64,000 nt of DNA, taken from Dysgonomonas mossii DSM 22836 (GTDB lineage: Bacteria > Bacteroidota > Bacteroidia > Bacteroidales > Dysgonomonadaceae). The stretch is from assembly GCF_000213575.1 (NCBI RefSeq), contig NZ_GL892007.1, positions 310,001 to 374,000 on the forward strand, written 5' to 3'. Numbering within the stretch: position 1 is the first letter of the stretch; each line of letters starts with the position of its first letter. A program made the position numbers and the translations under genes. The notes beneath the pieces are model-generated. The model was not told the DNA's origin, searched no databases, and worked only from the letters and a program-made list of their open reading frames with translations. Of this stretch, positions 1-64,000 are shown piece by piece.

Positions 1-1
1 A

Positions 2-556
2 GAGAAAAGAAAAATAACAGTGATAGGTGCCGGAATGACTTTAATTTATGATTCCAGAGATAATACTACAGAACCTCATAAGGGAATCTATATAAAAATC
101 GGAGATATATTCTATCCAAATTTCTCTAGTAACACTTCTGGCTTTAATAAAACAGAGATGACATTCAGATATTACAAAAAACTCAATAAGGGAACTATTG
201 TTGCTTTTGATCTTGGAGGGCAATTCAACAGGGGGGATGTTCCTTGGAACCTGATGGCTCAAGCAGGAGATGCAAGCCAAATGCGTGGATACTATACAGG
301 ACAATACAGAGATAAAAACTTCGTAGAATCACAAATTGAGTTAAGACAGCACATTTACAAACGAAGTAGTATGGTTGCGTGGGTAGGTGCAGGAAATGTT
401 TTCCCTAAATTAAGCGATTTCAAAATGAAAGAAACCTTGCCAACTTTTGGACTTGGATATCGTTTTAGAGTTAAAGACAGAACTAACCTTCGAATTGATT
501 ATGGTATAGGCAAGGGTCAATCTGCATTTTATATTAACATAAATGAGGCTTTTTAG
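2..556 (+). CDS. Omp85/BamA-type outer-membrane barrel, C-terminal part
   Basis: The reading frame is already open at the first bases, so this is the 3' end of a longer gene. The roughly 180 visible residues are alternating beta strands with hallmarks of the surface-antigen (BamA/TamA/Omp85) barrel: YDSRDN followed by P..GIY near the start, a QMRGYY turn in the middle (the conserved RGY loop that closes the pore), and a final RIDYG strand ending in aromatic Phe. In Bacteroidota this barrel occurs in BamA/TamA proteins and at the C-terminus of patatin-like phospholipases; the visible part cannot separate these. Location is the outer membrane. It converges on the histidine kinase gene with only 5 bp between stop codons. 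Confidence 0.8.
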   Translation, partial: EKRKITVIGAGMTLIYDSRDNTTEPHKGIYIKIGDIFYPNFSSNTSGFNKTEMTFRYYKKLNKGTIVAFDLGGQFNRGDVPWNLMAQAGDASQMRGYYTGQYRDKNFVESQIELRQHIYKRSSMVAWVGAGNVFPKLSDFKMKETLPTFGLGYRFRVKDRTNLRIDYGIGKGQSAFYININEAF

Positions 557-561
557 TATTC

Positions 562-1902
562 TTAGCTCAGAGTAAACTCAATCGTAAAAGTGGTTCCTTT
601 ATCTACTACAGAATGAATACCTATTATTCCTTTATGAAGAACTATTACTTTTTTCACCAAAGCTAAACCTATACCATTCCCCTGTACATATTTTTTATTT
701 GTTCCCCGGAAAAATGGAGTAAATAGATGTTCTAGCTCATCCTCGAGGATACCTATACCTGTATCCGAGAATCGTAAAATAACTCTTTTGCCAATAAGAG
801 AGATTTCAACAGTAGAGGTTTTATTGTGCGAATATTTGCAATTATTCTCCATTAGATTGACAAAGGCTGTCTTTAAGAGATACTCATTTCCAATAATAGA
901 TAGTTCTCTATTTTCCATAATACCCTGATTGAAAATAAGCTTAATATCATATTCAGGATTCCCCTTCAAGACTAATTCTACAGCTTCTAAGACTGCCTCA
1001 TCAATCTTTACGGGATTCATAGACATATTGTTTTCATCGTAACTGGCTTTTGCCAAATCGAGTAAACCGTTAAGTAGTTTTATCAGTTTGTTTGTATCCT
1101 GACGCGAGTTTATTAAAGTATTTCTATATTCTTCTGCCGTACGTTCTTTTAATAGTGATAGATCTATCTCTCCGATAAGAGTTGCCAAGGGTGTACGAAG
1201 TTCATGAGATACATTGCTGACAAACATTTTCTGAGATTCAAAAGATGCCTCTATTATATCCAATGCTTTATTAAATGATGCTGCAAGTTCTCCAAATTCA
1301 TCTTTCTCATTATATCCGATCAGTCGTAAATGAAGTTTATTCGCTGTTATATCTTTCATTCTATCCGAAATAGTTCCTACAGGTTTTAAAACGGATTTTG
1401 CGAGATAGTATCCGAGGACACATGCCGCAAGTAAAGAAACCAAACTTAATATAAGAAGATAAAGGACCAATTTTTGCATTTTGATCTGTCCATAGTTATC
1501 ATGTCCAGATGTGATAACTGCATAATTTACATTCTGATGAGTAAAGATAAATCCAATGGTCTGGAATTTCCCTTCATTTTCTATATAGTCTTCTTTTGTT
1601 TCAAATATATCTTTTACGATAGTTGCTATTTCCTCACTTCTATTAGAAATTTTATCTGCGTCGGTATAAAGAAGTTTGTAATTAATATCATATATAGAAA
1701 CATCTATTTTATCTAATTTTTTCTGGATAGCTTTTGCTTTAAAAAAAAGCTCGGCTCTTGCAGCACCTTCCTTTTTTAGATCTACATAAAATTCCTGCAT
1801 CCTTACCCTAGTGGATACAATATAGTTGAGTGCAACAAATACAAACATTACAGCAGTTATCACAGCTGTAATACGAAGGGCTATCCTTGTACGTATTTTC
1901 AT
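562..1902 (-). CDS. HAMP-domain sensor histidine kinase
   Basis: Inner-membrane sensor kinase of 446 residues. Membrane segments lie at about 10-30 and 145-167 and bracket a periplasmic sensor of about 110 residues that I do not recognise. A HAMP linker (about 168-220) is followed by a HisKA H-box, VSHELRTPL, with phospho-acceptor His233. The HATPase domain follows with an N-box (NLMENN), a G1 box (DTGIGI) and a G2 box (GNGIGLALV). The start codon overlaps the stop of the upstream response regulator in an ATGA, so the two are translationally coupled partners. This is the general RprX/CusS-like layout; the signal is unknown. All catalytic motifs look intact. Confidence 0.93.
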   Translation of the reverse strand: MKIRTRIALRITAVITAVMFVFVALNYIVSTRVRMQEFYVDLKKEGAARAELFFKAKAIQKKLDKIDVSIYDINYKLLYTDADKISNRSEEIATIVKDIFETKEDYIENEGKFQTIGFIFTHQNVNYAVITSGHDNYGQIKMQKLVLYLLILSLVSLLAACVLGYYLAKSVLKPVGTISDRMKDITANKLHLRLIGYNEKDEFGELAASFNKALDIIEASFESQKMFVSNVSHELRTPLATLIGEIDLSLLKERTAEEYRNTLINSRQDTNKLIKLLNGLLDLAKASYDENNMSMNPVKIDEAVLEAVELVLKGNPEYDIKLIFNQGIMENRELSIIGNEYLLKTAFVNLMENNCKYSHNKTSTVEISLIGKRVILRFSDTGIGILEDELEHLFTPFFRGTNKKYVQGNGIGLALVKKVIVLHKGIIGIHSVVDKGTTFTIEFTLS

Positions 1903-2588
1903 TCTTCACTTTTTAGTATAAAACCTAATCCCGGACGTGTGTGTATAAGTTTCGAATCGAACCCTTTATCAATCTTCACCCTTAAGTAATTTATATAAAC
2001 ATCAATGAAATTAGTTCCCGTATTGAAATGAGTATCCCATACCTTTTCAGAGATTTCAGTTCGCGAAAGTACACGTTCGGGGTTGAGCATCATATATTGT
2101 AACAAGTTAAACTCCTTTGGTGTAAGTCTCATCTCTCGATCTCCTCTCGTCACGGTTTTATTATCTAAATTTAATTTTATATCGGCATATTCTAAATGAT
2201 CAGTTTTAACCGTTGCCGATACCCCATTTTTTCTTTTTAGCAAAATACTTATGCGAGCATTTAACTCTCTCAAGTCAAATGGTTTTACCATATAATCGTC
2301 CGCACCTGAATCAAAACCATCTAGTTTGTCATCTGTTGTGCCTAAAGCCGTAAGCATAATAATTGGAATCTCGGGATGAACTGCCCTTATCTCCTTACAG
2401 AGTTCGAAGCCATTGATATGTGGTAGAATTACATCTGTAATTATTAAATCATATATATGATTATTAACAAGGCGTTTTCCCATTTCACCATCAAAAGCCA
2501 AGGTAACAATATAGCCAAATTCTTCCAACCCTTTTTTAAGAAGTTCGGCAATCCTCAGCTCATCTTCTACTACCAATATCTTTTTCAT
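1899..2588 (-). CDS. OmpR/PhoB-family response regulator
   Basis: A 229-residue regulator with an N-terminal receiver (acidic E8-D9, phospho-acceptor Asp51, switch Thr79, Lys101 in MVKPFD) and a C-terminal winged-helix DNA-binding domain (RLTPKEFNLLQYM, then VWDTHFNTGTNFIDVYI). It is the first gene of a two-gene operon with the kinase downstream (4-bp overlap). OmpR-type regulators bind direct repeats with a spacing near 11 bp. That is also the spacing of the ATTAGA repeats found upstream of three operons in this window, so this is one candidate for the regulator of those sites, by inference only. Confidence 0.93.
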   Translation of the reverse strand: MKKILVVEDELRIAELLKKGLEEFGYIVTLAFDGEMGKRLVNNHIYDLIITDVILPHINGFELCKEIRAVHPEIPIIMLTALGTTDDKLDGFDSGADDYMVKPFDLRELNARISILLKRKNGVSATVKTDHLEYADIKLNLDNKTVTRGDREMRLTPKEFNLLQYMMLNPERVLSRTEISEKVWDTHFNTGTNFIDVYINYLRVKIDKGFDSKLIHTRPGLGFILKSEE

Positions 2589-2868
2589 TCGTAATGCTAT
2601 TAATGTATTAACAATAATCTGTATTTAAAGTTTTGGGTAACCTTTTGCTTCCAAATCTGCAAAAGAATACGTATATAGAGGATTTATCAAATACAAATAT
2701 AAAAACATATTTACCTGATTTTTTTTATAATTAATTTCGCGCTTTAAGATAGCCACCACTTCGTATTATAGTCGATAGAATTTATTGAGAAAATCACATA
2801 GTAAAATAAAACAAAATACTCTAATCTTTGTTAATTAATTGTATATATTTTTATATAAAAAATAACCA

Positions 2869-3972
2869 ATGAAACGCACCCAACTTTTACTCATACTCTT
2901 CATTGCAATATTTCTTTTTACATCATGTTTTAAGGATGAAGCGTTGAATTCGGAGGCTGATATCGAAACCTGCAATATACCGGGAGGAGTTTTGAAAATG
3001 GATCCCAGAATCGAAAATGATCGCATATCCATGATGATCAAACAAACAGCAGATATAACACGACTTGCCCCCGAATTTACCCTAACCCCTGGTGCTACAA
3101 TAGACCCTCTGAGTGGAACTGAAAGAGATTTTACTCATCCTCAAACATATACTGTTACTTCGGAGGATGGAATATGGAAAAAGGTATATACTGTAAGTTG
3201 TACACAAAATAGCATCAGTACCAAATACGATTTCGAACATGCTGAATTAGATAATACTGAACGATATTATGTCTTCTATGAAGTATTGCCAAACAACCAG
3301 AAGATATATTTTTGGGCAAGTGGTAACGGAGGATTTGCTATTGTGTCAGGAAATTCGCAACCACAGGATTATCCGACAACGCCGTATCCTTTCGGAAAAA
3401 GCGGTAATTGCCTGAAATTGGAAACCAAATCTACCGGGTTATTAGGAGCATTATCAAATATGAGACTTGCAGCAGGGAATTTATTTATTGGAGATTTTAA
3501 AACTTTATCTGCAATGGAGGATCCGCTAGGAGCAACACGCTTCGGTGTTCCATTCGATTTTGTACCTATCCGCTTAAAAGGATATTATCAATACAAAGCC
3601 GGCCCTGTTTTTATTGAGAAGGACGGAAAGAAAAACCCAAACGCTAAAGACAGTTTTGATATTTACGCAATATTGTATGAAACCGATGAACAGACTAAAT
3701 ACCTCACAGGTTATGATGCATTAACGAGTCCGAATCTTATTTCAATAGCACGATTTAAGGATGAAGATAAAAAAGAAAGTAGCGATTGGACTTTCTTTGA
3801 CCTACCATTCAATGATCTTCCCGGAAAAGAAATAGACCCGATGAAACTGGAACAAGGCAAATATAATGTATCTATTATTTTTACATCGAGTATAGAAGGA
3901 GGATCATTCAGAGGTGCTGTTGGCAGTACTCTATTGATAGATGAAGTTGAACTGATTCACGAAGATAATTAA
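2869..3972 (+). CDS. PCMD-domain surface lipoprotein
   Basis: A 367-residue protein with a lipoprotein signal peptide; the lipobox is FTSC with the acylated Cys near residue 20. An N-terminal Ig-like region follows (SGTERDF, then TYTVTSEDG, typical of the small domains that precede PCMD). The C-terminal part has the order typical of PCMD, the putative carbohydrate-metabolism domain of Bacteroidota: KSGNCLKLET, RLKGYYQYKAG, DSFDIYAILYET, then VGSTLLIDEVELI. Likely on the outer membrane or surface; the ligand is unknown, with glycan binding only a family-level suggestion. It probably forms a unit with the barrel gene 11 bp downstream. Confidence 0.75.
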   Translation: MKRTQLLLILFIAIFLFTSCFKDEALNSEADIETCNIPGGVLKMDPRIENDRISMMIKQTADITRLAPEFTLTPGATIDPLSGTERDFTHPQTYTVTSEDGIWKKVYTVSCTQNSISTKYDFEHAELDNTERYYVFYEVLPNNQKIYFWASGNGGFAIVSGNSQPQDYPTTPYPFGKSGNCLKLETKSTGLLGALSNMRLAAGNLFIGDFKTLSAMEDPLGATRFGVPFDFVPIRLKGYYQYKAGPVFIEKDGKKNPNAKDSFDIYAILYETDEQTKYLTGYDALTSPNLISIARFKDEDKKESSDWTFFDLPFNDLPGKEIDPMKLEQGKYNVSIIFTSSIEGGSFRGAVGSTLLIDEVELIHEDN

Positions 3973-3983
3973 AATAAACATTT

Positions 3984-4748
3984 ATGAAAAACCTAATTTG
4001 CCTGAATTTTATACTTATACTCATCCCTACTATTTTATGGGGACAGGCCGATCGCACAAAAGGTATTTTATGGTCTTCAGAGAAAGGGATCGAGTATCAA
4101 ATAAAAGCAGGATTTAGTGTTGGGGGAATCTCTCCTATTTCAATGCCGGTCGAAATTCGCTCGATGGAAAGTTATAAGCCTACACTACTCATAGCCATCG
4201 AAGGAAGCTCAACAAAATGGCTTACTGATAAATGGGGTTTAGAAATCGGGCTAAGGCTTGAAAGTAAAGGAATGGAAACAGATGCTAGGGTCAAGAATTA
4301 TAATATGGAAATGGTCGAGAAAGACCAAGGTGCTATGAAGGGAGCATGGACAGGCTACGTCGTTACTAAAGTGCACAATTCTTATATTACAGTTCCAGCC
4401 GTGGCAAATTATAAGCTGTCAGATAAATGGAGAATTAAAGGTGGAGCCTTTATCTCTTACTTATTAGATGGTACCTTTAACGGTCATGTATATGACGGTT
4501 ATCTAAGAGATGGAGATCCAACGGGTGAAAAAATTAAGGTAACTGAAGCTACATATGATTTTTCCGAGAATCTGCGTAAATTGTCTTGGGGTCTGCAGTT
4601 TAGTGGACAATGGAAGGCTTCTAATCACTTGAATATATATGCAGACCTAACATGGGGACTAAATGATGTATTTAAGAAGAACTTCGATGTAATCAAGTTT
4701 AATATGTACCCTATATATCTAAATTTAGGCTTTGGATATGGGTTTTAA
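3984..4748 (+). CDS. Small outer-membrane beta-barrel protein (PorT-like)
   Basis: A 254-residue protein with a cleavable signal peptide ending near LWGQA, then amphipathic strands with many aromatic and glycine turns (KWGLEIGLRLESKG, WRIKGGAFISYLL) and a final strand LNLGFGYGF ending in Phe, as barrel proteins do. It fits the outer-membrane beta-barrel family common in Bacteroidota (PorT/OMP_b-brl type). It follows the PCMD lipoprotein by 11 bp, so the two are probably co-transcribed and may form a surface lipoprotein/barrel pair. No specific substrate can be read from the sequence. Confidence 0.7.
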   Translation: MKNLICLNFILILIPTILWGQADRTKGILWSSEKGIEYQIKAGFSVGGISPISMPVEIRSMESYKPTLLIAIEGSSTKWLTDKWGLEIGLRLESKGMETDARVKNYNMEMVEKDQGAMKGAWTGYVVTKVHNSYITVPAVANYKLSDKWRIKGGAFISYLLDGTFNGHVYDGYLRDGDPTGEKIKVTEATYDFSENLRKLSWGLQFSGQWKASNHLNIYADLTWGLNDVFKKNFDVIKFNMYPIYLNLGFGYGF

Positions 4749-5088
4749 TGAACTAAAACTTAATACAACCCTTCGATACTTATAAAAACATTGTATCTAA
4801 ATTATAAATAACAATAATTTCTCAGATTGAAGTTCTTTAAATATTTAGATTAAAAACTACCAATGTAATGTTTCTTAATTGAGGTAATCAGAGAAAATTA
4901 TACTCAATAGGACTAGACCTACGCTCGTTTTTCATATCCAAAATTCGCCATTCGCTTTCATCCAATATTTACTTTATAATACGGACTATAATAGACGAGC
5001 TTACGTCATTAAATCCACATATTTTCAACGAATAATACAGACTATCAAACTTCCATCCAGCACTCATATTTGTGGCTATTATACAAGC
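4749..5088. other. Intergenic stretch with nothing recognised
   Basis: AT-rich sequence between the barrel gene and the regulatory block of the efflux operon. I see no convincing reading frame, terminator stem or RNA gene here. The distal part of this gap (from 5089) is the shared operator and promoter, listed separately. Confidence 0.5.
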
Positions 5089-5177
5089 ATTAGAAAAACA
5101 TTAGAAACCAAAATTCAATTCTAATACTTTTGTAATGAAACTTCTGATAAATAAACAGTTGACTCCCTCTACCTTTG
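5089..5177 (+). promoter_or_regulatory. Composite operator and -7 box of the efflux operon (copy A)
   Basis: ATTAGA occurs at 5089-5094 and again at 5100-5105 (11-bp period), followed by the inverted form TCTAAT at 5120-5125, a TTTTGTAATGA tail, and a Bacteroidota -7 box TACCTTTG at 5170-5177. The -7 box begins 45 bp after the end of TCTAAT. The same order and the same 45-bp distance occur upstream of the fimbrial stalk gene and of the Ntn hydrolase. No good -33 TTTG is visible, as expected of an activator-dependent promoter. The start codon of the tolC-like gene is 56 bp after the -7 box. Confidence 0.75.
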
Positions 5178-5232
5178 TAACACGAAGATCAAAGTAAAGA
5201 GTTAATATTAAAAATTATAATAGTCAATTAAT

Positions 5233-6705
5233 ATGAAGTTAGTTTATATTACCAAAAGAACTTTTACTCTCCCAATTACTATCACATGTATTATTTTGTT
5301 TCTTTCAGCAGCTTCTTTATCAGCACAACAGAAACAAAGGCAGATAAGCCTTGAAGAGGCTTATCAACTGATGAACAGAGATAATAAAACATTGAAGATT
5401 GCAAATAAAGAAATGGAATGGGCTAAAAATGAACAACAGCGATTGAACTCTTTTTGGTACCCACAAGTAATGGCAACCGGAGCATATACGCATATGGTGA
5501 GTGATATAGAAGTGAAAGAATCATTATCTCAATTCACAAATCCGACTACAGATTTTATTCACTCTATTGATCCAAATGAACAGTTTATATCCTCTATCCT
5601 TAACAATTTAGGCAAAAGTTCTTTCAGCGTTCCTATTTTACCTCAGAATATGACAAGTGTTGATGCTATTGTTACCATGCCGGTTTTCACTGGAGGAAAA
5701 CGAATATATGCCGGGAAAATAGGCAAATTAATGGTAGATATTGCTGAAATAAATAAAGAGAAAATAAGTGCTGACCAACAAATCCTTTTAGTTGAAGCTT
5801 ATTATGGTTTGCGTCTAGGACAAAGAATAGTAGAAGTAAAACAAGAAACATATGATGCTCTGGAACATCATTACCAAAATGCATTGAAACTCGAAGCCAA
5901 CGGAATGATAAATAAAGCGGAAAGATTATTCTTTCAGGTAAACAGAGATGAGGCCAAGAGAGAACTTGAAATTGCAGTGAAAGATTTGGAAATAATAAAA
6001 AACACCTTTAAAACACTAACAAAAATAGAGTCAGAAGATATAATCCTCACTACCACACCCATGTTTATTGACGAATCTCTGCCGGAGATTATATATTTTA
6101 AGAATCTTATTCTAGAAAAAAACTATTTGGTGAATGGATTGATGACACAACAATACATTCAAAAAAACGAAGTAAAAATAGCTAAGTCAGCCTATTTACC
6201 GAATATAGAATTGTTCGGAAAGCAAACGCTCTATTCGAATGGAATTCCTAAAAATATAGCCCCACGAACAATGGTAGGCGTTGGTTTCTCATGGAATATA
6301 TTCGACGGACTCGATCGAGAGAAAAAAATAAAGCAAGCAAAAATAAAGAGCGTCATTTTAGAAACAGAGAAGGAAAAGATTGTAGACGATATAACTCTAA
6401 CCGTAGATAAGTTCTATAATCAAACCCAATCAGCTTTGGTGAACGTTTCAGCTCTTAAAACCACAATGGAGATGAGTATGGAACTTGTACGTTCACGGCA
6501 AAGAGCATTTATCGAAGGTATGGCATCTTCATCCGAAGTAATTGACGCGGAGCTAATACTTTCAAAAGTACGTATAGCAACTCTAATGGCTTACTACCAG
6601 TTCGATTCAGGTCTGATAAATCTATTAGCAGTATGTGGAATACCTGAAACATTCCATCAATACAGCCTATCAGGTAAGGACGAAAGTCACATCCTTTTAA
6701 AATAA
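5233..6705 (+). CDS. TolC-family outer-membrane efflux protein
   Basis: A 490-residue protein with a signal peptide ending near SLSAQQ, then ISLEEAYQLM, the usual opening of outer-membrane efflux proteins. Two related halves of long alpha-helical hairpins and short barrel strands follow, with the typical second-repeat strand VGVGFSWNIFDG. It supplies the outer-membrane duct of a tripartite exporter together with the HlyD-like adaptor and the two ABC-2 permeases downstream. First gene of the operon; the adaptor starts 30 bp after its stop. Transcription is probably driven by the composite promoter upstream. Confidence 0.93.
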   Translation: MKLVYITKRTFTLPITITCIILFLSAASLSAQQKQRQISLEEAYQLMNRDNKTLKIANKEMEWAKNEQQRLNSFWYPQVMATGAYTHMVSDIEVKESLSQFTNPTTDFIHSIDPNEQFISSILNNLGKSSFSVPILPQNMTSVDAIVTMPVFTGGKRIYAGKIGKLMVDIAEINKEKISADQQILLVEAYYGLRLGQRIVEVKQETYDALEHHYQNALKLEANGMINKAERLFFQVNRDEAKRELEIAVKDLEIIKNTFKTLTKIESEDIILTTTPMFIDESLPEIIYFKNLILEKNYLVNGLMTQQYIQKNEVKIAKSAYLPNIELFGKQTLYSNGIPKNIAPRTMVGVGFSWNIFDGLDREKKIKQAKIKSVILETEKEKIVDDITLTVDKFYNQTQSALVNVSALKTTMEMSMELVRSRQRAFIEGMASSSEVIDAELILSKVRIATLMAYYQFDSGLINLLAVCGIPETFHQYSLSGKDESHILLK

Positions 6706-6735
6706 AACACTTAAAAAAATATTAATTATACAGTT

Positions 6736-7725
6736 ATGGATAAAAATAAAAAATATATAGCAATAGCATTTATAGTGGTACTTATTTTAGTGGTTATTAT
6801 CACTACTGTTGGAATTATTTCTTTGGGAAACAAACCCGAAATATTGCAAGGACAAATAGAGGCTACAGAAATCCGTATATCAGGAAAGATACCGGGACGT
6901 ATCGATAAGTTTTATGCAGAAGAAGGGCAAAACGTAATGAAAGGAGATACACTCGTAATTATAAATAGTCCCGAATTCTCAGCAAAATATGATCAGGTAA
7001 ATGCATTGGGTAATGTAGCGATTTTTGAAAATCAAAAAATAGAGGAAGGCCCTCGCAAGCAAATTGTAGAGACAGTACGTCAGGTATGGGAAAAGTCAAA
7101 GTCGGACCTCGAATTGGCAAAAACGACTTACAACCGAATCGAACTGCTTTACAAAGATAGCGTAGTAACAGTGCAGCGTTTTGATGAAACAGTAGCATTA
7201 TATAAAGCAGCACAAGCTGCTGAAAGAGCAGCCTACCAAGAGTACCAAATGGCAAAGGACGGAGCGAGAAAACAAGACAGAGAAAGTTCAAAGTCTATAG
7301 TCAATGCTGCCAAAAGTACAGTAAAGGAGATTGCCTCCCTTTTAGAGGATACAAAATTAATTGCGCCTGAATCGGGACAAATTGCGGTTGTTTATCCTAA
7401 GCGTGGAGAATTAGTGGGCCCCGGAACACCTATCATGTCACTCGTTGTACTTGACGATGCCTATGTAGTATTGAACATAAGGGAAGACCTCATGCCGCAC
7501 TTCAGAATGGGGGAAAAATTCAAAGGTGATGTTCCATCTATCAATCAGCAAGGAATCGAATTCGAAATATATTATGTAAGCCCATTAGGGAGTTATGCTA
7601 CATGGAAATCTACGAAACAGAGCGGCTCGTATGACATGAGGACTTTTGAAATAAAAGCACGCCCTACAGAGAAGGTTTCAGACCTTCGTCCGGGAATGTC
7701 GGTGCTTGTAACAATGAGTAAATAA
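6736..7725 (+). CDS. HlyD-family membrane-fusion (periplasmic adaptor) protein
   Basis: A 329-residue adaptor. One N-terminal membrane anchor (about 8-29) is followed by a biotinyl-lipoyl half-motif (IPGRIDKFYAEEGQNVMKGD), a helical hairpin (about 90-195), and the returning lipoyl half (KLIAPESGQIAVVYPKRGE), then a beta-barrel domain. It bridges inner-membrane permeases to TolC. Resembles the YhiI/EmrA-like adaptors that travel with ABC-2 permeases. It is 8 bp from the first permease gene, consistent with one operon. Confidence 0.93.
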   Translation: MDKNKKYIAIAFIVVLILVVIITTVGIISLGNKPEILQGQIEATEIRISGKIPGRIDKFYAEEGQNVMKGDTLVIINSPEFSAKYDQVNALGNVAIFENQKIEEGPRKQIVETVRQVWEKSKSDLELAKTTYNRIELLYKDSVVTVQRFDETVALYKAAQAAERAAYQEYQMAKDGARKQDRESSKSIVNAAKSTVKEIASLLEDTKLIAPESGQIAVVYPKRGELVGPGTPIMSLVVLDDAYVVLNIREDLMPHFRMGEKFKGDVPSINQQGIEFEIYYVSPLGSYATWKSTKQSGSYDMRTFEIKARPTEKVSDLRPGMSVLVTMSK

Positions 7726-7733
7726 GCCATTGA

Positions 7734-8918
7734 ATGAAAACAATAAAAACAAACAATGCATTCTTTCTTGTCCTCAAACGTGAACTGGCAAGAATAACAT
7801 CACGAAGGCTATACTTTGGAGTATGTATAATTCTTCCTCTGTTTTGTATATTCTTTATGAATACAATCTTTGGCTCGGGTGGTATGGAAAACATACCAAT
7901 AGGTATTGTAGACATGGATCAGACTTCTACTTCGCGACAAATAAGCCGTACATTGAGTACTATTCCTACTGCTAAAATCGCAAAATACTATTCAGATCCG
8001 AAAGAGGCAAGAGATGCCACTGTGAAAAAGGAGATATATGCATATGTTGTTATTCCCAAAAATCTTGAATCTGATCTACTTGGTAAACGTGATGCTACTA
8101 TCCCATATTATATTCATTATGCTCTTTTGAGTGTAGGTGTAGAAATGGAAGCCGCACTTGAAGCAGTTCTGGCAGAAGTATCTTTAGCACCTATGGTAGG
8201 TGCAGGAACAGCTGCGGGAACAGCTCAAGACAGGATCGAAAGTGTTGTCTTACCTGTCAATTTTGAGGCTCATCCTTTATTCAATCCATCCTTAGACTAT
8301 TCTATATATCTGACGAATCCATTCTTTTTTGTCCTGTTGCAAATAATTATCATACTAGTAACAATGTATGCTTTAGGATCTGAAATTAAGTTTAAAACGG
8401 CTGATGAGTGGCTCAAAACAGCTGATACGAATATATTTGTTGCGGTTACAGGCAAACTGCTACCTTATACCATTATGTATATTATTATGGCTATTTTGGG
8501 CAATTTTGTGATGTTCAACATATTAAACATTCCCTTGAGTGCAAGCTTTCTATCCATAAATCTGATTACTGCGTTATTTATTATTGCCACTCAGGCTTTC
8601 GGCGTATTTATATTTTCGCTTTTTCCCGCCTTGAGCATCATTATAAGTGTTGCATCAATGGTTGGCTCTCTAGGAGCTACTCTTTCGGGTGTAACATTCC
8701 CTGTTTTTGCTATGCCTCCGGCAGTTTATTATTCTTCGTTTCTTTTTCCAATAAGACATTTTATCGAGATCAATCAGAATATTTTATACGGCAACTATGG
8801 ATTTGCTTATTCATGGCAACATATAAGTATCTTGTTCATATATATCTTATTGGCTCTACTAATATTACCTCATTTAAAAAACGCAACATTAAGTCATAAA
8901 TATCAAGACATTGAATAA
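7734..8918 (+). CDS. ABC-2 type transporter permease (first)
   Basis: A 394-residue inner-membrane protein with the ABC-2 permease layout. One N-terminal membrane helix (about 25-45) is followed by a large periplasmic domain (about 46-190, with GIVDMDQTSTSRQ, a common opening in this family) and five or six C-terminal membrane helices, including the LFPIRHFIEI segment characteristic of YhhJ/YbhS-type permeases. Forms a heterodimer with the next gene, by analogy to YbhS/YbhR. No ATP-binding subunit is encoded in this operon, which is unusual. Confidence 0.9.
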   Translation: MKTIKTNNAFFLVLKRELARITSRRLYFGVCIILPLFCIFFMNTIFGSGGMENIPIGIVDMDQTSTSRQISRTLSTIPTAKIAKYYSDPKEARDATVKKEIYAYVVIPKNLESDLLGKRDATIPYYIHYALLSVGVEMEAALEAVLAEVSLAPMVGAGTAAGTAQDRIESVVLPVNFEAHPLFNPSLDYSIYLTNPFFFVLLQIIIILVTMYALGSEIKFKTADEWLKTADTNIFVAVTGKLLPYTIMYIIMAILGNFVMFNILNIPLSASFLSINLITALFIIATQAFGVFIFSLFPALSIIISVASMVGSLGATLSGVTFPVFAMPPAVYYSSFLFPIRHFIEINQNILYGNYGFAYSWQHISILFIYILLALLILPHLKNATLSHKYQDIE

Positions 8919-8919
8919 A

Positions 8920-10110
8920 ATGAAAAAACAATTGAATATAATATCCACATATATTATCAGAGAGTTTAAAACGATAGCTACCAGCTATTCTATCTTGTTG
9001 GTACTCATTGGAGGTATATTTATTTACGGGTTATTATATAATTACATGTATCAGCCAAACCTTATTCGCAATGCGCCTATAGTCGTTGTCGATATGTCTC
9101 ACTCACCATTGAGCCGTGAATATACAAGGTTGCTCGAAGCCTCTCCACAGGTAACAATACATAGCTTCTCTACGGATATTAATAGTGCGGAGGAATTGAT
9201 GAAAAAGCAAGAAACGGTAGGTATTATTTATATTCCACAGGATTTTGAAACAAGAATGGGACGTGGGCAACAATCTGTGTTTTTAGCGATGGGAAATACG
9301 AGTGCTTTTCTCAATTTTGCATCCATCCAAGAAGCTACGGTTGGCGCAATGCTTGAGCTTGATGCACGCCACCGCTCCGACATGGTAGTTTTTCTTCCCT
9401 TAACAACACTTTATGCAATGTCACAGTCACAAACCGTAAACATCGTTGGTTCTCATTTGTTTAATTATACAGAAGGATATGGAAGTTACCTTATTCCGGC
9501 GGTGCTTATTGTTATCATATTTCAGACATTAATGATGGTGATAGGTATGATAACAGGAAACGAACGTCACGAAAAGTCAATTCTTTATTATGAAAAAAAC
9601 GGTTTGAGATTTGGAAATATGGCTTTAGTAATATTAAGTAAAACATTTGTTTACAGTATGATCTATACCGTATTTGCATACTTTCTGATAGGATTATTAC
9701 CTAAAATATTCAGCATTCCCGATATTGGTAATGCTTGGGAAATTATAATGCTTTTAATCCCATTTTTCTTGGCATCTTGTTTTTTTGGATTTACATGCTC
9801 TCTTTTCTATACCGATTCTGAAAGTCCTATTCTTATGGTAGCTTTTTTTTCTGTAGGGCTTGTTTTCCTTTCGGGAATATCTTATCCACTCGAATTAATG
9901 CCTTGGTATTGGCAAGCTGTACACTATATTATTCCTGCTCCTTCGGGCGTGTTGGCTTATATAAAAGTAAACTCGATGGGAGCCTCATTGGCTGATATCA
10001 AAACTGAATATATAACGCTTTGGATACAGTGCTTCGTTTACTTTATTACTGCTTGTTTAGCCTACAGGTATAATATTAAGAAGGCTAAAGCAGAATCGAT
10101 TATTGCATAA
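8920..10110 (+). CDS. ABC-2 type transporter permease (second)
   Basis: Paralogue of the preceding permease: one N-terminal membrane helix, a periplasmic domain opening with VVVDMSHSPLSREYTR, then C-terminal membrane helices with a proline-rich loop ISYPLELMPWYWQ near the end. I chose the ATG at 8920 over an upstream in-frame TTG at 8911; the ATG falls 1 base after the TAA of the first permease. The pair would form the membrane part of a tripartite exporter with the HlyD and TolC proteins upstream. Substrate unknown. Confidence 0.9.
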   Translation: MKKQLNIISTYIIREFKTIATSYSILLVLIGGIFIYGLLYNYMYQPNLIRNAPIVVVDMSHSPLSREYTRLLEASPQVTIHSFSTDINSAEELMKKQETVGIIYIPQDFETRMGRGQQSVFLAMGNTSAFLNFASIQEATVGAMLELDARHRSDMVVFLPLTTLYAMSQSQTVNIVGSHLFNYTEGYGSYLIPAVLIVIIFQTLMMVIGMITGNERHEKSILYYEKNGLRFGNMALVILSKTFVYSMIYTVFAYFLIGLLPKIFSIPDIGNAWEIIMLLIPFFLASCFFGFTCSLFYTDSESPILMVAFFSVGLVFLSGISYPLELMPWYWQAVHYIIPAPSGVLAYIKVNSMGASLADIKTEYITLWIQCFVYFITACLAYRYNIKKAKAESIIA

Positions 10111-10141
10111 TGAATAAAAACAACACCCTAAAAATCAAAAT

Positions 10142-11686
10142 ATGGAAACAAAAAAAATTATTCTCTTCTTATTGGTTTTAATAGCGATTTTTGCCTTCGT
10201 TTTTATAATAAGAACCATTACCTATAGATTTGGAAATACGGCAAATGACTCCAGTGATAAAGAAGCAGTAAACACACAGCCTTCCGAAAAAGCAATTCAT
10301 CGTTTTGCAGGTGGAATACGTATTCCTACAATCAGTAATGAATCTTATAATCAAACAAACTTTAAACCATTCGATGAGTTTAAAGAATATCTAGCTCAGG
10401 CATATCCTGAAGTGTATAGAGTAATGGAAACCGACAGCATCAATACATATGGGCTAGTGTTTCATTGGAAAGGAAAAGATAGTAGTTTGAAGCCTATTCT
10501 ATTTCTATCTCATTATGATGTGGTTCCAGTAATCGGCTATGACCCCGCAACAATGGATACAAGCGATACTGTTTTCCAAATAAATGACAAGCCCATACCT
10601 CCCATTCAGTCTATTTCGGATAAATGGGATTATCCTCCATTTTCCGGTGCAGTAGCAAATGGACGCATATACGGCCGTGGTACACTTGACATGAAAGTCA
10701 TGCTATTTTCTCTGATGGAAGGTGCTGACAATCTTATAGCAGAAGGATTTCAGCCGGAAAGAGATATTTGGTTCGCTTTCGGGCACGATGAAGAAGTAAG
10801 TGGGTATCAAGGGGCTCTTAAAATTGCAGACTATTTTAAACAAAAAGGATTAAGGTTCGACGCTGTTTACGATGAGGGTGGTATTATTGCAAGTCCAGGT
10901 TCGGCTATGGAGATGATTCAAAAACCTATGGCTCTGGTAGGTATCGGCGAGAAAGGGTTTCTTACTTTACAACTAACAGTTAAAGGCATTGGCGGCCATT
11001 CTTCCATGCCTCCGGCTAAAAGTTCATTGATATATGCAGCAGAGATAATAGAAAAACTAAATGAAAATCAATTTCCGGCACGTATAATTTCTCCGATAGC
11101 ATCTTTTTTTGATAATATAGGTAATGAAATGAATTTCTTCGCTCGCATGGCAATAGCTAACCAATGGATACTGAAACCGTTATTATTAAAAACTATGGAG
11201 AAAACTCCGGCATCGAATGCCCTAGTGCGAACAACAACTGCTGTTACAATGGCAAAGGGAAGTGATGCACCGAATGTATTGTCATCAGAATCAGTAGTAA
11301 CTGTAAATTTCCGAATCCTACCCGGAGACTCAGTTGCTGATGTCATGGAGCATGTAAAAAAAATATGTGAGGGTTACGACGTTAATATAGAAGTAATATC
11401 CCAACGCGAACCTTCGGGTATCTCACCTATAGACGTTAGAGGATTTGAGGTGATAAAAGAGAAAATCACACAAATATATCCTGAAGCAATAGTAACATCA
11501 TATATCACTATAGGAGGAACTGATGCTTACAAATATCAGATTGTAAGCGATCATATCTACCGTCTTTTACCTCTTGAACTAAATGAATACGAACAGCGAA
11601 CAATTCACAATGAGAATGAATACATCTCACTCGAAAATTTCGGAAAAGTGCAATGGTATTTTAAAGAAATAATGAGGACTTATTAA
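10142..11686 (+). CDS. Membrane-anchored M20 metallopeptidase (PM20D1/CPS1-like)
   Basis: A 514-residue zinc peptidase of family M20. A single N-terminal membrane helix (about 6-24) places the enzyme in the periplasm. Metal and catalytic residues are in place: SHYDVVPV (His124, Asp126), GRGTLDMK (bridging Asp183), FGHDEEVSG (Glu217/Glu218) and DEGG (Asp244). The layout and length match carboxypeptidase S and PM20D1-type enzymes, which act on peptides or N-acyl amino acids. It lies 31 bp after the second permease and is probably the last gene of the efflux operon, hinting at a peptide-like or acyl-amino-acid substrate (inference). Confidence 0.88.
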   Translation: METKKIILFLLVLIAIFAFVFIIRTITYRFGNTANDSSDKEAVNTQPSEKAIHRFAGGIRIPTISNESYNQTNFKPFDEFKEYLAQAYPEVYRVMETDSINTYGLVFHWKGKDSSLKPILFLSHYDVVPVIGYDPATMDTSDTVFQINDKPIPPIQSISDKWDYPPFSGAVANGRIYGRGTLDMKVMLFSLMEGADNLIAEGFQPERDIWFAFGHDEEVSGYQGALKIADYFKQKGLRFDAVYDEGGIIASPGSAMEMIQKPMALVGIGEKGFLTLQLTVKGIGGHSSMPPAKSSLIYAAEIIEKLNENQFPARIISPIASFFDNIGNEMNFFARMAIANQWILKPLLLKTMEKTPASNALVRTTTAVTMAKGSDAPNVLSSESVVTVNFRILPGDSVADVMEHVKKICEGYDVNIEVISQREPSGISPIDVRGFEVIKEKITQIYPEAIVTSYITIGGTDAYKYQIVSDHIYRLLPLELNEYEQRTIHNENEYISLENFGKVQWYFKEIMRTY

Positions 11687-11696
11687 AAACTTTAAA

Positions 11697-12725
11697 TCAA
11701 AATTGGGAGGTATCATTATCATATATCATTGATGATGATACCTTCGTTTTCAGAAAGAGTTCAATGTCTGTTACATTAGCATCTTTAAGTAATACTCTTT
11801 TTTCCTTATCTAAAAGATAAAGAGAGGGTATTGCCTTCAAATCGTATAATAACTTATTCTTCAGCATCTGTTTCTGATCATAACTATTTATCCATGTTTC
11901 GGGAATATCTGCAAGATGTTTCTTCCAAATACTCAAGTCATCATCCGGATAAAAAGCGAGAATATTCAACCGTCTTTCAGCCAGAAGAGTATTGACTATT
12001 TTTGATTGTATCAGGTAGGAAATCGTCTCTGAGCAAGCATGACAATCGGGGTTGTAAAACATCAATAAAGTATATTCAGACTTTATCTGGTGCAGTGTAC
12101 CCTGTTTCCCTGATTGAAGAGTATAGGTGAAATTTGTCGCAACATTTCCTTTACGGTTCTTTTGCATCATCATTAAGGAAAACTTTGCACGCTCTTTCGT
12201 TGCCATATCATTAATCGTATCTTTAAGAATGCAGTCAACAACGGGGATATAATATTCATCATCCCGCATCGGTGAATTTGCATCGTACAGATACTTCTTA
12301 TACAAATCCAGAAAATATGAATATACTTTGTTCGTCCTATCTTGGCTTATAGACTGTTCTAACATCTTCGATATCGAAGAGTAGACCTTTTCATTGTCTA
12401 CTTGAGGAAATATATTAATATAATCTACAAATGCCTGTTCTGTAATCTCGGGTAAATGAATATAGGTGGTGTCGGCAAAATCGAAGTTATCCCAATAATG
12501 AGACAATAGATAATCAGCTCTTTCATTAGCTTGGGTTAGTGCGTCAGGCATAGTCACCATACGAAATATTTTTGGTGTTAATCCGAGTTCATGCTCATCC
12601 ATTTTCTTATTTTGTTCAGACCCTTTTTTTGTACATGTCATAAATAGAAGCCCTAGTATTAACAGAATGACTATTGGATAAATAACCCATAATAAAATTT
12701 TAATTATACTATATTTTCTTGTCAT
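11697..12725 (-). CDS. Membrane-anchored thioredoxin-fold protein with CHAC motif
   Basis: A 342-residue exported protein. The N-terminus has a long hydrophobic segment (about 8-29) ending MTC, so it is either a lipoprotein (Cys31) or membrane-anchored. A central helical region of about 170 residues resembles the DUF5106-type domain found before thioredoxin folds in Bacteroidota. The C-terminal thioredoxin domain has YNPDCHACSE (Cys228, Cys231) as redox pair and a cis-proline region KAIPSLYLLDKE. Likely a periplasmic thiol-disulphide protein. It shares strand and position with a second such gene and with the fimbrial cluster, suggesting a late-acting folding or redox function there. Confidence 0.75.
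   Translation of the reverse strand: MTRKYSIIKILLWVIYPIVILLILGLLFMTCTKKGSEQNKKMDEHELGLTPKIFRMVTMPDALTQANERADYLLSHYWDNFDFADTTYIHLPEITEQAFVDYINIFPQVDNEKVYSSISKMLEQSISQDRTNKVYSYFLDLYKKYLYDANSPMRDDEYYIPVVDCILKDTINDMATKERAKFSLMMMQKNRKGNVATNFTYTLQSGKQGTLHQIKSEYTLLMFYNPDCHACSETISYLIQSKIVNTLLAERRLNILAFYPDDDLSIWKKHLADIPETWINSYDQKQMLKNKLLYDLKAIPSLYLLDKEKRVLLKDANVTDIELFLKTKVSSSMIYDNDTSQF
11708..11750 (+). terminator. Hairpin ending the efflux operon
   Basis: Perfect 9-bp stem (11708-11716 with 11735-11743, AGGTATCAT/ATGATACCT) followed by a short T-run on the plus strand. It begins 21 bp after the M20 peptidase stop and lies inside the last codons of the convergent thioredoxin-like gene, so it may separate the two convergent units. 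Confidence 0.45.
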
Positions 12726-12901
12726 ACTTCTATTTTTATATATTTTCCTTAACTATCATATATCTAAAGACAATTACAGTAAAAATAATATTTTTTGTTT
12801 TTCCATGAATAAAATATATCGAGTTAATTATTCACCTGTTCTTAAAGAATCAAATTCAGTATTATTGATATCTGTTATTGAATAATATTCGTTTTTGATA
12901 T

Positions 12902-12937
12902 AAAAAAAGCCATGCGAATTATCCCAATCCACATGGC
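12902..12937 (-). terminator. Rho-independent terminator after the clostripain-like gene
   Basis: On the minus strand GCCATG (12937-12932) pairs with CATGGC (12914-12909) and is followed by seven T residues (12908-12902). It lies about 80 bp past the protease stop codon. A second perfect 6-bp inverted repeat with a 9-nt loop (ACAGGC at 12960-12965, GCCTGT at 12975-12980) precedes it. Confidence 0.6.
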
Positions 12938-13015
12938 CGCAAACTTTACAAAACTACACACAGGCTTGAGACTCGCCTGTATTCGGATATGATATTTGTG
13001 CCAGAATGTTAATTA

Positions 13016-14143
13016 TCATTCTAATTCTACATTAACTGAAGCCTTATACCATTTCAAGTTTTTATATTCTGTATTTAAATAAGAGAATTGCTTTTGGGCT
13101 ATATATACCGTCAACCCCGAATGTTTTCTTATATCAAAGCCGTTATAATCCTTCATAAAGGATGAGGTGGATTCCTTCCATAAAACACAATTGGAAACCA
13201 AATTCTTTAACATATCTCTCTGTGCATCTGTTTCAAGCAGTGCACTGTAATAATCTTCGAAGTCAAAGAATAGACTATAAGAATATCTGTCGAAATGTTG
13301 AATTGTATTTATATCAACTTGCTTAGTCGGATTGTAATTCTCTTTAAGCCAGCCAGCCAACCTATCAAGTTCGGACGTTTTAATGAGAGAAAATGTCGCC
13401 GAATGCATATAACCCGTTTTATTATCAAACCAAGAAAAAGCATCCTTTGCAAACTGTTTAAGTCCCTCTAAGGAACCCGAAAGATTATTTATACTATTAG
13501 GGTAAATTGCGGTAAAGCCAGGAGATATGATTTCTGCTGAGGATGCCAAAATATAATTTGTTTTTTCTTTTAGTTCGTAGGCGACTTCTATACCAGCCAT
13601 GAAACAAGCCTCAAAAATGATGTAATCAAAAGTATTATTAGGAATGGCCTGAGCAAAATCAACCAGTTCCATTTCATGTTTCTTATCCATAATAATAGAC
13701 CTTGGGCTTGTTAATGTAGCCTGAGGTAACCAGCCTGAAGCATGTGAGAAAATGATGAGGCCGTATGATGAAGAGGGATAAAGATCGGTCACCTCTTTTA
13801 TAACACGAGACAGAGTTTCTTTGCTTGCAGAATTCTCTTCGCTATAATTATAGATTGTTTTCTTTATGTTTTGCCCGTTCTCTGTGGCTATTTCTATTAA
13901 TGACGGGGTCGTATCGGCTGAATCCGTATATATCAACAGCTTTTTATCGGCGCCGCCTTTCCAGCCTTGCCTAATAGCCTCTATTTTTTGGTAAGTTTCG
14001 GAGGATAAATTGTTATCGCCTCCCAAATAAAGTAGGATTACATGTTTGTTAGAAGTTACAACAGATGTATTTTCGTCTTTCTCACAGGATACAAATAATA
14101 TCCCCGAAAAAATGATTAAAGCTATTTTTATTATTGTCTTCAT
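13016..14143 (-). CDS. Clostripain-family (C11) cysteine protease, lipoprotein
   Basis: A 375-residue protein with lipoprotein signal FVSC (Cys20) and a caspase-like C11 peptidase domain. The catalytic His lies in IFSHASGWLP (His134) and the catalytic Cys in FEACFMAGIEVAYE (Cys180), both after hydrophobic beta strands, as in clostripain and the gingipain/caspase clan. Clostripain-type enzymes cut after Arg or Lys. Its place downstream of Mfa1/Mfa2-type genes is suggestive, because P. gingivalis prefimbrillins are matured by an Arg-specific clan CD protease. I infer, but cannot show, that this enzyme processes fimbrial precursors. A terminator follows it. Confidence 0.85.
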   Translation of the reverse strand: MKTIIKIALIIFSGILFVSCEKDENTSVVTSNKHVILLYLGGDNNLSSETYQKIEAIRQGWKGGADKKLLIYTDSADTTPSLIEIATENGQNIKKTIYNYSEENSASKETLSRVIKEVTDLYPSSSYGLIIFSHASGWLPQATLTSPRSIIMDKKHEMELVDFAQAIPNNTFDYIIFEACFMAGIEVAYELKEKTNYILASSAEIISPGFTAIYPNSINNLSGSLEGLKQFAKDAFSWFDNKTGYMHSATFSLIKTSELDRLAGWLKENYNPTKQVDINTIQHFDRYSYSLFFDFEDYYSALLETDAQRDMLKNLVSNCVLWKESTSSFMKDYNGFDIRKHSGLTVYIAQKQFSYLNTEYKNLKWYKASVNVELE

Positions 14144-14190
14144 TTTTTATTTATATATTATCGAATGGAATGTAATCAAACAGAAATAAT

Positions 14191-15033
14191 CTAATCCAAT
14201 AATTTTGTTTCTTGCAAATTTCTATACTGATCTACTACCATTCCATCTTTATCTACCACTAGCATCTCAGGAGTAGCTGCTATACCAAAACGCTTAAAGT
14301 TTATACCGCTAAACGATTGGTAATCGCACAATTTATCTGGCCACGGGTATTTTTGGATATTCTGTTCAAAAGCTTCATTACTCCCATCTGCAGATATTGT
14401 CACAATTCTGACTCCTTTTTCTGTCAATTTACTGTAGTTATCTGCCAGCTCATCCAATAAATGTTGGCAAATTCCACAACTACCATCGTAAAATAAGACT
14501 ATTGTCGAATTTATCCCCTCCATAGATTGCAATCCTTCAATCTGAGGAGCCTTATTGCCGGGAAGTCTTGTAGATACAAGAAGACGTGTTGCTATTTCAC
14601 TGTATCCTTCAGCCGGCACATCTATTCCATAAGCATAAGCAACAATAGAAGCAGTAGCATCTGAATATTCTGTAAGGACATCATTATGAGCAATGATTTT
14701 TATAAAAGTCTCTATATCTTCGGGAAATTGTTTCCCCAAGCGATCTATCAGTCTCTTAGAATCTTTAACTAACTTTTCTGTAGCACTTTTATCTACGTAC
14801 AGTTTTATCCAGGCATTTATATATTGTTTTGTGAGACCAAGCGAATCGAGTGACACAAAGTTGAGTGAATCAATTGTATAAAGTTCTACTTCTACAATTT
14901 CTTCGGATGTGCCTCCGTTCTCCATTTTTTCGATTATTTTCTCTATATAATGTTGACCCTTTTTTTCGCAAGAAGTAATAGTTGCCACCAATAGCAGGAG
15001 TGTGCCTAATATAAGTAAGCTTATTTTATTCAT
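14191..15033 (-). CDS. Thioredoxin-like lipoprotein with CGIC motif
   Basis: A 280-residue lipoprotein (lipobox ITSC, Cys22). A helical N-terminal region of about 140 residues resembles the DUF5106-like region of the other thioredoxin protein in this cluster. The C-terminal thioredoxin/TlpA-like domain has the redox motif FYDGSCGICQ (Cys186, Cys189) and a cis-proline stretch AATPEMLVVDKDG. Probably faces the periplasm. It lies between the fimbrial tip gene and the clostripain-like protease, in the same direction. Confidence 0.78.
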   Translation of the reverse strand: MNKISLLILGTLLLLVATITSCEKKGQHYIEKIIEKMENGGTSEEIVEVELYTIDSLNFVSLDSLGLTKQYINAWIKLYVDKSATEKLVKDSKRLIDRLGKQFPEDIETFIKIIAHNDVLTEYSDATASIVAYAYGIDVPAEGYSEIATRLLVSTRLPGNKAPQIEGLQSMEGINSTIVLFYDGSCGICQHLLDELADNYSKLTEKGVRIVTISADGSNEAFEQNIQKYPWPDKLCDYQSFSGINFKRFGIAATPEMLVVDKDGMVVDQYRNLQETKLLD

Positions 15034-15155
15034 TTTAGTTTATTCTTCTTTGTTTATTAATTTCTACAAAAAACCAGCAATACACACTAATCATCTAATT
15101 ATCAAAGCATAACGACCAACACTCTCTTTACCTATGCCTTATATACTAATTTACA

Positions 15156-17843
15156 TCAATCTTGTACACAGCGCACACCTAAGAAGGCTGTAGTGTTGTA
15201 TGATGTTGTTGGAGCACCCAAACTTGCATTAGTACCTACAATCGCATAAGATCCTGATATCCACCAATACCCTTTTTCTGACCAATCTTTCCAGTAATAA
15301 GTCGGAGAAATATTGAAAGCTCCCCCTGTTAAGGCTGCACTAGCAGAAGTTGATTGGTATCCTATTGCTTTAGGTCCTGCCCAATACTGAGCACCTTTTG
15401 TTTCATCGTTCTGACTGATAGCCGTATTTACGATTTGTCTCAAAGCATTTGCTTCTGTAAGTGTTGCAAGATGCCAACCCGCCGGACAAGCTTGAGTTCG
15501 AGCATCTCCATAATAATATTGAGCAGGAGAGTTTGTAGGTCTATAAGTTACATAAGCAGAACTCGTACTACCTCCTGAAACGGTTCCCTCATATTTATAG
15601 GTAATAGGGATTCCTTCTCTAGAATTTTCAACCATCCAACACTTATCTCCATACATATGAGTTAAATAATTGTTATTACCTATTTTCAGAGGCACAGCTA
15701 CACCATTTATACCACAAGCTACAGGCTTAATCTTCACTTGCACATCCTGATATTTGCCCGCCGGATCAAAAAATGTAAATATTATTTCTGAGGAAAGATC
15801 GGCCTCAGCAAGCGGTTTCCTTAATGTAAATAATAAAAGATCGCCATCTGCCACGTTGTAGCCTCCATTTTGGTTCATATCAAATGATACTAACAAAGAT
15901 TGAGCGTCGCTAACGCTTCTGATTTTCCATAAGCTATTCGACTTTATCCTCATACTTTGTTGTGAATTATCTAAGATATAATATTGGTTTAGCACAGATT
16001 GTAACCCATAACGTATTTGGCGTAAATAGATCGTTTTGGTAGTGAAGCCCGCACCATTAGATAGAGTAAAGTCAATTTTAGAAGCTTTCTCTATAAGAGG
16101 ACTCGCATCTATTTCGGCCTGAGTCAAAGCTGCAGGAAAAATCGTAAAGGTTTGTTTTCCTGTGCCTCCAGCAGAAGTATTAAGTACACCATTCAATCCG
16201 GGAGTATCAGAACCTGATCCAAAGCTAAAAGGCTTTCCAGCCAAGCCTAAATAAGTTAAACTACACTCCCTATCAATAGGCATCCATGAAGCTACAAATT
16301 GTTGACTAGCAGGAATTATACCTGCAGTTTGACTTTCAAATATAAGCTCATTGATTTCTTCACCGTTCAAATTCTTCAATCTCAGTTCGAGTGGAGGAAC
16401 CATACTTTGCCTCACTTCAATTTTATACGCGAGTCTTCCGGCACTGATAGTAATATATCCCAGTCGATTTGCCCCCGAATTATTTTCTGTTAGAATCAGT
16501 TGCATATCAGTAGTAACATTAGCGTCACCTTTATTCACCGAAGTTTTTAACCAATCGTTTATAGGATTACCACTATCATCGATGATAGAAGTTACTTTCC
16601 ACCCCTGTACACTACCATCATTACTTTTGTAGTCTGTCTTAATGCTTACTGTATTATCATCACTAAATGTAGTATAAGCACTTTTTGTAAAATCAAACTT
16701 TCCTTGAGAAACTGCAAGCATAAACTGTCCGTCGAATTCAATATTGCCGATAGCAGCTTCGTCCCAAACAACAACCTCTGCCTCAATATTGATAGGACGA
16801 GAGTTGAATGCATCTTCTTTGGTACGATACCCCGCCGATTTCACTTTGGTTATATTAATTGTGTATAGGTGGTTTCGTAGTATATCTAAATAAGTCTTTC
16901 CACTAACGATATCAACACGGTAATAACTAACCTCGGTAGAACCGTTATACTTGCCTCCTAGCACTAAAGTTGTTACTTTACTCAGGTTCACTTCAGAAGC
17001 TGTCTTCGGTACTGTAGATTCGAAAGTATATATGTTATTAATAATACTATTGTTCGTAACTATACTAGAGCCTTCATAGTCGATAGGTCCTTTAGTTGTC
17101 GTACCTATTACCGTGGGCTTTTCTACGGTTGAGCTGCTACCTGTCACAAGATTTACCGCATCAGGAACAATCCTTCCCGCGCTATAATAGTTGTATAAAG
17201 ACACACTTGATAAAGCAAAACTATTCTCGCTTATTGAAGGGTCTATTTTGACATTAATTTTGGCAACCATTCGTAATAACTTCAAGTCTGTAATTGTAGT
17301 ATTATCTTGAATTATTATACTATTGGGGGTTTCTCCCCACATAGGAATCGGTAAATATCCGGCAGTTCCATTATTTACATTCCATTTGTTTATATCTGTA
17401 AGTTGCAATTGTTGCATTATGGCCTCTTTCGACGTACCAACTGTAATACCTCCGGCAAAAGTATTATCCAACTCATCTTTAGCATTAGCCAAAGTAACGA
17501 ACCGGTATGTCTGAGAGCCATCTTTAAAGAGAGTAACAACAAACTTTTTCTTATTATTAACTCCATCATCGACTATCGAACCTTGATCGGCTTGTGCTCG
17601 ATAAGCAAAGGTTTCGTCATTGCCATTTACTTTAAAAGCCAATATGTCAATAGATCTAACTTCATTTTCATCGTTTTCATCCAATGCGTAGGTTTTAGGC
17701 AATTGAGCCGGCATACTTATGCTAAATGGTACTTGTACTTTACCTTCTTTAGAAACAGGAAAGTGATCTCCTTCTTCATAATCGTCACGACAGCCGATTA
17801 GTACCAAAAGTAATGGTAGTATATAAAAGAATATTTGCTTCAT
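15156..17843 (-). CDS. Large fimbrial lipoprotein with DUF4906-like body and C-terminal FISUMP domain (tip-protein candidate)
   Basis: An 895-residue lipoprotein (lipobox LIGC, Cys18). The N-terminal part is a fimbrillin-like beta domain with PKTYALDENDENEVRSIDIL, closely matching the same region of the stalk subunit. The middle is DUF4906-like, with repeated Ig-type stretches. The last 150 residues are a FISUMP-type domain: YGDKCWMVENSREG, TQACPAGWHLATLTEANAL and the terminal GVRCV. Large subunits of this kind sit at the tip of Bacteroidales type V fimbriae, where they act in adhesion. The gene follows the Mfa2-like anchor by 29 bp, in the same operon. Confidence 0.8.
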   Translation of the reverse strand: MKQIFFYILPLLLVLIGCRDDYEEGDHFPVSKEGKVQVPFSISMPAQLPKTYALDENDENEVRSIDILAFKVNGNDETFAYRAQADQGSIVDDGVNNKKKFVVTLFKDGSQTYRFVTLANAKDELDNTFAGGITVGTSKEAIMQQLQLTDINKWNVNNGTAGYLPIPMWGETPNSIIIQDNTTITDLKLLRMVAKINVKIDPSISENSFALSSVSLYNYYSAGRIVPDAVNLVTGSSSTVEKPTVIGTTTKGPIDYEGSSIVTNNSIINNIYTFESTVPKTASEVNLSKVTTLVLGGKYNGSTEVSYYRVDIVSGKTYLDILRNHLYTINITKVKSAGYRTKEDAFNSRPINIEAEVVVWDEAAIGNIEFDGQFMLAVSQGKFDFTKSAYTTFSDDNTVSIKTDYKSNDGSVQGWKVTSIIDDSGNPINDWLKTSVNKGDANVTTDMQLILTENNSGANRLGYITISAGRLAYKIEVRQSMVPPLELRLKNLNGEEINELIFESQTAGIIPASQQFVASWMPIDRECSLTYLGLAGKPFSFGSGSDTPGLNGVLNTSAGGTGKQTFTIFPAALTQAEIDASPLIEKASKIDFTLSNGAGFTTKTIYLRQIRYGLQSVLNQYYILDNSQQSMRIKSNSLWKIRSVSDAQSLLVSFDMNQNGGYNVADGDLLLFTLRKPLAEADLSSEIIFTFFDPAGKYQDVQVKIKPVACGINGVAVPLKIGNNNYLTHMYGDKCWMVENSREGIPITYKYEGTVSGGSTSSAYVTYRPTNSPAQYYYGDARTQACPAGWHLATLTEANALRQIVNTAISQNDETKGAQYWAGPKAIGYQSTSASAALTGGAFNISPTYYWKDWSEKGYWWISGSYAIVGTNASLGAPTTSYNTTAFLGVRCVQD

Positions 17844-17872
17844 CGATTATCTGTTTTCTATATTATTATGAG

Positions 17873-18814
17873 TTATTGTAATTCTGTATTATCCATATTT
17901 ACTACCCATCCATTGATGGTAACCGTTATATCCATATTGGATTGCCCGGGAACATAAGGACGAGCAAATGTCAATAGAATGTCATATGTATGTGTATTTT
18001 CGATATCTATCACCTCTCCACCTTCATTCACTTTTTCTATAAGAGTCATCAGGTTGGCCTGATAGACAATCTGGCTGGTAATAGGACTTAGAATTTTCAG
18101 GATAGGATCTTTACGGTCTTTACTCAATCTGAGTATATTCTGAGAACCTGACAATTGTTGATCTCCACCAATTAGCAGAGAACTTGTATAATGAACCTCT
18201 TCCGTATCGGAAGCGAATGAGTTGTCAAATTTATAAATACCGTTACGAGCTGATATTATGAGCCTGTAATCGTTACTGTTTGGTACGAAATTTTTCGTCT
18301 TAATATTTATTGTATTTGTATTTCTTGTAAGAGATAATCCTACTCTCTGATCTTGCTCATCTCTTACATCTAACGATGTTCGGTAGGCATGAAATAATGC
18401 CGGGGGATTTACTCGCACAGTATCATCTTTATCTTTTTCAATATATACTCGTCTTTCATCTAAATTCGAGTAGCTGTTTTGTTTATATGGATCTTCTAAG
18501 TTTATCCATGAAACAAAAGTGTATGTACCTGGCTGAAGAGAAATAGTCATGTAATAATCTGTCCCAAAGGATGGTTGAGCATCATGCTTTTCTTGTATAA
18601 AGTTGCCATCTTTATCAAATATATAAAGCTTTACATCCTTTACTTCTTTTGTATCCAGAATAGTGCCTGAGTAGATTCGAGGTGTGTATTCAAAATATAC
18701 ACGTATATCTTTATTTTCGGGAAGACAATCTTCCAGCTTCTGGTCAATACAAGAAAATTGTATTGAAACTAACAGAATCAGAAATAATAGCGGTATATAT
18801 TTCAAGTGTTTCAT
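17873..18814 (-). CDS. FimB/Mfa2-family fimbrial anchor lipoprotein
   Basis: A 313-residue lipoprotein with lipobox QFSC (Cys22) and the Mfa2/FimB pattern: a first strand DIRVYFEYTPRIY, then VKDVKLYIFDKDGNFI, and further strands ending in INGWVVNMDN. In P. gingivalis Mfa2 anchors the fimbria in the outer membrane and limits its length. It sits directly between the stalk subunit and the large tip-like protein. A strong inverted repeat separates it from the stalk gene upstream, which may set the ratio of stalk to anchor. Confidence 0.88.
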   Translation of the reverse strand: MKHLKYIPLLFLILLVSIQFSCIDQKLEDCLPENKDIRVYFEYTPRIYSGTILDTKEVKDVKLYIFDKDGNFIQEKHDAQPSFGTDYYMTISLQPGTYTFVSWINLEDPYKQNSYSNLDERRVYIEKDKDDTVRVNPPALFHAYRTSLDVRDEQDQRVGLSLTRNTNTINIKTKNFVPNSNDYRLIISARNGIYKFDNSFASDTEEVHYTSSLLIGGDQQLSGSQNILRLSKDRKDPILKILSPITSQIVYQANLMTLIEKVNEGGEVIDIENTHTYDILLTFARPYVPGQSNMDITVTINGWVVNMDNTELQ

Positions 18815-18850
18815 TATAAATATTTATCAATAAGAGAATCTTTTTATTAA

Positions 18851-18898
18851 GTTAATCCGTATCGCAAAGTATCATTGCTTTGCGATACCGGTATTAAC
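18851..18898 (-). other. Strong intercistronic hairpin between stalk and anchor genes
   Basis: Perfect 11-bp stem (GTATCGCAAAG 18859-18869 with its complement 18878-18888, 8-nt loop), extended by an outer GTTAAT/ATTAAC pairing (18851-18856, 18893-18898). There is no T-run after it on the minus strand, so it is not a standard terminator. It may protect the 3' end of the abundant stalk mRNA or reduce read-through into the anchor gene. Confidence 0.7.
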
Positions 18899-18919
18899 TA
18901 TTTTCTTTTAATGTTAGAA

Positions 18920-20191
18920 TTATAAAATTTCACTATCCTGAGTATTTTCTGCCCAAGGCTCAACCACTATATCAACTGTAATATTAGTTGGTTTAGAGAT
19001 TTCATGACCCGGGTTATCTATATTGTCTCCACTTTGTCCTAAGCCATTAATTGCAGTAATATTTACTTTGTAAAGATTGTTACGGAAAATATTATAATTG
19101 TGTGCCGGATTCAAATAGGCCTTGTAAAAACAATATCCGTCTTGATAGGTACTCATAGTTGGAGTGATCCCATTTATTGTAGCATCGTAAGCAGCAGCAT
19201 CTGTTTGATCTATAAAATAATATTTAACACCGGCATTTGATACAACATAGAATGTTTGGGGATTAACCGGAGCTGTTTCACTAACCAATCCGCTAGCACC
19301 ATCTCCGGCTATAGCTAATTTCACGACTTTACTTGGTAAGAATTTAGCACGGATAGAAGCATAAGTTGAATATCCTTCAAGGCTCTGAGCAGATGCATTT
19401 TCCAAAGCATACGATACATTTGCTGTTTTAATTGCTGTACCATTTGCATTTACAGCTTTATAACTATTTTCTTTATAAAAATCTGCTAGCGTATTGATTG
19501 GACTAAATGTTGAAGCACTAGGAAGCATATAATACAACTTAGTAATGTTACTTAATGAGAACTGTAAATCGGATACGGTTCCTCCCAATACATTATATTG
19601 CAATCCTGCGCCTTTTTCTACGGCTACCTTTGCTAATAAACGAGATACAGTTGCTGATACTTTATTTGCTGTAGCAGCAGTAGCATCAGTTTCCTCTACA
19701 AAAGTAGGGTTTGACGCAACTTTACTGAACATAGCAAAACCGTTTGCAGGATTCATTAAATCATTTGCGCTTGAAACTTGATATATTGCTGTCAAGCCTC
19801 TACTTGCAACATCTCTTGCTAATTCGTCGGATAAGTTAACACCCACATAGATTTTTTTTGCTCCTACTGTTGTCGCAATTGTCCTGTTAGCTGTGTACTC
19901 ATTATCTGTAGACGAAGAAAAGTCTGAACTAGCCAAACGCTCCCGTTTTTCAAGGACATCGCTATCGTTAAAGATAAAAACATCTACTGAGGTCATCTTA
20001 TTTTCATCCGCAGTAGCATTCATATCTACTGCATAAGTTTTTGGTTGAGCTATCGAAAGAGTAAAAGTTGTAGCTTTACCATTAGGAGTGGGATTTCCAC
20101 CCTTACCTGTTAGGTCATCATCATTGGAGCAACTTGAAAAACCAGCTATCAGAGCTGAAGTTGCAATTAAATAGTTGAAAAATACTTTCAT
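18920..20191 (-). CDS. Mfa1-like fimbrillin, major stalk subunit
   Basis: A 423-residue prefimbrillin with a lipoprotein signal peptide (lipobox FSSC, Cys21). The mature part follows the type V pilin plan: a first strand TTFTLSIAQPKTYAVD, then MTSVDVFIFNDSDVLE, a long beta-rich body, an IFRNNLYKVNIT strand, and a C-terminal strand ITVDIVVEPWAEN, which is the donor strand that inserts into the next subunit. In this pilus class the lipidated N-terminal segment is removed by a trypsin-like protease before assembly. A Lys lies in the QPKTYA stretch, also present in the large tip-like protein. The gene has its own long leader with the shared composite promoter. Confidence 0.88.
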   Translation of the reverse strand: MKVFFNYLIATSALIAGFSSCSNDDDLTGKGGNPTPNGKATTFTLSIAQPKTYAVDMNATADENKMTSVDVFIFNDSDVLEKRERLASSDFSSSTDNEYTANRTIATTVGAKKIYVGVNLSDELARDVASRGLTAIYQVSSANDLMNPANGFAMFSKVASNPTFVEETDATAATANKVSATVSRLLAKVAVEKGAGLQYNVLGGTVSDLQFSLSNITKLYYMLPSASTFSPINTLADFYKENSYKAVNANGTAIKTANVSYALENASAQSLEGYSTYASIRAKFLPSKVVKLAIAGDGASGLVSETAPVNPQTFYVVSNAGVKYYFIDQTDAAAYDATINGITPTMSTYQDGYCFYKAYLNPAHNYNIFRNNLYKVNITAINGLGQSGDNIDNPGHEISKPTNITVDIVVEPWAENTQDSEIL

Positions 20192-20311
20192 TTTTTAAAT
20201 TGTTTTTGAATTAATTAATTATTTATGGATTCTCTCTTTATAAATCATTTATCGAATAAATCTTTTTCGGTTTTTCTGAATCGAGATTATCAATCACTTT
20301 AATTTATAGTA
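20192..20311 (-). other. Long 5' leader of the stalk gene
   Basis: About 120 bases lie between the predicted -7 box and the stalk start codon. The sequence is AT-rich with no reading frame worth naming. A long leader on an abundant surface protein could hold mRNA-level control, but I see no recognisable riboswitch. Confidence 0.4.
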
Positions 20312-20401
20312 CAAAGCTAGGTATATCAGATGAGGATCATTTTATATACCTCATTATAAAAAAGTTAGAATTAGCAGCTAGAATTCTAATACTTTTCTAA
20401 T
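20312..20401 (-). promoter_or_regulatory. Composite operator and -7 box of the fimbrial stalk gene (copy B)
   Basis: On the minus strand ATTAGA occurs at 20401-20396 and 20390-20385 (11-bp period). The inverted TCTAAC follows, ending at 20364, then TATAATGA and a -7 box TAGCTTTG at 20319-20312, which starts exactly 45 bp after the inverted element. Same architecture as at 5089 and 26411. The element drives the stalk gene independently of the upstream DUF3868 gene. Confidence 0.75.
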
Positions 20402-20427
20402 GATTATCAACACATTAACAAAACCGC

Positions 20428-21906
20428 TCATTTATACTTATTATATCGTTCCGCTTTGAGATTATCTTCTAGTTTCATCTGTAACTCATTCAGATTGTGA
20501 TTTGCTTCTGTAACCCCTCCCATTAAAGCTCTCTTGAATAAGTCTTCAGCCTTATCCAAGTCTCCTTCTTTCAAAAAGATGACGCCAAGATTATTTAAAG
20601 AGGATGGATTAGCGCCTGCATTTAACAGATTTCTTTTGGCTAGAGACAATTCATTTATTAAAATAAGAGCAGCACCTGCATTATTATTTGCCGTTTGATC
20701 GCCGGGATAATACTTCGGAATAGTATCAGCTAATATCTCTACAAATTCTTTACTCCCTTCACCATAGCTTTGAGCTATTTCATAAAGTTCGAGTTGATTG
20801 AGTTGTGAGTCTTTTTTTCGAAATAAACTTTTGGCCTGATCAAGTGTATAATCTTTAACCGCCACATTTATATTATATTCAACACGCCTCAACTGAGGAA
20901 ATAATTCGTCCGACATTTGTCTATAAGGAACACCGTTCGCTAGTTTTGTCAGTTCAGATTTGTATCCGTCAGAAATATCTGCATTATCTATAATCTCTAT
21001 TATTTCATTCTTGTATGCAATATTTGATTGAAGTATCAGCTGTTTAAGCCTATCCCAATCTTCAGCAATATTACTTACTCGAAAGGAGCTTTCCGAAAAA
21101 CCAAATTTATCTTTCATATAGTTTTTCAAGGCTATTGCTCGTGTGTAAGATAAACGATCATTCGCAGCATAAGAACCGTCCGGAGAAGCATAACCTTCTA
21201 TAAGTAAGCTTTTGATTCTTAAATCAGAATCATTAATAATACTTTTCACCAAAGCATCTATTTTTTCTAATTCCTTCTGATTATGCCTATATTGCGGAAG
21301 AATAACAGATTTTCCTACCTGAAAATCAAGATACGCCTCGCCCTGTATCTTAAGTATTTTAGATTCAGTTTTTGGCTCTATATAAGAGACTAAAGGATTT
21401 ACCTGATAAGGAGTGTGAGATTGTACTTTTACCTTATTGTTCATCATAAAAGTAAAGAAGTGATTTTCATTTCTACACCCTGTTAGTTCTTGCTTGATTA
21501 CCAAATGTGCACTATCCATCCACATCTCATACGGAACTTTGAAATCATAAGTAAGCAATGTATCTGTAAACTGATTAATGATAATAGTTGTATAGGGAAT
21601 AATATTTTCAACCTTATCTTTATTTAAAGACTTCCATCTTTCGATTAGATTGTATTTCTTATTTCCGGAAATAAGCACATAAGGAAACGCCATAACTGAT
21701 CCATTCGAGAGCAACTGAGGTGTTAAATACATCGCAGTACAATCATTGACAGCACCTGCACGAATATTTACTTTAAAGTATACATGAAGACTATCATTGA
21801 CTTCTTTTACCTCGTTACTTATAAAAATAATTCGTCCCGGATATTCCTTTGCAGAAACACTTAATACAATGATTGTAAATAGTATAAATATTAATATTCG
21901 TTTCAT
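20428..21906 (-). CDS. DUF3868-family fimbrial-locus protein with OmpA-like domain and TPR tail
   Basis: A 492-residue exported protein (signal peptide ending near SVSAKEY). The N-terminal half matches the DUF3868 family found in Bacteroidales fimbrial loci. The middle has an OmpA-like peptidoglycan-binding signature, IEGYASPDGSYAANDRLSYTRA. The C-terminus has TPR-like helices (SLNNLGVIFLKEGDLDKAEDLFKRA). In related loci this protein sits beside a DUF3575 barrel and is thought to help place fimbriae across the envelope. It is followed by the independently promoted stalk gene. Confidence 0.8.
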   Translation of the reverse strand: MKRILIFILFTIIVLSVSAKEYPGRIIFISNEVKEVNDSLHVYFKVNIRAGAVNDCTAMYLTPQLLSNGSVMAFPYVLISGNKKYNLIERWKSLNKDKVENIIPYTTIIINQFTDTLLTYDFKVPYEMWMDSAHLVIKQELTGCRNENHFFTFMMNNKVKVQSHTPYQVNPLVSYIEPKTESKILKIQGEAYLDFQVGKSVILPQYRHNQKELEKIDALVKSIINDSDLRIKSLLIEGYASPDGSYAANDRLSYTRAIALKNYMKDKFGFSESSFRVSNIAEDWDRLKQLILQSNIAYKNEIIEIIDNADISDGYKSELTKLANGVPYRQMSDELFPQLRRVEYNINVAVKDYTLDQAKSLFRKKDSQLNQLELYEIAQSYGEGSKEFVEILADTIPKYYPGDQTANNNAGAALILINELSLAKRNLLNAGANPSSLNNLGVIFLKEGDLDKAEDLFKRALMGGVTEANHNLNELQMKLEDNLKAERYNKYK

Positions 21907-21918
21907 ATGATTTTACTT

Positions 21919-21975
21919 AAGCCTTTCATTAGAGGCTTTAGATATATATTTGTTATGTTTTATTAGTCAAACATA
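21919..21975 (-). promoter_or_regulatory. -7 box and leader hairpin upstream of the DUF3868 gene
   Basis: TATGTTTG (minus strand, 21975-21968) fits the Bacteroidota -7 consensus TAnnTTTG. Between it and the start codon is a 6-bp hairpin, AAGCCT/AGGCTT (21919-21924, 21933-21938). No composite ATTAGA operator is present here. Confidence 0.45.
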
Positions 21976-22025
21976 CGTAGAGGTATGTCTGCTGATTTTT
22001 ATTGACCCTTGATTAATGCAAACTC

Positions 22026-23114
22026 TTACTTAATAAAATAAATCACAGATAATGAAGCCTTAGTGGGTGCAAAGAAGTTTTTGCTCTCGGTGCCTAAAAA
22101 CTTTTTACAACTCTTGCAAGCATATCGATCATAATCAGCATGTAAATAGCCCACTCCAAAATTCCCTTCGAGCGACCAACGTTTAGACATACTCCATTGA
22201 TATCCGTAACTAAATCCAACTCCATATAAGTCTCCTTGCAAACGACTGTTTTTCATATAATCTGAGAATGGAATCCCCGTCAAATTATAATGAGCATAAA
22301 CAGCATGTAATCCGAAGAAGTGACCATTGAAAGGTTCACATAACCAATACCGCATCTCAGGCTGTACAAGTATATGTTTCATATTCTTGTTAACATTAAA
22401 CTCCCATGGATTGTAACTAAAAGACACGTCTAGGCTGTATCTCTCTCCTACTTTAACCTCTGTCCCAAAAGCAATCGAGCTAGTCATATCAAACAACAAG
22501 TTACTTTTTACGGCCCATAGAGGAGTCTTCGCCTGAGTTGGTCTCCAATCTGTCATATTATTCAGAAGATCAACCGTTTTGTTCAAATCCAAAGAATCTT
22601 TTGCGGAGGTTATCGATTTCAAAGTCACATTCTTGCTCTCAGGTAATAATGAAAGATCAAGAGGTATCACTTTTATTTCTTCATTCAACTCTTTGTCCAC
22701 TTCAACAGATAAAGTCGGACTTTCTTTAGTATCATTTATGTGAACAAGGTTTTCTTTTCTTTTCGCAGTTTTGGTCGGAGATAAAAAAATAAGATTCTTC
22801 CGTATAGTATAAGTATAGTCCGTATCTGCCAACAACTGATCTAAAACAGCTTTCAGATCAGCGTCATGCAGTCTAATTGTTATCTTGCGGTTTGTGTTAA
22901 AGTTGGAGTTTACAAAAGCAAAAGAATATTTTGTTTGAGATTCTATCTGAGATAGAATTTCACTCACCGAAATATTTTGCCCTACAACTGTCAGACCATT
23001 CTCCTGTGCTGATAGCGTTGGCAATGTATATAGACAAAGTAAAAAAAATATCGTTTTGAGCATGTAAAGCCTATATCCATACATTAGTGGATACATTTTC
23101 TTATATAATTGCAT
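22026..23114 (-). CDS. STN-domain protein fused to a DUF3575 outer-membrane barrel
   Basis: A 362-residue protein. After a signal peptide (about 18-36) there is an STN (secretin/TonB short N-terminal) domain at about 40-115: ISVSEILSQIESQTKYSFAF, then ITIRLHDADLKAVLDQLL. After a linker the C-terminal half is a DUF3575-type barrel (WAVKSNLLFDMTSSIAFG, AVYAHYNLTG). STN domains of outer-membrane transducers normally touch FecR to release an ECF sigma factor. Here the STN sits on a fimbria-associated barrel, not a TonB receptor, and is encoded 11 bp after a FecR. This makes it a likely signal input for the sigma/FecR pair. A downstream ATG could shorten the N-terminus. Confidence 0.82.
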   Translation of the reverse strand: MQLYKKMYPLMYGYRLYMLKTIFFLLCLYTLPTLSAQENGLTVVGQNISVSEILSQIESQTKYSFAFVNSNFNTNRKITIRLHDADLKAVLDQLLADTDYTYTIRKNLIFLSPTKTAKRKENLVHINDTKESPTLSVEVDKELNEEIKVIPLDLSLLPESKNVTLKSITSAKDSLDLNKTVDLLNNMTDWRPTQAKTPLWAVKSNLLFDMTSSIAFGTEVKVGERYSLDVSFSYNPWEFNVNKNMKHILVQPEMRYWLCEPFNGHFFGLHAVYAHYNLTGIPFSDYMKNSRLQGDLYGVGFSYGYQWSMSKRWSLEGNFGVGYLHADYDRYACKSCKKFLGTESKNFFAPTKASLSVIYFIK

Positions 23115-23125
23115 TTTTTAGTTGG

Positions 23126-24139
23126 TTATTCTGTCTTATTATTACTTATATATACCTTATTATTTTCTATTTTATAGGATAAGCTATTATCCAAGCATCT
23201 GAATATCTCTATTATTTCAGTTAAATTATCCGATTGCTCTATCGTTACCGTATAACTTCTGTTGAGATCGACATCTTTATCAATTTCTACATCAATATCA
23301 AACTCTCGTTTAAGCGTTAAGGCAATTGCTTTTAGTGTTTCATTATTAAATACAATCTTCCCATTCGTCCAATCCGCAATATCTTTAACTACATTTATAT
23401 CCAGATCACGTATGAACCCTTCTTTGGTTGTGTTATTTAATACAAACTGCTGATTCGGTTTTAATTTAAATTCCTTATTGTCAATAGTTCGGATAGCAAT
23501 CGAACCCTTATTTAGTGTTACAACAGTTGATTGGTCGTCAGGATATGCCGATACATTAAATTGGGTTCCAAGGACCTTTACATCTAGATATTTTGTGCGT
23601 ACTATAAATGGTATGTCCTTCTGCCTTGTTACTGATAAATAAGCTTGCCCTTCCAGATTAATAATTCTTGCGCTGTCATTCGAATTTTCATTATATTTAA
23701 TTCTACTCCCCGATTTTACCCATATCTGCGAACCACAAGCTAGCCCTACCTTTTCATGTTTGCCATAAGGGACATCAACGACAACCATCTGATTATCTTT
23801 CTCTTTCTGCACACCATTCGTCAAATTATATATTCCTATCAATAGGACTAAAGGTAAAAACACTACTGCTACACGAAGCCAGTAATAAGGGCGTTGGCTT
23901 ATTCTTTTCTTCTTGTTAAAACCTAGTTTTTTTGTAATCTTTTCATATTCTTGTTTAGAAGATAAATCTTCCTGGTTATCTAATGAATCCCAGAGCCTGT
24001 GCATAGCTTTTTGCTTTTCTTCAGAATTGTCAGGATTAACCAGCCATGCATGTATCTTATCTTCCAACTTCTCGGAGTATCTATTCTCAAAGAACCGGCT
24101 TATAAGCTTATAATATAGCTTAGTTGGTGTATTATCCAT
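23126..24139 (-). CDS. FecR-family anti-sigma factor
   Basis: A 337-residue single-pass membrane protein. An N-terminal cytoplasmic anti-sigma region (about 1-80) precedes a membrane helix (about 86-104). The periplasmic FecR domain has VDVPYGKHEKVGLACGSQIW and INLEGQAYLSV, and the C-terminal domain is DUF4974-like (IADWTNGKIVFNNETLKAIA, ending in IEIFRCLDNSLSYKIENNKV). It would hold the sigma factor encoded upstream until a periplasmic STN domain relays a signal. The next gene carries such a domain. Confidence 0.93.
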   Translation of the reverse strand: MDNTPTKLYYKLISRFFENRYSEKLEDKIHAWLVNPDNSEEKQKAMHRLWDSLDNQEDLSSKQEYEKITKKLGFNKKKRISQRPYYWLRVAVVFLPLVLLIGIYNLTNGVQKEKDNQMVVVDVPYGKHEKVGLACGSQIWVKSGSRIKYNENSNDSARIINLEGQAYLSVTRQKDIPFIVRTKYLDVKVLGTQFNVSAYPDDQSTVVTLNKGSIAIRTIDNKEFKLKPNQQFVLNNTTKEGFIRDLDINVVKDIADWTNGKIVFNNETLKAIALTLKREFDIDVEIDKDVDLNRSYTVTIEQSDNLTEIIEIFRCLDNSLSYKIENNKVYISNNKTE

Positions 24140-24181
24140 TTTCTATTTTTTGTTGAGCTTTACTTTCACGTTCTGTATTAA

Positions 24182-24211
24182 AAACGATCTAGCTTGTATC
24201 TACGCACGGTC
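24182..24211 (-). promoter_or_regulatory. Candidate ECF-sigma promoter of fecR
   Basis: GACCGTGCGT (minus strand 24211-24202), 15 bp, then CGTTT (24186-24182). The same pair with the same 15-bp gap lies upstream of the sigma gene (24923-24894). The extended 5' block agrees at 14 of 16 positions. A -35/-10 pair of this kind ahead of both genes fits autoregulation by the ECF factor. Confidence 0.6.
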
Positions 24212-24277
24212 AAAAAAGTAATTTTCTCTCTTTCGTTACATAATATTCTAATAATATGATCATTGTAAAATTATTTT

Positions 24278-24832
24278 TTAAAAGAAAAATGATAGAACAT
24301 TTCTAATTTTTTTCATTGCTAAACTCAATTGATTTTCGACTGTTCTTTTACTTATCTCTAGCTGTTCGGCTATCCTATCGTTCGGTATCCCTTGAGTCCT
24401 GCTCATCTTATATATAGTTCGCTGCTTTTCAGGCATATTTTCTATCTCCATTTCTACCAACAACATCGTTTCCTTTGCTATATACTCATCCTCAGCGTTT
24501 ACTATGTCTAAGGGTAATACTATTCGTTCATTATAAAATGATTCGCGAATCTGTTTACCTCGGATGTAATCGATCGTTTGTCGATAGGCAATCGTGTATA
24601 TATATGAATCAAAGCCTTTAACACCCTTAGAAGTTATCGTAAACGAATCATGATTCTCCCAAACTTTGACAAATACATTCTGAGTTAGTTCTTCTGCAAC
24701 GTCTACAGACTTGACAAAGCCATTTATGTAATACTTTACTTTCGGAAAATACTTCAGAAATATAGTTTCAAATGCTTTATGGTTCCCTTTTTGTAAAGCT
24801 TCCAATAGTTTGTATGTTATCTGATTCTCCAA
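24278..24832 (-). CDS. ECF RNA polymerase sigma factor (Bacteroidota sigma-70 expansion family)
   Basis: A 184-residue ECF sigma factor. Region 2 includes FETIFLKYFPKVKYYINGFV, AEELTQNVFVKVWENH and the DSYIYTIAYRQTIDYIR segment; region 4 includes MPEKQRTIYKMSRTQGIPNDRIAEQLEISKRTVENQL. No extra domains. It is paired with a FecR anti-sigma (138 bp downstream on the same strand) and heads the fimbrial cluster. In Bacteroidota such pairs usually control SusCD/TonB receptor loci; here the partners are fimbrial genes. Confidence 0.93.
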   Translation of the reverse strand: MENQITYKLLEALQKGNHKAFETIFLKYFPKVKYYINGFVKSVDVAEELTQNVFVKVWENHDSFTITSKGVKGFDSYIYTIAYRQTIDYIRGKQIRESFYNERIVLPLDIVNAEDEYIAKETMLLVEMEIENMPEKQRTIYKMSRTQGIPNDRIAEQLEISKRTVENQLSLAMKKIRNVLSFFF

Positions 24833-24893
24833 AGAATAATTAGATTATTTATAGAAATTAATTGATTTATCATAAATACTCCTCAATAAGAGC

Positions 24894-24923
24894 AAACGAA
24901 TAAGATAGTAGCAACGCACGGTC
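24894..24923 (-). promoter_or_regulatory. Candidate autoregulated ECF promoter of the sigma gene
   Basis: GACCGTGCGT at 24923-24914 (minus strand), a 15-bp gap, then CGTTT at 24898-24894, matching the pair upstream of fecR. The sigma start codon is about 60 bp further on. Confidence 0.6.
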
Positions 24924-25250
24924 TATGAATAAATATTTTACACTTCTTAATGTCCGATTGTCGGTATAAAATGGAATAAGCCCCCCATGACTTTTTCCGA
25001 AGAGAAAAAATCTATACAGTTATATACCGAAAAAATAATATCGGTATTTGGTAGCGTAAACCCTTTTAGAACAAGTGCAAATCTAATTTTCTTAAGAGAG
25101 ATAAGAATATTGCACTTTATGATAAAAACGGCTCGAGAATAAAGCAATATAACATCTAATGCTAAATCAGTATAAATCAGAGCCAAAAGGCGGGTAATAT
25201 ATTTATTGGATAAAGACCAAAATTCATTGAAATAAACTACATGCAGAATA
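24924..25250. other. Intergenic stretch between sigma gene and hydrolase, nothing recognised
   Basis: AT-rich sequence with one unconvincing 79-codon minus-strand frame (24947-25186) that lacks family features. I see no RNA gene or repeat here. The terminator of the hydrolase gene follows. Confidence 0.45.
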
Positions 25251-25254
25251 CAAA

Positions 25255-25285
25255 TGAAAAGCCCATTTCTTCAATGGGCTTTTCA
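25255..25285 (-). terminator. Terminator hairpin of the Ntn hydrolase gene
   Basis: Perfect 12-bp stem (TGAAAAGCCCAT 25255-25266 with its complement 25274-25285, 7-nt loop). The T-rich 3' arm acts as the T-tract on either strand. It lies 12 bp past the hydrolase stop codon. Confidence 0.75.
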
Positions 25286-25296
25286 ATCTTTATTTC

Positions 25297-26340
25297 TTAA
25301 TCATTCACACCCAGAAATTTGAACGGCTGTGAAACCTTGAAGTTATTTATTGTATTTCCATTGTAAGTTTCACCGTTTGCTAAAGATAATTTAAGTACAG
25401 GAGCACCTTTAGACAAGTTCATATCTTGAAGATTTACCCAGAATGTATTCGGAGTCAAACTCGATTCAAAGAAATAAGTCAGATTCTTACTATCCGATAC
25501 AGTTCTCCATTGTGTCGTAGAAATTTCAGGGCTATCGGGTGTAGAAATACCATAAGGAACAGAGGCATTACGAATAACACTGAAAACGCTGGCCACAGCT
25601 AATTTCTCATCTCCTATTTTAGGAAGTGCATCGATATAGAAGCTTGCTCTCGCAAAACGATCGGCAGCACGATTAGTACCCGGAAGAAAAGTCAATCCAC
25701 CAATAGATTTCCAATAGTTATTCAAGGCCAACTGTTTATCATAAGTTGGAGAATTGGTCATTACATTATAGTCCTTGCTATGGTAGATATTAAGCTTTCC
25801 ATCTATATATTCGAAAATAGCGCTATCGCCTGTAGCATCAGAAATAGCAAGGTGTAATGTTGCCAATCTCGAACCATCAGGCATCTTATCAGAAACTACC
25901 TGAAAAGAATTTTTACCTACAAAAGAAACAGCTTCATCCACGGAAGCAAAGTTGTCGAGCATATATTGCACCCAAGCAGCTATAGTTAGTCCCGGCTTGC
26001 TCTTATCCCATGCCGGATATACAGACTCGTTCAACCATAACAAATTTGCAACTAAACCCTTCTCATTCATACCATCGGTACTGGCTATTTCAAAAGCAGA
26101 TGTTACTACACTACCATATTTAGAGGTCCATTTTAAAGAATTGCTTCCAGTCTCTCCACTTCTTTCCATCCCTCTAGGGAAAACCCATATATTACTATGC
26201 ATTTCCGTTTTCCAGTCCATTGTACGACCGGTTACTACCATTCCATTATCTCCGGTATAAACGACACGTGTACATGCATTCGCTTTCGGTATTGTTACCA
26301 AACAGATAAAGCCTACGATAAATAAATAAATTCTTTTCAT
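25297..26340 (-). CDS. Secreted linear amide C-N hydrolase (choloylglycine hydrolase / penicillin V acylase family)
   Basis: A 347-residue Ntn hydrolase. The signal peptide ends in KANA and the next residue is Cys23, which becomes the N-terminal nucleophile after signal cleavage, as in Bacteroides bile-salt hydrolases and penicillin V acylases. Conserved family positions follow: VTGRTMDW (Asp42), GMNEKGLVANLLWLNE, and MTNSPTYDKQLALNNYW (Asn). It cuts amide bonds of bile salts, penicillin V or N-acyl homoserine lactones; the sequence alone does not decide which. Its promoter has the same architecture as those of the efflux operon and fimbrial stalk gene, so they are probably induced together. 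Confidence 0.88.
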   Translation of the reverse strand: MKRIYLFIVGFICLVTIPKANACTRVVYTGDNGMVVTGRTMDWKTEMHSNIWVFPRGMERSGETGSNSLKWTSKYGSVVTSAFEIASTDGMNEKGLVANLLWLNESVYPAWDKSKPGLTIAAWVQYMLDNFASVDEAVSFVGKNSFQVVSDKMPDGSRLATLHLAISDATGDSAIFEYIDGKLNIYHSKDYNVMTNSPTYDKQLALNNYWKSIGGLTFLPGTNRAADRFARASFYIDALPKIGDEKLAVASVFSVIRNASVPYGISTPDSPEISTTQWRTVSDSKNLTYFFESSLTPNTFWVNLQDMNLSKGAPVLKLSLANGETYNGNTINNFKVSQPFKFLGVND

Positions 26341-26410
26341 TTCTTTAATTTTTTAATTGTGATTTAAACTATTTTTGATTTTATAATATTGTTTTCTAAT
26401 TTTGATACTG

Positions 26411-26500
26411 CAAAGGTAGATACTACGACATAAATACATATCAAACAGATCATTATAAAAATATTAGAATTAAAGAGTAGGGCTCTAATCTTTTTCTAAC
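26411..26500 (-). promoter_or_regulatory. Composite operator and -7 box of the Ntn hydrolase (copy C)
   Basis: On the minus strand GTTAGA (26500-26495) and ATTAGA (26489-26484) lie 11 bp apart. The inverted TCTAAT ends at 26463, then TATAATGA, and the -7 box TACCTTTG at 26418-26411 begins 45 bp later. This matches the blocks at 5089 and 20312 in order and spacing. The start codon is about 70 bp downstream. Confidence 0.75.
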
Positions 26501-26768
26501 AATATTCTTTAGAGATAAAAATTTGATTATTCGTAGCAGCTTCTAAAGCGGTATTGAATATCACAAATACAGTACCTCCCAAATATTCTTACTGAAACAT
26601 ACAATAACAAACAATTAGCATCAACTATCGTTAACTTTAATATGGCTATAAAGATGATTTCAGAGCCATAAGCAAAATAGATTACCAGATACCAAAACTT
26701 TGTAGTGATGAAATTCGTTATTACTTTTATCACTTAATAATAAATAGGCAGGTAAATAAATTAGAATA
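26501..26768. other. Intergenic stretch upstream of the ABC transporter, nothing recognised
   Basis: This divergent spacer presumably contains the promoter of the ABC transporter genes. I found no clear TAnnTTTG, sigma-54 or operator element, and no credible small gene. Confidence 0.4.
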
Positions 26769-27509
26769 ATGTATCAGATAGAAGTAAAAGACGTATATAA
26801 GTCATTTAAGGATGTACATGCCGTAAGAGGTATCTCTTTTGGAATACAACCCGGAAAATTTGTGGCTTTGCTTGGACCTAACGGAGCAGGAAAGACAACA
26901 ATGGTTGAGATGATGGAGGGTTTAAAAAAGCCTGATTCGGGAGAGATTCTGTTGCAGGGTAAAAATTGGCATAAGAATGAAAAGGAACTTCGGGCAATAA
27001 TAGGTCTATCGTTGCAAGAGACACGCTTTTCAGACAAGCTTACTGTCTTTGAAACATTATGCTTGTTTGCCAGTTTCTTCCGACTTGGCGAGAAACGAGC
27101 AAATGAAATTATCGAGCTCACCGGGCTGGAAAGTAAACGAAAATCTATGGTGGGAACACTCTCCGGAGGACAGCGGCAGCGGCTTGCTTTAGGAGTAGCA
27201 CTGCTAAATACACCGCAGATTCTTTTTTTGGACGAACCTACTACCGGACTCGATCCTCATTCACGACTTGATCTTTGGAATATTCTGAAAGAATTAAAAG
27301 ACAAAGGGGAAACCACTCTTATCCTGACAACACACTATATGGAAGAGGCTGAATCTCTTTGTGACCATATAATCATTATTGATGAAGGAAAAATATTAAA
27401 AGAGGGAAAACTTGAAGAATTGTTGGATGAAAATTCCCGTAACCTCGACGAATTATTTATCAACCTCACAGGTAAAGCTCTTCGAGAGAACGGAAATGTT
27501 GTATTGTAA
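26769..27509 (+). CDS. ABC transporter ATP-binding protein (drug-exporter type)
   Basis: A 246-residue ATPase with an intact cassette: Walker A GPNGAGKTT (about 37-45), Q-loop near LSLQET, signature LSGGQRQRLALG, Walker B ILFLDEPTTGLDP, and switch His in LILTTHYMEEAE. It resembles CcmA/DrrA-type subunits that pair with ABC-2 permeases. The permease gene follows after 23 bp. It may or may not also energise the ATPase-less permeases of the TolC operon. Confidence 0.93.
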   Translation: MYQIEVKDVYKSFKDVHAVRGISFGIQPGKFVALLGPNGAGKTTMVEMMEGLKKPDSGEILLQGKNWHKNEKELRAIIGLSLQETRFSDKLTVFETLCLFASFFRLGEKRANEIIELTGLESKRKSMVGTLSGGQRQRLALGVALLNTPQILFLDEPTTGLDPHSRLDLWNILKELKDKGETTLILTTHYMEEAESLCDHIIIIDEGKILKEGKLEELLDENSRNLDELFINLTGKALRENGNVVL

Positions 27510-27532
27510 ATAACACTTATATACTTTCAATT

Positions 27533-28651
27533 ATGTCAATAAAAGAATCAATCAGAACAAATCAACTATATCAACTCTTCAAGACCCAATTCCTATTAAC
27601 AATCCGTGAACCGGAAGTTCTTTTTTGGGGTATGATCTTTCCTGTACTCATCTCCATTGGATTGGGTTTGGCTTTTACACAACAAACAGAATCAAAATTT
27701 AATGTTATACTTGTTGAGAAGAATAAAACCGAATTAGATTCACTTCTCAATATTTATGGAAAAAATGGACAGAGTAAAGAAGGGAACGTCCTAAATTGGA
27801 AAATTAGCAACAAAGAACTGGGTAATACCGTATTTAAGTTCTCTCAAAGCAACTGGGATTCGGCTATCATCTCCTTAAAGAGGGGTGAAGCAGATGTGAT
27901 TGTTACAGATTCGTTAGGAAAAGCCATTTATCATTTCGACCCGCTCAACTCTCAGTCTCAATTAGCATATATGAAACTTTCGGCATTGGTAAAATCACCC
28001 GATTCAAGCATGAATGCTGAAAACACCAATATTCAACCATTGACATTACTGGGTGTTCGTTACATTGACTTCCTCATACCGGGGCTAATTGCTTTCGGGC
28101 TCATGAGCTCTATCATGTGGGGAGTTAGTTATACAATTATCGAACGAAGATCTCAGAAATTGTTAAGACGGATGGTTGCGACACCAATGAAGAAATCGAA
28201 TTTCTTGTTTGCATTGATGTTTGTGCGTATTCTCATGAATGTAGTTGAGTCTCTGATTCTTCTGTTTTTTGCATGGCTAATATTCGACATTCATATCCAA
28301 GGAAACATCGGAGCGTTGATTGTTTTATTTTTGGCCGGCAACCTTGCATTTACTGGAATTGCCATCTTAGTTGCATCCCGTACTACTAAAACGGAGGTAG
28401 GTACTGGATGGATTAATGCTGTACAAATGCCTATGATGTTGTTATCTGGTATCTTCTTTAGTTACCATAATTTCCCGGAATGGAGCATCAGTACAATTAA
28501 GTTACTTCCTCTAACGGCACTAACCGATGGAATTCGCAGTATTTTTAATGAGGGAGCAGGATGGATGGAAGTGATCTATCCGACTTGTTCTTTATCGGCT
28601 CTTGGAATTATCTGTTTCGTTATAGGTATGAAACTCTTTAAATGGAATTGA
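27533..28651 (+). CDS. ABC-2 type transporter permease
   Basis: A 372-residue inner-membrane protein: an N-terminal helix (about 28-50, with FPVLISIGLGLAF), a periplasmic domain of about 120 residues, then membrane helices from about 180 with the ABC-2 stretch TIIERRSQKLLRRMVATPM and the loop LSGIFFSYHNFPEW. Pairs with the upstream ATPase as a simple exporter, probably of a drug or lipid. A hairpin terminator follows. Confidence 0.9.
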   Translation: MSIKESIRTNQLYQLFKTQFLLTIREPEVLFWGMIFPVLISIGLGLAFTQQTESKFNVILVEKNKTELDSLLNIYGKNGQSKEGNVLNWKISNKELGNTVFKFSQSNWDSAIISLKRGEADVIVTDSLGKAIYHFDPLNSQSQLAYMKLSALVKSPDSSMNAENTNIQPLTLLGVRYIDFLIPGLIAFGLMSSIMWGVSYTIIERRSQKLLRRMVATPMKKSNFLFALMFVRILMNVVESLILLFFAWLIFDIHIQGNIGALIVLFLAGNLAFTGIAILVASRTTKTEVGTGWINAVQMPMMLLSGIFFSYHNFPEWSISTIKLLPLTALTDGIRSIFNEGAGWMEVIYPTCSLSALGIICFVIGMKLFKWN

Positions 28652-28714
28652 TTCACACATTCATATATAAACCTCATTTACAGAAACCTATAATTAATAT
28701 TAATCTAATAATAT

Positions 28715-28756
28715 AGTTAAAGGGGTATTGATACCCTTTAACTATATGCTGTTTTA
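28715..28756 (+). terminator. Hairpin after the ABC exporter
   Basis: AGTTAAAGGGGTA (28715-28727) pairs with TACCCTTTAACT (28732-28743) with one bulged G and a 4-nt loop; a short T-run follows. It sits 63 bp past the permease stop. Confidence 0.55.
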
Positions 28757-28883
28757 TACAACTTTGATTTAACAGTGGATTTAATAGCATTTTATTCATT
28801 AGTGTTAATTATGAATAAAAGCTTTTCGTCTGAAAATAAAAACAAATAATTTTGAGAGAATATCCCTCTAACTGATAAGAATA

Positions 28884-30194
28884 ATGGCTTCCAAAGTTTT
28901 AATTATTGAAGATGACAATACATTCGGAATTGTCCTAAAAAAATGGTTTAATAGAAATGGATTTGACCCATTGGTTAGATCGACTGTAGAAGAAGCTAAA
29001 AAAGATTTATTAAAGGTTGATTTCTCGTTAATTATCACAGATCTAAGACTTCCTGATGGAGATGGTATAATGTTACTGACTTGGATCAGAGAAAAGAAAA
29101 TTAATACTCCTGTTATTGTTATGACGAGCTACGGAGAAGTTCAAAGTGCTGTCTCGGCTATTAAACTAGGAGCTTTTGATTATATGGAAAAACCCATAAA
29201 CCCGGAAGTCCTAAAATCAAAAATAGACGAAGCTCTAAATCACACTCCAACTCAAATACCAAAGGAAATCCTTTCTACTACACGTATCGTTTATGGCACC
29301 AGTGCTTTATCTAAACAAATGTATGAGCATATACAACTCGTAGCACCAACACATTTGTCTGTACTTATAAGAGGAGAAAGCGGAACAGGAAAGGAATATA
29401 CGGCTAAAATGATACATGATTACAGTCAAAGAAAACAAGCTCAGTTTATAGCTGTGGATTGTGGTAGCCTATCAAAAGAATTAGCCCCGAGTGAATTATT
29501 TGGACATCTTAAAGGATCATTTACCTCTGCTATTGCAGACAAGAAGGGAGTATTTGAACAAGCAGAAGGAGGTACTGTTTTTCTTGATGAAGTCGGAAAC
29601 TTATCTTATGAGGTTCAGGTTCAGTTATTAAGAGCCATACAGGAGCGAAAAATACGCCCGGTGGGTTCTGCCACAGACATAAAAGTAGATGTAAGAATGA
29701 TAGTTGCAACGAATGAAAATTTGGAAACAGCTATCACCGAAGGACGTTTCCGAGAAGATCTGTACCATAGATTAAATGAATTTACACTCATAGTTCCACC
29801 CTTGCGCGAGCGAAAAGATGATATTGTTCTTTTTGCAAATAGTTTCTTAACTGATGCCAATAAAGAATTGGAACGAAAGGTGGAGGGGTTTTCGGAAGAA
29901 TGTATGTCGATGCTAAGAGAATACCACTGGCCCGGAAATCTTCGAGAATTAAGGAATGTAATACGTAGAACAGTATTGTTTACAAAAGGAACAGAAATTA
30001 CTCCAGATCTCTTACCTGAGTTTATCCAAATTCCGAAGCAAACAGAGCAAATCTTATTGCCAATAGATGAACGGGTGCAAATTCTCAAAGCCCTGAAAAT
30101 AACAAAGGGAAATAAAACGAAAGCAGCAAACCTACTCAATATTGATAGAAAAACCCTTTACAATAAAATGCATCAATATGGTATGGATATTTAA
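28884..30194 (+). CDS. NtrC-family sigma-54-dependent response regulator
   Basis: A 436-residue regulator in three parts. The receiver has acidic D10/D11, phospho-acceptor Asp53 and Lys103. The AAA+ domain has Walker A GESGTGKE at 164-171, the sigma-54 contact loop at 211-216 and Walker B TVFLDE at 231-236. The C-terminus is a Fis-type HTH with NKTKAANLLNIDRKTLYNKM. The contact loop reads GSFTSA where the consensus is GAFTGA; the key Phe-Thr is kept. It converges on the hybrid kinase gene with overlapping stop codons. A sigma-54 promoter just beyond the kinase is its obvious local target. Confidence 0.93.
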   Translation: MASKVLIIEDDNTFGIVLKKWFNRNGFDPLVRSTVEEAKKDLLKVDFSLIITDLRLPDGDGIMLLTWIREKKINTPVIVMTSYGEVQSAVSAIKLGAFDYMEKPINPEVLKSKIDEALNHTPTQIPKEILSTTRIVYGTSALSKQMYEHIQLVAPTHLSVLIRGESGTGKEYTAKMIHDYSQRKQAQFIAVDCGSLSKELAPSELFGHLKGSFTSAIADKKGVFEQAEGGTVFLDEVGNLSYEVQVQLLRAIQERKIRPVGSATDIKVDVRMIVATNENLETAITEGRFREDLYHRLNEFTLIVPPLRERKDDIVLFANSFLTDANKELERKVEGFSEECMSMLREYHWPGNLRELRNVIRRTVLFTKGTEITPDLLPEFIQIPKQTEQILLPIDERVQILKALKITKGNKTKAANLLNIDRKTLYNKMHQYGMDI

Positions 30195-32569
30195 TGAGAA
30201 TGCAAATAATTTTGAACATCAGTCATTATCTGCTCGGCATATTCAATAAGTTCGAGAACGTCACTCTCCCACTCAGGATACATTAAAGTAGCATCTAAAC
30301 GATGTGCATCTAATTTCTTCAATATATCTAACTTATCAACAGCCCCAAGTTGTGTAAACATCGGCTGCATTTTATGACCAATAAACTGAGTCGTATTAAA
30401 ATCACTATTGAGGAGAGCCTGTTTAAGTCTATTTACGTTTTCTGTTGTTGATTGAACAAAAGATACCAGAACCTCATGTAAAGCATCTGAATCTTCTTCC
30501 AGAATTTTATTAAGTGAACTAAAAGCTGCCTTCACTTCATCTTTTATTTGCCCTCCAAACAACAATTTAAGATCATTCGTGGATATAGGCTTCTTAACAT
30601 AGGCTTTAAAACCCATCCTTATAAAGTCGTCATAATCCACATCTTCTCGGGCCGTAACTATTGTAACCGGTATATTTATACCATTGTATTTTATCCTATT
30701 TAAAACATCAATACCATTAAAAGTCTCCATTTCCATATCCGTCAAGATTTCATCATATTGATCAATTTCAGCTAGTATCGCGTCAAATTCATCTATATTA
30801 TTACAAGTAGATGGTATATGCCCTAGGCTTAACAACAGATTACGAATAATAATCAGATAAGACATATCGTCGTCTACCATTAATATTCTCTTAGGAATGA
30901 AACTATCCTTTACAAAGACCTCGCTTACAGGAATAGATATTTCCGTTCTTGTTCCTTTCCCTTCTTCTGAAGAAACTTTTATATTCCCTTGAAATAAATC
31001 AACTAAGCCTTTAACTACATATAGCCCGAAACCCGAACCTTCGGATAAATGTGAATTTTGATCTATCCGGCTAAATGGTAGAAATATATCTTTAACCTGA
31101 TTTTCAGGAATACCTACGCCCGTATCTTCTATAATGCAATATAATATCGAGTTAGAATATTTTACATCAAATTGAACGGAGCCTTCAGATGTATACTTAA
31201 TCGAATTGGATAAGATATTTATTAGTATTTGTTTGATTTTTAGAGAATCAGATGACAATGTCAAATTCTCATCGAATTCAAATGAATAAGACAATGTTAG
31301 ATCCTTTTTATTGGCTAAAGGAATAAACATATCGACTATCTGCTGACACAGGTCATGTAAATTGAAGACACGATTCGATATATTCGAAGTACCTTGTTCA
31401 ATACTCGAAAATTCTAATAAATTTCCTAAAAGTGCAAGAATATATTCTCCCGAATCCTTCATCATACGGATATCATCAGCAAGAAAATCATTGCTTGATT
31501 TCTTTAATTCTAATGTTCCGAGGATAGAGTTAAGAGGCGTTTTAATATCATGAGAGATAGACAGTAATAACTTATGACGGCTATCCATAATCTGTTTGAT
31601 TCTTTGGTTTGCCTGCTCTAGATTCTTTCGCAACCTATAACTCTTATTTACATCACTTATTATAAGCAATATGAATATAAAAATGAGGATAAGAGAAACA
31701 ATACTGCTTATTATAGAATAAGTATTATTATCACGTATAAGTTGTTCGCTTTTCTGAATTTCATCAAGTCTTGTCTGTACGGTCTGGTTATACAAACCAA
31801 TAAGTAATGTTGTAATCTCAGAAGATATTTCTTGATCTGCTACAATCAGATTACTTAAATTATTTTCGATTGAAATAATGCGTTTTACATAATCATCTTT
31901 AGCTTGCTCTGCTATTTCTGTGACTTCTGATACTATATGAAGTGTATCATTCTTGGGCATGGTCAATGTATCCAATCTGGCAGTAGTAATAGAAGTTACA
32001 GTATCTGATCCTTTTGATGATGAAAATAATTCACCCAGTTTTTTCCAAAAACCTTTTTTAGGGCCCGAATAGATTATAGTATCTTGTATGGTAGCAGTAA
32101 CTAAAACTGTATCTTTCTTGATAACAGGATCAATATCCCTCAACACTTGATTTATTGATTCGATTGGGTTTTTATTGCTAAACTGCTTATTCAAATTTGA
32201 TACAATCACACCTTTCTGTACCAAAAGATTATTGATCTGCTGTAGCTTCTCATCATGTAGTGGATTTATATGACTTAGAGAATCCATTAAATGTCGAACA
32301 ATATCTAGCCTTTCATTGAAAAGTTTATAATGTTTTACTTGTTTCGATGACACATAAAGGTTCACTTCCAATTGCGATGCGTTTACAGAATCAACCAGCT
32401 TGTTTACAAGTGACAACTCCTTATAGTATTGCAAAACACTTCTTTTTTGATCATCAATATCGTCTCTAAGTTTATATATATAAATGAGCATTCCGCAACA
32501 AATAAGAGCTACGATTAAATATATCAACACAGCTTTGAATCTTATATTTTTCTCGGGAGTTTCTACCAT
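30191..32569 (-). CDS. Hybrid sensor histidine kinase with receiver and Hpt domain
   Basis: A 792-residue inner-membrane kinase. Membrane helices at about 12-32 and 284-306 flank a large helical periplasmic sensor. HisKA has SISHDIKTPL (His340); HATPase has NILSNSIKYT, EDTGVGIP and GSGFGLYVV. A receiver follows (acidic DDD at 566-568, phospho-acceptor Asp611, Lys660). The C-terminal helical Hpt-like domain has FIGHKMQPM (His732). This gives a full His-Asp-His relay, whose natural endpoint is the NtrC-type regulator encoded convergently. The signal is unknown. The gene is divergent from the small secreted protein with the sigma-54 promoter. Confidence 0.92.
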   Translation of the reverse strand: MVETPEKNIRFKAVLIYLIVALICCGMLIYIYKLRDDIDDQKRSVLQYYKELSLVNKLVDSVNASQLEVNLYVSSKQVKHYKLFNERLDIVRHLMDSLSHINPLHDEKLQQINNLLVQKGVIVSNLNKQFSNKNPIESINQVLRDIDPVIKKDTVLVTATIQDTIIYSGPKKGFWKKLGELFSSSKGSDTVTSITTARLDTLTMPKNDTLHIVSEVTEIAEQAKDDYVKRIISIENNLSNLIVADQEISSEITTLLIGLYNQTVQTRLDEIQKSEQLIRDNNTYSIISSIVSLILIFIFILLIISDVNKSYRLRKNLEQANQRIKQIMDSRHKLLLSISHDIKTPLNSILGTLELKKSSNDFLADDIRMMKDSGEYILALLGNLLEFSSIEQGTSNISNRVFNLHDLCQQIVDMFIPLANKKDLTLSYSFEFDENLTLSSDSLKIKQILINILSNSIKYTSEGSVQFDVKYSNSILYCIIEDTGVGIPENQVKDIFLPFSRIDQNSHLSEGSGFGLYVVKGLVDLFQGNIKVSSEEGKGTRTEISIPVSEVFVKDSFIPKRILMVDDDMSYLIIIRNLLLSLGHIPSTCNNIDEFDAILAEIDQYDEILTDMEMETFNGIDVLNRIKYNGINIPVTIVTAREDVDYDDFIRMGFKAYVKKPISTNDLKLLFGGQIKDEVKAAFSSLNKILEEDSDALHEVLVSFVQSTTENVNRLKQALLNSDFNTTQFIGHKMQPMFTQLGAVDKLDILKKLDAHRLDATLMYPEWESDVLELIEYAEQIMTDVQNYLHSH

Positions 32570-32619
32570 TCCTTAGTCTTTTCTATATATAAAACGAACA
32601 AATAATGATTCTATTTAGT

Positions 32620-32643
32620 TTTCTACAACTTAGATTGTAGAAA
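32620..32643. promoter_or_regulatory. Candidate enhancer site for the NtrC-type regulator
   Basis: Perfect inverted repeat TTTCTACA, 8 bp, TGTAGAAA, centred about 120 bp upstream of the -24 element at 32750. This is a usual distance for sigma-54 activator sites. Two direct TTCCACA copies (32646 and 32654) lie just downstream. Confidence 0.55.
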
Positions 32644-32749
32644 TTTTCCACAATTCCACAGTTCGATTATTCTTCTTCACTAAAAGAAAACCACAGTATA
32701 CAGCTATATATAAACACATTACAAAAACAAAAGATATTCCTCTTTGTTT

Positions 32750-32765
32750 TGGCATAGCTATTGCA
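32750..32765 (+). promoter_or_regulatory. Sigma-54 (-24/-12) promoter
   Basis: TGGCATAGCTATTGCA agrees with the RpoN consensus TGGCAYR-N4-TTGCW; the GG and GC doublets are 12 bp apart. The start codon of the small secreted protein lies about 70 bp downstream. A sigma-54 activator and its kinase are encoded next door, which supports the assignment. Confidence 0.85.
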
Positions 32766-32833
32766 AACTATATAGTGTAACTGAAGATTACACATTATAT
32801 ACCTAATTAATAGTAATTTAAAAATTAGAAGAC

Positions 32834-33169
32834 ATGAAAACAATGAAATTTATGATGTTAGCCATTGCGATAGTTTTTGGAACATCAGCTTTTGCAAATG
32901 TACAAAGTTTCTCTAGTGAAAATAATGCAGTTGTTGCTATCAATCAAACAAACGATGATGGATATGTAGACGTGAAGTTCGAAGATTTGAATGAGAAAGT
33001 ACAAGCTGCAATACAAGGATACACCGAATCTTATAATGTTACAGCTCTTGCCTACAACGCAGATAAGAAACTTACTAAAGTAACCCTATCTTCAAAATCA
33101 GAAGAAAGCATTAAAGTTGTTATCTTGGATGAAGAAGGTAAGGAATACGTAGAAGCTACTGCTAAATAA
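32834..33169 (+). CDS. Small secreted PepSY-like protein
   Basis: A 111-residue protein with a signal peptide ending in TSAFA, leaving about 90 residues. The mature part has VDVKFEDLNEKVQAAI, a pattern typical of Bacteroidota PepSY-like domains (small alpha/beta folds, often inhibitory or envelope-stress related). The product is probably periplasmic; its function is not known. The sigma-54 promoter and adjacent kinase/regulator genes suggest it is the main local output of that system. Two strong hairpins follow the gene. Confidence 0.75.
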   Translation: MKTMKFMMLAIAIVFGTSAFANVQSFSSENNAVVAINQTNDDGYVDVKFEDLNEKVQAAIQGYTESYNVTALAYNADKKLTKVTLSSKSEESIKVVILDEEGKEYVEATAK

Positions 33170-33201
33170 ATCGCCCCCAACCTACATCTGACAATTTTAG
33201 T

Positions 33202-33238
33202 AAATAATAGGAAATACCAAAAGTATTTCCTATTATTT
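33202..33238 (+). terminator. Strong terminator hairpin after the PepSY-like gene
   Basis: Perfect 16-bp stem (33202-33217 with 33223-33238) around a 5-nt loop, ending in a T-rich arm. It lies 32 bp after the stop codon. Confidence 0.8.
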
Positions 33239-33276
33239 CTCAGCCCCCGAATTAACCTTTTTTGATATATTACAGA

Positions 33277-33319
33277 AAATAAAGATCCTGAAATTTATTG
33301 AATTCCAGGATCTTTATTT
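33277..33319. terminator. Second hairpin, bidirectional
   Basis: Perfect 14-bp stem (33277-33290 with 33306-33319) with a 15-nt loop and A/T-rich flanks on both sides, so it could terminate from either direction. It marks the end of the chromosomal genes before the sequence changes character. Confidence 0.65.
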
Positions 33320-33334
33320 ATTCCTCATCTTATT

Positions 33335-33359
33335 ATGCGGAGAGAGAGGGAAGTGAACC
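33335..33359 (-). other. tRNA-3'-end-like fragment, candidate element boundary (attL)
   Basis: Read on the minus strand, the stretch runs GGTTCACTTCC then CTCTCTCTCCGCA. This looks like the T-arm and acceptor 3' strand of a Leu- or Ser-type tRNA, although the T-loop is imperfect. The sequence 5' of it on that strand does not form the rest of a tRNA. Bacteroides elements such as NBU1 integrate at the 3' end of a tRNA-Leu gene with a short core of similar sequence (from memory). The first element-type genes (HipA/HipB) follow directly, so this could be the left junction. Confidence 0.35.
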
Positions 33360-33597
33360 AATCTCTATATATGACTGCCAGTCAATAAATTAAAGCTATA
33401 AATTTGCTATAGGTAACGAATTAGACACATCAAAAAACGCCCATTTTGTCTACTTCTGACCTATGCTTGTCTGCATATATCTTAGGTTCAAATATACTAA
33501 CTATTTTTGAGAGAACAATATTCTTGATTATTAATATTTTATGTTTAGTGCAAGGTGCAAGCATCTATATATAGATAGACTTGCACCTTGCACTAAT
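33360..33597. other. Intergenic stretch, nothing further recognised
   Basis: No reading frame or RNA gene is apparent between the tRNA-like fragment and hipA. Near the right end a 15-bp inverted repeat (GTGCAAGGTGCAAG at about 33549 and CTTGCACCTTGCAC at about 33581) forms a hairpin that could terminate hipA transcription. Confidence 0.4.
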
Positions 33598-34686
33598 TTA
33601 AATCCGGGTTTCTCTGACAATCGTATTTATCTCTTCTATTATTTCAGTTGACCGCTGTTTGTTAAGACCAACTTTCAAAGCAACTGTCATCATATCATCC
33701 GTTGTCGGTTCGCCATTATTGTTAATGGTTGTGGTATGAAATCCGTTAAATCCACTGCTCGGCAAAAGGTCATAAGCCGGAGATAGCTTCCATTCCCCAT
33801 TAATCAATTGGAATGAGAAATTTTTGGCATGGTCATCCCGATTTTTAATAACAACATTAAATACCATCTGACGGAATAAGTCATAAACCTCTTCCATATT
33901 TTTGGTCAGGATATGGCATAATTGCAGCAGGTCTCCGTAATCGAGACATGGTACACGATAATCTGCATTCAACAATCCTGCCGCACTTACGGTATGGATC
34001 TTTCCATGCGATGTCCTGTCGAATCGTTCTACACCGAAATACTTTCCTTCAAACAGTCTTGTTTCCGGCATTTTAATGCCACACTTCTGAGCAAGCAAAG
34101 AATATTGGTATTCTATTTCTCCTACATTAGCGGGATCCATTGTCGCCTTAAACTTGACCAGCCACTCTTTACCACCACTCTTTACAAAGACTTTGGGTCT
34201 TGCTCCACCAGAAGATCCTCCATATTTATACAGTGTATCAAGGGAGTCTCCTTCATAATCGGTTGTAAGAATTTTCTCTGCTTCAGTCGCCAGGTTGTCA
34301 AAATTGATTATCTCATCTAATGCCGATTCACTGTAATCTGGTCGATACTCCAAAGCACCTCGTCCCGTGCTGCCTATTAAAGCTAATCTTTGAAGTAAGG
34401 TGAGCTTATGCGGATTAATGCCTTTACTTTTTAAGTACCTGTCCAAAATTAGATTGCCCCAACCATCAGGCAGACTATCATCAAATACGCCAAAGCCTCC
34501 ATCAAAAGGTGTCCGTTTGGCTATAAATACTTCTTTTTTGAGAGGAAGATTGAATGGTGAAATAGAACTGCCGGATACTAAATAAGCAGCATCATATTCA
34601 AATGCACAAAGAGAATCGGGTGTCAATGCGATTCGTCCGACTTTTGTATCGTTCATAAAAACCTCAATAACCTTTACCTCATTCAT
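33598..34686 (-). CDS. hipA: HipA-family serine/threonine kinase toxin
   Basis: A 362-residue HipA-like kinase. The N-terminal subdomain has FDDSLPDGWGNLIL. The phosphate-binding loop is GSSGGARPK (157-165), the catalytic loop NRDDHAKN (Asp285) and the metal-binding LSPAYDLLP (Asp306). HipA toxins phosphorylate targets such as glutamyl-tRNA synthetase and cause dormancy; the partner HipB neutralises and represses. It overlaps the HipB-like gene by 8 bp, as in standard modules. All catalytic residues are present. Probably stabilises the element or acts in defence. Confidence 0.9.
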   Translation of the reverse strand: MNEVKVIEVFMNDTKVGRIALTPDSLCAFEYDAAYLVSGSSISPFNLPLKKEVFIAKRTPFDGGFGVFDDSLPDGWGNLILDRYLKSKGINPHKLTLLQRLALIGSTGRGALEYRPDYSESALDEIINFDNLATEAEKILTTDYEGDSLDTLYKYGGSSGGARPKVFVKSGGKEWLVKFKATMDPANVGEIEYQYSLLAQKCGIKMPETRLFEGKYFGVERFDRTSHGKIHTVSAAGLLNADYRVPCLDYGDLLQLCHILTKNMEEVYDLFRQMVFNVVIKNRDDHAKNFSFQLINGEWKLSPAYDLLPSSGFNGFHTTTINNNGEPTTDDMMTVALKVGLNKQRSTEIIEEINTIVRETRI

Positions 34687-34996
34687 TGCGTGATCCTCTC
34701 TTTCTTTTCTTCGTTTCCTGAGTCTTTAATAAGTCGTCAATACTCTGATATGATTTTTTATTGAATAGTTCTGTAAAAGCCTCTGCATCATCCAATGCTA
34801 TTGCACATAAAATAAGATTACGAAGTGTTATCTCTCCTGTGTTTTCAAATTTACGGAAAGCGTCATATCCAACTCCTGCACGTTTGGCAAAAGCCTTCTG
34901 CGTTAGATTTAATTCTAATCGTCTTTCCTTAACCCGATCTGCTATTCCTCTTTGAATTGTATCAGGAGAATTATTTATAATTGTGTTAATATCCAT
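34679..34996 (-). CDS. hipB: HipB-like XRE antitoxin/repressor
   Basis: A 105-residue protein with an XRE-type HTH: VKERRLELNLTQKAFAKRAGVGYDAFRKFENTG. Its C-terminal tail is basic (TKKRKRGSRNE). It lies immediately upstream of, and overlapping, the HipA gene. Two inverted repeats upstream are plausible sites for its autoregulation. Confidence 0.85.
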   Translation of the reverse strand: MDINTIINNSPDTIQRGIADRVKERRLELNLTQKAFAKRAGVGYDAFRKFENTGEITLRNLILCAIALDDAEAFTELFNKKSYQSIDDLLKTQETKKRKRGSRNE

Positions 34997-35050
34997 AATT
35001 AAATAATCTTAATTATATTTATTGTGTTATTTTCCACAATTACAAAGATA
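34995..35050 (-). promoter_or_regulatory. hipBA promoter with two operator-like inverted repeats
   Basis: A -7 box TATCTTTG (minus strand 35050-35043) is followed by ATTGTG-N8-CACAAT (35021-35040) and ATAATTA-N8-TAATTAT (34995-35016). The repeats differ in sequence but both have 8-bp spacers, and both lie between the -7 box and the hipB start, fitting repression by HipB. Confidence 0.6.
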
Positions 35051-35140
35051 CGAATATTCTGATAAATATCTTTATTTTCAAGCAATCAAATAATTATGGC
35101 ATCATGAATAGATATTGTAGTTTATGCTAAAATTGTCAGA

Positions 35141-35677
35141 TTAATATTTTTTGTCATAAGTTAGATTTACAACTCCGGTTTTGAACTGTTCTACATTTGA
35201 CAGTACCCATTCCGTTTCTTTAGGATTGTTAGGAAACAACGATATTCCTCCACCAATTATTGCTGGTATTATAGTCAGAATCATTCTGTCTAATAGATTG
35301 TTGTTTAGAAAATAGGTTATAAGTTGTCCGCCACCAATTAGCCAAATATCTTTTTCTGATTTCTCTTTTAATTCCAAAATTAAATTGTTAAGATTTCCAT
35401 TCAAAACATATGTATCCGGACTAGAGACTTTGAATTTATCATCACTTGTTACTACATAAGAATTAACTCCTGTATAAGGCCAATCAACACCAAAACCAAT
35501 AATCTCATTATAAGTTCTTTTTCCCATTATTATTGTCCCTATAGTTTTCAAAAAATCATTATATCCATGATCTATATTATCTGGGTTTGGCAGTGCGTAT
35601 AGCCAGTCTAAACTTCCATCTTTTCTGGCAATAAAGTTATCTAAAGTAGTTGCTATATACAGTACTATTTTGCTCAT
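35141..35677 (-). CDS. RibD-type dihydrofolate reductase family protein (copy 1)
   Basis: A 178-residue protein of the RibD C-terminal/DHFR-like fold: VLYIATTLDNFIARKDGSLDWL, IIMGKRTYNEI, then DIWLIGGGQLITYFLNNN and a C-terminal IPAIIGGGISLF. These NADPH-dependent reductases are common cargo in Bacteroidota elements; the real substrate is unknown and this is not a classic trimethoprim-resistance Dfr. A clear paralogue lies at 39642-40172 in the same element. Confidence 0.85.
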   Translation of the reverse strand: MSKIVLYIATTLDNFIARKDGSLDWLYALPNPDNIDHGYNDFLKTIGTIIMGKRTYNEIIGFGVDWPYTGVNSYVVTSDDKFKVSSPDTYVLNGNLNNLILELKEKSEKDIWLIGGGQLITYFLNNNLLDRMILTIIPAIIGGGISLFPNNPKETEWVLSNVEQFKTGVVNLTYDKKY

Positions 35678-35762
35678 ATCAGTAGTATTTTAGTTTTTAT
35701 TCCGTTTTATTCTTTACAAACTATTGACTTTCATTTGAGTTTAATTTCTTTAAATATTTGCT

Positions 35763-36188
35763 CTATGCAGTCGTTTTAGTTTTCGTAACGATCTTTTCGC
35801 ATAGGAACGAAAAATTATTCAGTTCGTCTTCGGTCAAAGCTGATTTAATTATATCAATCATCGAATGCCTATAGTTATCCGCATTTGACATGAATTTTGC
35901 GCCTTGAGACGTGATAATGTGTTTTACATTTCTTCGATCTTCATCTACTCTTTTTTGTTCCAACAGCCCAACCTCAAGCAACTTTTTCACTTGTCGGGAA
36001 ATAGCTGCTTTTGATACGTGCATCTTTTGAGCTATCTCGGTAGTCGTCAACGCTTCACCACTCATACGCAGAATATCCATGATATAGTATTGAGTAGCAG
36101 TGATACCATCAACCATATAAAACTTGTTGAACCAAGCAATCATGGCACATTGAAAATCGGTATATATTTCTTCAAAAGACTTTTCCAT
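35763..36188 (-). CDS. MarR-family transcriptional regulator
   Basis: A 141-residue winged-helix regulator: ITATQYYIMDILRMSGEALTTTEIA, then recognition helix SKAAISRQVKKLLEVGLLEQKRVDEDRR. It is divergent from the UvrA-like gene with a short spacer containing palindromes, so it very likely represses that gene and the coupled rteC, and itself. MarR proteins usually respond to small molecules such as phenolics, antibiotics or oxidants. Confidence 0.9.
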   Translation of the reverse strand: MEKSFEEIYTDFQCAMIAWFNKFYMVDGITATQYYIMDILRMSGEALTTTEIAQKMHVSKAAISRQVKKLLEVGLLEQKRVDEDRRNVKHIITSQGAKFMSNADNYRHSMIDIIKSALTEDELNNFSFLCEKIVTKTKTTA

Positions 36189-36201
36189 TTCAATTATATT
36201 G

Positions 36202-36232
36202 GTTAACTTTGTTAATCATTAATCATGTTAAC
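36202..36232 (+). promoter_or_regulatory. uvrA-like/rteC promoter with MarR operator
   Basis: A -7 box TAACTTTG (36204-36211) overlaps a GTTAAC palindrome (36202-36207). It is followed by TTAATCATTAA (36212-36222, a 5-1-5 palindrome at the expected transcription start) and a second GTTAAC (36227-36232). The block lies between divergent marR and uvrA-like genes, where a MarR protein would block transcription. Confidence 0.6.
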
Positions 36233-36241
36233 TTCAAAGAT

Positions 36242-38545
36242 ATGGATATTTTTTCAAACCCGGAAGATAAGAGTCAAATATTTGTATCAGGCGCAAGGGA
36301 AAACAACTTGAAGAATATTTCGTTGGCTATTCCCAAAAGAAAAATAACTGTCTTTACAGGGGTGTCAGGTTCAGGTAAATCTTCTCTCGTATTTGATACG
36401 ATAGCTGCCGAATCAAGCCGTCAGCTCAACGATACGTTCAGCAGCTATATCCGCAATCAGCTGCCACATTATGGTAAGCCGGATGTGGATGAGTTGAGAA
36501 ATTTATCAGTGGCTATTATTGTAGATCAGAAGCGTATCGGAGGGAATGCCCGCTCAACTGTAGGAACGATAACCGATATAAACCCATTGCTCCGCTTGCT
36601 CTTCTCCCGAATAGGAAAACCATTTGTGGGTTATTCCAATATTTTTTCGTTCAACAATCCGCAAGGTATGTGCAGTGAGTGTGAAGGATTAGGAAAAGTA
36701 AACGATATAAATGTTGCAAAACTCTTTGACAGGAATCTTTCACTGAATGAAGGAGCAATTCGCTTTCCGACCTTTGAGCCGGGTGGATGGCGTTGGACAC
36801 GTTATGTACATTCGGGACTTTTCGATAATGATAAGAAGCTTAAAGACTATACCGAAGAAGAGTGGAATAATCTTCTTTATGTAAAGAGCCTTAAATTGGA
36901 GAATCCAGCTCCCGAATGGCATAAGACCTCAAAATATGAAGGCGTAATACCTCGCTTGGAACGTACTTTTTTAAAACGAAATTCAAAGTCAGCTGACGAA
37001 AACTACAAGGAAGAACTTGAAAATATTATTCAGAAACGTACTTGCCCGAAATGTAATGGAGCAAGGTTGAATCAGAAAGTATTGAAATGTCGGATACTCG
37101 GAATGAATATTGCCGATTGCTGTGCTATGCCTGTAAAAGAACTTCTTAAATTTATGGACAGAATAGAAAGAACTCCGGTATCAACTCCGATAGTTACAGC
37201 ATTATCGTCACAATTGCAGCATTTGTCAGATATTGGTTTGGACTATTTAAGTCTTGACAGGGAAACATCTACGCTTTCGGGTGGAGAGTCACAACGCATC
37301 AAGATGGTTCGCCATTTGGGTAGCAGCCTTACGGATATCACCTACATATTTGATGAACCAAGTGTAGGACTTCATCCGGCGGATGTTGACCGATTGAATA
37401 AGCTGCTGCTAAATCTTCGGGACAAAGGCAATACTATTTTGATTGTCGAGCATGATCCCGATGTGATTTCCATTGCTGACCATATTGTTGATATTGGGCC
37501 GGGTGCAGGGAAATCAGGTGGGGAAATAACGTTTCAGGGTGATTGTGCAGGGCTGAAAAAATCAGGCACATTAACAGGAAAGTATTTATCAACAAAAACG
37601 GCGCTAAACACAGCTCCACGACAACACAGAGGGCATTTAGACTTGGCGAATGTCAGTCTTCACAACCTTCATAATATCAGCGTAAAGATACCGAAAGGTG
37701 TTATGACGGTTGTCACAGGTGTTGCTGGTTCGGGAAAAAGCACACTGATAGATGAATTGCTTGTGGAAAAATATCCCGACATTAAACTAATCGACCAAAC
37801 GGCACTTCAGGGCAAGAGGCGTTCCAATATTGCTACTTATACAGGTATCATGAACAGCATACGCAATCTTTTTGCTACTGAGAATAAAGTCTCGCCCTCA
37901 CTTTTCAGCTCCAACTCCGAAGGTGCATGTCCGCAATGCAAGGGATTGGGTGAAATTCATACCGACCTTGCTTTTATGGATGATGTGGTAACTCCATGTG
38001 AACAGTGCAACGGAAGCGGATTTAAACAGGAAGTGTTAAAGTATATGATTCAAGGCAAGAACATCAGCGAAATTTTATCGTTAACGGTTTCAGAAGCAAC
38101 CACCTTCTTTGAAGGAAGCGAACTGCAACCGGCTTTTGAAAGATTATCGGAAGTTGGTCTGGATTATATTACACTGGGGCAACCGCTGAATACATTTTCA
38201 GGCGGAGAATGCCAACGTGTGAAGCTGGCAACTGCGTTGGAAACAGAAGGAGAAATTTATGTGTTTGATGAGCCGACAACTGGACTTCACCCTTCGGATA
38301 CAGATAGGTTGATGAGATTGTTTAACCGCTTGCTTGACAAAGGATGCACGTTGATCGTCATAGAGCATAATCTTCATGTAATTAGCCGAGCCGACTGGAT
38401 AATCGACATTGGTGTCACTGAAAAAAATGAAGGCAAAATCGTCTTTGATGGGAAAGTTGCTGATATAATCAACTGTGGGAAATCAATAACAGGCAAGTAT
38501 TTGAATACATACCTGAAAAATAGCTTTACACAATATAAAGAATGA
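36242..38545 (+). CDS. UvrA-like ABC ATPase (drug-resistance type)
   Basis: About 767 residues from the ATG at 36242; I prefer this to an upstream in-frame TTG. Two ABC modules: Walker A GVSGSGKSS and GVAGSGKST, signatures LSGGESQRIKM and FSGGECQRVKL, and Walker B segments TYIFDEPSVGLHP and IYVFDEPTTGLHP. Zinc-finger cysteine pairs are present (CSECEGLG, CPKCNGAR, CPQCKGLG, CEQCNGSG). It is shorter than housekeeping UvrA (about 940 residues) and resembles the class II or DrrC-like paralogues linked to resistance against DNA-binding drugs. Its stop overlaps the rteC start (ATGA), and a MarR repressor is divergent, so the gene is probably drug-inducible. Confidence 0.88.
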   Translation: MDIFSNPEDKSQIFVSGARENNLKNISLAIPKRKITVFTGVSGSGKSSLVFDTIAAESSRQLNDTFSSYIRNQLPHYGKPDVDELRNLSVAIIVDQKRIGGNARSTVGTITDINPLLRLLFSRIGKPFVGYSNIFSFNNPQGMCSECEGLGKVNDINVAKLFDRNLSLNEGAIRFPTFEPGGWRWTRYVHSGLFDNDKKLKDYTEEEWNNLLYVKSLKLENPAPEWHKTSKYEGVIPRLERTFLKRNSKSADENYKEELENIIQKRTCPKCNGARLNQKVLKCRILGMNIADCCAMPVKELLKFMDRIERTPVSTPIVTALSSQLQHLSDIGLDYLSLDRETSTLSGGESQRIKMVRHLGSSLTDITYIFDEPSVGLHPADVDRLNKLLLNLRDKGNTILIVEHDPDVISIADHIVDIGPGAGKSGGEITFQGDCAGLKKSGTLTGKYLSTKTALNTAPRQHRGHLDLANVSLHNLHNISVKIPKGVMTVVTGVAGSGKSTLIDELLVEKYPDIKLIDQTALQGKRRSNIATYTGIMNSIRNLFATENKVSPSLFSSNSEGACPQCKGLGEIHTDLAFMDDVVTPCEQCNGSGFKQEVLKYMIQGKNISEILSLTVSEATTFFEGSELQPAFERLSEVGLDYITLGQPLNTFSGGECQRVKLATALETEGEIYVFDEPTTGLHPSDTDRLMRLFNRLLDKGCTLIVIEHNLHVISRADWIIDIGVTEKNEGKIVFDGKVADIINCGKSITGKYLNTYLKNSFTQYKE

Positions 38546-39381
38546 ATCACATACATCAGATATCGGAAGATCTTAATACTCTAATTCAAGAAAAAGAATT
38601 GGAGATATCTGATGTGATAAAAGATGTACCTCAAATAGTATTGCTGTTGGAAGAAGGATTCCTTAAACTCAAAAAAGAAGTTTCAGCTTATACTTTTCCT
38701 TCAAAACTTGAAGAAATTAGATTTTTCAAGGAGACTAAACCAAAGCTATTTTCCAAGTTAATCTATCTCCGGAAAATATATCAGATCGAACTAAATTTGC
38801 CTGTATCCAATTATAGCACAGTACAGTCATACTTTGAAAAAGAGCATGACCATATTAATCTGTTCTGTAGTAAGAATGCGGATTTCATTCAATATTATCG
38901 GTCAGGAAAAACCATACTGGATGAATACTATTTTCTGAGAGGGAGAAATGAAATGGAATTGAATCTGGAAAGTTTCTATTTTGAGCGTGATCCGCTATTC
39001 TCTACCAACTTTGATTTCAAGGTTGCTAAACTACTGGCAAATGATATGCTGGCAGCTTATCTGAATTGCAGACTATTGAATTTGAAGCATCAGTTTGATA
39101 ATAATCAAACCCTTGGACTATTCTCTAAAGAAAAGTGGACAGACAAAAAAGTGGCACTTGTTGAATTGATATACTCTATTCATTCGGCAGAGAGTGTCAA
39201 TTCTGGAAATATAGAACTGAAAACATTAGCCTCATTATTTGAGAAAATGTTCAATGTAGACCTGAGCGATTTATATCATGTTTATTTAGAGATTAGAGGT
39301 CGAAAAGGAGATCGTACAGTTTATCTCAACAAATTGATAAACGCTCTCATCAATCGTATGAATGAGGCGGATAGCAAGTAA
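38542..39381 (+). CDS. rteC: RteC-domain regulator of element excision
   Basis: A 279-residue protein matching the RteC family of Bacteroides conjugative transposons, with the segment FYFERDPLFSTNFDFKVAK and following LLANDMLAAYLNC, and a C-terminal helical DNA-binding region (DLYHVYLEIRGRKGDRTVYL). In CTnDOT, RteC activates the excision operon after tetracycline induction through RteA/RteB. Here no rteA, rteB or tetQ is in view; instead the gene is translationally coupled to the UvrA-like ATPase under a MarR repressor. Confidence 0.85.
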   Translation: MNHIHQISEDLNTLIQEKELEISDVIKDVPQIVLLLEEGFLKLKKEVSAYTFPSKLEEIRFFKETKPKLFSKLIYLRKIYQIELNLPVSNYSTVQSYFEKEHDHINLFCSKNADFIQYYRSGKTILDEYYFLRGRNEMELNLESFYFERDPLFSTNFDFKVAKLLANDMLAAYLNCRLLNLKHQFDNNQTLGLFSKEKWTDKKVALVELIYSIHSAESVNSGNIELKTLASLFEKMFNVDLSDLYHVYLEIRGRKGDRTVYLNKLINALINRMNEADSK

Positions 39382-39456
39382 TTCAATGAAAACAATTATC
39401 TTTGCATGAAGAATAAAAATATATCAGGAGGTAATTCTCCTTAAGAATATAACATA

Positions 39457-39471
39457 ACGTTCACTGAACGT
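39457..39471. repeat. 15-bp palindrome upstream of the structured element
   Basis: ACGTTCA-C-TGAACGT is a perfect 7-1-7 palindrome between rteC and the second reductase gene. It could be a binding site for a dimeric regulator or part of the adjoining folded element. A small AGGAG/CTCCT hairpin (39426-39441) lies just before it. Confidence 0.55.
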
Positions 39472-39607
39472 CTCGCAACGAAAACTGGTAATTTTTAGAA
39501 GAACGAGACGAAATGTGCAATGTTCATGCTATACGAAAGTATGGTGTGGGCTTGCTTGTTTCGTTCTTCGGGTATACCAGTACCTCGTTGCGGAGCAATG
39601 CGAGTTC
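39466..39607 (+). ncRNA. Nested inverted-repeat element, possible structured RNA or cruciform
   Basis: Five complementary segments nest around one centre: GAAC 39466-39469 with 39604-39607; CGCAACGA 39474-39481 with 39585-39592; ACTGGTA 39484-39490 with 39575-39581; GAAGAACGAGAC 39498-39509 with 39558-39569 (one wobble pair); and an inner stem closed by a GAAA tetraloop (39529-39534, loop 39535-39538, 39539-39544). The wobble and the GNRA loop favour RNA. The 3' flank has a T-run. No reading frame inside is convincing. I do not recognise a family; it does not fit integron attC core sites or group II intron domain V. Confidence 0.5.
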
Positions 39608-39641
39608 CACACTTTTTTTATTATATATAAACATCGCATCA

Positions 39642-40172
39642 ATGAGAAAAATTAAATTATATATAGCAGCATCCATCGATGGTTATATTGCTCGTGCTGA
39701 TGGAGATTTGGATTGGTTGATGGAATATCCAATTACCCCTGATTTAAATTATGGATACACTGATTTTTTAGAGTCTGTTGATAGCGTAATTATGGGAGGA
39801 AAAACCTATCGGGATATTTTGAATATGGATGTAATTTATCCCTACGAAAGTAAGATGTCCTATGTGATAACACGAAATTCAATAAACCCTCAAAAAGACA
39901 ATATCTGTTTTATTTCGGATGATACTATTGAAACTGTATCAGAACTGAAGAAAAAGCAAGACAAAGATATCTGGCTTGTAGGAGGTGGAGAAATCATATC
40001 GCTATTCTTAAGTAACAACCTGATTGATGAAATTATAATCACGACAGTACCTGTTATGCTTGGAAATGGCATTCCTTTGTTCCCCGCTAATCAACAGGAA
40101 TCAAAATGGGATTTGAAAGAATGTACAAGCTATGAAAACGGAGTTGTACAAGTAAAGTATACAAGAAAATAG
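39642..40172 (+). CDS. RibD-type dihydrofolate reductase family protein (copy 2)
   Basis: A 176-residue protein starting at the ATG at 39642; an upstream extension from 39513 would run through the folded element and has no family similarity. Same fold as the reductase at 35141-35677: KLYIAASIDGYIARADGDLDWL, IMGGKTYRDI, DIWLVGGGEIISLFLSNNLIDE and IPLFPANQQESKW. The two copies agree over the whole length with conserved motifs, so they are paralogues within one element. Substrate unknown. A strong terminator follows. Confidence 0.85.
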   Translation: MRKIKLYIAASIDGYIARADGDLDWLMEYPITPDLNYGYTDFLESVDSVIMGGKTYRDILNMDVIYPYESKMSYVITRNSINPQKDNICFISDDTIETVSELKKKQDKDIWLVGGGEIISLFLSNNLIDEIIITTVPVMLGNGIPLFPANQQESKWDLKECTSYENGVVQVKYTRK

Positions 40173-40195
40173 AGAATTAGATATTTTACCGATGT

Positions 40196-40230
40196 TCCCA
40201 AGTTGCACCCAACTTGGGATTTTTGTTTTT
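40196..40230 (+). terminator. Rho-independent terminator after reductase copy 2
   Basis: TCCCAAGTT (40196-40204) pairs with AACTTGGGA (40211-40219) around a 6-nt loop, then TTTTTGTTTTT. A related stretch in inverted orientation (CCCCAACTTGGGA at about 40340-40352, preceded by a run of A) lies 130 bp further and could stop minus-strand transcription. Confidence 0.8.
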
Positions 40231-40417
40231 ATGGCTCTATTCAAAGCTATTTATCCATCAGCCATACACTTCTTTAGATAACCAATTCTCTTTTGCAGTC
40301 ATATAATCAACCACTTATTCTTCGTTGCAAAAAAAAAATCCCCAACTTGGGAAGACCTTGTGAATTCAGCATTTCATTACTTCTGATCTTTGCAAAGCAT
40401 ATCAAATAGTTACAATT

Positions 40418-40777
40418 ATGGATGTCATTACGATAGAGTCAAAAGCGTTCAAAGAGCTGGAAGCTAAAATAAATGCTATTGCAAACTATATCCTCAATAA
40501 GCAGGAAGAAGATAATATTAATGAGGATGAAATATGGGTGGATAGTTATGAAGTTTGCACATTCCTGAAAATAAGCGATAAGACACTGCAACGACTTCGG
40601 GTGTCGGGAACAATTGCCTATTCCAATATTCGTGGTCGCTATTTCTATAAAATCGGCGAGATAAAGCGAATGCTGGAAGAGCGGCTTATAAGAAGCAATT
40701 CGGAATGTTTAAATGATCTGGTAACAAATCACAAACTCTATGTTAAGGAAAGAAGAAATCTTAGAAAGAACAAGTAA
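40418..40777 (+). CDS. Excisionase-like helix-turn-helix protein (first)
   Basis: A 119-residue protein with a MerR/excisionase-type HTH in its second half: EIWVDSYEVCTFLKISDKTLQRLR and YSNIRGRYFYKIGEIKRML. Proteins of this type occur beside the replication/excision genes of Bacteroides conjugative transposons (Xis2c/Xis2d-like). The coding region overlaps the primase gene by 38 bp, so the two are coupled. A second protein of the same type follows the primase. Confidence 0.8.
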   Translation: MDVITIESKAFKELEAKINAIANYILNKQEEDNINEDEIWVDSYEVCTFLKISDKTLQRLRVSGTIAYSNIRGRYFYKIGEIKRMLEERLIRSNSECLNDLVTNHKLYVKERRNLRKNK

Positions 40778-42764
40778 TGGTCTGAATGTTTTCAAACATT
40801 ACATTACCTGTCAGTGGCGTGTTGGTCGAAATTTCTTCAATCCGCTATACGAAGATAAAAAAGCATCCTGTAATATTTATTTTGACCGAAAGGGCTGTAT
40901 CTATAAGTTGAAAGACTTCGGCAATGACCAATACAGTGGTGATTGCTTCTTTTTTGTTGGACAATTAAGAGGTCTGGATTGCAACAATGCTAACGATTTT
41001 GTTGAAATACTGAAAATCATAAATCGTGACTTGTCGCTGGGTATATCAGAAGATGCATCGGCACATATTCCTCCTGTAAAAACTTTCCCAAATCAACAGG
41101 AAAAGAAGTCCAAAACATATTCATTCCGAGAGCAAAATTTTACGGCAAAAGAGCTCTTTTTCTGGCAACAATATGGAATCAGTCCGGAGTTGTTGTTTCA
41201 GTACAAAGTATGTTCTGTAAAATCATTTCAAAGCGAGACTCAGGAAGGCAAGCCATATACGCTTACTTCTTCCCAAGATGAACCTATATTCGGATACAAA
41301 GGTAAGCGGTTCATTAAACTGTATCGTCCTTTTTCCCAACTTCGTTTCCTGTATGGCGGAGATATTGGGGACAACTACTGTTTTGGTCTGGAACAGTTAC
41401 CCGCAAAAGGGGATACGTTGTTTATCACTGGTGGTGAGAAAGATGTTCTTTCTCTTGCTGCCAAAGGATTTCATGCTATTTGTTTCAATAGTGAAACCGT
41501 AAACATCCCTGCAAATATTATCTACAAATTAACCTTCCGCTTTAAGCATATTGTCCTGCTTTATGATGTGGATAAAACAGGACTTGAAAGTTCCCGAAAG
41601 CACGAAAAACAGTTGGCTGAATATACTGCAAAACGTCTATTATTGCCACTTTCAGGAATAAAAGAAGAGAAAGATATATCTGATTATTTTAGGATTGGGA
41701 ACAGTCGTAAAGACTTTTTGAAATTGTTTCTTGAGTTTTTGGATACTCTATATAGCGATACCATGACTATGCTCAAATCATGCGAAATAGACTTTAGTAA
41801 CCCTCCGGAAAAGGCACAAGAAATCATCTCTGCCGGAGATGTGCCGTTGGGAACTCAAGGAAATATCTTGTGTGTCACTGGTGGTGAAGGAACTGGTAAA
41901 AGTAATTATGTGGCTGCATTGTTAGCAGGTTCAATTCGTCAAAAAGATATCCAGATTGATACGCTAGGCATCAATGTATGTGAGAATATCAAGCGAAAAG
42001 CCGTGTTGCTTTATGATACCGAACAATCGGAAGTACAACTGTTTAAAAATGTTACAAACCTTATTAAACGAGCAAAACAGGGAGATAAACCTGAAGAGTT
42101 AAAAGCCTTTTGCCTGACAGGGATGTCTCGAAAAGAACGTCTACAAGCCATCGTACAAAGTATGGATAAATTCTACTACCAGTATGGTGGAATACAATTG
42201 GTGGTTATTGACGGTATTGCCGACTTAGTGCATTCTGCCAATGATGAAGCTGAAAGTTTGCGTGTAGTAGATGAGCTTTACCGATTAGCAGGTATTTATC
42301 AAACTTGTATTATCTGTGTACTTCACTACGTGCCTAACGGGTTGAAGTTACGGGGACATCTTGGTTCGGAATTGCAACGTAAAGCTGCGGCCATACTTTC
42401 TATAGAGTTAGATAATGATCCAACTGTATCCGTAGTGAAAGCACTGAAAGTTCGTGAAGGTAGCCCGTTGGATGTTCCATTAATGCAGTTTTCATGGAAT
42501 AAGGATGCTGGTATGCATCTGTATATTGGTGAAAAGCCCCGTGAAGAAAAAGAGAAACGAAAGGAAAAAGAACTGGTAAGCGTTGCCCGTGAGATTTTCG
42601 AACAACAGACTTTTATTACTTACATCGACTTATGTGAGCAAATTCAACAAATTATGGATGTGAAGGAACGTACAGCAAAAAGTTATATCCGGTTTATGCG
42701 GGAAAAAGATATTATCATCAAAGACCCATCAAACCAAAGCTATTTTATCAAAGGACATATATAA
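40740..42764 (+). CDS. Toprim primase fused to RepA-like helicase ATPase
   Basis: A 674-residue two-part protein. The N-terminal region (about 1-100) resembles the fold that precedes bacterial primase Toprim domains. Toprim lies at about 225-300 with ITGGEKDVLSL (catalytic Glu233) and LLYDVDKTG (Asp276, Asp278). The C-terminal half is a RecA-fold ATPase of RepA/DnaB type: Walker A GGEGTGKSN (381-389) and Walker B LVVIDG (487-492). The extreme C-terminus is a small winged helix. Likely supports autonomous replication of the excised circle. Flanked on both sides by excisionase-like HTH genes. Confidence 0.85.
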   Translation: MLRKEEILERTSNGLNVFKHYITCQWRVGRNFFNPLYEDKKASCNIYFDRKGCIYKLKDFGNDQYSGDCFFFVGQLRGLDCNNANDFVEILKIINRDLSLGISEDASAHIPPVKTFPNQQEKKSKTYSFREQNFTAKELFFWQQYGISPELLFQYKVCSVKSFQSETQEGKPYTLTSSQDEPIFGYKGKRFIKLYRPFSQLRFLYGGDIGDNYCFGLEQLPAKGDTLFITGGEKDVLSLAAKGFHAICFNSETVNIPANIIYKLTFRFKHIVLLYDVDKTGLESSRKHEKQLAEYTAKRLLLPLSGIKEEKDISDYFRIGNSRKDFLKLFLEFLDTLYSDTMTMLKSCEIDFSNPPEKAQEIISAGDVPLGTQGNILCVTGGEGTGKSNYVAALLAGSIRQKDIQIDTLGINVCENIKRKAVLLYDTEQSEVQLFKNVTNLIKRAKQGDKPEELKAFCLTGMSRKERLQAIVQSMDKFYYQYGGIQLVVIDGIADLVHSANDEAESLRVVDELYRLAGIYQTCIICVLHYVPNGLKLRGHLGSELQRKAAAILSIELDNDPTVSVVKALKVREGSPLDVPLMQFSWNKDAGMHLYIGEKPREEKEKRKEKELVSVAREIFEQQTFITYIDLCEQIQQIMDVKERTAKSYIRFMREKDIIIKDPSNQSYFIKGHI

Positions 42765-42773
42765 TCAGCAGTT

Positions 42774-43052
42774 ATGAATATAGATAGAGAAAATTTTGAA
42801 GCTTGGATGGAACGCATGATGGATAGGTTCGATATGTTAGACAAAAAAGTTGAACGACTGAATACCCAGCGTAATTGCTTGGATGGAGAACAGCTTTTGG
42901 ATAATCAGGATTTGATGTTTTTACTTAAAGTGAGCCTACGTACTTTGCAGCGTTACCGTACCAAAGGCATTTTACCTTATATCAAATTGGATGATGGCAG
43001 GTGTTACTATAAGGCTTCGGATGTACATAAGTTGATAAGGGAACGGTTTTGA
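42774..43052 (+). CDS. Excisionase-like helix-turn-helix protein (second)
   Basis: A 92-residue protein with the same MerR/excisionase-type HTH as the gene before the primase: LDNQDLMFLLKVSLRTLQRYRTKGILPYIK, then GRCYYKASDVHKLIRE. A short coiled N-terminus precedes it. Starts 9 bp after the primase stop and closes the replication/excision block. The next gene is on the opposite strand. Confidence 0.8.
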   Translation: MNIDRENFEAWMERMMDRFDMLDKKVERLNTQRNCLDGEQLLDNQDLMFLLKVSLRTLQRYRTKGILPYIKLDDGRCYYKASDVHKLIRERF

Positions 43053-43056
43053 AAAA

Positions 43057-43593
43057 TTAAAAATTAATTTGCCATTCGGTTACTTTTTCACCTTTTTTAT
43101 ATTGCTCAAACATGCAATTCCGTGATTTTATATCAAGTTCAATATAGTATCCCCATATATAACGACAAACATGTTCTGGTAAAGCCATTCCATCATAAGA
43201 CCAAATGTTATCATAACTATCTTTTGTTAAAGCTCTTAATCTTTTACGATCATTGATTTTCTCTTCTTGAGGTCTACTTGACTTCTTCATTTCAATTGCA
43301 ATGAGATTATCTTGCAGAGTATTATTTCCTCTACTATGTAATATTACATCACAATTCACAGTAACAACCTCCATATTCTCATCTAATATAGTTTTAACTT
43401 TGCCTTGATTTCTATTGTATTCTGCATCGGCATAATAGCCATTTATCTTATTCTTTTTTGCCATACTTTCCAAGTAAATAGACAATCTTGCGCATAGATT
43501 CCTTTCATTAACATCTGATAATATGTTATCAATATCATTTTTGAAAAAGGTATCTATTGAATCTAAGAATAACTTATGTAATAATTTATCCAT
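43057..43593 (-). CDS. Orphan PD-(D/E)XK nuclease-like protein
   Basis: A 178-residue protein of no named family that I can give. The centre has the pattern of a PD-(D/E)XK nuclease: CDVILHSRG (Asp82), a strand, then NLIAIEMKKS (Glu101, Lys103). An upstream conserved-looking segment, ERNLCARLSIYLE, may supply the additional acidic residue. Its stop codon is 4 bp from the convergent HTH gene, and it interrupts an otherwise standard element backbone. Proteins with this pattern are common beside defence genes; a nuclease or repair function is inferred. Confidence 0.55.
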   Translation of the reverse strand: MDKLLHKLFLDSIDTFFKNDIDNILSDVNERNLCARLSIYLESMAKKNKINGYYADAEYNRNQGKVKTILDENMEVVTVNCDVILHSRGNNTLQDNLIAIEMKKSSRPQEEKINDRKRLRALTKDSYDNIWSYDGMALPEHVCRYIWGYYIELDIKSRNCMFEQYKKGEKVTEWQINF

Positions 43594-43639
43594 ATATGTA
43601 AAGTGTTAAAAATGCATCCAATGTACCCACTAGGTGCCA

Positions 43640-43700
43640 ACCACAAAAAATCTCAATTTCAGATAGCGTAAAATCTATTTATAATGAGATTTTCTGTGGT
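43640..43700. repeat. Inverted repeat containing a 19-bp sequence shared with the traE leader
   Basis: ACCACAAAAAATCTCAATT at 43640-43658 is identical to 58496-58514. Its first 16 bases recur here in inverted form (43685-43700, one mismatch), giving 16-bp arms around a 26-bp loop just past the DUF3945 stop. It may terminate DUF3945 transcription, but the exact distant copy suggests a protein-binding site or recombination trace. Confidence 0.6.
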
Positions 43701-43712
43701 AAAGATACTGAT

Positions 43713-45152
43713 TTATTTTATCTTGCGACCTTGGGATTTCTTAGGTTTGTCAGTTCCGACTTTTTGCTCTTGCTTCTCTTCCTGTTTTTTCATTTGGTCT
43801 TCTGTAGGCTTATCCTGTTTGGGCTTTAAAGGTTCTTGCATGTGCTTCGTGGCTTCGTTGGTCTTACCTTCAGAATTAACTGCGACTTGTGTTTTGTGTT
43901 CGCTGGTAGGGGTAACTTCTTTGGCTTTCTCTTTAGCCTTGTCAGGATTGAATTTGTAAAAATCCAGTTTGCCTTTTTCGTGATTTACTTTTATGTAGGC
44001 ATTGTATTCTTCTCCCTGACCATCTTTCATCCCCTTTACATAGATTGTTTTATCTGCCTGCAAATCAGCCTGCTGTTTTTCGGATAGTTCCACACCTGCA
44101 AGGTTTTTGGGAATACACACTTCTTGTTGCTGTGTTTCTTTTGGAAAGATAAATTCTAGGCTACGTTTCTCAGCATTGACTTGAACCAAAGCAGAAAAAG
44201 GTTTCTCCTTAGCCGAAATCATGTTTTCAAGCCACACGGCTTTCCCTTCTATCAAGGTTGCTTTCTGTTTCTCATCTAACTTTACCCCTTTTATTTCATC
44301 AGGTAGTTTGAGCGAAGAAGCCTTCATCGAAACCAGTTCGTTTGTTTGCTTGTCGATACTGACGAAAGAAGGTATAAGTTCTCCTGTGCAGTAGTTTTTA
44401 ATATCGACAATCCGTCCCATGTTTCCATTTCCCAACAGATTCTTTTTGTCTTCATCCGTAAACTGATGACCAAAGAACGGACGGTCAAGTTCGGGAACTT
44501 TGCGGATACCATGAATAGCCAATACAATGTTACCATCGTTGTCGGGACGGAACGAAAGCCTTGCATCTGTCTTCATAATAATTACACCAAAATTGGCTTC
44601 AATCGGGAATGTAGAAGGCGACTTGTAACCACGAAGCATAGGTTCTAAGGCTTTCGATTTTTCAAGCTGTTCTTTGGTGATGCCTAAGTTTTTCAGTTCG
44701 TCCCAATTGATTTTGTTGGGGTCGATAAAATACTTGTTGGCATCAGAGGTTTTCTGTTCCACAGATTCTTTGTGAACTTCGGGTTTAAGCTCTTTGAGTT
44801 CAACACGCAGCTTGTCCAGCATTTCGTCAGCAACAGGCGTAGGATTATTGATGTTTTCCTGAATGACTTTGACGGTCTTTTCCGCTTCTTCGGGAGCAAC
44901 TTTAAAGAAAGTGAAGCGTGTAGGGTCTTTTAATTGATTAAAGAAATTCTTTAAGAAATTTTCAAAGGCATTGCCTTGTTTGTCCACTTTTAGGAACTGG
45001 TTGTTGTTTTCCTGTTTGGGCGGAACGGTTTGCAATTCTCCGTTTTCGTCAATACCCTTTACAGCACTGATTGTTTTTTTATCCTTGTCTAAGACAAGAA
45101 GAATGTCCATCATCTGTTCATCTGAAGTGGATTTGTTTGCATTTACATCCAT
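43713..45152 (-). CDS. DUF3945-family element protein
   Basis: A 479-residue cytoplasmic protein of the DUF3945/DUF4099 type carried by Bacteroides conjugative transposons. Recognisable segments are NKINWDELKNLGITKEQLEKS and LEPMLRGYKSP, then two similar repeats built as GVKLDEKQKATLIEGKAVWLE and GVELSEKQQADLQADKTIYVK. The C-terminal 70 residues are highly charged and rich in Lys, Glu and Gln. Function unknown; usually near topoisomerase or mobilisation genes. The restriction-like operon sits between it and mobC. Confidence 0.82.
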   Translation of the reverse strand: MDVNANKSTSDEQMMDILLVLDKDKKTISAVKGIDENGELQTVPPKQENNNQFLKVDKQGNAFENFLKNFFNQLKDPTRFTFFKVAPEEAEKTVKVIQENINNPTPVADEMLDKLRVELKELKPEVHKESVEQKTSDANKYFIDPNKINWDELKNLGITKEQLEKSKALEPMLRGYKSPSTFPIEANFGVIIMKTDARLSFRPDNDGNIVLAIHGIRKVPELDRPFFGHQFTDEDKKNLLGNGNMGRIVDIKNYCTGELIPSFVSIDKQTNELVSMKASSLKLPDEIKGVKLDEKQKATLIEGKAVWLENMISAKEKPFSALVQVNAEKRSLEFIFPKETQQQEVCIPKNLAGVELSEKQQADLQADKTIYVKGMKDGQGEEYNAYIKVNHEKGKLDFYKFNPDKAKEKAKEVTPTSEHKTQVAVNSEGKTNEATKHMQEPLKPKQDKPTEDQMKKQEEKQEQKVGTDKPKKSQGRKIK

Positions 45153-45207
45153 GATTTTGATTTTAAATGAGTAAATATTTGATTGTCAAATTAAAGGTAT
45201 GGAGTAT

Positions 45208-45243
45208 AAAAAAACTGCCACCCGTTTTTCATGCGAGTGACAG
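45208..45243 (-). terminator. Terminator of the restriction-like operon
   Basis: On the minus strand CTGTCACTCG pairs with CGGGTGGCAG (two wobble pairs, 9-nt loop) and is followed by seven T. It lies 29 bp past the vsr stop and insulates the operon from DUF3945. Confidence 0.85.
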
Positions 45244-45272
45244 CAGATGTCTTAGATTGGCGCTAGATGACC

Positions 45273-45695
45273 TTATTTTTTGATTTCTTCAATCAATCTA
45301 TCCAAACGATTATTTATGTTTACTTTGTTTTTTATTTCACATTGCCAAATGACAATAACATTCCATCCTTTTTCATTTAATTCATTTATATTGCGAAAGT
45401 CTCGTTCTATGTTTTTTGTGATTTTTTCTTGCCAAAACACATGATTTGCTTCAGGTAACCTACCCCTTTTGCATGAATGCCCATGCCAAAAACATCCATG
45501 AACAAATATAACAGTCTTATATTTAGGGAGTACAATATCAGGTTTTCCAGGTAGTTCTTTTACATTTTTTCTAAATCGAAAACCTCTTGAAAACAAAAAC
45601 TTTCGTACTAAAATCTCTGGCATAGTTTCTCTTCCTGAGATTTTAGACATAATATCAGAACGTTTTGATTTTGAATAGATATCTGACATATTCAA
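45273..45695 (-). CDS. vsr: Vsr-type very short patch repair endonuclease
   Basis: A 140-residue Vsr endonuclease: SKSKRSDIMSKISGRETMPE at the N-terminus, catalytic Asp53 in GKPDIVLPKYK, and the zinc-binding HGCFWHGHSC (residues 66-75). Vsr nicks T:G mismatches made by deamination of 5-methylcytosine at sites of the linked methyltransferase. It is the last gene of a six-gene operon and overlaps the HNH gene by 4 bp. In this family some members act as the restriction enzyme itself, so its role here could be repair or cleavage. Confidence 0.9.
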   Translation of the reverse strand: MNMSDIYSKSKRSDIMSKISGRETMPEILVRKFLFSRGFRFRKNVKELPGKPDIVLPKYKTVIFVHGCFWHGHSCKRGRLPEANHVFWQEKITKNIERDFRNINELNEKGWNVIVIWQCEIKNKVNINNRLDRLIEEIKK

Positions 45696-46447
45696 CTTTT
45701 GTTTATAAGAGATTTTAGCTCTTCAATAGTATATGACGGATTTCGCTTGTGTAACATTGAATGGCAGTTAGGACAAATAGGTACTAAATCTTTTTCTGGA
45801 TCAATAATATATTCATTTTTTATTTCTGATAACTGATTAATATGGTGAATATGAATGAATCCCTGTCCTATTAAACCATATGTTTTCTCAAAATCAAATC
45901 CACAAACACTGCAAATACACCCATATATTTCAATACACTTTTTCCTAGCAGATAAACTTCTTTGATATAAATATACTTCAGACTTTGATTTCTTTCCTTC
46001 TTTGTAAACCTGATATATCTCATCTAATCCGAAAATTGGTAATTTCTGTTCAGAAGGTTTCTTAGTAAGATCTAAAAAAGTCCATACAATTTTTATTGGT
46101 TTTTCCCCTTCAAATAATAAAGCATGTCCTAATCCTTTATATGTAAATGCATTTGACGAATTATTTCTGAAAAACATGTGAACATTAACCTCACTTGATA
46201 TCATCATTTTAATAAGTTTTTGTTCTTTATGCGAAGTCGCTTTCCCAAACCAGACTAATTTGTCTTTATCCCAATAATTACCATGATTAACACCAGTACG
46301 ACCAGCCGTACCTATGTTCGCAAATATATAAATATCTCCATTATAACTCCGATATCCTGTATCCCATGAACCTTTTTGACTTTCAAGTGGAACATTTAGC
46401 AAGTTATAGATGTCATTCTTTGTATACTCTTTCTCTATAATAAACAT
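45692..46447 (-). CDS. HNH endonuclease with N-terminal DUF3427-like domain
   Basis: A 251-residue protein. Residues about 1-130 resemble the DUF3427 type found on helicases and nucleases of restriction islands (YTKNDIYNLLN, NYWDKDKLVWFGKA, VHMFFRNN). The C-terminal HNH domain has zinc Cys pairs Cys179/Cys182 and Cys225/Cys228 and the catalytic FIHIHHINQL (His201/His202) and CPNCHSMLH. Probable DNA-cleaving subunit of the operon, cutting DNA that lacks (or carries) the methyl mark of the adjacent methyltransferase. It starts 6 bp after the receiver-domain gene. Confidence 0.82.
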   Translation of the reverse strand: MFIIEKEYTKNDIYNLLNVPLESQKGSWDTGYRSYNGDIYIFANIGTAGRTGVNHGNYWDKDKLVWFGKATSHKEQKLIKMMISSEVNVHMFFRNNSSNAFTYKGLGHALLFEGEKPIKIVWTFLDLTKKPSEQKLPIFGLDEIYQVYKEGKKSKSEVYLYQRSLSARKKCIEIYGCICSVCGFDFEKTYGLIGQGFIHIHHINQLSEIKNEYIIDPEKDLVPICPNCHSMLHKRNPSYTIEELKSLINKS

Positions 46448-46453
46448 ATTTAT

Positions 46454-48088
46454 TTAGTCTTCTTTTAAATGAGGGCAGATACGTTTAATATATTTTTCAC
46501 AAGAATCATCCGTCTCTCTTCGAACAAAGGAGATACCGACTCTAATCGGATTTGAGAAAGCTTTATTTGTTACTCGTTGTGTGTAATTTTCTTTAATTGT
46601 TCCAACAAACAAAAAATCGTAGATATCAGCACCAAATACTATAGAATTGACTTTGGATATATTTCTTTGATTTTCACATAGATATAGAGTAAATGGTTTA
46701 GTAGTCCATTCAACACAAACAATATCGTCTTTTTCTCTAATAAAAGAAAAATAACCACTATCTGAGTCAGATAATCCTCTGTCAATTGAAGTTTTATGTC
46801 CCTTGACAAAATAATACAACCCATTTATTTTGTCAGGTCTTAAACAGTCACAGTGCGGTGTAATACATAATACATATTCATTGTTTCCTTCTTTATCTAT
46901 TTTAAACATATCTCCAAATGAAATATTTCTATCAGAAGAACGACTATGATGTATATTATAATGATAGTTTAATTTAGCCAAATCATTATTGTCAACATCA
47001 TCTTCAGTCCCTTTTGTTTTTTTATAATCACTGAGAGTGTTAAATATCATAGGTTTATCAGTATAGAGGAAATCCGTATTGTAATTTTTCCACAATTCGA
47101 TAAGATATTCATCAAAAGCAGTCTCAGGTTCAATAGTATCCATATGGTGAAAAAAAGCCTTTTCTTTTATTTTACTTAATTCCTTTCCAATGAAAGAGGA
47201 TCTTTCAGAAACTTTATTTCTTATTTCCAAACTCATAAGAGTTAGGAAATTTTCTTTGGAATTTATTATTGCCTGGCAAAAGTGACTATATAAATCATCT
47301 GCATTGCTTTTACTTTTCTCAAATACTGCAAAGAGAGTGTTATTTATTTGTAAATAATTACTATTTGTATCGTACACTATATATGTGCTTTTAAATTCAC
47401 TTCTATAACAATATTCTTCATTTAGAGCAAATCCAAATCTTATAATAGAGTCGAATACCTTGTTACTAGAAAAAATATTATTTATATAGGCACGTACTTT
47501 CCCTTGATTTTTCCCAAATAAGTTAGAGAATTCAGTATTAAACAATTTGTTATCTATAGCTCCTAATGTTCTTCTTTTAAGTAGGTCTTTTAATCTAGGT
47601 AAGATATCATCAGTGTTTTCACCTAATTCATTTTCAACATATTCTTTGAAACTTGTAATATCAGCAATTGCCTTTGTCTTTTCATTCCCACAATAGTAGG
47701 CTAATATTTTATAATGTATTTCCTGAGTCGCATTAGGTGTTAAAGAATAGATACAAACAAAGTGCAAATTATCTGTCCTAACTGCGCCATCGATTATTTC
47801 AAGTGTAGACCTATACTTTGGAACTTCATTTTCAAGCTCCCAATCTAGCACAACCAGATCTTTTCTTTCAAAGATTAACTTGCTTTTTGTAGCCCAATCT
47901 TTTGTGAATTTAAAAAAATCAAGAGAACATTGATTAGCCTGAAAAGATTCATACATAGGTTGACAAATGGCTTCTTTATCTTCTTCGGAGCTAAATAAAC
48001 CAGGTATCATATCATCAATAAAAATAGCCGACTTTATTGATTCATTGATGATAGATTGAGCAACATTTTGAAATGATAAAGCTTCCAT
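46454..48088 (-). CDS. Receiver-like domain protein of the restriction-like operon
   Basis: A 544-residue protein. The first 130 residues have the features of a response-regulator receiver fold: acidic pair FIDD (Asp25, Asp26), a strand ending LVVLDWEL (candidate phospho-acceptor Asp82), and a following strand VCIYSLT (switch Ser/Thr). This corresponds to the divergent Response_reg_2-type receiver seen beside unusual GHKL ATPases. The remaining 400 residues show no domain I know; a cysteine/histidine cluster ITPHCDCLRPDK is notable near residue 420. It starts 2 bp after the double-GHKL gene, so they are coupled partners. Confidence 0.7.
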   Translation of the reverse strand: MEALSFQNVAQSIINESIKSAIFIDDMIPGLFSSEEDKEAICQPMYESFQANQCSLDFFKFTKDWATKSKLIFERKDLVVLDWELENEVPKYRSTLEIIDGAVRTDNLHFVCIYSLTPNATQEIHYKILAYYCGNEKTKAIADITSFKEYVENELGENTDDILPRLKDLLKRRTLGAIDNKLFNTEFSNLFGKNQGKVRAYINNIFSSNKVFDSIIRFGFALNEEYCYRSEFKSTYIVYDTNSNYLQINNTLFAVFEKSKSNADDLYSHFCQAIINSKENFLTLMSLEIRNKVSERSSFIGKELSKIKEKAFFHHMDTIEPETAFDEYLIELWKNYNTDFLYTDKPMIFNTLSDYKKTKGTEDDVDNNDLAKLNYHYNIHHSRSSDRNISFGDMFKIDKEGNNEYVLCITPHCDCLRPDKINGLYYFVKGHKTSIDRGLSDSDSGYFSFIREKDDIVCVEWTTKPFTLYLCENQRNISKVNSIVFGADIYDFLFVGTIKENYTQRVTNKAFSNPIRVGISFVRRETDDSCEKYIKRICPHLKED

Positions 48089-48090
48089 AT

Positions 48091-51036
48091 TTAATTATCT
48101 TGAGTTTTTGAAAAATTTGTATCAATAACAAAACAAGCACCATTCAATTTGTTATATTCAAGTTCATTTGTAGCATACATATCGTATCCAACACTGTTGA
48201 GAGTTTCTTTGGCTAAAAAAAGACCTATTCCTCTACCATTAGGCTTTTTAGAATAAAAAAGATTAAATATTTCATTCAGATAAAAATCTTCAATCGATAC
48301 TCCCGAGTTAAGAATTAAAATTTTGGAGTTATCAACATAATCTAAGTATATTCTGCGATTTTCTACGGGCGTAAGCCAGTAAATCGCATTATGTACAACA
48401 TTAACGAAAGCCGGTAGTAAAATAGATTCATATGTAAAGAATGAAGCATGTTCAAATGCCAATGAAGAATTTAATGTAATATTACGATCTTTTAGTTGAC
48501 TATTAAAGAATAATTTAAGATAAGTAGTGATTTCCGATCCTACAATATTTTTGCGCACCTTACCTGTAGTTCTATACAAAGGGGACATCAATTTGTATTT
48601 ATCTTCCAAATGCTCAAACGCAGTTTTTAATGATAAGTAATTTCTCTGTGCTTTTTCATCTGTTGGTAAATGATCGTTAATTTGAGTAATTGCATAGGCA
48701 ACCTGTGAGTAAAGAGCATTAAACTGATGGTCTATTATTTCAACAGCAATTCCCATCTGAGCTAACTCTTTAGTTTGTTGCCATTGTTTTTCTATATCTT
48801 CATAACGTATTTTATAATAGCCAGTAAGAGCTTCTTCGTCTACATCCAAACTCAATCGATCTAAATGATTAAAAAAAGGAATAATTCTTTCATTTGCCTT
48901 TTTCATTAAATCATTATATATATTCTCAAGTAAATTCAAACTTTGTAGAATATCGTCTCGATTATAAGATGTTGGTTTTATAGCTGTATATTTTTCGTCT
49001 AATTCGGCAATATATATATCATTTTTTTCTTCAAGAATTTTTGATTTTATTTTATCAACTGATCCAGATATTTTCTCAATGGATTCATCAAATACATTCG
49101 ATATAAAAGATCGATATTGACTGTATTTAGCTTCAAATTCTTTATATAACTCATAATCCTTTAATTGATTTCTTGCTTTATCTATTATTTCTTGAGAGGA
49201 TGTTACTCGTTCTTCAATCACTTTCTCATAATATCTATTGTAGTTATAAAGAGATTTTTGTTGACTCTCAGTTAAAGCAAATCGAATAGGTTTACTCAGA
49301 GCCAAACGTCTAATTTTAGCTTTACATTCTTCAATTTTTTTCAGGATTAGATCGATGTCATTAAACAACAAATCAGATTCGGCTTGTTTATCCAACAATT
49401 GATTTAGTAACACACTGAATTCATTTTCTATATCTGATAACTGCTTAGGATATTCTTTTAGTTTCTTAGCATATTGTTTCCTTAGTTCTTTTTCTTTTTC
49501 ATGCTCAGCTTGTTTATTTTTAGCAGCTTCTTCTATTTCATCTTTCTGTGTTCTTTTAATATCAGATTCTGCATGTGTTCCGAAATACATATTAGCAAGA
49601 TCAATAAAAAAAGCCTCTAAGTCTGCTTTGAACTCTCTATAAGCAACATTGTTTATAAAACCTTCTCGTCCGGCTTTATCAGTTAACTTTTTATTGTTTT
49701 CTCGCGATATTTCGATATAGCCAAACATTCTACGGTGACTAAAGAAATACTTTCCTGCGTGTTTAGATCTTCGGTTTTCAAATCGTAAGAAATCTGTTTC
49801 AGTCCTCCCATATGGGAGGACTCTAAATCCGTCTCTATAAATATACAGCCCTCCAAATAAATTTAGCCTTTCATCATAAACTTTATATAACTCCTCAGTC
49901 AGCAAAGATTCGGATGGTATACCAACTATAACCCCAAGTTTTATCTTAAATTTACCATAAGGAGTTTTGCCTGGTTTTCTAACAGCACGAAAAGAATGAT
50001 CAACTTCCTTATTGTATATTTTTATTTTCCCCGAGAATGTACCATCTTCATCAAAACCTCCATAAATTAAGTGATCGCTCAAATTGAAATCATGTGGTGT
50101 GAAAAATTCTCGACTAGAAATTAAATCTCGTTCTCCCTTCTCATCTACAATAACAAACTTTGTAGAAACTCCTATATTTTCTTCTTTAAATACATTAAAT
50201 AAACCATTTAAGCTACTTCTGATTTCCTGCACCGTTGCATCATACTCTGGATATAAATCTTTTTGGTTATATTTAGACAATATAATCAGTTGTTCATCTG
50301 GTTTAAATACAACAAACTTGGTGCCATGAATATTTGTCGAAGTGCCTGTAATAGAAGTAACAAATTCTTGAGAAAAGAAGTCTGGAAGTTGAATATTCTT
50401 AATGTCCGAAATTATATTTAATGCTAGATCTTTTTGTTCTACCCATGAGTTAATTAAATTCCCTTCATTTATACCTTCATTCTTTTTTTTAAGGAAATTG
50501 GCAATAAACTCTTCTTTTAATTCATTAAAAACTACATCAAAATTACTGTCTGGATTAATTGCTCTTAGCGGTATATTTATGTCTTCAATATACAAATTAT
50601 AGTTTTCCAGAATACGCCAGTCAATAAATAAAACCTGCAATGGGTGTCCAACTTTTTTTGTAAGCATTAGCATTGGACTGCCGAGATATGCTACAGATAG
50701 ACGTCCAATTCCTTTTTCTCCCATTCTTATTCGAGGTTCCTTCCATAATGTTTCCTCTCCCTTTTCTTCTAGTTCATTTCTTGACTTTGAGTCAGTACCT
50801 AAAACAATCCATTTTTCAAGTATATCTTCTCTCGACATACCTTTTCCATCGTCTGACAATACAAAGAACGGAGATTTGACATTGTTAACATTCTCTATAT
50901 ATAGATATGCTTCCAGTTTATCTCCATAAGCATCATATCCGTTCTTCCACAACTCAGATATTGCAGTTGGTAAGTCTGAAATTTGACCTTTCCCTAGTAA
51001 ATCTATTGCTCTAGCTTTCGCTCTAAATTGAGGCAT
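48091..51036 (-). CDS. Double-GHKL ATPase: MORC/HSP90-like head, coiled coil, histidine-kinase-like tail
   Basis: A 981-residue protein. The N-terminal GHKL ATPase has the Bergerat motifs ISELWKNGYDA (Glu28, Asn32), DDGKGM (62-67) and GEKGIGRLS (106-114), as in MORC, MutL and HSP90 proteins. A transducer-like region (about 240-460) and a long coiled coil (about 495-720) follow. The C-terminus is kinase-like: helix VEIIDHQFNAL with His770 in H-box position, N-box FVNVVHNAIYWL (Asn883) and G2 box NGRGIGLFLAK (934-941). The G1 box reads NSGVS, not DxGxG, so the second ATPase may be weak or inactive. It lies between the methyltransferase and the receiver-domain gene. No membrane segment. Confidence 0.8.
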   Translation of the reverse strand: MPQFRAKARAIDLLGKGQISDLPTAISELWKNGYDAYGDKLEAYLYIENVNNVKSPFFVLSDDGKGMSREDILEKWIVLGTDSKSRNELEEKGEETLWKEPRIRMGEKGIGRLSVAYLGSPMLMLTKKVGHPLQVLFIDWRILENYNLYIEDINIPLRAINPDSNFDVVFNELKEEFIANFLKKKNEGINEGNLINSWVEQKDLALNIISDIKNIQLPDFFSQEFVTSITGTSTNIHGTKFVVFKPDEQLIILSKYNQKDLYPEYDATVQEIRSSLNGLFNVFKEENIGVSTKFVIVDEKGERDLISSREFFTPHDFNLSDHLIYGGFDEDGTFSGKIKIYNKEVDHSFRAVRKPGKTPYGKFKIKLGVIVGIPSESLLTEELYKVYDERLNLFGGLYIYRDGFRVLPYGRTETDFLRFENRRSKHAGKYFFSHRRMFGYIEISRENNKKLTDKAGREGFINNVAYREFKADLEAFFIDLANMYFGTHAESDIKRTQKDEIEEAAKNKQAEHEKEKELRKQYAKKLKEYPKQLSDIENEFSVLLNQLLDKQAESDLLFNDIDLILKKIEECKAKIRRLALSKPIRFALTESQQKSLYNYNRYYEKVIEERVTSSQEIIDKARNQLKDYELYKEFEAKYSQYRSFISNVFDESIEKISGSVDKIKSKILEEKNDIYIAELDEKYTAIKPTSYNRDDILQSLNLLENIYNDLMKKANERIIPFFNHLDRLSLDVDEEALTGYYKIRYEDIEKQWQQTKELAQMGIAVEIIDHQFNALYSQVAYAITQINDHLPTDEKAQRNYLSLKTAFEHLEDKYKLMSPLYRTTGKVRKNIVGSEITTYLKLFFNSQLKDRNITLNSSLAFEHASFFTYESILLPAFVNVVHNAIYWLTPVENRRIYLDYVDNSKILILNSGVSIEDFYLNEIFNLFYSKKPNGRGIGLFLAKETLNSVGYDMYATNELEYNKLNGACFVIDTNFSKTQDN

Positions 51037-51046
51037 ATCTTTCTAA

Positions 51047-52087
51047 TTAAGTATTTATAATAACATCTCCTAATCGGCGTGCATATTCAGGAGGTACAGC
51101 ATTGCCTATAAGTTTGGCTGTTGATTGCATACTTATTGTTTTGAAAATATAATTTTCAGGAAATGTTTGCAATGTTGCTCCTTCTCTCAAAGATATTGCT
51201 CTATCTTGTTCTGGATGAGCAAAACGACCATTAGAAATATTAAAAAACTTTGTTGTAATTGTTGATGATGGTTTTTTCCAAGACAATCTACCATAAACAT
51301 CTTTAAAACAATTATCCTTTCCAATATAGCATGCTAATTGTAACTCCGGATCATTTTTCCATCCCATACGTGTTCCTCCATCTTTGTCCGTTTTTGCAAG
51401 TCTTTTTAAATTGATTTGATTTAGTCCAGCGGTTGTGTGATTGAAATCCGAAACATCTTTATGTCCAGCAGGGATTACAGGAAAACCTTTTTCTGGGGAA
51501 ATGTAATCTATCAATAAAGCCTGTTTTTCCTCTTTTGGAGGGAGTGATATGGGTTTTACTCTTGATGCAATAAGAGAAAAGCGTTTACGAGATTGAGGTA
51601 CGCCATAATAACTCATATCTATTATTTTTTGTTCAATATATGTATAACCTTTATTTTGAAGAAATTCCAAAAATTCAGGTAATACGCTATCTTTTCTTGT
51701 CATCAATCCAGGTACATTTTCTACTAACACATAACCAGGATTATAGTAATCAATGAAGCGACTGAAATCTAATAATAAATCTTTGGATTTCTGAGATTTT
51801 TCTTTTTTTGTGTTAATTATACTATAATATTGACAAGGACTACAACCTACAAGTATTAAATGATCATCATTTTTATTAATATTTAAATGCTTTTCAAAAT
51901 AATCACTTGGTAATTGAGTTACATCAGAATAAATAAATTTTGAACCGATATTATTATATTCATAAGTTTCCTTCGCATCTTTATCAAAATCAACTCCAGC
52001 TACAACCTCAATACCTGCTAAGCGAAGACCACACGTCATACCTCCACCACCACAAAAGAAATCAATTGCTTTATATTTTTTTTTCAT
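51047..52087 (-). CDS. DNA (cytosine-5) methyltransferase
   Basis: A 346-residue C5 methyltransferase with all core motifs: I DFFCGGGGMTCGLRLAG, IV GCSPCQYYS (catalytic Cys85), VI VLVENVPG (Glu123), VIII YGVPQSRKRF, IX SSTITTKFFNISNGRFAHP, X KLIGNAVPPEYARRLG. The target-recognition region lies at about 190-270; specificity is not readable from sequence. It would protect host DNA and is encoded with a Vsr and an HNH nuclease. Spacing to the XRE gene upstream is 4 bp and to the ATPase gene downstream 10 bp. Confidence 0.95.
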   Translation of the reverse strand: MKKKYKAIDFFCGGGGMTCGLRLAGIEVVAGVDFDKDAKETYEYNNIGSKFIYSDVTQLPSDYFEKHLNINKNDDHLILVGCSPCQYYSIINTKKEKSQKSKDLLLDFSRFIDYYNPGYVLVENVPGLMTRKDSVLPEFLEFLQNKGYTYIEQKIIDMSYYGVPQSRKRFSLIASRVKPISLPPKEEKQALLIDYISPEKGFPVIPAGHKDVSDFNHTTAGLNQINLKRLAKTDKDGGTRMGWKNDPELQLACYIGKDNCFKDVYGRLSWKKPSSTITTKFFNISNGRFAHPEQDRAISLREGATLQTFPENYIFKTISMQSTAKLIGNAVPPEYARRLGDVIINT

Positions 52088-52091
52088 TATA

Positions 52092-52307
52092 CTATTCCTT
52101 TATTTTTGTTGATACAAATAAATCTTTAACATCAACATCAAGAATACCTGCTATATCGATAAATGTTTCGATGTTTGGCTGTTTCTCATTAGTACACCAT
52201 CTGGAAATAGTCGATTCTGTTTTTCCCAATTGTGCAGCCAGCCATTTATTTGTTAATCTTTTCTCTGCAAGAATAACCTTTATTCGATTAATTGCTCTCT
52301 CTGACAT
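52092..52307 (-). CDS. XRE-family regulator heading the restriction-like operon
   Basis: A 71-residue protein starting at MSERAINRIK; an in-frame upstream TTG would add 7 residues and seems less likely. XRE HTH: RLTNKWLAAQLGKTESTISRWCTNEKQPNIETFIDIAGIL. It resembles controller (C) proteins of restriction-modification systems, which delay nuclease expression until methylation is complete. It is the first gene, 4 bp before the methyltransferase. Confidence 0.85.
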   Translation of the reverse strand: MSERAINRIKVILAEKRLTNKWLAAQLGKTESTISRWCTNEKQPNIETFIDIAGILDVDVKDLFVSTKIKE

Positions 52308-52390
52308 ATATATTGTTCTTGTGTGCAAATTTATTGTTTCCTTTTCATAAATACAAACGCAATATAGCTAACTTATCAACACTAAGATAT

Positions 52391-54400
52391 TTATTCTTTA
52401 TCTTTTACCAGAAATTGTAGCTCTGGGTCATTCTTAATACGCTCTATTTCGTCAATCACAATCTGTTTTATATCCTGCTTTACTTTGTCATAGTTAAGTT
52501 GAATCTGTTCTTTCATCAGGTCATTACCATCCACATCCCGAAAGTCGATAATCTCCGGTATCTTTCCATAGCAGGCAGTTTCACGCTTTACCTTATCATT
52601 ATCAACCACTATTTCGCAATGGAAAATCTTCTGTTCGATACGTTCATCAAAGTTATCGCTGACAGCTCCTACAAACATCCCTTGAGTAAGGTTTGATATT
52701 TTGCTGGCAGGGATAAGGCTGTCCATCTGTGTACTGATGGAAGTTGATTTGTCCTGACGGTTAATTGTTATGGACTGGCGTTTCTGTAACACTTTACCGA
52801 AACGGTCTGACAACGCTTTGGCTGTTTCTCCGACTACCTGACCAGAAAAGATATTTCCGACCGTATTTTGTATCACTTTGCTTTCTTTATCCCCATAGTC
52901 CCTTGTTAGCTGACTGTAATCCTGAAATCCTAAACAAACTGCTACTTTATTGGAACGGGCGGTAGCTATCAGATTATCCAGTCCCCGAAAGTAAATGGTT
53001 GGGAGCTCGTCAATGATAACCGAACTTTTTAACTGTCCCTTTTTGTTAATCAACTTCACAATACGACTGTTGTACAATCCCAGTGCTGCCGAATAGATAT
53101 TCTGACGGTCGGGATTGTTTCCAACACAAAGTATCTTCGGTTCGTTCGGATTGTTAATGTCCAGTGTAAAATCATCACCTGTCATTACCCAGTACAGAGC
53201 AGGAGAAATCATTCTTGAAAGCGGAATCTTCGCCGAAGCAATTTGCCCTTGTAGCTGGTCTTGTGCTCCGCCTTCCCACGCATCCATAAAAGGACTCAAA
53301 TAGTTTTCAAGCTCCAGATATGAGGTGAGTATGGTGAAAGTATCTGCATACTTCTTATTCAGAAATTCAATTGCGTGCGGAAAAGTGCAATATTGCCCGT
53401 TCTTGTATATCTTGAGAAACCAAATGATGGCAGCCAGCAAAATAATGGGCGATTCTACAAAAAAGTCGCCCTGCTTGCTTATCCAGCTACGGTTCAGATT
53501 CAGCATAATGGTATAAGCCGATTCATAGGCGTCAGAAATATCCGTCATAGAAGCAGGATTGATAGGATTGCATCGATGACTCTTTCGAGGATCGTCAAAG
53601 TTGATAACATAGAAAGTTGGTTTTACCTTGTAAGCATCCGAATGGTTTAGCAGATGGTTATACGCAATTTCCGACAGATCGGGGAATTTGTAATCATAGA
53701 TGTACATGGAAAAACCCTTTTCAATTTGTTGTTTGATATAGTTATTTACCACTGCATACGATTTTCCCGAACCGGGTGTTCCCAACACGATTGTAGCCCT
53801 GAAGGGATTTACTACGTTTATCCATCCGTTGTGTTGTTTCTTTCTATACCAGAAACGGGTCGGCAGGTTTATTGAATATTCATTTTCCATCAGGCGGGTT
53901 TCCTGCATGAACGATTCATTTTCCAGATTGAACACATCTTCCATCAGGTTGTTTTTCAGCAGGCGTGACATCCACACACCTGCCACCAACAGGCACAGGT
54001 AACCTATCGCAAGTGATGAAATATAAAAAGCAGTAATAGCAGCAAGCGATAAACGCAGATCCAACAGCCACCAGTTCATAAAAAACAGGATAAATCCCGC
54101 AATTAACAACATACAAATTTTACTCCATGTTATCGTCTCTTCCTTTACTCCCTTTGTTCCCAAACAGGATAGAGCAAGGAATATCACGGCAAAAATCTTT
54201 GTATAAATTATATGATTGAACAATCCAGCTGTTCGTTGGAAGTTCAACAGGATTTTATCGACTACGCCGATATTGACTCCCCAGTTTACAAACGACTGGT
54301 AACAAAACCAATAGATGTGGATTACCACGAATAAAATACTGATGGCTCGCATAAAGTCCATGACTTTGGCCAGTCCTCTTAAATCATCTTCTTGTGACAT
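52391..54400 (-). CDS. mobC: MobC/TraG-type coupling protein (VirD4-like ATPase)
   Basis: A 669-residue coupling protein from the ATG at 54400; longer in-frame starts would run into the relaxase coding region, and this ATG sits 10 bp after the relaxase stop. Four or so N-terminal membrane helices (about 20-150) anchor it. The cytoplasmic ATPase has Walker A LGTPGSGKSYAV (about 205-216) and Walker B SVIIDELPTIYF. It is the VirD4-family pump that brings the relaxase-DNA complex to the type IV secretion channel. Matches the length and gene position of Bacteroides MobC. Confidence 0.9.
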   Translation of the reverse strand: MSQEDDLRGLAKVMDFMRAISILFVVIHIYWFCYQSFVNWGVNIGVVDKILLNFQRTAGLFNHIIYTKIFAVIFLALSCLGTKGVKEETITWSKICMLLIAGFILFFMNWWLLDLRLSLAAITAFYISSLAIGYLCLLVAGVWMSRLLKNNLMEDVFNLENESFMQETRLMENEYSINLPTRFWYRKKQHNGWINVVNPFRATIVLGTPGSGKSYAVVNNYIKQQIEKGFSMYIYDYKFPDLSEIAYNHLLNHSDAYKVKPTFYVINFDDPRKSHRCNPINPASMTDISDAYESAYTIMLNLNRSWISKQGDFFVESPIILLAAIIWFLKIYKNGQYCTFPHAIEFLNKKYADTFTILTSYLELENYLSPFMDAWEGGAQDQLQGQIASAKIPLSRMISPALYWVMTGDDFTLDINNPNEPKILCVGNNPDRQNIYSAALGLYNSRIVKLINKKGQLKSSVIIDELPTIYFRGLDNLIATARSNKVAVCLGFQDYSQLTRDYGDKESKVIQNTVGNIFSGQVVGETAKALSDRFGKVLQKRQSITINRQDKSTSISTQMDSLIPASKISNLTQGMFVGAVSDNFDERIEQKIFHCEIVVDNDKVKRETACYGKIPEIIDFRDVDGNDLMKEQIQLNYDKVKQDIKQIVIDEIERIKNDPELQFLVKDKE

Positions 54401-54410
54401 AACTGTACTT

Positions 54411-55667
54411 TTATAATTTTCTTCGTTTTTTCTTTTTCTTCTTAGGATATGGAACTTGATCGTTCTCATGGTAAGCATCACTACCATCTGGAATAATGCT
54501 AAACAGACTTTCAATGGAACTTCCATCACTATTAGATTGCGACTCGGACGGCACGAATGGTTCTGCCGAAGGTAAGAACGGTTCTTTTTGGATAACCACT
54601 TGTTTTGCGTATCCATCGCTTGCATGGGATTCTCTAAACAAGTCATTGAATACATTGGCAGAAAACTCTTTCCCTAAACGGGAGCCGTTCAAAACTGCTT
54701 TATGTTCATGGTCGATGAATGTTACTCCGTATATCCGGCCTTCCGCATTCTGCCTGAAAAAGACTTCCACTGCTTTCTTATTCAGATTCTTTTCAAAATC
54801 GACACGGGAAATACTGGGCTTCATGGCATCCGTTACTTTTTTGCTGATAACGGACTTTAATTTCCCGTCTTTCCACTTCGTAGAAGCCTGTTCCGTTTTT
54901 CGCTTGATGGTTTCCACACCAACCGATTTTCCCAGCCGTGAAGACTTGAAGGGATTGCCCTGTTTCTCTCCGTTATTGTTGGTAGCTGAATACACCATAC
55001 CGTGAAAAGGCTTTCCCCTTACTTCACCTTTTACTTCTTCTGCGTGTACATTATGAATTGACAGTAAGGACTTGAGTTCCCCGATGCTTTGAAACTGGTA
55101 CGTATTAATCAGTCCCTTTAGCGTATTAGAAAGCTGACGTTTCACATCGCCCGCAGCATAATCCACCTTTTGGAATCGGTATTGCTCTTTCTGCTGTTGC
55201 TTTTCGGCAGGATGCAGACTATACTTTTGTTCCAGTTCCCGTGTGATGTCCTTGCTCCGGCGGTATTCAAACTTATCGTTCAACTTTCTGCCATTCTCGT
55301 CCACCCGCAGCGATACGATATGCAGGTGATGGCGGTCGATGTCTTCATGTTTATAAACCATGTAAGGCTGATTACCATAACCCAACTTCTCCATATACTC
55401 CTGTGCAATTTGCGAAAGCTGTTCGTCAGTCAGCTTATCATCGGGATGCGGATTCAGAGATATGTGGATAATCGGTTTTTCAGTCTTGATGTCTTGTGGA
55501 AGCTGCATCTGAAAACATTCCATGCAACGATGGATATTGAAGTTTCCATCCTCACTTTCAAACATACGGTTGCTGAAAAGCACCTTGCCATGCTCTTCAT
55601 CCACCTTACTTTGGTTATATGCCAACGCTCCGAAAAGCGAACTTCCCACGTTTATTTTTGCAACCAT
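54411..55667 (-). CDS. mobB: Relaxase (MobB-like)
   Basis: A 418-residue relaxase of the PF03432 type. N-terminal GALAYNQSKV holds a candidate nicking Tyr (Tyr17). The metal-binding histidine triad is in IIHISLNPHPDD and DRHHLHIVSLRVD (His114, His116). The C-terminal part is basic and probably binds oriT DNA, ending in a Lys/Arg-rich tail. It nicks oriT and pilots the strand through MobC. It overlaps the mobA-like gene by 16 bp, as expected for a mobilisation operon. Confidence 0.88.
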   Translation of the reverse strand: MVAKINVGSSLFGALAYNQSKVDEEHGKVLFSNRMFESEDGNFNIHRCMECFQMQLPQDIKTEKPIIHISLNPHPDDKLTDEQLSQIAQEYMEKLGYGNQPYMVYKHEDIDRHHLHIVSLRVDENGRKLNDKFEYRRSKDITRELEQKYSLHPAEKQQQKEQYRFQKVDYAAGDVKRQLSNTLKGLINTYQFQSIGELKSLLSIHNVHAEEVKGEVRGKPFHGMVYSATNNNGEKQGNPFKSSRLGKSVGVETIKRKTEQASTKWKDGKLKSVISKKVTDAMKPSISRVDFEKNLNKKAVEVFFRQNAEGRIYGVTFIDHEHKAVLNGSRLGKEFSANVFNDLFRESHASDGYAKQVVIQKEPFLPSAEPFVPSESQSNSDGSSIESLFSIIPDGSDAYHENDQVPYPKKKKKKRRKL

Positions 55668-56089
55668 CGCTGTTCAAAATCCCGTGTTAATTCTATTACT
55701 TTCCGGTTTAATTCCACCAGTTCCAGCGTTGCTTTTTCCAATTTATAGAGAAAAGCCATTGCTTTTTTCTCCGTGAAATTGGTATTCAGAGCCTTTACAA
55801 TTTGATTATAATTCACTCCGGTTGCCCTGAATTGGGCGTAAAAATTGGTCAGCCGTGTATAATAATCCACCGTAGCCTTGTCAATTTTTATCACTTTAAA
55901 TGAATCACCAAAGATTCGTGCGATGATAAAATGTGCCTTCGTCCGCATCCCGGATTGCTCGAAAAGAGCCAAAAAACGGGCATGGTCGATGGCATTGAAA
56001 CTGACCGAATAGCGAAATACCGCAGGGTCTTCTTTCGGCTTCCGTCCTTTGCCACCTGACTGTGGTACGTTCGATTTTTCCTTTTCCAT
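55652..56089 (-). CDS. mobA: Relaxosome accessory protein (MobA-like)
   Basis: A 145-residue protein; I chose the ATG at 56089 (MEKEKSNVPQSGGKGRKPKEDP), because a longer frame reaches into non-conserved sequence. It has a ribbon-helix-helix-like first part (FRYSVSFNAIDHARFLALFEQSGM) and a helical second part (YYTRLTNFYAQFRATGVNYNQIVKALN) typical of MobC/BmgB-type relaxosome proteins of Bacteroides. It would bind oriT and help the relaxase nick. It opens the leftward mobA-mobB-mobC operon. Confidence 0.85.
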   Translation of the reverse strand: MEKEKSNVPQSGGKGRKPKEDPAVFRYSVSFNAIDHARFLALFEQSGMRTKAHFIIARIFGDSFKVIKIDKATVDYYTRLTNFYAQFRATGVNYNQIVKALNTNFTEKKAMAFLYKLEKATLELVELNRKVIELTRDFEQRWLQK

Positions 56090-56568
56090 ACCATTACTTT
56101 TTAAAGGGTTTACGACTTCGGAGTACATCCACAATTTTTCGAGTTCTGAGAAAATTGCTCCCTGCAAGGGCAAGGGTTCAGAGCTGCTGAAAGAATTTCA
56201 AGCTGCGCTGAACACACCTTGCTATTTGCATGGCGCAAATAAAATCCGTCTGAGGACGGATTGCAGTTTTTCTTAAAGTGAATGAACTCCAGAAAACATA
56301 TTTACCGGAGCCTTTTTTATCGGTTCAGGTAATTACTGATGCAAAGTAACGGGGATTAATTATACTGTACCATAGATTTTTACAGGACAAGCGAAGCCAT
56401 ATAAAGTCATATGAAGCCATTTTCAAAAACGGATGTTTTTTCTCCATTTATTTGCCATCGAAATCGGTATTGAAGTCAATGAATAAACCTGTCCATACTT
56501 ATGTGGATAAGTAAATACCTTCTTACTGATTTCCTGAAATCAAGACATACTGAAATCAATATATCAAT
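56090..56568. other. Divergent mob/tra spacer, candidate oriT region
   Basis: About 480 bp between the leftward mob and rightward tra operons. It holds a perfect 8-bp hairpin with a 4-nt loop and T-run (56243-56262; candidate terminator), two GAAGCCAT copies 20 bp apart (56393, 56413), and two perfect inverted repeats before traA: ACTTAT-N4-ATAAGT (56497-56512) and GATTTC-N2-GAAATC (56528-56541). Such spacers hold oriT and divergent promoters in related elements. No nic site can be named from sequence alone. Confidence 0.5.
56243..56272 (+). terminator. Hairpin with T-run in the mob/tra spacer
   Basis: AATCCGTC (56243-56250) pairs perfectly with GACGGATT (56255-56262), loop TGAG, followed by GCAGTTTTTCTT. 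It reads as a terminator on the plus strand; in this spacer it could also be an oriT-type stem. Confidence 0.6.
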
Positions 56569-57372
56569 ATGTCAGTCAGTAACGAAGTAAAACAATCAAT
56601 ACGTAAAGAAATGAAGAAAGAAACCTTGTATGTAGCATTCTCTACCCAAAAGGGCGGAGTGGGAAAAACAACTTTTACGGTACTGGTGGCAAGTTACCTG
56701 TACTATTTGAAAGGTTACAATGTGGCAGTGGTCGATTGCGACTACCCGCAACACAGCATCAGTGCCATGCGTAAGCGGGATGGCGAACAGGTGAACTGTG
56801 ATAAAAGATATAAGCTGCTTGCCTATAAGCAGTTTAAAGCACTCGGTAAAAAGGCTTATCCGGTACTGTGCAGCACACCTGAAGCAGCTATACAGACTGC
56901 CGAAGAGTTCCAGCAATCGGATACGGACATGGATGTGGTATTTTTTGATTTGCCCGGAACAGTAAACAGTGAAGGCATTATCAACTCGTTGGCCTCTATG
57001 GATTACATCTTCACACCGATTACTGCCGACCATGTGGTATTGGAAAGCAGCCTGTCCTTTGCCATGACCGTAAACAGTTTGCTGGTAAAGAATGAATCCT
57101 ACCGTTTGAAAGAACTACACCTGTTTTGGAATCAGGTGGATGGCAGGGAAAAGACCGACCTGTACGAAATCTACGAAAAGACAATCAAAGAGTTGGAATT
57201 ACCACTGATGAAAACCTTTATACCCGATACGAAAAGGTATAAGAAGGAACTTTCGAACGAACGGCAAAGCATCTTCCGTTCCACACTCTTCCCCGCAGAC
57301 AAGCGAATGATTAAAGGCAGCAATCTCGAAGAGTTGATTGCCGAATTAGGATACATCATAAAACTATACTGA
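56569..57372 (+). CDS. traA: ParA-family ATPase TraA
   Basis: A 267-residue ParA/MinD-type ATPase with deviant Walker A KGGVGKTT (28-35), the switch segment NVAVVDCDYPQHS and Walker B VVFFDLPG. In CTnDOT-type elements TraA is the first gene of the tra operon; ParA proteins place or segregate DNA or complexes. It starts the rightward operon 196 bp after a pair of GAAGCCAT repeats. The start ATG lies right after an AT-rich inverted repeat region. Next gene after 1 bp. Confidence 0.88.
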   Translation: MSVSNEVKQSIRKEMKKETLYVAFSTQKGGVGKTTFTVLVASYLYYLKGYNVAVVDCDYPQHSISAMRKRDGEQVNCDKRYKLLAYKQFKALGKKAYPVLCSTPEAAIQTAEEFQQSDTDMDVVFFDLPGTVNSEGIINSLASMDYIFTPITADHVVLESSLSFAMTVNSLLVKNESYRLKELHLFWNQVDGREKTDLYEIYEKTIKELELPLMKTFIPDTKRYKKELSNERQSIFRSTLFPADKRMIKGSNLEELIAELGYIIKLY

Positions 57373-57373
57373 T

Positions 57374-57778
57374 ATGGCAAAACAGGAAAAAGTACAGGTG
57401 GACGAAGATTTTATGAAGGAAATCATTTCACAGGGCTTGCCCGTGAAAGTTCCGCCAAAAGAAGAAACAGTTCAGGAAAAACCAGAAGTACCTGCGGAAG
57501 TTGTACCACAAACCGAAGTCAGGCAGCCGTCCCGAAAGAAGAAAAATGCAACAGGAGATTACAAGGAAATATACTTTCAGAAAATGGAATTACCCGACCG
57601 TCAACCCATTTATGTAAGCCGTTCCACACACGAAAAATTGATAAAGATAGTATCGACCATAGGTGAGCGCAAGGCAACCGTCAGCAGTTATGTGGAAACT
57701 ATCATCCTTCGCCATTTCGACCAGTTTCAGGACGAAATAAATGATTTGTACCGCCAAACATTTGAAAACCCTATTTAA
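57374..57778 (+). CDS. traB: DUF3408-family protein TraB
   Basis: A 134-residue cytoplasmic protein. A proline/glutamate-rich N-terminal half (about 1-60) precedes the DUF3408 domain: PIYVSRSTHEKLIKIVSTIGERKATVSSYVETIIL, a ribbon-helix-helix-like pattern. ParA and this type of small DNA-binding protein are adjacent in CTnDOT-like tra operons and may work as a partition-like pair. Overlaps nothing; 1 bp before the next gene. Confidence 0.8.
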   Translation: MAKQEKVQVDEDFMKEIISQGLPVKVPPKEETVQEKPEVPAEVVPQTEVRQPSRKKKNATGDYKEIYFQKMELPDRQPIYVSRSTHEKLIKIVSTIGERKATVSSYVETIILRHFDQFQDEINDLYRQTFENPI

Positions 57779-57779
57779 T

Positions 57780-58415
57780 ATGTGGAAGCTAATCATTGCA
57801 GGCATTGTCTTGTACTACATCGTACTGATATGGAAATATCGGAACAGTCTTTTTAATAGCAAAAAGAAGGAAAATAAAACCAACCCTCCCGAACCGGAAA
57901 GAAATGCAAATTCCAGAAGTATTATAGGTAAATCAGGCTTTCGTTTAGGACAACTAAAGTCATCTGAAGCCTTTGAAAGACAGATTTCTAAACCGATTAG
58001 TAATGCCACTAATTTTGATCAGTTAAACAATGAGGATACCCCGCAACCGATGGATGTGGAATTTGATATGGAGTATGAAGATGATGTGGAAAATGAAGAA
58101 CCGGAAGAGGAAGAAATTATCTGCTTTATGGATGAAGAACTTCAATCGGCACAGGGTATCTCCTTTGAAGAAATGGCGCAGGCGGTACAGGTTGTACATA
58201 CGGCAAATGTAGCTGAAGAGGAAGAACGAAAAGCTGTGCAAACCTTTTCGGTTATGGAGCAAACAAACTTGTACGATACGGTGATAGAACAGATTAACGG
58301 GGGCAGGCTGCGTGTGGCCGAAATGCTTAAAAAGTACGATTATGTATTCATTGCTCCGCCTGCGGAAACTACCCACGAAGATTTATCGACGTTCGATATG
58401 AATGATTATATGTAA
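57780..58415 (+). CDS. traD: Conjugal transfer protein TraD-like
   Basis: A 211-residue protein from the ATG at 57780 (MWKLIIAGIVLYYIV); a longer frame from 57741 would overlap traB. One N-terminal membrane helix (about 3-20) then a basic stretch and a long acidic region (PMDVEFDMEYEDDVENEEPE EEE-type run near 95-120). C-terminal helices end in NDYM. Position after TraA and DUF3408 matches the TraD-annotated gene in Bacteroides elements. Biochemical role unknown. Confidence 0.7.
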   Translation: MWKLIIAGIVLYYIVLIWKYRNSLFNSKKKENKTNPPEPERNANSRSIIGKSGFRLGQLKSSEAFERQISKPISNATNFDQLNNEDTPQPMDVEFDMEYEDDVENEEPEEEEIICFMDEELQSAQGISFEEMAQAVQVVHTANVAEEEERKAVQTFSVMEQTNLYDTVIEQINGGRLRVAEMLKKYDYVFIAPPAETTHEDLSTFDMNDYM

Positions 58416-58495
58416 GACCTTTAAACATAAGATATATGAAGCAAAAAGAGTACGGTTAGCTACACTTATCAAAATAAAAAAGAGGGCTTGACCCG

Positions 58496-58554
58496 ACCAC
58501 AAAAAATCTCAATTATTAATCCGCCGGAACGGGGACTATCCAACCCCTTCCGGC
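58496..58554 (+). promoter_or_regulatory. traE leader: shared 19-bp sequence and GC-rich hairpin
   Basis: ACCACAAAAAATCTCAATT (58496-58514) is identical to 43640-43658. Eight bases on, GCCGGAACGGGG (58523-58534) pairs with CCCCTTCCGGC (58544-58554) with one bulge and a 9-nt loop, then ACTTTT. This is the only GC-rich hairpin inside the tra operon and may act as an attenuator or mRNA-processing site between traD and traE. Confidence 0.6.
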
Positions 58555-58574
58555 ACTTTTACAATCAGTTTATA

Positions 58575-58871
58575 ATGAAAAAGAAAATATTTCTTTCGGC
58601 AGCCATCATTTTAGCTGCTACTTCTGTATTCGCACAGGGTAATGGTGTGGGCGGTATTACTGAAGCTACCAATATGGTAACATCGTATTTCGATCCCGCT
58701 ACCAAGTTGATATATGCCATTGGTGCTGTTGTGGGATTGATTGGCGGTATCAAAGTTTACAACAAATTTTCATCCGGTGATCCAGATACAGGCAAAACGG
58801 CAGCAAGCTGGTTTGGGGCTTGCATCTTCCTGATTGTTGCTGCAACCATCCTGCGTTCATTCTTTTTGTAA
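58575..58871 (+). CDS. traE: TraE (DUF4134), small membrane subunit of the mating channel
   Basis: A 98-residue protein from the ATG at 58575; longer in-frame starts would run through the leader hairpin. The signal peptide (KKKIFLSAAIILAATSVFAQ) is followed by two membrane helices (about 48-68 and 78-97). It matches the DUF4134 family, a VirB2/pilin-like component in Bacteroides elements by size and topology. Three bp before traF. Confidence 0.88.
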   Translation: MKKKIFLSAAIILAATSVFAQGNGVGGITEATNMVTSYFDPATKLIYAIGAVVGLIGGIKVYNKFSSGDPDTGKTAASWFGACIFLIVAATILRSFFL

Positions 58872-58874
58872 GCT

Positions 58875-59234
58875 ATGGCGGACTATACAGTAAACAGAGG
58901 TATTGGCAGAGCTGTAGAATTTAAGGGTTTGCGGAGTCAGTATCTCTTCATATTCGCAGGAGGTTTACTTTCCGTGTTCGTGTTATTTGTAGTCATGTAC
59001 ATGGCTGGTATCAACCAGTGGATTTGTATCGGGTTTGGAGCGGTATCCGCATCCACGCTGGTATACCTGACATTCATGCTTAACGATAAATATGGGACAT
59101 ACGGTTTGATGAAGTTGCAAGCCCGCAGAAACCATCCCCGCTATATCATTAACCGCAGGTCAATACATCGACTATTCACTTATAAAAGAAAAGCGCATGA
59201 GAAATATAATGAAAGCAGCGACACTGGAGAGTAA
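58875..59234 (+). CDS. traF: TraF (DUF4133), VirB3-like inner-membrane protein
   Basis: A 119-residue protein with YTVNRGIGRAVEFKGLRSQY, then two membrane helices (about 25-45 and 50-70) and a basic tail. DUF4133 proteins are the VirB3-like partner of the TraG ATPase. The last codons overlap the TraG start by 38 bp. Confidence 0.88.
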   Translation: MADYTVNRGIGRAVEFKGLRSQYLFIFAGGLLSVFVLFVVMYMAGINQWICIGFGAVSASTLVYLTFMLNDKYGTYGLMKLQARRNHPRYIINRRSIHRLFTYKRKAHEKYNESSDTGE

Positions 59235-61692
59235 ATTTCCTTTGCTTGCAGCTGAACACGATTGTATCATCAGCAAAGATGCCGATATTACGGTAGCATT
59301 TTGTGTACAGTTACCCGAACTGTTTACTGTTACGGGCGTTGAGTACGAAGCGATACATTCGACATGGCATAAAGCAATTAAAGTGTTGCCTGATTATTCT
59401 ATCATCCACAAACAGGACTGGTTTATTAAAGAAAACTACACACCTGAAATTCAAAAGGACAATTTAAGTTTTCTGAGTCGTAGCTTTGAACGGCATTTCA
59501 ACGAACGACCATTCCTGAACCATACCTGTTACCTGTTCCTGACGAAAACGACAAAGGAACGGGCAAGGATGCAGAGTAATTTCAATACGCTTTGTAAAGG
59601 CTTTATTGTTCCGAAAGAGATTCAGGATAAAGAAGCAGTGACAAAGTTTTTGGAATTGGTCGGGCAGTTTGAGCGGATTATGAATGATTCGGGTTTTATT
59701 ACCCTTACCCGTCTGACGTCAGAAGATATTACCGGAATGCCAGATAAAGCGGGCATTGTGGAAAAGTATTTTTCCCTTTCACAAAGTGATACCACGACGC
59801 TGAAGGATATCCAACTCAATGCGGAAGAAATGCGTATAGGTGATAATATTTTGTGCCTGCATACACTTTCAGATGTAGAAGATCTGCCCGGAAAGATTGC
59901 CACTGATTCCCGATATGAAAAACTATCGACAGACCGTAGTGACTGTCGATTGTCATTTGCTGCACCTGTAGGAGTACTATTGAGTTGCAACCATGTGTAC
60001 AACCAGTATATTTTCATAGACGATCATGCCGATAACTTGAAAAAGTTTGAGAAGCAAGCCCGTAATATGCACTCTCTGTCCCGATACAGTAGAGCCAATC
60101 AGGTGAACAAGGAGTGGATTGAAGAGTATTTGAACGAAGCGCACAGTCAGGGATTAACTTCTGTTCGCTGCCATTGTAACGTAATGGCATGGGCTGATGA
60201 CAAGGAAGAACTCAAGCATATCAAAAATGATGTAGGAAGCCAGCTTGCTTTGATGGAATGCAAACCACGCCACAATACCGTGGATACACCCACTTTGTTT
60301 TGGGCAGCCATTCCGGGTAATGCGGGTGATTTTCCTGCGGAAGAATCCTTCTTCACATTCATCGAACAGGCATTGTGTTTCTTTACGGAAGAAACTAATT
60401 ATCATTCTTCGCCATCTCCGTTCGGAATCAAGATGGTGGATAGATTGACCGGGAAACCGCTTCATGTGGATATTTCCGACCTGCCCATGAAGCGTGGGAT
60501 TATCACGAACCGCAATAAGTTCATCTTAGGGCCTTCGGGTTCGGGAAAATCCTTTTTCACCAACCACATGGTACGCCAGTATTACGAACAGGGAAGCCAT
60601 GTACTGCTTGTGGATACGGGAAACAGCTACTTGGGTTTATGTGAAATGATTAATCTCAAAACACAAGGTGCTGATGGGGTTTATTTCACCTATACCGAGC
60701 AAAATCCTATTGCTTTCAATCCTTTCTATACCGATGATAATGTTTTTGATATTGAAAAACGGGAATCCATCAAAACGCTTATTCTTACTCTATGGAAGCG
60801 GGATAACGAACCGCCCACACGAGCAGAAGAAGTTGCCCTTTCCAATGCTGTAAGCCTTTACATTGAGAAGCTGAAAGTAGGGATAGAACCTTCGTTCAAT
60901 ACCTTCTATGAATATGTAAGCGGAGAGTATCGGGAAGTGTTGGAAGCCAAACAAGTTCGTGAAAAGGACTTTGACGTGGCGAACTTTCTGAATGTCCTTG
61001 AACCCTACTATCGTGGCGGAGAGTACGATTACCTGTTGAACTCGGATAAGCAGCTTGATTTGCTTTCCAAACGATTTATCGTATTTGAGTTGGACAATAT
61101 TAAAGACCACAAAATCCTGTTTCCCATCGTCACTATCATTATTATGGAAGTGTTTATCAACAAGATGCGCCGATTGAAGGGGATCCGAAAATTAATCCTG
61201 ATTGAAGAAGCATGGAAAGCCATTGCCAAAGAAGGGATGGCAGAATACATCAAATACCTGTTCAAAACTGTGCGTAAGTTCTTTGGTGAAGCAATTGTGG
61301 TTACACAGGAAGTCGAAGACATAATTTCTTCACCTATAGTAAAGGAATCCATCATCAACAACTCCGACTGCAAGATCCTGTTAGACCAGCGCAAATACAT
61401 GAATAAGTTCGACAGTATTCAGGCACTCTTGGGATTAACCGAAAAGGAAAAGTCTCAGGTGCTTTCCATCAATATGGCAAACCATCCGGGACGAAACTAC
61501 AAAGAAGTGTGGATCGGTCTTGGCGGGGTGCAATCCGCTGTATATGCTACTGAAGTGAGTTTGGAAGAGTATTACACCTATACAACGGAAGAAAGCGAAA
61601 AGCTTGAATTGTTCCAACTTACCGAAAAACTGGATGGTAACATCGAACTTGCCATTAAGCAGCTTGCTGAAAGCAAGCGTAGCCCAAATTAG
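59197..61692 (+). CDS. traG: TraG, VirB4-like conjugation ATPase
   Basis: An 831-residue ATPase with Walker A GPSGSGKSFFTNHM (about 445-458) and Walker B RKLILIEEAWKAIA, followed by the arginine-containing VVTQEVEDIISS segment typical of VirB4/TraC-family motors. The N-terminal part (about 1-300) is the docking domain. It powers assembly of the mating apparatus and is the most conserved tra protein in these elements. An alternative ATG 12 bases downstream (59209) is possible; both overlap traF. Confidence 0.95.
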   Translation: MRNIMKAATLESKFPLLAAEHDCIISKDADITVAFCVQLPELFTVTGVEYEAIHSTWHKAIKVLPDYSIIHKQDWFIKENYTPEIQKDNLSFLSRSFERHFNERPFLNHTCYLFLTKTTKERARMQSNFNTLCKGFIVPKEIQDKEAVTKFLELVGQFERIMNDSGFITLTRLTSEDITGMPDKAGIVEKYFSLSQSDTTTLKDIQLNAEEMRIGDNILCLHTLSDVEDLPGKIATDSRYEKLSTDRSDCRLSFAAPVGVLLSCNHVYNQYIFIDDHADNLKKFEKQARNMHSLSRYSRANQVNKEWIEEYLNEAHSQGLTSVRCHCNVMAWADDKEELKHIKNDVGSQLALMECKPRHNTVDTPTLFWAAIPGNAGDFPAEESFFTFIEQALCFFTEETNYHSSPSPFGIKMVDRLTGKPLHVDISDLPMKRGIITNRNKFILGPSGSGKSFFTNHMVRQYYEQGSHVLLVDTGNSYLGLCEMINLKTQGADGVYFTYTEQNPIAFNPFYTDDNVFDIEKRESIKTLILTLWKRDNEPPTRAEEVALSNAVSLYIEKLKVGIEPSFNTFYEYVSGEYREVLEAKQVREKDFDVANFLNVLEPYYRGGEYDYLLNSDKQLDLLSKRFIVFELDNIKDHKILFPIVTIIIMEVFINKMRRLKGIRKLILIEEAWKAIAKEGMAEYIKYLFKTVRKFFGEAIVVTQEVEDIISSPIVKESIINNSDCKILLDQRKYMNKFDSIQALLGLTEKEKSQVLSINMANHPGRNYKEVWIGLGGVQSAVYATEVSLEEYYTYTTEESEKLELFQLTEKLDGNIELAIKQLAESKRSPN

Positions 61693-61713
61693 TATCAATT
61701 AAAAACCAAAGTA

Positions 61714-62343
61714 ATGAAAACAAAAATAATGATGTCAGTGCTGCTGCTTTGCCTTTTTGCAGGTCAAGCAAACGCACAATGGACAGTAGTTGATCCGACC
61801 AATCTGGCACAAGGTATTGTAAATACAACGAAGGAGATTGCACAGACATCCAAAACGGTGAATAATACGCTGGACACCTTCAGGGAAACGAAGAAACTAT
61901 ACGAACAGGGAAAGCAATACTACGATGCCCTGAAAGCTGTAAACAATCTGGTGAAGGATGCCAGGAAGGTACAAAAAACCGTGCTTCTATTGGGTGATAT
62001 TACAGATATATATGTTACAAATTTCCAACTTATGTTGTCTGATAAGAACTTCCGACCGGAAGAACTCAATGCCATTGGCTTTGGTTATTCCAAGCTGTTG
62101 AATGAAAGTTCAGATGTTCTTATGGAACTTAAGAACGTAGTCAATATAAACGGACTTTCCATGAGTGATGCCGAACGTATGGAACGGATAGATAAAGCTT
62201 ATAATGCAGTTTTGAATTACCGGAATCTGGTTTCCTACTATACCCGTAAAAACATCTCCGTTTCGTACCTGCGGGCAAAGAAAATCAATGATACAGAGCG
62301 GGTGATGGCTCTTTACGGAAATGCTAACGATAGATACTGGTAA
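61714..62343 (+). CDS. traI: TraI (DUF4141), periplasmic mating protein
   Basis: A 209-residue protein with a signal peptide ending QANAQ, then helical stretches: QGIVNTTKEIAQTSKTVNNTL and NNLVKDARKVQKTVLLL. Matches DUF4141 of CTnDOT TraI; resembles VirB5-type helical pilus-tip proteins. Spacing to traG is 21 bp. A TraH gene, present between TraG and TraI in CTnDOT, is absent here. Confidence 0.85.
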   Translation: MKTKIMMSVLLLCLFAGQANAQWTVVDPTNLAQGIVNTTKEIAQTSKTVNNTLDTFRETKKLYEQGKQYYDALKAVNNLVKDARKVQKTVLLLGDITDIYVTNFQLMLSDKNFRPEELNAIGFGYSKLLNESSDVLMELKNVVNINGLSMSDAERMERIDKAYNAVLNYRNLVSYYTRKNISVSYLRAKKINDTERVMALYGNANDRYW

Positions 62344-62345
62344 CT

Positions 62346-63356
62346 ATGACCTTGTTAGCCGTTGATTGGGGGAATTTGCATGAGATACTGAAAAACCTCT
62401 ATGTGGATATGATGCCTTTGTGCAGTAGCATGACAGGGGTAGCTAAAGGTGTGGCCGGACTGGGTGCGTTGTTTTATATCGCATCCAAGGTATGGCAGGC
62501 ATTATCGAGAGCTGAACCAATAGATGTATATCCGCTTCTGCGTCCTTTTGCCATCGGGTTGTGTATTATGTTCTTTCCGACTTTAGTGCTGGGAACGATC
62601 AACAGCGTGATGTCACCCGTAGTGAAAGGCACACATAATTTACTTGAAGGGCAAACTTTCGATATGAACAAATATCAGGAACAGAAAGACAGAAAGGAAT
62701 ATGAAGCCATGCTTCGGAATCCGGAAACTGCATTTCTTGTTTCCAATGAAGAGTTCGATAAACAACTGGACGAACTGGGATGGTCGCCTTCCGATATGGT
62801 AACCATGATGGGAATGTATGTGGAGAGGGGCGTGTATAATATGAAAAAAGCTGTTCGAGACTGGTTTCGGGAGTTGTTGGAAATACTCTTTCAGGCTGCT
62901 GGGCTTGTTATTGATACGATACGGACGTTCTTTCTGATTGTGCTGGCCATATTGGGCCCGATTGCTTTTGCAATATCGGTCTATGATGGCTTTCAATCAA
63001 CCCTTACGCAGTGGATAACACGCTACATAAGCGTATACTTGTGGCTCCCCGTATCGGATTTATTCAGTTCCATCCTTGCCCGTATTCAGGTCTTGATGCT
63101 CGAAAGAGACATTCAGCTGTTGGACGATCCTAATTTTATTCCCGACAGTTCCAATACGGTTTATATCATTTTTATGATAATTGGGATTGTAGGCTATTTC
63201 ACAATTCCGACCGTAGCCAACTGGATTATTCAGGCTGGCGGATTGGGCGGTATGAGCCGGAATATTAACAAAACTGCCGGAATGGGTGGAAACCTTGCGG
63301 GTGCAACAGCAGGAGCAGCAACCGGAAACATCTCAGGAAAACTAATTAAAAAATAA
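62346..63356 (+). CDS. traJ: TraJ, VirB6-like multi-pass membrane protein
   Basis: A 336-residue inner-membrane protein with several hydrophobic segments: about 38-55, 68-90, 180-235 and 270-295, and a Gly/Ala-rich cytoplasmic tail (GMGGNLAGATAGAATG). It fits the TraJ family of Bacteroides conjugative transposons, equivalent to VirB6 in the inner-membrane pore. Starts 2 bp after traI. Confidence 0.9.
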   Translation: MTLLAVDWGNLHEILKNLYVDMMPLCSSMTGVAKGVAGLGALFYIASKVWQALSRAEPIDVYPLLRPFAIGLCIMFFPTLVLGTINSVMSPVVKGTHNLLEGQTFDMNKYQEQKDRKEYEAMLRNPETAFLVSNEEFDKQLDELGWSPSDMVTMMGMYVERGVYNMKKAVRDWFRELLEILFQAAGLVIDTIRTFFLIVLAILGPIAFAISVYDGFQSTLTQWITRYISVYLWLPVSDLFSSILARIQVLMLERDIQLLDDPNFIPDSSNTVYIIFMIIGIVGYFTIPTVANWIIQAGGLGGMSRNINKTAGMGGNLAGATAGAATGNISGKLIKK

Positions 63357-63365
63357 TCGCAGAAC

Positions 63366-63989
63366 ATGGAATTTAAGTCATTAAAAAATATAGAAACCAG
63401 CTTTAGGCAAATACGCCTGTTTGGAATTGTGTTTGTCTGCCTGTGTGCCGGAATTGTTGCTTATGCCCTTTGGAGTTCGTACAGTTTTGCCGAAAAACAA
63501 CGTGAAAAGATTTACGTTCTCGATGGTGGTAAATCGCTGATTCTTGCTCTATCGCAAGATCTGTCGCAGAACCGTCCGGTAGAAGCAAAGGAACACGTAA
63601 AACGTTTCCATGAACTCTTCTTTACTCTGTCGCCAGATAAGAACGCCATTGAATCGAACATACAACGCTCGTTTTTTCTGGCGGATAAAAGTGCTTTCAA
63701 CTACTATAAGGATTTAGCTGAGAAAGGATACTACAACCGGATCATTTCCGGCAATATCAATCAGGCGGTACAGGTAGACAGTGTTGTATGCAACTTCGAG
63801 CGATATCCTTATCTGGTAGAAACTTTCGCCCGTCAAATGATTGTTCGGGAAAGCAGCGTAACCGAACGAAGCCTTATTACCCGATGCCGATTGCTGAACT
63901 CCGTAAGGAGCGATAACAACCCGCATGGCTTTACTATTGAAGCTTTCGAGATTACGGAAAACAAAGATTTACAGGTATTGAAACGATAA
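63366..63989 (+). CDS. traK: TraK, VirB8-like mating-channel protein
   Basis: A 207-residue protein with one N-terminal membrane helix (about 17-35) and a periplasmic alpha/beta domain: FSPDKNAIESN-type region, YYKDLAEKGYYNRIISGNINQAVQVDSV and a C-terminal strand GFTIEAFEITE. It matches TraK of CTnDOT-like elements, the equivalent of VirB8. Ten bp after traJ; traL would start 3 bp downstream. Confidence 0.88.
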   Translation: MEFKSLKNIETSFRQIRLFGIVFVCLCAGIVAYALWSSYSFAEKQREKIYVLDGGKSLILALSQDLSQNRPVEAKEHVKRFHELFFTLSPDKNAIESNIQRSFFLADKSAFNYYKDLAEKGYYNRIISGNINQAVQVDSVVCNFERYPYLVETFARQMIVRESSVTERSLITRCRLLNSVRSDNNPHGFTIEAFEITENKDLQVLKR

Positions 63990-63992
63990 GCC

Positions 63993-64000
63993 ATGATCAA
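63993..64000 (+). CDS. traL: Start of probable traL (cut by window end)
   Basis: ATG at 63993, 3 bp after the traK stop, begins a frame that runs off the window. Only Met-Ile and part of a third codon are visible. In CTnDOT-like elements traL follows traK, so the call rests on position only. Confidence 0.4.

What the first reader, a model, noticed from the sequence alone, without database searches (positions are those of the whole stretch)
45273..52328. Possible new defence system: restriction-modification operon with an embedded two-component-like pair
Six tightly packed genes on one strand (gaps of 4, 10, 2 and 6 bp and one 4-bp overlap) encode, in order, an XRE controller, C5 methyltransferase, a 981-residue double-GHKL ATPase, a receiver-domain protein, a DUF3427-like/HNH nuclease and Vsr, closed by a strong terminator. 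Methyltransferase, HNH and Vsr alone would be a plain type II system. The ATPase/receiver pair sits between the methyltransferase and the nuclease, suggesting it gates or targets cleavage by ATP-driven clamping, by phosphotransfer, or both. Vsr-linked islands with MutL/MORC-like ATPases have been predicted from comparative genomics, but I know no characterised system with this set.
Basis: partly seen in the sequence, partly recalled or inferred. Interest (0 to 1): 0.9.

Follow-up and report, generated by a model that had tools for sequence, protein, structure and literature searches.

The report
Methylase–kinase–receiver restriction operon
A mobile DNA element in a Bacteroidota genome carries a six-gene set that probably marks its own DNA with methyl groups and attacks unmarked invading DNA under the control of a fused DNA-clamp/kinase protein and a receiver partner; this kind of gene pair was predicted in 2021 and I found no experimental test of it.

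Summary
In detail: XRE, C5 methyltransferase (MT), 981-aa ATPase, receiver protein, DUF3427-like HNH nuclease and Vsr, tightly packed, with a terminator behind.

It is not a new kind. The ATPase is HATPase_c_3–HEF_HK–HATPase_c and the receiver is Response_reg_2; that pair, beside C5 MTs, HNH and Vsr genes (Bacteroides included), was published as a prediction in 2021 (PMC8011034). I found no experimental test.

- In 40 related loci the constant unit is MT–kinase–receiver (MT near the kinase in 36, receiver adjacent in 39). The fourth gene changes. A nuclease-type gene was recognised in 17, Vsr in 7, neither in 19 (11 of those 19 with good flanks). So the "embedded pair" is part of the core; HNH and Vsr are accessories.
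- The operon fills a cargo slot; two related elements carry other defence-type genes there.

Most likely: methylation-based restriction in which the clamp-kinase detects unmethylated DNA and releases the nuclease through the receiver (detection and phosphotransfer inferred).

The parts
52092..52328 (-). XRE/Cro-type controller-like regulator, 78 aa (TTG start)
   Evidence: HTH_26 1.9e-9, HTH_3 2.8e-9; 4 bp before the MT gene
51047..52087 (-). C5-cytosine DNA methyltransferase, 346 aa
   Evidence: DNA_methylase 1.3e-52; PCQ at 84, ENVPG at 123, GNAVPP at 328 (that these are the catalytic motifs is recalled)
48091..51036 (-). paraMORC-type histidine kinase (clamp-kinase), 981 aa
   Evidence: HATPase_c_3 + HEF_HK + HATPase_c; AlphaFold2 model mean pLDDT 75, pTM 0.53
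49549..51033 (-). N-terminal MORC-like clamp module (residues 2-496) with ExxxN (E28, N32)
48562..48759 (-). HEF_HK dimerisation/phospho-acceptor helices with H770 (codon 48727-48729)
   Evidence: PF19191 residues 760-825; H770 54/54; model confidence is low over 751-769
48118..48561 (-). C-terminal kinase-type ATP-binding domain (residues 826-973) with NxxxN
46454..48088 (-). Response_reg_2 receiver protein with unassigned C-terminal output part, 544 aa
   Evidence: PF19192 6.8e-26; model mean pLDDT 81, pTM 0.73
47270..48043 (-). Receiver fold (residues 16-273) with D25/D26, D82 (codon 47843-47845), S115, K258 and a helical insertion before the last strand
45692..46447 (-). HNH nuclease with N-terminal DUF3427-like part, 251 aa
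   Evidence: DUF3427 residues 2-108 and HNH residues 179-235; HNH part aligns to EcoKMcrA 6ghc, E 0.014
45273..45695 (-). Vsr mismatch endonuclease, 140 aa (TTG start)
   Evidence: Vsr 2.5e-36; TIGR00632 3.8e-43
45205..45260 (-). Intrinsic terminator behind the operon, in DNA shared with the related element L135
   Evidence: 11-bp stem, 7 U, -15.7 kcal/mol, z -2.78; flank match reaches 45269
45270..52390 (.). Cargo slot of the mobile element (left edge 45167 against L134, 45270 against L135)
   Evidence: Both flanks match L134 and L135 at 78-79%, other genes lie between

Best explanation
A mobile-element-borne, methylation-based restriction/defence operon. The MT marks host DNA (C5 family shown; target unknown). 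The 981-aa protein is a MORC/MutL-like ATP-driven clamp fused to a histidine kinase; the likely cycle is that the clamp loads on DNA, meets unmethylated target DNA, and the clamp state switches the kinase on (inferred). H770 then phosphorylates D82 of the receiver (residues conserved, transfer inferred), and the receiver's unassigned C-terminal part releases or recruits an exchangeable effector, here the DUF3427-HNH nuclease (inferred). Vsr repairs T:G mismatches left by deaminated 5-methylcytosine (established knowledge of Vsr). XRE times expression as in other R-M operons (inferred).
Against: No activity was tested. The receiver's C-terminal part has no recognised family (38 proteins scanned), so the output step is a guess. 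19 of 40 loci show no recognised nuclease-type gene or Vsr within five ORFs, 11 of them with good flanks, so a linked nuclease cannot be general. HNH_2 does track the MT weakly (r 0.36, reached by 6 of 500 permutations, 11 loci), which is what an ordinary type II partner would do. The window's kinase has Gln after the His (50 of 54 have Glu, 3 Gln, 1 Asp). PADLOC 2023 has no match to the pair.
Confidence: 0.5

Rival explanations
1. Two-component regulation only: MT and HNH form a plain type II R-M system and the pair controls its expression, as the 2021 authors suggested.
For: The 2021 paper speculates about signalling that controls R-M systems directly or indirectly; the receiver fold is sound; HNH_2 tracks the MT weakly.
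Against: No DNA-binding family recognised in the receiver's C-terminal part (38 scanned); an XRE regulator is already present; a MORC-type clamp with an intact hydrolase site is odd for a plain sensor kinase; 11 loci with good flanks have no recognised nuclease-type gene or Vsr within five ORFs to regulate.
Confidence: 0.2
2. The MT-kinase-receiver trio is itself the defence machine: the MORC-like clamp traps or compacts unmethylated DNA and silences it without cutting; nucleases are optional extras.
For: 11 of 40 loci with good flanks and no recognised nuclease-type gene or Vsr within five ORFs; on a Pantoea plasmid the annotated neighbours of the trio are metabolic and transport genes (that table is incomplete); MORC3 and SMCHD1 fold match; C. 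elegans MORC-1 entraps and condenses DNA (abstract of PMC8277788, listing).
Against: 21 of 40 loci do carry a nuclease-type gene or Vsr; unlinked or unrecognised nucleases are not excluded (only 25 of 117 Pfam families among the neighbours were listed); of the 11 loci, L056 has only a kinase remnant, L043 carries another candidate effector pair, and L052 has an HNH_2 and a Vsr six ORFs away.
Confidence: 0.13
3. The HNH protein is a type IV, modification-dependent nuclease (SRA-like reader plus HNH), so the operon also attacks foreign methylated DNA.
For: DUF3427 was proposed as the substrate-recognising part of SauUSI, an m5C-dependent enzyme (PMC3874153), whose C-terminal recognition domain has an SRA fold (PMC7913695); the HNH part resembles EcoKMcrA.
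Against: It shares an operon with a C5 MT, and 4 of 5 examined genes matching over both parts (window, L062, L171, L173; not L170) have a C5 MT close by, so it would endanger its own host. A sixth, plasmid hit H34 (80% covered), was not examined.
Confidence: 0.1
4. Addiction cassette with no notable antiviral role that keeps the mobile element in place.
For: Cargo of a mobile element; R-M genes can act as selfish elements (discussed in PMC8011034).
Against: Cargo of the two relatives is of defence type; the kinase and receiver are conserved in their active sites.
Confidence: 0.05

Closest known systems
HEF_HK / Response_reg_2 two-component-like pair beside type II R-M (Bellieny-Rabelo 2021, PMC8011034; text parts 1-5 of 7 read)
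   Same: Same two Pfam domains, same commonest architecture (HATPase_c_3+HEF_HK+HATPase_c), C5 MT upstream, HNH and Vsr neighbours, Bacteroides among hosts
   Different: That work named HNH_2 as the best-represented endonuclease domain; here the effector is a DUF3427-HNH, seen in one other organism (Niabella) among the 41 loci.
paraMORC/MORC ATPases of R-M operons (Iyer 2008, PMC2292703; passages and sections 5-6 read)
   Same: N-terminal GHKL plus S5-like module; DNA methylases, Vsr and endonucleases as neighbours
   Different: The parts read describe no kinase module or receiver partner
VcSduA, Shedu type I-D, earlier paraMORC3 (PMC12137116; passages read)
   Same: N-terminal GHKL ATPase proposed to control a DNA nuclease; antiphage activity shown there
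   Different: Nuclease (DUF4263) in the same chain; no MT or receiver mentioned in the passages read
SauUSI (PMC7913695, passages read) and SRA-HNH enzymes such as TagI (PMC6212794, start of abstract in a listing)
   Same: DUF3427/SRA-like reader in SauUSI; SRA plus HNH in TagI
   Different: Modification-dependent; SauUSI is an ATP-dependent PLD-type nuclease
Detocs (recalled; only the name appears, in a listing)
   Same: Works-like: a two-component relay used in phage defence (recalled)
   Different: Different proteins (recalled); not compared here

Membership tests
HEF_HK/Response_reg_2 pair beside R-M | HEF_HK (PF19191) and Response_reg_2 (PF19192) in adjacent genes | tested here: met
   81.8 bits (cut-off 24.1) and 91.9 bits (cut-off 27), genes 2 bp apart
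HEF_HK/Response_reg_2 pair beside R-M | Invariant His in HEF_HK and Asp in the receiver | tested here: met
   H770 54/54; D82 50/51, one gap
HEF_HK/Response_reg_2 pair beside R-M | C5 MT upstream; type II R-M neighbours | tested here: met
   MT 10 bp upstream; HNH and Vsr downstream
Two-component system | Histidine-kinase core and receiver folds | tested here: met
   [not shown]
Two-component system | His-to-Asp phosphotransfer | not testable with these tools
   Needs biochemistry
Two-component system | Known output domain on the regulator | tested here: inconclusive
   No Pfam family in the C-terminal part; the fold comparison filled with receiver matches
MORC/paraMORC ATPase | N-terminal GHKL plus S5 module with hydrolase Glu | tested here: met
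   [not shown]
MORC/paraMORC ATPase | ATP-dependent dimer clamp on DNA | not testable with these tools
   Needs biochemistry
Type II R-M system | MT with intact C5 motifs | tested here: met
   (motif meaning recalled)
Type II R-M system | Nuclease blocked by the MT's mark at the same site | not testable with these tools
   Target unknown
Type IV SRA-HNH nuclease | SRA-like reader plus HNH | tested here: inconclusive
   DUF3427 29.0 bits against cut-off 27.7 plus HNH; SRA fold inferred from SauUSI, not modelled here
Type IV SRA-HNH nuclease | Works without a cognate MT | tested here: not met
   C5 MT in the operon; 4 of 5 examined genes have one close by
Shedu type I-D | DUF4263 nuclease in the GHKL protein | tested here: not met
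   No DUF4263 in the Pfam scan of the 981-aa protein at E up to 1

The most novel reading that the evidence does not exclude
The MT-clamp-kinase-receiver trio is an autonomous immune core in which a MORC-type clamp senses missing methylation on DNA and reports it by phosphotransfer to the receiver; effectors (nucleases of unrelated families, or none, with silencing by DNA entrapment) are plug-ins. This would be a phosphorelay whose input is the methylation state of DNA. (Odds lowered from 0.25 after the recount.)
Probability: 0.22. Interest if true: 0.85.

Novelty: new member of a known kind. Interest (0 to 1): 0.5.

Why it matters
A kinase whose input side is a MORC-type DNA clamp would join two well-known machines, two-component signalling and methylation-based immunity, in one pathway. 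It could make testable how prokaryotic MORC relatives work (report DNA state, silence DNA, or guide nucleases) and so bear on the origin of eukaryotic MORC silencers. The pair is spread over phyla (9 of 395 sampled genomes of the window's phylum over the Response_reg_2 cut-off; 13 of 398 in a second phylum over the HEF_HK cut-off), and in the open-licence library I found no experimental work on it.

Tried and rejected
Naming the receiver's C-terminal part: PDB sequence search with one protein found nothing; the A1 profile gave only a weak receiver hit, 6ont E 0.14, and an unrelated retroaldolase, E 0.57; Pfam on 38 members gave only Response_reg_2 consistently; the fold comparison listed receivers only and barely tested other parts. 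Foldseek 'pdb' was never run.

A hidden nuclease in loci without a labelled one: 95 neighbours (up to two per side, 85 aa or more, not at the locus ends) of 26 loci, some with Vsr, were scanned; no nuclease family stands out among the 25 listed of 117 Pfam families, apart from a topoisomerase and a sub-cut-off SNase hit, so rarer ones may be hidden. Ten of them scanned singly gave no nuclease family. PADLOC on the same 95 gave only single hits, 25 of 51 families listed.

A monophyletic trio-MT lineage: inconclusive. The best clade held 31 of 51, the window lay outside it, and three trio MTs (L032, L040, L048) were mislabelled in that script. In one search the MT row of L048 is also the wrong gene, so MT correlations are slightly off. 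One search corrected the three and left seven divergent loci (L020, L021, L024, L104-L107) out of its means; its labelled loci were picked by hand.

Relatives of the HNH in viral contigs: none confirmed. The kinase in phage records: two partial hits. The outline of PMC12907096 (Caulobacter Vsr) was seen but not used.

Dropped as duplicates: L022, L023, L027, L063; L062 left out of alignments (fragmented).
Full report
Observation. The terminator is sound by folding though the simple scan did not list it; it lies in DNA that the related element L135 shares, so it may be the element's own.

Prior art. [quoted passage not shown] PMC2292703 (passages and sections 5-6) described paraMORC ATPases with methylases, Vsr and nucleases in 2008. 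A search for the domain names and accessions found 8 papers; a search for the 2021 paper's title phrase and DOI found that paper and two others. Going by titles and the starts of abstracts, none of these is an experimental test of the pair; nor did the listings show one (63 and 64 listed only 15 and 20 of 52). The library holds open-licence papers only.

The family. One scan of a genome collection with a receiver alignment gave 41 loci; 40 remain after removing one duplicate. The order MT, kinase, receiver recurs nearly everywhere. Counts: receiver next to kinase 39 of 40 (the exception, L062, is fragmented); C5 MT within three genes 36 of 40, 35 of them upstream on the same strand. The four misses are L028 and L057 (contig end), L039 (an N6-type methyltransferase lies downstream) and L056 (only a 131-aa kinase remnant). 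The loci were found through the receiver, so its presence is no result; the kinase beside it is.

Nuclease and Vsr. Within five ORFs of the kinase a nuclease-type gene was recognised in 17 of 40 (HNH_2 in 12, HNH_5 in 2, one of them with HNH_2, and NOV_C, PD-(D/E)XK_7, SLFN and an Eco57I-type gene in one each; the last two, and a HEPN gene in an HNH_2 locus, are generous calls). Vsr was there in 7 of 40, neither in 19. Of the 19, seven (L028, L033, L038, L055, L057, L060, L068) have less than 1.5 kb read on one side of the trio, and L062 has its HNH just out of reach because its genes are broken up. Eleven remain with good flanks; among these L056 has only a kinase remnant, L043 carries another candidate effector pair and L052 has an HNH_2 and a Vsr six ORFs away. 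HNH_2 was identified by Pfam in two proteins and by similarity for the rest.

Reciprocity. Among 395 genomes drawn from the window's phylum, all 9 with a Response_reg_2 match over the cut-off also have HEF_HK over its cut-off.

The fourth gene. Downstream, convergent or upstream genes include HNH_2 proteins (13-member cluster, its farthest downstream member five ORFs from the receiver), HNH_5, NOV_C, PD-(D/E)XK_7 with an AAA partner, a kinase/ORC-CDC6-like pair (two genera), an AbiU2-like HEPN hit under its cut-off, DUF6602 and unassigned genes. The window's DUF3427-HNH has a counterpart in one organism among the 41 loci (Niabella, two contigs of one assembly). Vsr may lie on either side. On plasmids the trio stands without an annotated nuclease (Pantoea), is followed by a Vsr (Rhizobium) or, in a shorter related form, faces a dcm gene (Campylobacter pTet); PLSDB gene tables are incomplete.

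Co-divergence. Distance matrices correlate best for kinase and receiver (r 0.91, 51 loci), then MT-Vsr (0.78, 13), MT-kinase (0.75, 51) and MT-receiver (0.68, 49), none of 500 permutations reaching these. HNH_2 gives 0.08 with the receiver (156 of 500), 0.25 with the kinase (36 of 500) and 0.36 with the MT (6 of 500), 11 loci. So HNH_2 follows the MT weakly, as a type II partner would, and not the receiver. Part of any such correlation is shared ancestry. The MT's target-recognition region keeps 54% mean identity (minimum 30%) among 32 hand-picked loci with unrelated fourth genes, against 66% in the catalytic part. In a type II system nuclease and MT must read the same site; a constant MT with changing nuclease families suggests that recognition lies in the core. 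This is suggestive, not proof.

The nuclease. Its N-terminal part matches DUF3427 over the cut-off, the part proposed to read DNA in SauUSI, whose C-terminal recognition domain is an SRA fold (passages). That raises the type IV rival. But of five examined genes that match over both parts, four have a C5 MT nearby (window, Niabella L062, L171, Priestia L173; not L170); one further plasmid hit (H34) was not examined. In L171 the set is DUF3427-HNH, C5 MT, a 653-aa GHKL ATPase and Vsr: the window's parts list with a plain ATPase and no kinase or receiver matched in the 15.5 kb read. So the clamp may be the shared engine and the kinase-receiver an elaboration.

The place. The operon lies between a gene that I read as a conjugation coupling protein (recalled, not scanned) and a gene similar to DUF4099/DUF3945 neighbours of other loci. 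One genome of the same genus (G806) and one of another genus of the same family (G840) match both flanks at 78-79% and hold 4.6-4.8 kb of other genes there: in G840 a PtuA/HNH-type pair (best PADLOC models PDC-M01A/B) with PD-Lambda-3_B; in G806 an XRE, two methyltransferases and an HNH. The slot is therefore a defence cargo site, which supports a defence role by association only.

Verdict. A well-formed member of a predicted and, as far as I found, untested family.

Noticed in passing
window 43057-43593 (-): A 178-aa protein matches PADLOC PD-Lambda-3_A (2.3e-10); a PD-Lambda-3_B match lies in the big cargo slot of the related element L134. In L134 the corresponding small slot holds a PDC-S39-like gene.
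   Followed up: partly
L134 5911-10663 and L135 3640-8244: Related mobile elements, other cargo in the same slot: PtuA-like ATPase plus HNH, or an XRE, two methyltransferases and an HNH.
   Followed up: yes
L171 7335-11745: DUF3427-HNH, C5 MT, plain 653-aa GHKL ATPase and Vsr without kinase or receiver: a natural comparison for what the pair adds.
   Followed up: partly
[not shown]
   Followed up: no
L043 11586-16414 and L064: Directly after the receiver, two genera carry a matching pair: an unassigned 387-405 aa protein and a 1200-aa protein; that of L043 has protein-kinase and ORC-CDC6-like parts (clusters).
   Followed up: no
L120 4986-9416 (Campylobacter coli plasmid pTet): A shorter kinase (about 730 aa) and receiver (331 aa, Response_reg 2.9e-5, under the cut-off) face a dcm gene; 27 of the 60 plasmid records with a kinase match are Campylobacter.
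   Followed up: partly
L032, L040, L056, L062: Kinase gene split over two ORFs (L032, L040), reduced to a remnant (L056) or in fragments (L062): decay or sequencing errors.
   Followed up: no
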